A stretch of 20,644 bases of DNA from a virus: the IMG/VR virus record IMGVR_UViG_3300042691_022204, positions 1 to 20,644 of that record; one strand, written 5' to 3'. The position numbers and the translations under genes were made by a program. Of the stretch, positions 1-20,644 are shown piece after piece. The stretch's first letter is position 1. The number at the start of each line of letters is the position of its first letter. Under the pieces are notes generated by a model, which worked only from the letters and a program-made list of their open reading frames with translations, made no database searches and was not told the origin of the DNA.

Positions 1-1173
1 GCCGAAAATATCGTTAAGATTTCAGAATTTAAGGACTTGATCAAGAGTAATAGTCCACGAAACATTACTGCTCGTTCTAGTAATGGCAGAGTTAGTGATC
101 AAGACGTATTTTTTATTCATGGGGCATCTAAAGATAGTGGGGCGATTAGCAACCCATACAATGATGCTAGATACCTAAAGACACTAACACAAGACGAACT
201 AGATTCTTTTGATGATGAGGATGATATCGTATATGTTCCTATTCTCCGTTATCAAAGTGATAGCACTTTTGCTAATGAGGAACTACCGAATCTTGAATCT
301 ATCAATAGTCTATTCGCAAATGAATTTCTATCAAACCTAATTAAAGATATGATTGGCGACACTAAGATATATGCTATTAAGTCTAGTACTGTCAAGATTC
401 TAAAAGCTGAAAAGAATCTAATTCTGTTCAATGATTTTTTGAAAAATAAACTCAAGAATGTTGTCAAAGATCGTTTTGAAGATATTGCTGGTTACAATAC
501 TGTTGTAGAATTTTGTCGTAAAGAATTTAACGATAAAGATAAAAATGTTTCATATAATTGGTATAGTGAAGGTGATATTGTTCACCAATTCGCCTATCAT
601 ATGTTAAATATCTTTGGTCTTGAATATAAGAAGTTCATCAAGAATACCAATATGGTCAAGGCTATTGATTCGTATATTATTATGGACTACTTTAGCAATA
701 CTGTTCATATGAATAAGTATGATATTAGTATATTCAAGAGCGAGGACTATTTTAAGCACATTAATGACCTGCTTAATAATATTGGCATCTCTACTATTAA
801 CAGTAAGACTATTCGTTCCACTAATATTGAATATAATAGTCTAATCGGTATGCTTAATGTATTATATACTAATTCAGAATCTTATATTAATCAATTTAAG
901 TCTGATACCAACAAGATCAAGCACAGTCTAGATAGGTTGTCAGATTTGAGAAAAATGATTAAGGTTGAGGTTGACAACAACCCGATGATCAAGTATATTA
1001 TGGGAACTCATAGGGTAACTGGTCAACTTAGAGAACTGAATAATAAAAATCCAATCTCTAATTTGAGCAGTGCTACTCGTAGTTATTATTCTAATAATAA
1101 CGATTGGCTAAGTCAGATGAATGATAACAATGTTGATTTGTTCAGAATTCAGTTGAGCAGTTTGATTAAGTAA
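1..1173 (+). CDS. Uncharacterised phage protein, C-terminal part
   Basis: The reading frame is open from the first base of the window, so the true start lies upstream. About 390 codons are visible, ending in TAA. A TTG at 37 is in frame, but nothing marks it as the real start. I do not recognise a domain. The protein is hydrophilic with an acidic patch (FDDEDD) near codons 70-75, and is rich in Asn, Ile, Lys and Ser in its second half, with no membrane segment. It lies directly upstream of rIIB, the place rIIA occupies in T4, so it could be the end of an RIIA-like protein. That idea rests on position only, since no GHKL ATPase motif is in the visible part. It uses many AAG lysine codons, as rIIB does and the glycosyltransferase region does not. 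Confidence 0.8.
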   Translation, partial: AENIVKISEFKDLIKSNSPRNITARSSNGRVSDQDVFFIHGASKDSGAISNPYNDARYLKTLTQDELDSFDDEDDIVYVPILRYQSDSTFANEELPNLESINSLFANEFLSNLIKDMIGDTKIYAIKSSTVKILKAEKNLILFNDFLKNKLKNVVKDRFEDIAGYNTVVEFCRKEFNDKDKNVSYNWYSEGDIVHQFAYHMLNIFGLEYKKFIKNTNMVKAIDSYIIMDYFSNTVHMNKYDISIFKSEDYFKHINDLLNNIGISTINSKTIRSTNIEYNSLIGMLNVLYTNSESYINQFKSDTNKIKHSLDRLSDLRKMIKVEVDNNPMIKYIMGTHRVTGQLRELNNKNPISNLSSATRSYYSNNNDWLSQMNDNNVDLFRIQLSSLIK

Positions 1174-1208
1174 TTTCACAGGTACTAAACACACTAAGGA
1201 GTTTAATT

Positions 1209-2084
1209 ATGAGCGTTCCGTTTATGTTTGTTGATGGTAATCTTACGCTGGTACTTAATAATAAAAGTTATCAGGTTCTACCAGATCATCTTAATTATAA
1301 GATGATTATCGATATCCTACCTACTGCTACAGAGGAAGAACTGTTGAAGGTTGTAGATATTCATAAGGCAGTGGCTACATTTAGTGATGGTCTAGTTGAG
1401 ATCAAGGATGGTCAAGTTACTTATGAAGGTGAAGTTGTTCATGGTAGCATTAGTAAGCGTATTCTAGAGTTTATGAGCAAGGGTCTGCCATTTCAGCCTC
1501 TTGTTAATTTTCTAAATAATCTTATGGAAAATCCTAGTATGCAGAGTCAAAAAGAACTCTATGATTTTCTTGAGCATGAAAATTTAGCTATTACTTCAGA
1601 TGGTCATTTTTTGGCATACAAAGCGGTTAGAAGTGATTTTAAGGACAAGTATCGTGGTACATTTGACAATAGTATTGGTAATGTTGTTACTATGCAAAGG
1701 GCAAAAGTAGACGATAATCGTGCCAGAGGATGTTCGGATGGGCTTCATGCTGGAGCATTAAACTATGTTGCTAGTTATGGTAGCGTAGAAAACGGCGACC
1801 GTATTGTTATTGTTAAGATTAATCCTCGTGACGTTGTTAGTGTGCCAAGCGATTGCAACTGTGAGAAACTTCGCACTTGCCGATATGAAGTAGTCGGAGA
1901 GTATCAAGGCGAACTACTTAAGCCTCTTTATTCATCTAATTTTAGTTATGATGAACATGAAGAGGAATATGATGATGAAGATTATGATGTAGATGAATCT
2001 TATTGGGATCAGTTTGATGATGAAGATGATGACGATGATTATGATCCTTACGAAGATGACGAGGACTATAACGATCAGTATTAA
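1209..2084 (+). CDS. rIIB: RIIB-like protein
   Basis: This 291-residue protein resembles phage T4 RIIB, a membrane-associated early protein that protects against lysis and exclusion by resident prophages; its biochemical role is unknown. The diagnostic core is at about residues 90-235: GLPFQPLVNFLNNLMENPS (92-110), ELYDFLEHENL (116-126), DGHFLAYKAVRSDF (131-144), GTFDNSIG (150-157), the CSDGLHAG turn (175-182) and CRYEVVGEY (224-232). An SD of AAGGAG at 1196-1201 sits 7 bases before the ATG. Residues from about 247 to the end form an unusual tail made almost only of Asp, Glu and Tyr, encoded by GAT/GAA/GAC repeats; I do not recall it from T4 RIIB. A tRNA-like element follows the stop codon. 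The family call is firm, the function of the tail unknown. Confidence 0.9.
   Translation: MSVPFMFVDGNLTLVLNNKSYQVLPDHLNYKMIIDILPTATEEELLKVVDIHKAVATFSDGLVEIKDGQVTYEGEVVHGSISKRILEFMSKGLPFQPLVNFLNNLMENPSMQSQKELYDFLEHENLAITSDGHFLAYKAVRSDFKDKYRGTFDNSIGNVVTMQRAKVDDNRARGCSDGLHAGALNYVASYGSVENGDRIVIVKINPRDVVSVPSDCNCEKLRTCRYEVVGEYQGELLKPLYSSNFSYDEHEEEYDDEDYDVDESYWDQFDDEDDDDDYDPYEDDEDYNDQY
1950..2081 (+). repeat. Low-complexity GAT/GAA/TAT tract coding for an Asp-Glu-Tyr tail
   Basis: The 3' end of rIIB is a degenerate trinucleotide tract of GAT, GAA, GAC and TAT codons, densest at 2017-2067. A similar tract occurs in the N-terminal coding part of the next gene (about 2195-2265), in another reading frame relative to rIIB. 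Such tracts are prone to slippage, so the tail length may vary between related phages. Confidence 0.7.
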
Positions 2085-2103
2085 TTATTGATCGTTGGAG
2101 GTA

Positions 2104-2169
2104 AAGTGGGCTTGTGGACGAGTAACGTGCCGTATGGCTCGTTGGATGGTTCGATTCCATCCTCACTTT
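2104..2169 (+). ncRNA. tRNA-like RNA element without a normal anticodon arm
   Basis: The gap between rIIB and the next gene holds the 3' half of a textbook tRNA. The T-stem GATGG (2145-2149) pairs with CCATC (2157-2161) around the loop TTCGATT, a perfect match to tRNA consensus. The acceptor strand AAGTGGG (2104-2110) pairs with CTCACTT (2162-2168), with one G-T wobble and an optional extra A2103-T2169 pair. Only 34 bases lie between the acceptor strand and the T-stem, several short of a normal D plus anticodon region. No 5-bp stem with a 7-base loop can be drawn there. The best fold is a hairpin AACG-T-GCC / GGC-T-CGTT (2124-2131 with 2136-2143) closed by GTAT. No CCA is encoded. It is either a degenerate tRNA or a tRNA mimic with another role. 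Confidence 0.5.
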
Positions 2170-2198
2170 TAAGGATTTTAATATGAACGAACCATACG
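2131..2198 (+). promoter_or_regulatory. Inverted repeat linking the tRNA-like element to the next start codon
   Basis: CGTATGGCTCGTT (2131-2143), inside the tRNA-like element, is complementary at 12 of 13 positions to AACGAACCATACG (2186-2198), which begins right after the ATG at 2183. The same target also matches ATGGTTCG (2146-2153) in the T-arm over 8 bases. Pairing with the start region would break the tRNA-like fold and bury the start codon. This suggests two alternative RNA structures controlling translation of the downstream gene. The complementarity is seen directly; the switch is inferred. Confidence 0.4.
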
Positions 2199-2566
2199 AT
2201 GAAGATGATGAATATGATGAAGATTACTATAATTATGATTATAGTGATCAATACGATCCATACAAGTTCTACTTTAAGTTTGATATAGATCAAATAAATA
2301 ATCTTTTTAAAGATATATTTTCAATATCAAACATTCCTGGCTTTCCTATTGTGTCGTTTCCTGTGAATAGTTGGAACTCCAATACTGAGAAGGGTAACTC
2401 TTTCCAGTATTTGGGGTCCAATTATCAGGGTAGTCCGATATGGAAAAAGAAGTATTTTATATCTGATCCAATAAATAATGAATACAGACTACATCTACAA
2501 GCACACGCTAAACATTTTGTAGAACAACCAGTTTATTATCAAGGATTGTTTGATATACTTAATTAG
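2183..2566 (+). CDS. Hypothetical protein with acidic, Tyr-rich N-terminus
   Basis: This 127-residue protein matches no family I recognise. Residues 1-28 are almost only Asp, Glu, Tyr and Asn, much like the tail of RIIB, and both contain DQY and YDPY. The rest is a mixed segment with many aromatic residues (WNSNTEKGNSFQYLGSNYQG at about 69-88), no membrane segment and no cysteine. The start is supported by AAGGA at 2171-2175, 7 bases before the ATG and directly after the 3' end of the tRNA-like element. The first codons can pair with that element, so translation may depend on RNA folding. The shared acidic motif hints at a common interaction surface or a local duplication. Confidence 0.7.
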   Translation: MNEPYDEDDEYDEDYYNYDYSDQYDPYKFYFKFDIDQINNLFKDIFSISNIPGFPIVSFPVNSWNSNTEKGNSFQYLGSNYQGSPIWKKKYFISDPINNEYRLHLQAHAKHFVEQPVYYQGLFDILN

Positions 2567-2575
2567 GAAATCAAA

Positions 2576-3016
2576 ATGAATAAAGAATGGTTTATAATAA
2601 AAGATTTAAAAGAATTTGTTGATTCTTCAAGACGTTTGGTTTTTCAAAGTTTTGGTAAAGAAATATCTCAAGAAAATAAAAACGATATAGACAATATCTT
2701 AGATGATATAAGGAATATATCTGTTGAAGATGAATCAGAAATGAATATTGTTCTATCTCATGACGAAGCATTAACTATTATTCAACCATTTTTAAGAGAA
2801 CAATTTAATAAAAAAACAAAAAAAAATAGATTCTTAGTAAGCGAATCTATATATATAGATATTATTACGTCTCTCAACGATAGGATGGTTAGCAATATTT
2901 TAAATAGCTTAGTGAATAAGGGCTTGATAGAAACAGCATATGATGATAAATGCAATGATTTTATATTTTGGATAAAAGATAATGATCAAAATAATAAAAA
3001 ATCAGACGCCAATTGA
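2576..3016 (+). CDS. Hypothetical protein, possible winged-helix C-terminus
   Basis: A 146-residue protein of unknown function. It is charged and mostly helical by composition. Residues about 88-140 read like a winged helix: a helix (SESIYIDIITSLN), a second helix ending VSNILNSLVNKGLIE, then a short beta-like segment (FIFWIKD). That is only a pattern impression. The SD AGGA (2565-2568) overlaps the TAG stop of the gene before, 7 bases ahead of the ATG, which suggests coupled translation. The end overlaps the next gene by 35 bases. Its place upstream of the RuvA-like/RuvB pair would fit a DNA-processing role, but no residue shows this. Confidence 0.65.
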   Translation: MNKEWFIIKDLKEFVDSSRRLVFQSFGKEISQENKNDIDNILDDIRNISVEDESEMNIVLSHDEALTIIQPFLREQFNKKTKKNRFLVSESIYIDIITSLNDRMVSNILNSLVNKGLIETAYDDKCNDFIFWIKDNDQNNKKSDAN

Positions 3017-3413
3017 TTGTGATGCTCATTTTAAATATGTGTGTCCAAATCCAAAGTGTTCAATACAACACTGGCAATCATTACAAGAAGTTAGGGTAAA
3101 AAACTATAAAATAGTTTGTGATTGTGGATATGTTATAAAACCTAAACAAGTTAAGTCTATTAACATAGAATATATTGAAGAAAAAGATATAAAATCGATA
3201 CAGTCACCCGTAAAAGTTATTGAAAAAATTCCATCTGATTTGATGGATAAGTCAGTCAAAATATTGGTTACTTATGGATTTACAAAAGAAGAATCTGTTA
3301 TGATGCTTACAGATGCTTATGAAAAAAATCCAACGGTAGAGTGTTCAACTTTAGTCAAGCAAACATTGGAATCTTTTGGAGCAAATAATGTCAACGCAAA
3401 TTCGTCCATCTAA
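2982..3413 (+). CDS. Zinc-ribbon protein with RuvA C-terminal-like domain
   Basis: This 143-residue protein seems to have two parts. Residues 21-48 hold four cysteines as CPNPKC and CDC, a probable zinc ribbon. Residues about 87-132 (VKILVTYGFTKEESVMMLTD and on to LVKQTLESFG) follow the pattern of RuvA domain III: a three-helix bundle with 'GF' followed by 'EE' before a helix, then a last helix. In cellular RuvA this domain contacts and regulates RuvB. The next gene, overlapping by 26 bases, encodes RuvB, which strengthens the reading. The OB-fold and helix-hairpin-helix domains that let RuvA bind four-way junctions are absent, so the zinc ribbon may replace them. The only in-frame ATG is at 2982, inside the gene before; an ATT start near 3013 cannot be excluded. 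Confidence 0.7.
   Translation: MIKIIKNQTPIDCDAHFKYVCPNPKCSIQHWQSLQEVRVKNYKIVCDCGYVIKPKQVKSINIEYIEEKDIKSIQSPVKVIEKIPSDLMDKSVKILVTYGFTKEESVMMLTDAYEKNPTVECSTLVKQTLESFGANNVNANSSI
3378..3381 (+). promoter_or_regulatory. Ribosome binding site of ruvB
   Basis: GGAG lies 6 bases before the ATG at 3388. It overlaps an in-frame TTG at 3376 that would otherwise lengthen the protein by four residues, so 3388 is the better start. The site is inside the upstream gene, fitting coupled translation. Confidence 0.65.
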
Positions 3414-4281
3414 ATTTGAAGATATAATTGGTCAATCAGACGTTATTACAAGATTGAAAGTTTCAGTTATTGGATGTAAAAATACATCTAGTGTAATGCC
3501 TCACGTTTTAATAGATGGGCCTCCTGGTCTTGGTAAAACAACTATAGCAAGTGCTATAGCGAATGAATTGAATGTAAATTTATATACTACTAATGCCGCT
3601 AATTTAAGAAGCGTTAAAAGCATATTACCATATTTAACTGGCATAGCGCCAAGATCTGTATTATTTATTGATGAAATTCATAGATTACCAAAATTGGTTG
3701 AAGAATTTCTATATCCAGTAATGGAAGATTTTCAACTATCTATCACAGTAGACAAACAACCAGAAACTATAGATCTTCCTCAGTTTACTTTAGTTGGAGC
3801 AACAACCAGTGGAGGAAGTTTAAGTCAGCCATTCTATGATCGTTTTACAATTAAAGAACATTTGAGTTTTTATAACGATGATGACTTAGCTAAACTAGCC
3901 GGGTTAAATGCTAAAAAGCTCGGACTAATAGTTGACGATTTTGATCTGCTTGAAATAGCAAAAAGAAGCAAGGGTACTCCTAGAATTTTAAACGCTAGAC
4001 TACAGTGGTATAAGAATTATAAATCGTGTTCGTCATCAGATGATAGTGTTGATCAAATATTTAGTATTCAGGGAATCGATTGTTATGGTCTAGACTTATA
4101 TGATCGTATGTACTTGGATGTTCTTAAAAAGAATAGGGGAAATCCTTTAGGGCTAAAATCTATCTCTTCTATTACAGGAATAGCCATAGAGACTATTGAG
4201 AATAGTATTGAGCCTTACTTGGTAAGAAAAGGATTTGTGCATAGAACTAGCAAAGGAAGAATTATGGGAAATATTCCATAG
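3388..4281 (+). CDS. ruvB: Holliday junction branch migration helicase RuvB
   Basis: This 297-residue AAA+ ATPase is a clear RuvB homologue. RuvB hexamers pump DNA through four-way junctions in recombination and replication-fork repair. Walker A is GPPGLGKT (44-51), Walker B LFIDEIHR (92-99), sensor 1 LVGATT with the arginine-bearing PFYDRF (135-153), and sensor 2 GTPRILNARL (196-205). The C-terminal winged helix runs from GLDLYDR (234-240) to EPYLVRKGFVHRT (275-287). It is a little shorter than bacterial RuvB, usually around 335-350 residues. It overlaps the RuvA-domain-like gene by 26 bases. No RuvC-type resolvase is visible in the window. RuvB is rare in T4-like phages, which normally use other branch-migration enzymes such as UvsW. 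Assignment is firm. Confidence 0.93.
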   Translation: MSTQIRPSKFEDIIGQSDVITRLKVSVIGCKNTSSVMPHVLIDGPPGLGKTTIASAIANELNVNLYTTNAANLRSVKSILPYLTGIAPRSVLFIDEIHRLPKLVEEFLYPVMEDFQLSITVDKQPETIDLPQFTLVGATTSGGSLSQPFYDRFTIKEHLSFYNDDDLAKLAGLNAKKLGLIVDDFDLLEIAKRSKGTPRILNARLQWYKNYKSCSSSDDSVDQIFSIQGIDCYGLDLYDRMYLDVLKKNRGNPLGLKSISSITGIAIETIENSIEPYLVRKGFVHRTSKGRIMGNIP

Positions 4282-4311
4282 TCTATGAGTTGTGTATAGA
4301 TAATTATCTTA

Positions 4312-4319
4312 TATAAATA
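4312..4319 (+). promoter_or_regulatory. Candidate T4-type late promoter box
   Basis: TATAAATA, the T4 late promoter octamer used by gp55-type sigma factors, lies in the 60-base gap after ruvB. Its predicted start of transcription is about 17 bases before the HNH gene. The window encodes a gp55-like sigma. However, the same octamer occurs by chance inside genes at 7556, 8248 and 8715, so the call is weak. Confidence 0.35.
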
Positions 4320-4341
4320 TATTATAATTAATTATACAAAT

Positions 4342-4656
4342 ATGTTCGGGTTTAAAAAATTTGTCCGCTATTCTCATAGATCTCCAAAATGGAATAATCT
4401 AAGAAAAGAATATCTAGATATTTATCCAGTATGTGCTGCTTGTGGAAGAAATAAAAAATTAGAAGTTCATCATATAGAACCAGTACATATAAATCCAGAT
4501 AGAGAATTAGACATAAATAATTTAATTACTTTATGTGATAATCCATGTCATTTTATATTTGGCCATTTAATGGATTATAAAAGCTGGAATAAAGACGTTG
4601 TAACAGACTGTAAAGTGTATCTAAATAAGGTGAAAAACAAACCTCATAAGAATTGA
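4342..4656 (+). CDS. HNH endonuclease
   Basis: A 104-residue protein with the HNH nuclease pattern: C31-x2-C34 (CAAC), the metal-binding HH at 43-44 in LEVHHIEPV, the central asparagines at 59-60 (DINNLITL), then C65, C69 and H75. The two cysteine pairs would bind structural zinc, while the His-Asn-His set holds the catalytic metal. Small stand-alone HNH proteins in phages are often homing or packaging nucleases. This one has no extra DNA-binding domain and no terminase nearby. A late-type promoter box lies upstream, but no clear Shine-Dalgarno sequence precedes the ATG. Its stop codon overlaps the ribosome binding site of the protease gene, so the two are probably translated together. Confidence 0.85.
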   Translation: MFGFKKFVRYSHRSPKWNNLRKEYLDIYPVCAACGRNKKLEVHHIEPVHINPDRELDINNLITLCDNPCHFIFGHLMDYKSWNKDVVTDCKVYLNKVKNKPHKN

Positions 4657-4658
4657 GG
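4655..4658 (+). promoter_or_regulatory. Ribosome binding site deciding the GTG start of the protease
   Basis: GAGG lies 6 bases before GTG at 4665 and overlaps the stop codon of the HNH gene. A start at the upstream in-frame TTG (4653) would place this site inside the coding region and add four residues before the signal peptide, so GTG is preferred. Confidence 0.6.
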
Positions 4659-4664
4659 TATTCA

Positions 4665-5432
4665 GTGTTTAGATACATAATATGTTTTATTACTATATTA
4701 GTATTTACTTCTAGTATTATTGCTGGAACTAGAGAAGAATCTATTCCAGACAATAAATATATAGAATATGGTAAAAAATTTAATTACATATATAAAGTAT
4801 GTGGTACATATAAGGATGGTAAATTGTTTTGTGCTTCAGCAGTTATTATTGATCGTCATTGGATTATAACAGCGGCTCATGTTGTTAATAACGCAAGATT
4901 TTGTGTAGTGCATCAAGATAATAATGCAAATATAGTCAATGAAATAATAATACATAAAGATTTTAATATAGATAAGTTTGGTTCTACAGACTTAGCTCTT
5001 GGATATATGGAAAAACCAATAGATTTAAATTTTTATCCATCCTTATATGAAGAAAATAATGAACAAGGTAAAATATGCTCAATTGTTGGATATGGATTTA
5101 CAGGAAATTTTAAAACCGGAGCAATCATTGGAGATGATAAAAAAAGAGCAGGTACTAATATGATACAATATATAGATAGAGATCTTTTGATTTGCAACGC
5201 ATCTCAACCAAACGACAAGGATTCGACTGGGCTAGAGTTTTTAATTGCTAGCGGCGACAGCGGGGGTGGTTTATTTATTGACGGCAAACTCGCTGGTATC
5301 AACTCTGGAGTGATGGCAGCAGATAGGAAAGCAGATTCTTCATACGGCGACGAGTCGATACATTCAAGAATTAGCTCTAATATTGGATGGATTAAAGATA
5401 ATATAAAACTTAAAAAAACACAAAGAGAGTAA
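4665..5432 (+). CDS. Secreted trypsin-like serine protease (S1 family)
   Basis: A 255-residue chymotrypsin-fold protease with an N-terminal signal peptide: hydrophobic residues 4-20 ending SSIIAG, so the mature chain probably starts near residue 22. The full catalytic triad is present: H72 in TAAHVV, D109 in STDLALG and S199 in GDSGGG. A second structural match is LAGINSGV (209-216). Cysteines at 46 and 56 could form the usual His-loop disulphide. It would act outside the cytoplasm or on the virion or host surface. It starts at GTG directly behind the HNH gene. Exported trypsin-like proteases are uncommon in tailed phages, and the stretch around the active serine (about 5217-5360) is visibly richer in G and C than the rest of the gene, which hints at recent acquisition. 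Substrate unknown. Confidence 0.9.
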   Translation: MFRYIICFITILVFTSSIIAGTREESIPDNKYIEYGKKFNYIYKVCGTYKDGKLFCASAVIIDRHWIITAAHVVNNARFCVVHQDNNANIVNEIIIHKDFNIDKFGSTDLALGYMEKPIDLNFYPSLYEENNEQGKICSIVGYGFTGNFKTGAIIGDDKKRAGTNMIQYIDRDLLICNASQPNDKDSTGLEFLIASGDSGGGLFIDGKLAGINSGVMAADRKADSSYGDESIHSRISSNIGWIKDNIKLKKTQRE

Positions 5433-5466
5433 TAGTATTATCCAACCAGCTGCATAAGATATAATC

Positions 5467-5568
5467 ATGTTTCTTCGTGTAGTCAAGGTGATATTTTATT
5501 ATTTAATAGCATCAAAAATCATAGAAAGTATTTTATATGCAATATATGGGAGACCTATCTATAAATGA
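5467..5568 (+). CDS. Possible 33-residue hydrophobic peptide
   Basis: A short open frame runs from ATG 5467 to TGA 5568 and overlaps the start of the methyltransferase gene. The peptide is basic at its start and then hydrophobic (VIFYYLIASKIIESILYAIY), so it could be a small membrane peptide. No convincing Shine-Dalgarno sequence precedes it, only AAGA. It mostly fills the 104-base gap after the protease, but may be chance in AT-rich DNA. Confidence 0.25.
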   Translation: MFLRVVKVIFYYLIASKIIESILYAIYGRPIYK

Positions 5569-6121
5569 TTTTTTACTTTTGAAAGAGCTTGCTTCTAAAT
5601 CTAGAAATATTTTAGAATTTGGGGTTGGAGCAAGTACTCAAATTATATTAAATTATACTTCTGGCAAAGTTACTTCAATAGACACTTCGGATGAATGGAT
5701 ACAATTAACAAAAAAAAATTTAGAATATTTAAATATAATAAACAAACCTATTGATTTTCAAAAATATGAAAATTTTAAACCGACTATTGATAGCGAATAT
5801 GATTTTGTATTTAATGATGGAATAGATGCGTTGAGAAATAATTTTGGAATTTTAATTTTTCAAAATATAAAAATTGGTGGTATTTTAGCATATCATGATA
5901 CTAGAAGACTAAGAGATATTAAAAATGTAAATAACGTAATAAATACATATTATAACGAAATAGATCTCGTCGAAATTAATAAGAATAATTCAAATATAAC
6001 TTTGATTAGAAAAAAGAAATATGAACCATATGAAAATTGGAATATAGTTGAAAAAAAAATAGAACTAATTAAAGGCGTATATATTGCTAAAGATACAATA
6101 TACCCATCTTTTTATAAATAA
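5537..6121 (+). CDS. Class I SAM-dependent methyltransferase
   Basis: A 194-residue Rossmann-fold methyltransferase. Motif I is LEFGVGAST (26-34), the acidic end of beta 2 is SIDTS (47-51), motif IV is YDFVFNDG (88-95), and GGILAYHDT (114-122) fits the class with a conserved His-Asp after beta 5. This resembles the small methyltransferases found beside glycosyltransferases, which often methylate sugars or glycan ends; the substrate here is not shown. It opens the glycosyltransferase block. ATG 5537 and ATG 5546 are both possible starts; neither has a good Shine-Dalgarno sequence. After about residue 160 comes a charged C-terminal extension ending in SFYK, whose codons overlap a TATAAATA octamer. 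Confidence 0.85.
   Translation: MQYMGDLSINDFLLLKELASKSRNILEFGVGASTQIILNYTSGKVTSIDTSDEWIQLTKKNLEYLNIINKPIDFQKYENFKPTIDSEYDFVFNDGIDALRNNFGILIFQNIKIGGILAYHDTRRLRDIKNVNNVINTYYNEIDLVEINKNNSNITLIRKKKYEPYENWNIVEKKIELIKGVYIAKDTIYPSFYK
6113..6120 (+). promoter_or_regulatory. TATAAATA octamer before a glycosyltransferase gene
   Basis: An exact T4-type late box ends 10 bases before the ATG at 6131. It overlaps the last codons of the methyltransferase gene (Phe-Tyr-Lys-stop), and transcription from it would leave almost no leader, so it may be coincidence. Confidence 0.15.
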
Positions 6122-6130
6122 AAATATTTT

Positions 6131-6922
6131 ATGAAACTAGGAATTTCTTATAATTTATTTGATGGCGAAGAACTTTTAGAAGGATCTATAAATTGTATTA
6201 GAAAATATGTAGACTTTATTAGTGTTGTATATCAAACAGTATCAAATTTTGGCAATAAAGCAAATCCAAATTTAGTTGATTATTTAATGAAAATAAAATC
6301 AAATAAATTAATTGATGAGTTATACGAATATATTCCAACTACATTTCATGGAGCTGGTAACGAAATAGAAAAAAGAAATATAGGACTTCAGTTGTCAAGA
6401 AATGTTGGTTGTTCGCACCACATGAGCATAGATGCCGATGAATATTATTTGGGATACGAATTTAAACACGCAAAAGAAAAAATCATAAAAAATGACAACG
6501 ATGCGTCGTTCTGTCCTATTATAAACTATTATAAAACTTGGGAATATATTATTAAAATTACTGAAACAGTATCGTTTCCACTAACTTTTCCTCCGTATGT
6601 ATCTATGATATATAAAATTAAACCAAATAGTCAATTCTTGTCAAAAGGGAAATATGTTGTTTTAATAGATCCAACCAGGAAAATACAACCAATCAATAAT
6701 CCAATTATTTTTGAAAGAAATGAGATACAAATGCATCATGGATCATATATAAGAAATGATATTTCTATTAAATTAATAAATAGTTCAGCAAATAAAAATT
6801 TTAATGAAGAGATTAATACTATAATAGATTATTATAGTTCTTGGAATTATCCAGACCAGGCTCTTTGGGCTGGTAAACCAACTAAATTATATAATGTTGA
6901 AAAAATTCAAAAACAGTTCTAA
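6131..6922 (+). CDS. GT-A fold glycosyltransferase-like protein
   Basis: This 263-residue protein looks like a family 2-type glycosyltransferase. It begins with a short beta strand (KLGISYNLFDGEELLEGSI) of the kind that starts the nucleotide-sugar domain. It carries a DxD-type metal site in HMSIDADEYY (97-106), where GT-A enzymes hold the nucleotide diphosphate through Mn or Mg. The region after it (FPPYVSMIYKI, then MHHGSYIR at about 201-208) fits an acceptor-binding part with a conserved His. No membrane segment is visible, so the enzyme is probably soluble. No Shine-Dalgarno sequence is evident. Donor and acceptor are unknown. Confidence 0.75.
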   Translation: MKLGISYNLFDGEELLEGSINCIRKYVDFISVVYQTVSNFGNKANPNLVDYLMKIKSNKLIDELYEYIPTTFHGAGNEIEKRNIGLQLSRNVGCSHHMSIDADEYYLGYEFKHAKEKIIKNDNDASFCPIINYYKTWEYIIKITETVSFPLTFPPYVSMIYKIKPNSQFLSKGKYVVLIDPTRKIQPINNPIIFERNEIQMHHGSYIRNDISIKLINSSANKNFNEEINTIIDYYSSWNYPDQALWAGKPTKLYNVEKIQKQF

Positions 6923-7022
6923 TACTATGTAAGTGTGAAATAGTTTAAAAAATTTTTTATTTGATACTTGATCTTGTTAGGTTTGTGACTACTATAAAAA
7001 GTACATTAATCGTTTAAAAAAT
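6923..7022 (+). other. AT-rich 100-base gap
   Basis: No gene or RNA is visible in this gap. It contains a 14-base A/T palindrome (6946-6959), too poor in G and C to be a convincing terminator. TTGATC and TACTAT lie 16 bases apart near 6970-6995, a weak sigma-70-like pair. It may start transcription of the genes from 7023, but evidence is thin. Confidence 0.3.
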
Positions 7023-7205
7023 ATGTCAGACCAAGATAAAAAAGATATTCGCAGACAAAACCAGTTTCTTAATAAGAATAAACAGAAACCAAAAATTTCT
7101 GAAGAGCAAAGATATATTTCTAAATCTAAAAAACAACTTAAAAATAAAATAAAAGAAATTCAAGCAGAAGAAATCTGGGAAGACTGGGAACAAGACTTTC
7201 AATGA
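7023..7205 (+). CDS. Small charged hypothetical protein
   Basis: A 60-residue, strongly basic then acidic protein rich in Lys, Gln, Asp and Glu. It reads as one long helix (SKKQLKNKIKEIQAEEIWED at about 35-54), possibly a coiled coil. I recognise no family. No Shine-Dalgarno sequence precedes the ATG. The stop shares ATGA with the start of the next gene, a sign of coupled translation and of both being real. Confidence 0.6.
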   Translation: MSDQDKKDIRRQNQFLNKNKQKPKISEEQRYISKSKKQLKNKIKEIQAEEIWEDWEQDFQ

Positions 7206-7426
7206 AATATATCGAAGAATTGGAATGTGGAGACACATTTTCTTATAAAGATAATATGTATATATTAACTTCTGATTTTAAATCTAACGGAAGTAAATTA
7301 TGCTATTCTTTAGTTAGTGGATTTCCTCAGTGGTTAAACCCAGACACTATTGTATATCATGAGCCAATTTATATTTTAGATTCAAATAATAACACAACAC
7401 CTATTAAGACCACTCCTAAAAAATAA
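7202..7426 (+). CDS. Small conserved-type phage protein, beta-rich
   Basis: A 74-residue protein with alternating hydrophobic residues that suggest a small beta barrel: GDTFSYKDNMYILTSDF (10-26), LCYSLVSGFPQWLNPDTIVY (33-52), then a Thr/Lys-rich tail. From memory, similar small proteins with a 'gene product is set by a displayed value' layout (a 'D-x-F...LTSDF...G...C.SL..G....L.P.T.V' pattern) occur in T4-like phages, without a known function. It overlaps the previous gene by the 4-base ATGA and ends one base before the next gene. Confidence 0.65.
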   Translation: MKYIEELECGDTFSYKDNMYILTSDFKSNGSKLCYSLVSGFPQWLNPDTIVYHEPIYILDSNNNTTPIKTTPKK

Positions 7427-7427
7427 A

Positions 7428-8123
7428 ATGTTAAATTTACTTATAACATGTGTTAATTATTCAGATTATCTATCATATACATTGCCGTATAATGTAACTA
7501 TATTTGATAATATATACATAGTAACAACAGAACAAGACAAAAACACTCATAGAGTTATAAATAAATTAAATTCTATAAAACAAAATATTACAACATTATA
7601 TACTAATATTTTTTTTGAAGATGGCCCGTGGGGAAAAACACATTTCAATAAAGGAGGAGGATTAAACTTTGGATTATCTAATATAGAACACAAAGACTGG
7701 ATTATTATAGGAGATACAGATATTATTTATCCATCAAATATAAATAATCAATTACCAAATCTAGAAATAGACTGTATGCATGGTATGTATAGATATAAGA
7801 TTAATAAAAGTGAAGATATATTAGAGGCTATAAAAAGCTATGAATCAGAGGAAGTGTATAACACATACCTAAATGATGCTATTATTCAATACGGCCAACG
7901 CAAACACGGAATAATTGGATATTGTCAATTATTTAATTTTAATTCAAGCTGTATTAAAAATGGGTTTTCATACCCTCAAGGACCAACTGCTTTTGCTGTA
8001 GACACACAATTCTCTCGTGGATATTTTCCAAGAAAATATAGAAGACTTCATAAAAACTATTGTTTACATTTAGGAGAAACATGTAAAAATTGGAAAGGAA
8101 GAGTTACAAAACAATGGGACTAA
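7428..8123 (+). CDS. GT-A fold glycosyltransferase-like protein
   Basis: A 231-residue probable glycosyltransferase. It starts with a beta strand (NLLITCVNYSDYL), has NKGGGLNFGL (74-83), which suits the loop that shapes the donor pocket, and a DxD metal site in IIIGDTDIIYP (92-102). Near the end, YCLHLGETCKNWKGR (at about 212-226) gives a conserved His and Trp, as found near the acceptor site of similar proteins. It starts one base after the previous stop. Its last 10 bases overlap the next gene. Sugar and acceptor are unknown. Confidence 0.75.
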   Translation: MLNLLITCVNYSDYLSYTLPYNVTIFDNIYIVTTEQDKNTHRVINKLNSIKQNITTLYTNIFFEDGPWGKTHFNKGGGLNFGLSNIEHKDWIIIGDTDIIYPSNINNQLPNLEIDCMHGMYRYKINKSEDILEAIKSYESEEVYNTYLNDAIIQYGQRKHGIIGYCQLFNFNSSCIKNGFSYPQGPTAFAVDTQFSRGYFPRKYRRLHKNYCLHLGETCKNWKGRVTKQWD

Positions 8124-8353
8124 TAAATAAACTTCTAACTTTTATAAATTCATTATTTTGGCATATTTATAACGGTTCTCCAAAAAGTAGTCAAAAATTA
8201 ATAAATAAAAGATTTTCTATATGCGTAGAATGCGATTCCTATGATTCTATAAATAAACAATGTCTACAGTGTGGTTGTAATATAAATCAAGAAAAAATTT
8301 TACTCAATAAATTAGCTTGGGCAGATCAAAAATGTCCTTTAAATAAATGGTGA
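8114..8353 (+). CDS. Small Cys-rich, probable zinc-binding protein
   Basis: A 79-residue protein with six cysteines: C37, C40, C50, C53, C55 and C74 (CVEC, then CLQCGC, then KCPLNKW). These probably bind one or two zinc ions. Before them comes a hydrophobic stretch (LLTFINSLFWHIYNG, 7-21) that could be an amphipathic or membrane-touching helix. The LNKLAWADQKCP segment (64-75) is, from memory, typical of a small phage family found beside glycosyltransferases. The ATG at 8114 is preferred to an in-frame TTG at 8090; it overlaps the previous gene by 10 bases. Function unknown; a scaffold or regulator for neighbouring enzymes is possible but only by context. Confidence 0.7.
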   Translation: MGLINKLLTFINSLFWHIYNGSPKSSQKLINKRFSICVECDSYDSINKQCLQCGCNINQEKILLNKLAWADQKCPLNKW

Positions 8354-8357
8354 GAAT

Positions 8358-8900
8358 ATGATCGTTAATACCAAAACTCAGAAACATAATAAGTTTGTGC
8401 AAATAAAAGGAGACTTATTCGATTATATACAAAATAGAATAAAAGCAGGAAATAATGGATCCTCAGTTATAGTTCCTCATGTGTGCAATAATATTGATTT
8501 ATTTGGCGCTGGATTCGCTACTGCTGTTTCCAAACACTACCCTGTGGTCAAAGAAAATTACCATCTTTTGGGAAAAAATTTTTTACGATCTAATCTAGGA
8601 TATGTTCAATATGTTAAAACTTTAGAAGATAAAAATTATGGACACAATTTAGTATTTGCTAATATGATAGCGCAAAATTCTACAATATCTAAAACTAATC
8701 CAAGACCGTTAAATTATAAATATCTGATTCAATGTATGATTGATATTGATAAATTTATTAAATCTAAATATCAAGAACAAAAAATAGAAATACATATGCC
8801 AAAATTTGGATGTGGATTAGCTGGAGGAAACTGGAATTTTATTAAAGACCTAATAGATGACGTTTGGTACGAACATAATATATACGTATATCAAATATGA
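8358..8900 (+). CDS. Macro domain protein, ALC1/Poa1-like
   Basis: A 180-residue macro domain covering nearly the whole protein. Macro domains bind ADP-ribose and often remove it, or its phosphate, from proteins, DNA, RNA or small molecules. Signature parts are GDLF (18-21), VPHVCNNIDLFGAGFA (39-54), where the Asn and the glycine loop hold ADP-ribose, FANMIAQ (100-106), and PKFGCGLAGGNW (148-159), the phosphate-binding loop. The last motif and its tryptophan place it with the ALC1/TARG1/DarG-Poa1 branch rather than the MacroD branch. The lysine that serves catalysis in TARG1 has no obvious counterpart after FANMIAQ. It has an SD-like GGTGAG before ATG 8358. It could undo ADP-ribosylation used in defence, or recycle ADP-ribose phosphate. 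Confidence 0.88.
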   Translation: MIVNTKTQKHNKFVQIKGDLFDYIQNRIKAGNNGSSVIVPHVCNNIDLFGAGFATAVSKHYPVVKENYHLLGKNFLRSNLGYVQYVKTLEDKNYGHNLVFANMIAQNSTISKTNPRPLNYKYLIQCMIDIDKFIKSKYQEQKIEIHMPKFGCGLAGGNWNFIKDLIDDVWYEHNIYVYQI

Positions 8901-9526
8901 TTAATTACTATTGTCTTCATCATTCACCAGCAACCGAAAGAAAACATTATCTAAGGGATTTATTTAATAGACAAAATCTTCAGATTCAATGGATAGAAGA
9001 TTTTCTTCCATATTGTGATGATGTTATTAATTATCCTAAAATTCACTGCGCACATGCTGCGAAAAATGAGATACTAAATAATGCAGAAATATCCTTGTGT
9101 CTAAAGCATAATTTAGTTCTTAAAAAGATAGGTGAATTAAATAGCGAATATGGTATGATATTCGAAGATGATATTAAAGAACCATCATGGAGTATTAATG
9201 AATATATACCAGAAATAATAAAACAATTTGAAGAAATTAACGGAGAAATATTATGGATCGGATCTGATCCATCAATGGAAATTCATACAAAAGATAAAAT
9301 AAAAATTCTTTCAAATAGTCAGACAAAATCTAGATTCTCTCATTGTTATCTGATACACTCATCTGTCGCAAAAAAAGTATTAAATTTTTATTGTAACATA
9401 ATGGCTCCTCCAGATTGGCAATGGAATTTTACAATTGATTATTTTAAATTAAAAAGCTGTTGGTGTTATCCGTCAATATTTCAAAGAACATCTATAAAAG
9501 AAATACCATCGTTACTAAGAGAATAA
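8897..9526 (+). CDS. GT25-like glycosyltransferase
   Basis: A 209-residue protein resembling family 25 (LPS) glycosyltransferases. ERKHYLRDLF (14-23) matches the family opening in which R-x-x-x-L follows the first strand. AEISLCLKHNLVLKKI (63-78) is the 'S-x-x-x-S-H' helix region, and YGMIFEDD (85-92) carries the acidic metal-binding EDD. Further on, FSHCYLIHSSVAKKVL matches the 'aY.is...A..ll' segment. Family members add galactose or glucose to LPS cores and other glycans. It overlaps the macro domain gene by 4 bases (ATGA). No signal peptide or membrane segment is visible. The acceptor is unknown. Confidence 0.8.
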   Translation: MINYYCLHHSPATERKHYLRDLFNRQNLQIQWIEDFLPYCDDVINYPKIHCAHAAKNEILNNAEISLCLKHNLVLKKIGELNSEYGMIFEDDIKEPSWSINEYIPEIIKQFEEINGEILWIGSDPSMEIHTKDKIKILSNSQTKSRFSHCYLIHSSVAKKVLNFYCNIMAPPDWQWNFTIDYFKLKSCWCYPSIFQRTSIKEIPSLLRE

Positions 9527-9527
9527 T

Positions 9528-10088
9528 ATGAATCATATTTATAATGAACCTCAATTTGGAGAAAATTGGTTTACATATCCTAATTTTTATAAAAGTTGTG
9601 TAGAACGCTTTGGAGATAATAGTATTTTTGTAGAAGTTGGATCATGGAAAGGAAAAAGTAGCGCATTTTTAGCCGTAGAAATTATTAACTCTAATAAAGA
9701 TATTAAACTATATTGCGTTGATACATGGAAAGGTTCTCCAGAACACACAAACGATAATTTTATTATAAATGACACTCTTTATGATTTATTTTTACACAAT
9801 ATTAAAGACTTGACATCAGTAATAACGCCAGTTAGAAGCAATTCAGTTGATGCTTCTAAAATTTTTGACAATGAATCGTTAGATATGATTTTTATTGATG
9901 CTTGTCATGAATATGAAGATGTAAAACAAGATATCGAAACGTGGTATCCAAAAGTTAAAAAGGGAGGAATCATAGCTGGACATGATTATCATGATCCGTG
10001 GAATGGAGTAGTCAGGGCTGTTGATGAGTTTTTTATTAATAAAAAAGTAGAAAAATCTGAAGCTTGTTGGATACATATTAAAGAATAA
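9528..10088 (+). CDS. Class I SAM-dependent methyltransferase (Methyltransf_24 type)
   Basis: A 186-residue methyltransferase with all expected motifs: VEVGSWKGKSS (35-45, motif I), CVDTWKGSPE (63-72, acidic end of beta 2), LDMIFIDACHEYEDVKQDI (118-136, motif IV with a His and Tyr) and GGIIAGHDY (146-154). The GHDY with the Asp pair in FIDACHEY suggests a metal-assisted O-methyltransferase like those of cell-wall and sugar pathways. Spacing to the neighbours is one base on either side, so it belongs to the glycosyltransferase operon. It differs in sequence from the methyltransferase at 5537, so the two probably modify different positions. Confidence 0.88.
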   Translation: MNHIYNEPQFGENWFTYPNFYKSCVERFGDNSIFVEVGSWKGKSSAFLAVEIINSNKDIKLYCVDTWKGSPEHTNDNFIINDTLYDLFLHNIKDLTSVITPVRSNSVDASKIFDNESLDMIFIDACHEYEDVKQDIETWYPKVKKGGIIAGHDYHDPWNGVVRAVDEFFINKKVEKSEACWIHIKE

Positions 10089-10807
10089 TGAATACATTAT
10101 CGATAACTCTATATAATAGACCGAAATATACGCAAATAGTATTAGACCATCTAGACTTATGCTATAATATTGATAAATATAATATTTTTATATATTGTGA
10201 ACCTAATAATAAAGAAGTAATAGAATTAGCTAAAAAATTTAGACCACAACAAACACAAGTTACTATTAATCCTACAAGACTTGGTTGCAATAAAAATATT
10301 TATCAAGCATTAAATTATGGATTATTAATTAATGATTTTCATATTCATTTAGAAGACGATACAGTACCAGGTAAAGATTTTTTATTATACTGTGAATGGT
10401 GTCGTGAATATTATAAAAACACAGATGAGATTTTTTCAGTATCTGGTTATGTTAACTCTAATAATAATATTCATCAGTTTATAGAACAAAATAATGACTT
10501 TAATAAAATAAGCACAAGAAATTGGTTTACTCCTTGGGGTTGGGCAACATGGAAACACAAATGGCTTTCTGTTAGAGATTTTATAACTCCATTTTTAAAT
10601 ACATCTTCTGTTAGCTGGGATTTAATTTTACATCAGTCTATTAAAAATAAAAAAGAGTGTTTTCCTATGGTTTCTAGAATTCAAAATATAGGAGCAGAAA
10701 ATGGTTCTTTTTGCCCTAGTGCTGATTGGCATAGAAAAAACCAATATAATGAATACTGGATAGAAACAACAAAAAAATATCAGATAAATTTCATAGAAAG
10801 CATATAA
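10088..10807 (+). CDS. GT2-like glycosyltransferase
   Basis: A 239-residue GT-A protein. It opens with the typical ITLYNRPKYTQIVLDHL (6-22), where a strand leads into a helix after an 'N-R-P' turn. The strand HIHLEDDTVPGKDFL (85-99) carries the acidic EDD. NWFTPWGWATWKHKW (about 145-159) is a strong feature of GT2-like proteins with a 'P.GW..W..rW' acceptor region. The start codon shares a base with the previous stop (TAATG), and its own stop does the same with the next gene. It is probably cytoplasmic; substrate unknown. Confidence 0.85.
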   Translation: MNTLSITLYNRPKYTQIVLDHLDLCYNIDKYNIFIYCEPNNKEVIELAKKFRPQQTQVTINPTRLGCNKNIYQALNYGLLINDFHIHLEDDTVPGKDFLLYCEWCREYYKNTDEIFSVSGYVNSNNNIHQFIEQNNDFNKISTRNWFTPWGWATWKHKWLSVRDFITPFLNTSSVSWDLILHQSIKNKKECFPMVSRIQNIGAENGSFCPSADWHRKNQYNEYWIETTKKYQINFIESI

Positions 10808-11673
10808 TGAGATATAATATAGAAAATATTTTATTTCCACAAGAACCATACACACATAGCTATGTAGCTGCTATTAATCATGGTTTAAATTTTATAACAA
10901 ATAAAAAAATATTATTTTTAGGGTTGTGTAGAGATGTAGAAGATGTTATAGAAATTAATTTAGAAAAAATAATTACTATAGGAAGTCGATTTTCTGATTA
11001 TAAAATTATATTATTTGAAAACGATTCTAAAGATAAAACAACAACAATAATCAATAATTTAATAAATAAAAATCCTAATATTGAATTATTATCAACAACA
11101 AATAATCGTCAAAAATATGGATCATCTCAAGATAAAGAAAGAATAGTTGCTTTAGCCGAATATAGAAATAATCTTAAAAACTATGCCAAAAATAAATACC
11201 CTGACTATGATTTTATTTGCGTTATAGATACAGATTTTTTAGATTTTAGTATAAATGGATTTTTTAATAGCTTCGGATATCTGGCTCAAGATGATAGGGT
11301 AGGAGCAATGTCTGGATATAGTTATAGAATAATGAATTGTATTTATGATAATAAACAGAGCTTATGGAATTATGATTCCTGGGCATATAGAGAATATTGG
11401 TGGAATAATTGGCAAACCCAAGAAAAAACAGAATTTGTTAATTATGACAGAATGATTTGGTATGGGTTTTGTATTCCTCCTATTGGTTTAACTCCTAAGC
11501 AAGTCAATAGTTCGTTTGGTGGCTGTTGCATTTATAAATCTATATACTACTATAGTGATGTGAACTATGATAGTTTTGATTGCGAACATGTTTGTTTTCA
11601 TTATGATTTATATTCAAAAAATAATAATTTTAAATTATTTGTTAATCCATCTCAAACAATGTTAGTAAAATGA
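10807..11673 (+). CDS. Glycosyltransferase-like protein, CAP59/Anp1-type
   Basis: A 288-residue protein that resembles the fungal-type Anp1/CAP59 mannosyltransferase fold. It has ILFLGLCRDVEDVI (35-48), then FENDSKDKTTTII (70-82), which is the 'E-N-D-S-x-D-x-T' element, an arginine-rich helix (LAEYRNNL, 116-123) and the metal site VIDTDF (139-144). The C-terminal half is rich in Trp, Tyr and Cys (YDSWAYREYWWNNW; SFGGCCIYK). This class of fold is unusual in phages, and I judge it by motif order, so the exact family is uncertain. It overlaps the next gene by ATGA. Confidence 0.72.
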   Translation: MRYNIENILFPQEPYTHSYVAAINHGLNFITNKKILFLGLCRDVEDVIEINLEKIITIGSRFSDYKIILFENDSKDKTTTIINNLINKNPNIELLSTTNNRQKYGSSQDKERIVALAEYRNNLKNYAKNKYPDYDFICVIDTDFLDFSINGFFNSFGYLAQDDRVGAMSGYSYRIMNCIYDNKQSLWNYDSWAYREYWWNNWQTQEKTEFVNYDRMIWYGFCIPPIGLTPKQVNSSFGGCCIYKSIYYYSDVNYDSFDCEHVCFHYDLYSKNNNFKLFVNPSQTMLVK

Positions 11674-12200
11674 ATAGACTAAAAAATCAAAGAGTTTATC
11701 TTGCTGGTGCTATGGATAGAGTGGCGGATCGTGGTACAGGATGGAGAGATAATATAACTCCATTTTTAGAAAACTTAGGAATAGTTGTTTTTAATCCTAT
11801 TAGTAAACCAACAGATATAGGATTAGAAGATAGTGACACTCATCAGATTAAAACTAGATTAAAGAGTATGGGACGATATGATGAATTGTCTGCTATGATG
11901 AAAACTATACGCTCTGTTGATCTAAGGCTAGTAGATATTAGCGATTTTATGATTGTTAATTTAAATTTAGATCATTATGCTTGTGGAACATGGGAGGAGC
12001 TTTTTCTCTGTAATAGGTCCAAAAAACCAATACTTATCTATATTGAACAAGGAATATCCAACATCCCGGATTGGTTATTTGGCACTATTCCACACCAATG
12101 GTTTTTTTCAAAATGGTCTGATTTACAAAATTACCTACTACATATAAATACAGATAAACATATAGATCTCTATAATAGATGGAAATTTTTTAACATATAA
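11670..12200 (+). CDS. Nucleoside 2-deoxyribosyltransferase-like protein
   Basis: A 176-residue protein with the pattern of the nucleoside 2-deoxyribosyltransferase superfamily, enzymes that swap the base on 2'-deoxynucleosides or hydrolyse the bond. The strand and loop RVYLAGAMDR (8-17) is the family's 'iYLAGp' start. VDISDFMIVNL (88-98) is the central strand with its Asp pair. CGTWEELFLC (105-114) holds the glutamates in the position of the catalytic nucleophile. ILIYIE (121-126) gives the last strand. It starts in the ATGA at the end of a glycosyltransferase gene. The unusually long first loop (about 20-80) may set substrate choice. A role in nucleotide salvage or in making a modified nucleotide is plausible. 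Confidence 0.78.
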   Translation: MNRLKNQRVYLAGAMDRVADRGTGWRDNITPFLENLGIVVFNPISKPTDIGLEDSDTHQIKTRLKSMGRYDELSAMMKTIRSVDLRLVDISDFMIVNLNLDHYACGTWEELFLCNRSKKPILIYIEQGISNIPDWLFGTIPHQWFFSKWSDLQNYLLHINTDKHIDLYNRWKFFNI

Positions 12201-12225
12201 AATTTTTATAAAAATTAAATAGATT

Positions 12226-12948
12226 ATGATAGAATTACCAAATATTACTTTCGTTTCTGTAGACGGTAGACAAAGTTCAAATAAAAATTTTCATCATTAC
12301 ACAGAATTTGGGCATTTATATTGGTTAATTAAATATGCTGAATATGCTAATAAATATTTTAAATTTGGAAGATATCTTATATTAACTCCAGATGCCGATA
12401 AATATAAACATGATTTTATTGAGTTTGAAAAAACAGTATCTTTTGGATATAAAGGATACAGTCATTTTATGATTTTTGGACTAAAATCTCACATAACAAC
12501 TGATTTTTGTTTGGTTTATCAAAGTGATGGATCAATAATAAATCCCAGTCTTTGGGATAATTCGTTCCTTAACTATGATTATATAGGGGCTCCATGGGGA
12601 TTAAATGCTCCAATACCAAAAAGATTTAAGGCTTATAGAAACTATTCTTGTTGTGTTGGTAACGGAGGCTTTAGTTTACGTAGTAAAAAATTACTAGATA
12701 TTGGATCTACTATACCATTCTTTAATGGTAATGAAGATCTTTTTTTATTACTGAAAAATAAACAATATTTATTAGATAATGGTATTAAAATACCAGACTG
12801 TGATTTTGCCAGAAAATTTTCTATAGAATATCCTATTGATACTAATCATACAACAGAAAATACATTTGGTTTTCATAAACCAAAATATGACGATATGACA
12901 TTTTTAGACTCATATAGAACTAAAATATTAACAGAATTAAATTTATAA
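12226..12948 (+). CDS. DUF5672-type glycosyltransferase-like protein
   Basis: A 240-residue protein with the hallmarks of DUF5672, a group found near polysaccharide genes and thought to be glycosyltransferases. Key parts are LVYQSDGSIIN (96-106), the strand with an acidic metal site, WDNSFLNYDYIGAPW (110-124), VGNGGFSLRSKKLL (144-157) and NEDLFLLL (169-176). The last two resemble the 'GNGG.SLR' and 'ED' of the wider GT-A class. An FGFHK motif (about 214-218) closes the domain. Its start follows a 25-base gap with no SD. It separates the deoxyribosyltransferase-like gene from GMP reductase. Confidence 0.83.
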   Translation: MIELPNITFVSVDGRQSSNKNFHHYTEFGHLYWLIKYAEYANKYFKFGRYLILTPDADKYKHDFIEFEKTVSFGYKGYSHFMIFGLKSHITTDFCLVYQSDGSIINPSLWDNSFLNYDYIGAPWGLNAPIPKRFKAYRNYSCCVGNGGFSLRSKKLLDIGSTIPFFNGNEDLFLLLKNKQYLLDNGIKIPDCDFARKFSIEYPIDTNHTTENTFGFHKPKYDDMTFLDSYRTKILTELNL

Positions 12949-12956
12949 TATAAAAT

Positions 12957-14093
12957 ATGCAAAAAATAATTAATGAAACAAAGCTAGATTTCGATGATGT
13001 CTTAATAAGACCAAAAAGATCCACACTAAATAGTCGATCAGAAGTTTGTATTCAGCGAGAATTTAAATTTAAATATTCTAATCGAAAATTATTAGCGTCT
13101 CCAATTATGGTAGCTAATATGGATACTGTTGGAACAATGCAAATGGCTAAATCAATAGGCAGGCACCAAGCCATAACTTGCTTACATAAGCACTATTCCG
13201 CACAAGAATATATTGATTTTTATAAACAAGATTTTTATGATAAAGAAACTAATCTAATATATAGAGATTTAATATTTTATTCTATAGGCACTAGCGATAA
13301 AGACTTCGACAAAGCTATTACTGTATTTGGTGCGATCCAACATCACCACCCATATCCTAATATTTGTTTAGATGTAGCCAATGGATATACAGAACAGTTT
13401 GTCAAAAAAGCATCATCTCTAAGAAGACTTTTTCCTAACTCTATAATTATGGCTGGTAATGTTGTTACTCCAGAAATGACAGAAGAATTAATTATTCATG
13501 GCGGCGTAGATATAGTCAAGGTTGGTATAGGGTCAGGCAGTGTTTGTACCACTCGTTTAAAAACTGGAGTAGGATATCCTCAATTAAGCGCCGTAATGGA
13601 GTGTGCTGATGCCGCACATGGCCTTGGTGGTCATATATGTAGCGATGGTGGTTGTAAAGTAGTCGGAGATATTGCGAAAGCTCTTGGTGGTAATAGTGAT
13701 TTTGTAATGCTAGGAGGTATGTTTGCTGGGGTAGATGAGTGCGAAGGAGAATGGCAGTATGAATATTTAGGAGGTCAAAATACTGATTACTTATTTTGGC
13801 AACCATTTGATCCAGGAAATAATTCTCCAAAAAGAAAAGTATCATTAAAATACTATGGAATGAGCAGTAGAAACGCTATGAATAAACATCATAATGGGGT
13901 GGCAGACTATAGAACTGACGAAGGTAAGTGTGTAATAGTACCATACAAAGGAACAGCGCAAGAAATTATAATGGATATTTATGGAGGATTAAGAAGCTCG
14001 TGTACTTACATCGGAGCTAATAATATTAAAGACTTTGGCAAAAAAACAACATTTATACAAGTTAATAACACACATAATAAAATATATGAATAA
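12957..14093 (+). CDS. guaC: GMP reductase
   Basis: A 378-residue enzyme of the IMPDH/GMPR family, closest to GMP reductase. GuaC converts GMP to IMP with NADPH and release of ammonia. Matches to bacterial GuaC run along the full length: FDDVLIRPKRSTLNSR (12-27), NMDTVGTM (54-61), the LHKHYS element (76-81), GNVVTPEM (167-174), the active-site loop VGIGSGSVCTTRLKTGVGYP (189-208) with catalytic C197, SDGGC (229-233), FVMLGGM (249-255) and the YGMSS flap (300-304). It lacks the CBS domains of IMP dehydrogenase. Between about 264 and 296 it has roughly 20 more residues than E. coli GuaC (347 residues). A phage-borne guaC is unusual and sits here inside a glycosyltransferase cluster. Confidence 0.94.
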   Translation: MQKIINETKLDFDDVLIRPKRSTLNSRSEVCIQREFKFKYSNRKLLASPIMVANMDTVGTMQMAKSIGRHQAITCLHKHYSAQEYIDFYKQDFYDKETNLIYRDLIFYSIGTSDKDFDKAITVFGAIQHHHPYPNICLDVANGYTEQFVKKASSLRRLFPNSIIMAGNVVTPEMTEELIIHGGVDIVKVGIGSGSVCTTRLKTGVGYPQLSAVMECADAAHGLGGHICSDGGCKVVGDIAKALGGNSDFVMLGGMFAGVDECEGEWQYEYLGGQNTDYLFWQPFDPGNNSPKRKVSLKYYGMSSRNAMNKHHNGVADYRTDEGKCVIVPYKGTAQEIIMDIYGGLRSSCTYIGANNIKDFGKKTTFIQVNNTHNKIYE

Positions 14094-15153
14094 ATTAAAT
14101 TTAATGTGTCCTATTGGACATACTGGATACGGAATAACATCTTTTAATATTTATAAATCTTTAAGAAAAAATGTTGATATAACATTATTTCCGATAGGAC
14201 AATCTATAATAGATGATCAGTCTTTTGCTAATAATATTATGGAAGATGTTAATAAACAATCTTTTTTTAATAGATCAGTACAATGCTTTAAAATATGGCA
14301 TCAATTTGATTTGGCTTCTAGAGTAGGAAATGGCAAATTCGGAGCCTTAACATTTTTTGAAACAGATAAATTAAAACCTATCGAAATTACTATGATTAAT
14401 AATTTAGATTATATCTTCGTTGCTTCTCAATGGGCAAAGACTATTTTAGAAAATAATGGTATTAAAATACCTATTTATATTAGTAGATTGGGTGTTGATC
14501 CAGAAATTTTTAATGATAATGTAAATAATACAGTTAAAAAAGAAAATTCATATGTATTTCTAAATATTGGAAAATGGGAAATTAGAAAAGGTCACGATAT
14601 TTTAGTAGAGTTATTTAATCAAGCGTTCAATAAAGAAGACAATGTAGAATTATGGATGCTAAATAACAATCCTTTTCTTAATGAAAATGAAACTAAAGTA
14701 TGGGTAGATCTATATAAAAATAGTAAATTAGGAGATAAAATTAGAATTTTACCAAGAATTGATAGTCATAAAAATTTAGCTAAGCTAATAGCCTTGAGTG
14801 ATTGTGGAATATTTCCTGCCAGAGCAGAAGGATGGAATAATGAAGTACCAGAAATGTTCGCTCTAAATAAGCCAGTTATTTTGACTAACTATTCGGCCCA
14901 TACTGAATATGCCAATAAACACAATGCATATTTAATAGATATCTCTAATCTATGTCCCGCCATAGATGATAAATTTTTCGATGGATATGGAAATTGGGCC
15001 GATTTTTCCGATGATCAATACGATCAGGCGATATCTCATATGAGATATGTGTATAATAATAATATTAAAACTAACTCAAAAGGATTAGAGACCGCAAAAG
15101 AATTGACATGGGATAATACAGCAAAATCTATACTTCAAATTATTAAAGAGTAA
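14086..15153 (+). CDS. GT4-type glycosyltransferase (GT-B fold)
   Basis: A 355-residue glycosyltransferase of the GT-B class, unlike the GT-A enzymes before it. The N-terminal acceptor half begins CPIGHTGYG (8-16). The donor half starts VFLNIGKWEIRKGHDILVE (157-175), the family's 'G....RKG.D.li.A' element. PARAEGWNNEVPEMFALNKP (244-263) contains the E-x7-E pair (E248, E256) that binds the nucleotide sugar. ATG 14086 is chosen because it gives an 8-base overlap with guaC; an in-frame ATG further upstream would add 17 residues not typical of the family. Such enzymes are retaining transferases, often adding glucose, mannose or GlcNAc. It ends the block of sugar enzymes. Confidence 0.88.
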   Translation: MNKLNLMCPIGHTGYGITSFNIYKSLRKNVDITLFPIGQSIIDDQSFANNIMEDVNKQSFFNRSVQCFKIWHQFDLASRVGNGKFGALTFFETDKLKPIEITMINNLDYIFVASQWAKTILENNGIKIPIYISRLGVDPEIFNDNVNNTVKKENSYVFLNIGKWEIRKGHDILVELFNQAFNKEDNVELWMLNNNPFLNENETKVWVDLYKNSKLGDKIRILPRIDSHKNLAKLIALSDCGIFPARAEGWNNEVPEMFALNKPVILTNYSAHTEYANKHNAYLIDISNLCPAIDDKFFDGYGNWADFSDDQYDQAISHMRYVYNNNIKTNSKGLETAKELTWDNTAKSILQIIKE

Positions 15154-15157
15154 TATA

Positions 15158-15667
15158 ATGCCAATACCATCTAGAAAACAAAACGAAGATAAAAATAAAT
15201 ATGTTTCTCGTTGTATGAGCAACGAAACAATGAAGAAAGATTATCCAGACTCTAAACAAAGAGTCGCAATTTGTTTAGGTCAAACCCGAACCAAGAGCAA
15301 TTTATTAGAAGAAGTACATGATGAACTTTTTGCTAAAAACTGTTCATGGGATGACGAATGGAATGAATTTATTTGGGAAATAGAAGCTAAAGAAATATAT
15401 GATGAAGATGGTAAGGTTTTAGCAGCAGAGAAAGAAGGTCGTAAAGTTACTCTAAATAAACCTTTTAGAACTCCAGATGGTCCTAAAAAATTTAGTGTTT
15501 ATGTTAAGAACGAAAAGGGTAATGTTGTAAAAGTTAATTTTGGTGATCCTAACATGAAAATTAAAAAGAATATTCCAGAAAGACGAAAAAGTTTTAGGGC
15601 TAGGCATAAATGCGATCAGGCCACAGATAAAACAACACCTAGATACTGGAGTTGCAAAATGTGGTAA
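15158..15667 (+). CDS. Phage head-module associated protein
   Basis: A 169-residue protein with two short conserved parts. Residues 1-42 (MPIPSRK, then YVSRCM and KQRVAICLGQ) are the 'PIPs...sRCM...KQR.AiC' motif seen at the start of many phage proteins near prohead protease genes. Residues 111-169 (KFSVYVKNEKGNVVKVNFGD, then ERRKSFRARHKCD and RYWSCKMW) are a domain that I recall in T4-like marine phages, often fused to or next to scaffold and prohead-protease proteins. The Cys and His residues there (H150, C152, C166) may bind metal. The function is not established. It starts four bases after the preceding glycosyltransferase, at a change of theme from sugar enzymes to virion genes. Confidence 0.8.
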   Translation: MPIPSRKQNEDKNKYVSRCMSNETMKKDYPDSKQRVAICLGQTRTKSNLLEEVHDELFAKNCSWDDEWNEFIWEIEAKEIYDEDGKVLAAEKEGRKVTLNKPFRTPDGPKKFSVYVKNEKGNVVKVNFGDPNMKIKKNIPERRKSFRARHKCDQATDKTTPRYWSCKMW

Positions 15668-15685
15668 TATTATTATATGAAACAA

Positions 15686-15693
15686 TATAAATA
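15686..15693 (+). promoter_or_regulatory. Candidate T4-type late promoter box
   Basis: TATAAATA stands in the 87-base gap before a head-module gene, in a sensible place. Transcription would begin near 15699, after the SD-like AAGGA (15694-15698) and giving a leader of about 55 bases for the gene at 15755. It is the best-placed of six exact octamers in the window, but still unproven. Confidence 0.4.
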
Positions 15694-15705
15694 AAGGAAA
15701 TCATA

Positions 15706-15735
15706 ATGAAATCTATAGAAGAATTATTACACTAA
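15706..15735 (+). CDS. Nine-codon leader ORF or remnant
   Basis: ATG at 15706, 7 bases after a good SD (AAGGA, 15694-15698), opens a frame of only nine residues, MKSIEELLH, before TAA. Its sequence resembles the beginning of the gene that follows (MERIHDILN). It may be a leader peptide, a duplicated or decayed start, or chance. The real gene downstream has a poor SD, so ribosomes may be loaded here first. Confidence 0.3.
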   Translation: MKSIEELLH

Positions 15736-15754
15736 TTAAAGAAAGACTATTATT

Positions 15755-16591
15755 ATGGAACGCATTCACGATATTTTAAATTCAGTAAATGAAACATTAG
15801 CTAATTCATCACAAAAAACATATAAAGGACAAAAACGTAGTGAATTAAAAGATAGCGATTTCTTATTTCCATCAACCCGTTCTTTTCCTATCGTAACACC
15901 TCAAGATATTCCTGATGCTATTAGTAATTTTGGTCGCATGAAAGGACAAATGAGTTATGATTCTTTTCTAAAAAAACTTTATAATTTTGCTAAGAAAAAG
16001 GGACCATCATTTGTAGCTGCTTTTCCAGAAGCTTCAAAACAAAAACTTAATATTAATAAAAAAACAAAAGCCGAGTGCGAACCAGATGATTCTCCAGAAG
16101 AATGTCAGAAAGAAAAACTAGAAGATAAACTAGAATTAGAAATGTTGAAAAAGAAACTTCAACAAATTAAAGCAGAAGATGGAGATTTTACAAAAGTTGA
16201 AGAGATGGAAGAAGAAAGTACAGAAATGGAACTTATGGAATATAAGTATGATTTTTATACTATGAGTCTTGGTTCTATTAAATCAATCGCCATGCACGCT
16301 CAAGCAATTCTAGACGCCGTAGAGAGTGGTTCAGTAAAAGAAGGATTGACAGAAAGCTGGCTACAGGGTAAAATTGCTGTGACAGAAGATTATATGCTAA
16401 CAATTCATAATTTTCTCATGTACGGCGAAACAGAAACCGATACAGAAGGAGCAGAAGCAGCAAAAAATCTTCCAGGACTATGGGAGAATATACGAAAAAA
16501 GAAGGAAAAAATGGGAAAAGATTATCGTCCAGCTAAACCTGGAGATAAAGATAGGCCAGATTCAGAACAGTGGAAAAAATTAACTAAATAA
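15755..16591 (+). CDS. Probable head/scaffold-module protein
   Basis: A 278-residue acidic protein with three recognisable pieces. Residues 29-97 (SELKDSDFLFPSTRSFPIV, then the stretch to PEASKQKL) match the 'L.dsdFa.p..R.fPi' domain of phage prohead and scaffold proteins. Residues about 107-165 are a charged, Glu/Lys-rich coiled coil. Residues 166-223 (DFYTMSLGSIKSIAMHAQAI, then LQGKIAVTEDYMLTIHNFLM) are a helical domain I recall from many T4-like phage proteins. The end, PGLWENIRKKKEKMGKDYRP (240-259) and KPGDKDRP, is a common short tail motif of phage structural proteins. The ATG has no strong SD; a nine-codon ORF with a good SD lies just upstream. A role in head assembly is inferred from domains and neighbours. 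Confidence 0.8.
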   Translation: MERIHDILNSVNETLANSSQKTYKGQKRSELKDSDFLFPSTRSFPIVTPQDIPDAISNFGRMKGQMSYDSFLKKLYNFAKKKGPSFVAAFPEASKQKLNINKKTKAECEPDDSPEECQKEKLEDKLELEMLKKKLQQIKAEDGDFTKVEEMEEESTEMELMEYKYDFYTMSLGSIKSIAMHAQAILDAVESGSVKEGLTESWLQGKIAVTEDYMLTIHNFLMYGETETDTEGAEAAKNLPGLWENIRKKKEKMGKDYRPAKPGDKDRPDSEQWKKLTK

Positions 16592-16639
16592 ACTGTAAAT
16601 AGATAATAAAAACTTAGGACATTAAAATAAAGGATAAAT

Positions 16640-17290
16640 ATGATACCATCTATTGGTAAGCAAAAGATACTCTATAAAGATCATTCTAATATTCAATTTG
16701 AATCTCTGGATTTTTATTTGAATTTATCACAAAAAATTATTGCTAAAATAGGTCCAACCTTTTTTAGTGGGCTATCTAAAGAAATGTTACAAAATGAAGA
16801 CGCTATTTCTTTTGTTGCTAATGCTATAATGATGGGAGATTGGAGATGGGAAAAGGAAAATAAGGAAGAATCAAAAACTAATAAAAATTTATATTCCTAT
16901 AGAAATCAATGTGCTATTTGGGCAATCAAAACATATATCACCAAGCAATATAAAAATAAACATAGCAGAAAAAAGATAAATATTGATTGCTCTTTAAATT
17001 ATGGAGACGGTGACGATCTACAAATAGAAACTATTATAGAAGATAAGTCTCAACAAAATCCTTTAGATATTATTTGTGAAAAAGAAGATAAAAAAATTAA
17101 AACACAACTAATAAATGATTTATTAGGATCCGATATTTTGTCTGACAAACAAAAAGATTATATTAAATTGTATTATTTTGAGAATATGACCTTAGAAAAA
17201 ATTGGAAATAAATATAATATCACAAGAGAAGCAGTAAGACAAAGTATTAAATCAAGCATTTCTAAAATTAAACAACTGGTTAGTTCATGA
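16640..17290 (+). CDS. Late transcription sigma factor, gp55-like
   Basis: A 216-residue sigma-70-family protein. Residues about 52-105 (EDAISFVANAIMMGDWRWEK, then YRNQCAIWAIKTYITKQ) look like the region 2 of T4 gp55, which binds the RNA polymerase coiled coil and the -10 late box TATAAATA. Residues 165-214 (LSDKQKDYIKLYYFENMTLE, then KIGNKYNITREAVRQSI) form a region 4 helix-turn-helix with the usual 'TLEEIG..Y.iTRE.VRQ' pattern. T4 gp55 is shorter (185 residues) and has no conventional region 4, so this protein could also read a -35 element. A good SD (AGGA, 16631-16634) precedes it. It leads a coupled operon ending with the DeoC-like gene. Confidence 0.87.
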   Translation: MIPSIGKQKILYKDHSNIQFESLDFYLNLSQKIIAKIGPTFFSGLSKEMLQNEDAISFVANAIMMGDWRWEKENKEESKTNKNLYSYRNQCAIWAIKTYITKQYKNKHSRKKINIDCSLNYGDGDDLQIETIIEDKSQQNPLDIICEKEDKKIKTQLINDLLGSDILSDKQKDYIKLYYFENMTLEKIGNKYNITREAVRQSIKSSISKIKQLVSS

Positions 17291-17715
17291 ATAAATTGTA
17301 TGTATTTAACAATATTTTAACTGTTGACACAAAAACTGAAACCAACTGGGTTTTATCATCAGACAAATACCATATTCATTTTCCTGTATTTGAAATATCT
17401 CATCCAAGATATTTATATAATGAAACTAGAATGAATATAAAAAATTTATTTAAAAAAGATTCAATACAATTTATTGAAGAAATTATGGTTTCTTTTATTG
17501 ATATTCAAAATGAATTTTTATTAGAATATATAAAAGAATTAAAATCAGAAATTTTTAATTTAGATAAAGATCTTTTTTTATTATCTTCAATTATTTTAGC
17601 CGAAAAGATAGAATCTACACAATTTTGGAATAAATTTAATTATGAGATTAATCTTACAAAACCTGATATACAAACTACAATTATAGATTATTGCATACAA
17701 AAAAGCATAGTATGA
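17287..17715 (+). CDS. Hypothetical protein
   Basis: A 142-residue protein of unknown function. The N-terminal third is beta-like (KLYVFNNILTVDT, then ISHPRYLYNETR) and the rest is helical, with repeated Phe-Ile-Glu-Glu and Leu-rich turns and no membrane segment. It has two cysteines only near the end. It begins with the ATGA at the end of the sigma factor gene, and ends the same way in the next, so it is surely translated with them. A partner of the sigma factor or of ClpP-like protease is possible by context alone. Confidence 0.65.
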   Translation: MNKLYVFNNILTVDTKTETNWVLSSDKYHIHFPVFEISHPRYLYNETRMNIKNLFKKDSIQFIEEIMVSFIDIQNEFLLEYIKELKSEIFNLDKDLFLLSSIILAEKIESTQFWNKFNYEINLTKPDIQTTIIDYCIQKSIV

Positions 17716-18107
17716 AATACTTTAAAAAATTTTTTCAAAAACAAAAACAAGACGAACCAACAATATCATCACAATCTAATGAAACATTTATCGATGTAAT
17801 TATATCATTAAATAAAAATCTAGAAGTAGATATTTCTTTATATCTTGATTGTAATTATAAAAAAGCTAATATAGACTTAGTTGATTATATTTTAATATGT
17901 TCTAAATTTTTAAATTTTGATGAAAATAAACTAAAAACACAAATGATAAACATATTAGACAATCAAATTAAAAATGAAGATAATGAATTATTCATAAATG
18001 GCTTAGTGTCAATATTAAAAAACGACAGATTGTCAATAAATAATAAAGATAATTTTTATATTCAACCATCCCAAGTATTTATAAAACATATTCATGAACA
18101 TCAATGA
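17712..18107 (+). CDS. Hypothetical protein
   Basis: A 131-residue protein that I do not recognise. It begins with a basic helix (MKYFKKFFQKQKQDE) and continues with a helical region rich in Asn, Asp and Leu (FIDVIISLNKNLEVDISLYL). The second half has the alternation of a helical bundle (LKTQMINILDNQIKNEDNEL). The ATG at 17712 is preferred to the TTG at 17691, because it makes the usual ATGA overlap with the previous gene. It overlaps the next gene by 14 bases. Very AT-rich, like its neighbours. No function can be proposed. Confidence 0.62.
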   Translation: MKYFKKFFQKQKQDEPTISSQSNETFIDVIISLNKNLEVDISLYLDCNYKKANIDLVDYILICSKFLNFDENKLKTQMINILDNQIKNEDNELFINGLVSILKNDRLSINNKDNFYIQPSQVFIKHIHEHQ

Positions 18108-18522
18108 ACACATTATAGTTTGGGAAAAATGGAAAGACCCTTTTGGTTTTGATAATATAGAATCTATTGATGCTTCATATAACGATGATCATTATAACGA
18201 TAATGAGCAGCCAATAGAACAAAATATAAAAAAAATCAAATGTCAATTGATATCTACTCCATTAGGAATTATACCATTTAATGAAACAATTTCATCTAGT
18301 GATATTTTCAATTTTTGGACGGGTCACTCTAATTTTGCATTAACTAGAATTATTTCTTCAATTATTGAAGATACTCCTGGTGTTGAAACACTAAATATAT
18401 TTACTAAATATAGGTTCAGGATTGGTATAGGCAAAGCCTTTTCTGACTCATTAGTAATGAGAGAAATAAATAAAAATGTTTATGATTATTTAGAAGAAAT
18501 GAAAGATAATTATGTCAAATAA
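18094..18522 (+). CDS. Conserved T4-like phage protein, unknown function
   Basis: A 142-residue protein. Residues about 52-116 (KCQLISTPLGIIPFNETISS, then DIFNFWTGHSNFALTRIISS and GVETLNIFTKYRFRIGIGKA) form a compact domain that I recall as recurrent in T4-like phages, where it has no assigned function. It has the 'TP.G..P...' strand, the 'NFW.GH.NF..T' helix and the 'GVE.L...T.YRFRI..GK' strand pair. The N-terminal residues (KWKDPFGFDNIESIDASYND) are acidic. It overlaps the genes on both sides (14 and 11 bases), in the middle of the sigma factor operon. Confidence 0.7.
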   Translation: MNINEHIIVWEKWKDPFGFDNIESIDASYNDDHYNDNEQPIEQNIKKIKCQLISTPLGIIPFNETISSSDIFNFWTGHSNFALTRIISSIIEDTPGVETLNIFTKYRFRIGIGKAFSDSLVMREINKNVYDYLEEMKDNYVK

Positions 18523-19192
18523 TAAAGATTATGATAATGACTTATCAAATATTCATATTCATAATGTAGATCTAAAAAATAGAGAAATATATCTTCATTC
18601 GTATATTTCTGAAAATGATGAGGAACCTGGAGTAGACTATAGATCAGCAATAATTTTTGAAAAAAATATTAGATATCTAAATACATTATCTATAGAACCA
18701 ATATTAATTCATATGCATCTCCCTGGAGGTATGTGGTCCGATTGTTTGGGTATTTATGATGCTATCAAGTTTTCTAAATCTAAAACTATTTTATTAGCTT
18801 ATGGTAGCGTAGAATCTGCTAGTAGTGTTATTTTACAAGCAGCAGATCTAAGAATTTTAATGCCAAATACTAATGTGCTTATTCATTATGGCTCTTTCAG
18901 TATTAATGAAGAACACAGCAAGGCAGCTGCTAGTAGTGTTCAGTGGAATGAAAGAGAATGTGATAAAATGGTAGATATTTTTACAGAAAAATGTTGCATA
19001 AGTGATATAGCTAAAAATAAAAATTGGAAAAAAATGATGGCTAAAAAACATATTATCTCTCAATTAGCCAATAAATGCGACTGGATTCTTACGGCATCAG
19101 AAGCTGTCGAATATAATTTTGCTGATGGTGTATTTGGTAGTAAGAGATTTAACAACATTGAAGAACTAAAAAATATAGTCAAGAAAAAATGA
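18512..19192 (+). CDS. ClpP-like serine protease
   Basis: A 226-residue protease of the ClpP/crotonase fold (family S14). The catalytic triad is intact: S102 in YGSVESASSV, H125 in LIHYGS and D190 in KCDWILTASEAVEY, the Asp before the 'A-E-A-x-E-Y' helix. HMHLPGGMWSD (67-77) is the strand with the glycine turn, and PNTNVLIH (118-125) leads into the His. ClpP normally forms a barrel of two heptamers and takes unfolded protein from an AAA+ partner. No ClpX or ClpA-type gene is seen here. In phages ClpP-like proteins may serve as head-maturation proteases or join the host Clp system. It overlaps the DeoC-like gene by ATGA and the preceding gene by 11 bases. The fold is firm, the role open. Confidence 0.9.
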   Translation: MSNNKDYDNDLSNIHIHNVDLKNREIYLHSYISENDEEPGVDYRSAIIFEKNIRYLNTLSIEPILIHMHLPGGMWSDCLGIYDAIKFSKSKTILLAYGSVESASSVILQAADLRILMPNTNVLIHYGSFSINEEHSKAAASSVQWNERECDKMVDIFTEKCCISDIAKNKNWKKMMAKKHIISQLANKCDWILTASEAVEYNFADGVFGSKRFNNIEELKNIVKKK

Positions 19193-19842
19193 GTTATATT
19201 GAATATGCTTTTTATGAGTTAGATTATAATGATCAAGAGGCTAAACAAGCTATAGAAAATGCCATAGCATATTCTGTTGATTGTATTTGCGTGCCATTCG
19301 CATATACCAAATACTGTAAAACTCTTATAAAAGATAATAAAATTAAAATTGCTAATGCTATAGACTATCCATTAGGTTTATTAGATTCAAAAACCAGAAA
19401 AGAAGCAATAATTAATGCGATAGATAATGGAGCTGAAAAAATTTGTATTGTTTTACAAAATAATTATCTCAATTTAAAAAAATACGATAAAATACGACAA
19501 GATATTAAATTAGCTTATGATATATGCTCAGAGCGAAACATATCTATATCGTATTATCTTGAATACAGGATATTTACTCACCAGTCTCTAATTAAAGCGT
19601 GTAATATATTGATGGAAACCCCGGTTGATACAGTATATGTTTCTACTGGGTATATGTTAGATAATGTAGAAGATAATATTATTGCTAGTGTTTTATTAAG
19701 AGAAAAAACCGGTATTAAGACAATATTTAGTACAAATATTTGGACAAAAAAACATGTTGAATTATTAATTAAAAACAAAATTGACTATTTAAGATTTTCG
19801 CATATTAGTAGTCTATCCTTATATAAATCTCATATCTCTTAA
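19189..19842 (+). CDS. DeoC-like TIM-barrel protein lacking catalytic residues
   Basis: A 217-residue protein clearly built like deoxyribose-phosphate aldolase. It matches in order: CVPFAYTKYCKTL (34-46), ANAIDYPLGLLDSKTRKEAI (55-74), NGAEKICIVL (80-89) and VDTVYVSTGY (146-155). DeoC makes a Schiff base with a lysine in the 'FVKTSTG' strand; here the lysine is Tyr150. The activating lysine of the next strand appears as Ile179, and the Asp of the 'GADEVD' element is Cys86. So it probably is not an aldolase but has a new or regulatory job. It starts in the ATGA at the end of the ClpP-like gene and closes the sigma factor operon. It could bind a sugar phosphate or the sigma or ClpP proteins. Confidence 0.82.
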   Translation: MSYIEYAFYELDYNDQEAKQAIENAIAYSVDCICVPFAYTKYCKTLIKDNKIKIANAIDYPLGLLDSKTRKEAIINAIDNGAEKICIVLQNNYLNLKKYDKIRQDIKLAYDICSERNISISYYLEYRIFTHQSLIKACNILMETPVDTVYVSTGYMLDNVEDNIIASVLLREKTGIKTIFSTNIWTKKHVELLIKNKIDYLRFSHISSLSLYKSHIS

Positions 19843-19916
19843 TTGGCCATAATGATTATTTTAAACTTATTATATTAAATTGTGTATATGATTAATATCA
19901 CACAGGAGTAAAAAAT
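19843..19916 (+). other. Leader region of a virion-type gene
   Basis: This 74-base gap has no gene. It is AT-rich, with a TATGAT that could be a -10 box but no good -35 box, and no exact TATAAATA. It ends in AGGAG (19904-19908), one of the best ribosome binding sites of the window, 8 bases before ATG 19917, fitting strong translation. Confidence 0.4.
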
Positions 19917-20441
19917 ATGGCAATTCAACAAGTAAACGGTAGTGTTGTTACAAAATCTTCAACAAACAATAATGGCGGATCAGTATTAAATGGCGGCTCT
20001 ACAGCTGAATTACAAAGCGTTGATTTAGGTTATTCTAATGTTGGTGTTTTTGGTTCATCTGTTATTGATGGCACAAACACAGACAAAGCCTTATCAGCTG
20101 GTACTTTTTCATATTCTAATCAAAATCCAGTAGCAAAGAGATTAACCAACACACTTTCTGGAGTTAATAATTCATATTTACAGAGCGGAGCTTCTGTTCC
20201 TGGTAATGTTCGTAGTATACATAAACTTGAGGTTCTAAGAACACGCAAACTTACTACGGCTATTAGAGCTGGTGATTGGAATATTTATTCTGGTCAATGG
20301 GCTACAGAACCTTCTGTTGTTGTAGATACATTAGTATCAGATGATGCAGCATCTCCATCAAGAAATATGCCTGGAGAACTGGTATACAAAACCGGAGCAC
20401 CAGTACCTGTTCAAGATGATTATAAACCAAAAACTAATTAA
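19917..20441 (+). CDS. Probable virion-associated protein, Ser/Gly/Asn-rich
   Basis: A 174-residue protein rich in Ser, Gly, Asn, Val and Thr, with almost no cysteine and a low charge in its first half (SVVTKSSTNNNGGSVLNGGS). A central part (GVFGSSVIDGTNTDKALSAG; KLEVLRTRKLTTAIRAGDWN) looks beta-structured, and the end is proline-rich and hydrophilic. This composition is common in fibre, decoration or neck proteins of phage virions, but I recognise no family. A strong SD (AGGAG) and a terminator-like hairpin after the gene suggest an abundant, separately transcribed product. Virion role is inferred. Confidence 0.65.
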   Translation: MAIQQVNGSVVTKSSTNNNGGSVLNGGSTAELQSVDLGYSNVGVFGSSVIDGTNTDKALSAGTFSYSNQNPVAKRLTNTLSGVNNSYLQSGASVPGNVRSIHKLEVLRTRKLTTAIRAGDWNIYSGQWATEPSVVVDTLVSDDAASPSRNMPGELVYKTGAPVPVQDDYKPKTN

Positions 20442-20475
20442 ATTATTAAATAACAATTAATAATAATCGACACAT

Positions 20476-20513
20476 AATAAGCCAATGATACTTAAGAGTG
20501 TCGTTGGCTTATT
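20476..20513 (+). terminator. Strong hairpin terminator
   Basis: A 17-bp stem (20476-20492 with 20497-20513), with two G-T wobbles only and the four-base loop TAAG, follows the gene at 19917 by 34 bases. The pairs AATAAGCCAA and TTGGCTTATT flank an inner weaker part. A short T-rich run (TTATTTAATT) follows it. It has the shape of an intrinsic terminator, though the T run is broken by A. Confidence 0.75.
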
Positions 20514-20533
20514 TAATTATGGAGTAAAATATT

Positions 20534-20644
20534 ATGACAGATACTATCGTTCATTTCTGGGAAAATATTGCAACCACTAGTATTGGTATTATTGTGACTA
20601 TGATGGGTTTTTGGGTTGCCATAGGTCGTAATATGGTCACAAAA
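20534..20644 (+). CDS. Small membrane protein, N-terminal part
   Basis: ATG 20534, 9 bases after GGAG (20521-20524), opens a frame of 37 codons that runs off the window. The residues TSIGIIVTMMGFWVAIGRNM (about 15-34) are a membrane-spanning helix followed by a positive residue. The short polar start and single helix would suit a holin or other small phage membrane protein, but the end is missing, so no function can be given. It lies behind a terminator-like hairpin and may start a new transcription unit. Confidence 0.55.
   Translation, partial: MTDTIVHFWENIATTSIGIIVTMMGFWVAIGRNMVTK

Follow-up and report, generated by a model that had tools for sequence, protein, structure and literature searches.

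Few class I aldolases have been studied as thoroughly as DeoC/DERA (TIGR00126, PF01791, EC 4.1.2.4), which is also popular in enzyme design. The window, by which we mean the whole stretch of DNA analysed here, is a virus record of 20,644 bases. At 19189..19842 on the + strand it encodes a protein of 217 aa which, judged by its sequence, a structural model and alignments, has the DeoC fold and is without the lysines of a class I aldolase. This raises the question of what a phage does with a DERA barrel that has lost the residues for which the barrel is known. A clade in nature that has replaced both lysines and rebuilt the pocket face would reveal further capabilities of this barrel, and the family described below supplies no fewer than 99 diverse sequences that could be screened for function. 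We found no paper on a lysine-less phage DeoC in the literature searched, whose coverage leaves out most subscription papers. The terms 'DeoC' and 'aldolase' have no occurrences in the main text of PMC7674155, PMC7824862 and PMC12363816.

Homology, fold and relatives of the DeoC-like protein

In the list of open reading frames of the window the DeoC-like gene is intact and starts with an ATG, which overlaps the TGA stop of a ClpP-like gene (ATGA). A phmmer comparison related its product to PDB 3ngj with an E-value of 3.9e-14, and a profile-profile search matched it to DeoC with an E-value of 5.6e-22. The match to TIGR00126 (E 2.1e-21, 76.3 bits) lies under the equivalog cut-off of 117.3. This curated cut-off (117.3 bits) was exceeded in none of the 12 phage records, whereas 10 of the 14 control genomes exceeded it. 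Searched alone, the window protein gave no match in Pfam-A and nothing usable in PHROGs.

The AlphaFold2 model of the protein (mf9e5502129fd) has a mean pLDDT of 95.7. Foldseek aligned it to 3ngj with an E-value of 4.4e-16 and VIA superimposed it on an L. brevis DERA with Z 26.1 and an rmsd of 2.0 over 209 aligned residues. By pLDDT, Foldseek and VIA together the model has the DERA-type TIM-barrel fold. The matches of the model in BFVD were weak, the best having E 1e-6, TM 0.65 and 12% identity. The window ORF is a true DeoC homologue and the homology is far beyond chance. The original prediction had called the DeoC fold plain, and TIGR00126, phmmer, the AlphaFold2 model, Foldseek and VIA all agree with this.

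A single-sequence search of the viral contigs with the window protein found no relative. The family was reached through its neighbours instead, using 69 viral loci with a ClpP-like gene and 80 with a GMP reductase. One of 69 representatives (L010) was dropped, leaving an alignment of 68 members (A1). A search with A1 returned 171 encoding relatives, and 80 of these 171 loci were used. In total we collected 214 loci, many of them on overlapping contigs, which represent 99 distinct sequences including the window copy. The ORF is unbroken in the 99 distinct relatives; the one broken copy (L097) is cut at a contig end and was excluded. At L097:15688-16389 the DeoC-like gene is divided between two strands, apparently an artefact of assembly. 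Each of the 68 A1 members has a TIGR00126 match (best E 7.3e-25), only 15 of the 68 match Pfam DeoC at E-values up to 1, and no PHROG matches more than one of the 68.

The members of the family belong to a large group of uncultured water phages. Scanning a genome collection of 84,980 species with the family pattern gave no relative, a negative result that is limited by the pattern itself. Matches of isolate phages to P0001 and to an L012 member were few and weak, and the one in a 735-kb phage proved to be an intact DeoC; no member of the family was recognised among the isolate phages, nor any cultured member of the phage group that carries it among the isolate phages searched. Matches to Listeria, Enterococcus and Staphylococcus phages are assumed to be ordinary host-type DeoCs.

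Phages also carry DeoCs of the ordinary kind. The 735-kb phage LR756501 has a DeoC with both lysines intact (L151:4704-5519), and ordinary DeoCs on viral contigs kept both lysines in 28 of 28 control loci, a count that is biased for the part fetched with one of the two search patterns, as this pattern contained the second lysine. For 26 of the 28 loci the lysines were read from the motif printout, for L293 from FKTNTG and KIKASGG, and for L294 from having the length and score of L293. Both lysines are likewise present in all ten rows of the DeoC alignment A3. These intact viral-contig DeoCs, LR756501 included, resemble our family in being DeoC folds carried by phages but differ from it in retaining both lysines. 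The DeoC-like family is monophyletic against 14 DeoC rows with support of 100/100 on a stem of 2.1 changes per column, and the LR756501 DeoC groups with the bacterial DeoCs. On the sequences compared, the family is a single phage-only clade, separate from the sampled bacterial DeoCs, as far as we searched.

Residues at the catalytic positions of DERA

For E. coli DERA we follow the roles of Lys167, Lys201 and Asp102 as given in PMC8403123. Both the pairwise phmmer alignments and the profile-profile alignment pair the Schiff-base Lys167 with Tyr150 (codon at 19636..19638, + strand) and Asp102 with Cys86 (19444..19446, + strand). By the profile-profile alignment the second lysine, Lys201, corresponds to Ile179 (19723..19725, + strand). 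The spacing of the two positions agrees with this: from Tyr150 to Ile179 there are 29 residues, and the same lysine-to-lysine distance occurs in 8 of 10 ordinary DeoCs, the other two having 34 and 39. Unlike the profile alignment, pairwise phmmer alignments to 8qps and 5h91 place Lys177 on the second lysine. We rejected this candidate, as profile and spacing favour Ile179, and read the pairing as an alignment slip because the column holds Lys in just 14 of the 99 relatives. The window protein has neither of the two DERA lysines nor the catalytic aspartate.

The three replacements are not equally typical of the family. Position 150 is Y in 58 of the 99 distinct sequences, F in 23 and L in 9, and position 179 is I in 86 and V in 7; Lys occurs at neither position in any of them. 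Position 86 is D in 57, E in 22, N in 13 and S in 3, so that D or E is found in 79 and Asp, Glu or Asn in 92 of the 99, and Cys solely in the window copy. Since the lysines are absent in 99 of 99 sequences and 92 of 99 have Asp, Glu or Asn at position 86, the lysine losses characterise the clade, which is not true of the aspartate loss. The proposals that the Schiff-base lysine had become Tyr150 and the second lysine Ile179 are thus borne out, the latter against the pairwise phmmer result. For Cys86 in place of the catalytic aspartate the alignments agree as far as the window copy is concerned, but not for the family. The original prediction had also named conservation in phage relatives as a check: position 150 is mostly Tyr and never Lys, and Cys86 is a peculiarity of the window copy (1 of 99).

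The window copy is unusual at other conserved points as well. Besides Cys86 it departs from the family at Ser121, Val151 and Thr182, and it has Lys for Arg97. It falls in a branch of 12, none of which has Arg at 121.

Other parts of the DERA site are retained to differing degrees. The family keeps the Ser-Thr-Gly loop; an acid stands at position 5 in 98 of 99 sequences, and R or K at position 121 in 82 of 99. In E. coli DERA the phosphate-binding loops comprise Gly171, Lys172, Gly205 and the Ser238 region, according to PMC8403123. The Gly-Gly pair of DERA is Gly-Asn in the family and Thr-Asn in the window copy, the position of Arg207 is Trp in the family, and the C-terminal Gly-x-Ser-Ser loop is largely lost, in a region that is hard to align. 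As aligned here, the phosphate residues of DERA are kept in part only.

In summary of its standing against DeoC/DERA, the family is alike in its full-length fold (Z 26), in matching TIGR00126 in 68 of 68 members, and in keeping the Ser-Thr-Gly loop, the acid at position 5, Glu125 and often an acid at 86. It is unlike DeoC/DERA in being without both lysines (99/99), in scoring below the curated cut-off, in its new near-invariant residues on the catalytic face, in its linkage to ClpP and in being confined to phages as far as searched.

Selection, the conserved face and the operon

The dN/dS ratio of close pairs had a median of 0.065 and a maximum of 0.156 (24 of 25 pairs used). The DeoC-like gene is under strong purifying selection. 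Placed on the model, the 30 most conserved positions comprised 17 residues of beta-alpha loops and 7 in the opening turn of the helix that follows. Of the other six, 4 were in the remaining parts of helices and 2 in strands, and alpha-beta loops contributed none. Conservation is higher in beta-alpha than in alpha-beta loops (Mann-Whitney p 2.8e-6, to be taken as a guide only because alignment positions are not independent). Conservation is shown to gather in the loops after the strands, which is the site of the DERA active site; the location of the pocket was deduced from the strand order of the model. The near-invariant residues specific to the family include Asp59, Arg70, NRKYDKxRxD at 96-105, Tyr126-Arg127, Asp158, Asp162-Asn163, Asn183 and Trp185, and the conserved motifs on the catalytic face are NRKYDK, LEYR, D158..DN and GN.W.

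Six genes of the window run head to tail with overlaps, all on the + strand. The operon is headed by a sigma-70-family factor (16640..17290), identified by family matches and found in 197 of 197 testable loci. It is followed by two small genes, encoding a 142-aa protein (17287..17715, found in 90 of 200 testable loci) and a 132-aa protein (17709..18107, longest ORF from 17691; 177 of 200). Upstream of the ClpP-like gene lies a second gene for a 142-aa protein (18094..18522), which was present in 208 of 208 testable loci and has the family consensus motifs FNFWxGHTNF and VETLDIFTRYRFR. This protein (18094-18522) matched no family, and none of its fold matches is confident: its model has a pLDDT of 79.5, the best Foldseek match is weak (E 0.016) and the best VIA match has Z 7.9 over 68 aligned residues with an rmsd of 2.1. 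The gene directly before the DeoC-like gene encodes a ClpP-like serine protease (18512..19192, by family matches), whose stop overlaps the DeoC-like start. The DeoC-like gene is the last of this sigma-factor/ClpP operon. The next downstream gene (19917..20441, + strand) has its own AGGAG before the start and was found in 80 of 83 testable loci; its 174-aa product gave no family match.

The position of the DeoC-like gene is fixed. The ClpP-like gene adjoins it upstream, within 120 nt, in all 99 distinct relatives, and is its immediate upstream neighbour in 209 of 209 testable loci. For the search with the DeoC-like alignment the count was 78 of 78 testable loci, L195 being too short. Ser102, His125 and Asp190 of the ClpP-like protein, which we take to be its catalytic triad, are each present in 96 of 96 aligned sequences. 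Two loci of a distant relative (L142:2787-3515 and L143:12083-12811) have a ClpP-like gene followed directly by the downstream genes and no DeoC-like gene, so that an insertion or loss could be placed on the tree. Phage ClpP genes as such were already known, as PMC7824862 reports.

PHROGs labels the neighbouring ClpP as a head maturation protease. The 159-kb contig G006 weakens this assignment: there the operon lies at 48 kb, far from the terminase and the likely major head protein (phrog_2522, E 4e-4), both of which map to about 126-134 kb. With the head genes ~80 kb away and a 495-aa gene beside the head gene, the ClpP is probably not the head protease. The 495-aa gene (L267:16042-17526) has no PHROGs assignment and, in its middle, only weak sub-threshold Pfam matches, and is possibly the real head protease with scaffold. 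Profiles of T4-type capsid, protease and portal had no match in 11 phage records, nor in the controls, so that they carry no information here.

Possible functions of the protein

We consider it highly probable that the DeoC-like protein is a repurposed protein that is not a class I aldolase. As far as can be judged from sequence, it cannot be a class I aldolase that works by the known mechanism. That the lysines are lost and the protein is nevertheless strongly preserved after a protease gene suggests that the former enzyme fold now probably serves a new purpose. As to the kind of purpose, we lean towards the explanation that a phage-only branch of the DeoC fold has abandoned Schiff-base chemistry and rebuilt its catalytic face. 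The rebuilt face would comprise Asp59, Arg70, Arg97-Lys98-Tyr99-Asp100-Lys101, Glu125-Tyr126-Arg127, Asp158, Asp162-Asn163, Asn183 and Trp185, with the Ser-Thr-Gly loop kept. Because new charged residues have gathered on the former catalytic face, we find it likeliest that a site for a small anionic ligand has been rebuilt there; the conserved arginines and lysines might hold a sugar phosphate or nucleotide, which would be either converted by acid-base chemistry or sensed. That this face carries a ligand site, be it of an enzyme or of a sensor, seems to us slightly better than an even chance.

Several points run contrary to this explanation. An interface for a partner on the catalytic face would yield the same pattern of conservation, and conservation of the catalytic face is common among barrels anyway. 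The phosphate residues of DERA are partly kept, and the window copy deviates at the four positions given above. The original prediction saw in the protein a repurposed binding or regulatory protein. The clade-wide loss of the lysines, the fixed place, purifying selection and the new residues of the face uphold the first part, while 'binding or regulatory' is one remaining reading: a new catalytic activity of this face would account for the conserved charged residues no less well. The family is similar to pseudoenzymes (PMC10211241) in that the fold is kept and the catalytic residues are lost. It differs from them in its new conserved polar face, which may point to another enzyme rather than a dead one.

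The main rival, to which we give a minor but appreciable share of belief, is that the protein works together with the phage ClpP-like protease, as an adaptor, a subunit that chooses substrates or a regulator, and docks via the conserved face on ClpP or on the substrate. Such a role was absent from the original prediction and is suggested by the constant ClpP neighbour, in 99 of 99 distinct relatives and with overlapping genes in the window. The invariance of the presumed protease triad is in keeping with it, as is the fact that jumbo phages encode ClpP and ClpS-type adaptors (PMC7824862). However, the sigma factor (197/197) and the 142-aa protein (208/208) are equally conserved, so the adjacency of ClpP may be due to inheritance of the whole operon, and the ClpP of L142 and L143, present where the DeoC-like gene is missing, does not need it. 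Partnership is compatible with the ligand site and both can be true. A combination, in which the DeoC barrel became a ligand-sensing or new enzyme partner of phage ClpP and links proteolysis in the course of infection to a metabolite, strikes us as rather unlikely. The fixed link to phage ClpP with its presumed triad intact does make a role in host takeover or protein processing testable. If the barrel were instead a mere building block of a virion or assembly protein, which we think improbable, the PHROGs name of the neighbouring ClpP and the conservation of the next downstream gene (80/83) would fit. The distance of ~80 kb to the head protein and terminase in G006, where ClpP is probably not the head protease, argues against it, and invariant charged residues on a single face are more in line with a site than with a contact in a shell.

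A lysine reaching the pocket from another strand had been named in the original prediction as a finding that would count against it, and the model offers candidates in part: Lys98 (94/99) and Lys101 (98/99) are near-invariant and appear to lie on the catalytic face, at the start of the helix after strand 4. A Schiff-base aldolase whose lysine has moved to another loop (Lys98, Lys101, or Lys177 in the window copy) could also draw on the polar residues of DERA that are partly kept (acid at 5, D/E at 86, R/K at 121) and on the pairwise phmmer placement of Lys177. Yet in the model Lys98 and Lys101 would sit off the strands of the barrel core, and position 177 fails on its rarity of Lys and on profile and spacing, so that we regard a moved lysine as quite improbable. 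That a host deoC was captured and the gene is now its decaying remnant is scarcely credible. The missing catalytic residues and the extra departures of the window copy would be expected of such a remnant, but decay is excluded by the selection data (median dN/dS 0.065), and the unbroken ORF in 99 distinct relatives, with L097 at a contig end as the one broken copy, and the fixed position speak against it too.

Genes of nucleotide and sugar metabolism were also seen in these phages. In G006 a dCMP deaminase and a ribonucleotide reductase lie ~7 kb after the DeoC-like gene, and L263:8479-12319 of the same contig holds a run of genes that, judged by eye alone, resemble those for a sugar isomerase, a transaldolase-like protein, a GHMP kinase, a phosphatase and an epimerase; these genes are perhaps a heptose or surface-sugar pathway. 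The window itself has a long run of glycosyltransferase- and methyltransferase-like genes (6131-15153), a phrog_335 'phosphatase' gene (8358-8900) and a deoxyribosyltransferase-like gene (11670-12200). At 12957-14093 it encodes a GMP reductase of purine salvage (NF003470, 472.9 bits against a cut-off of 397), which has 318 relatives in viral contigs and is widespread in these phages.
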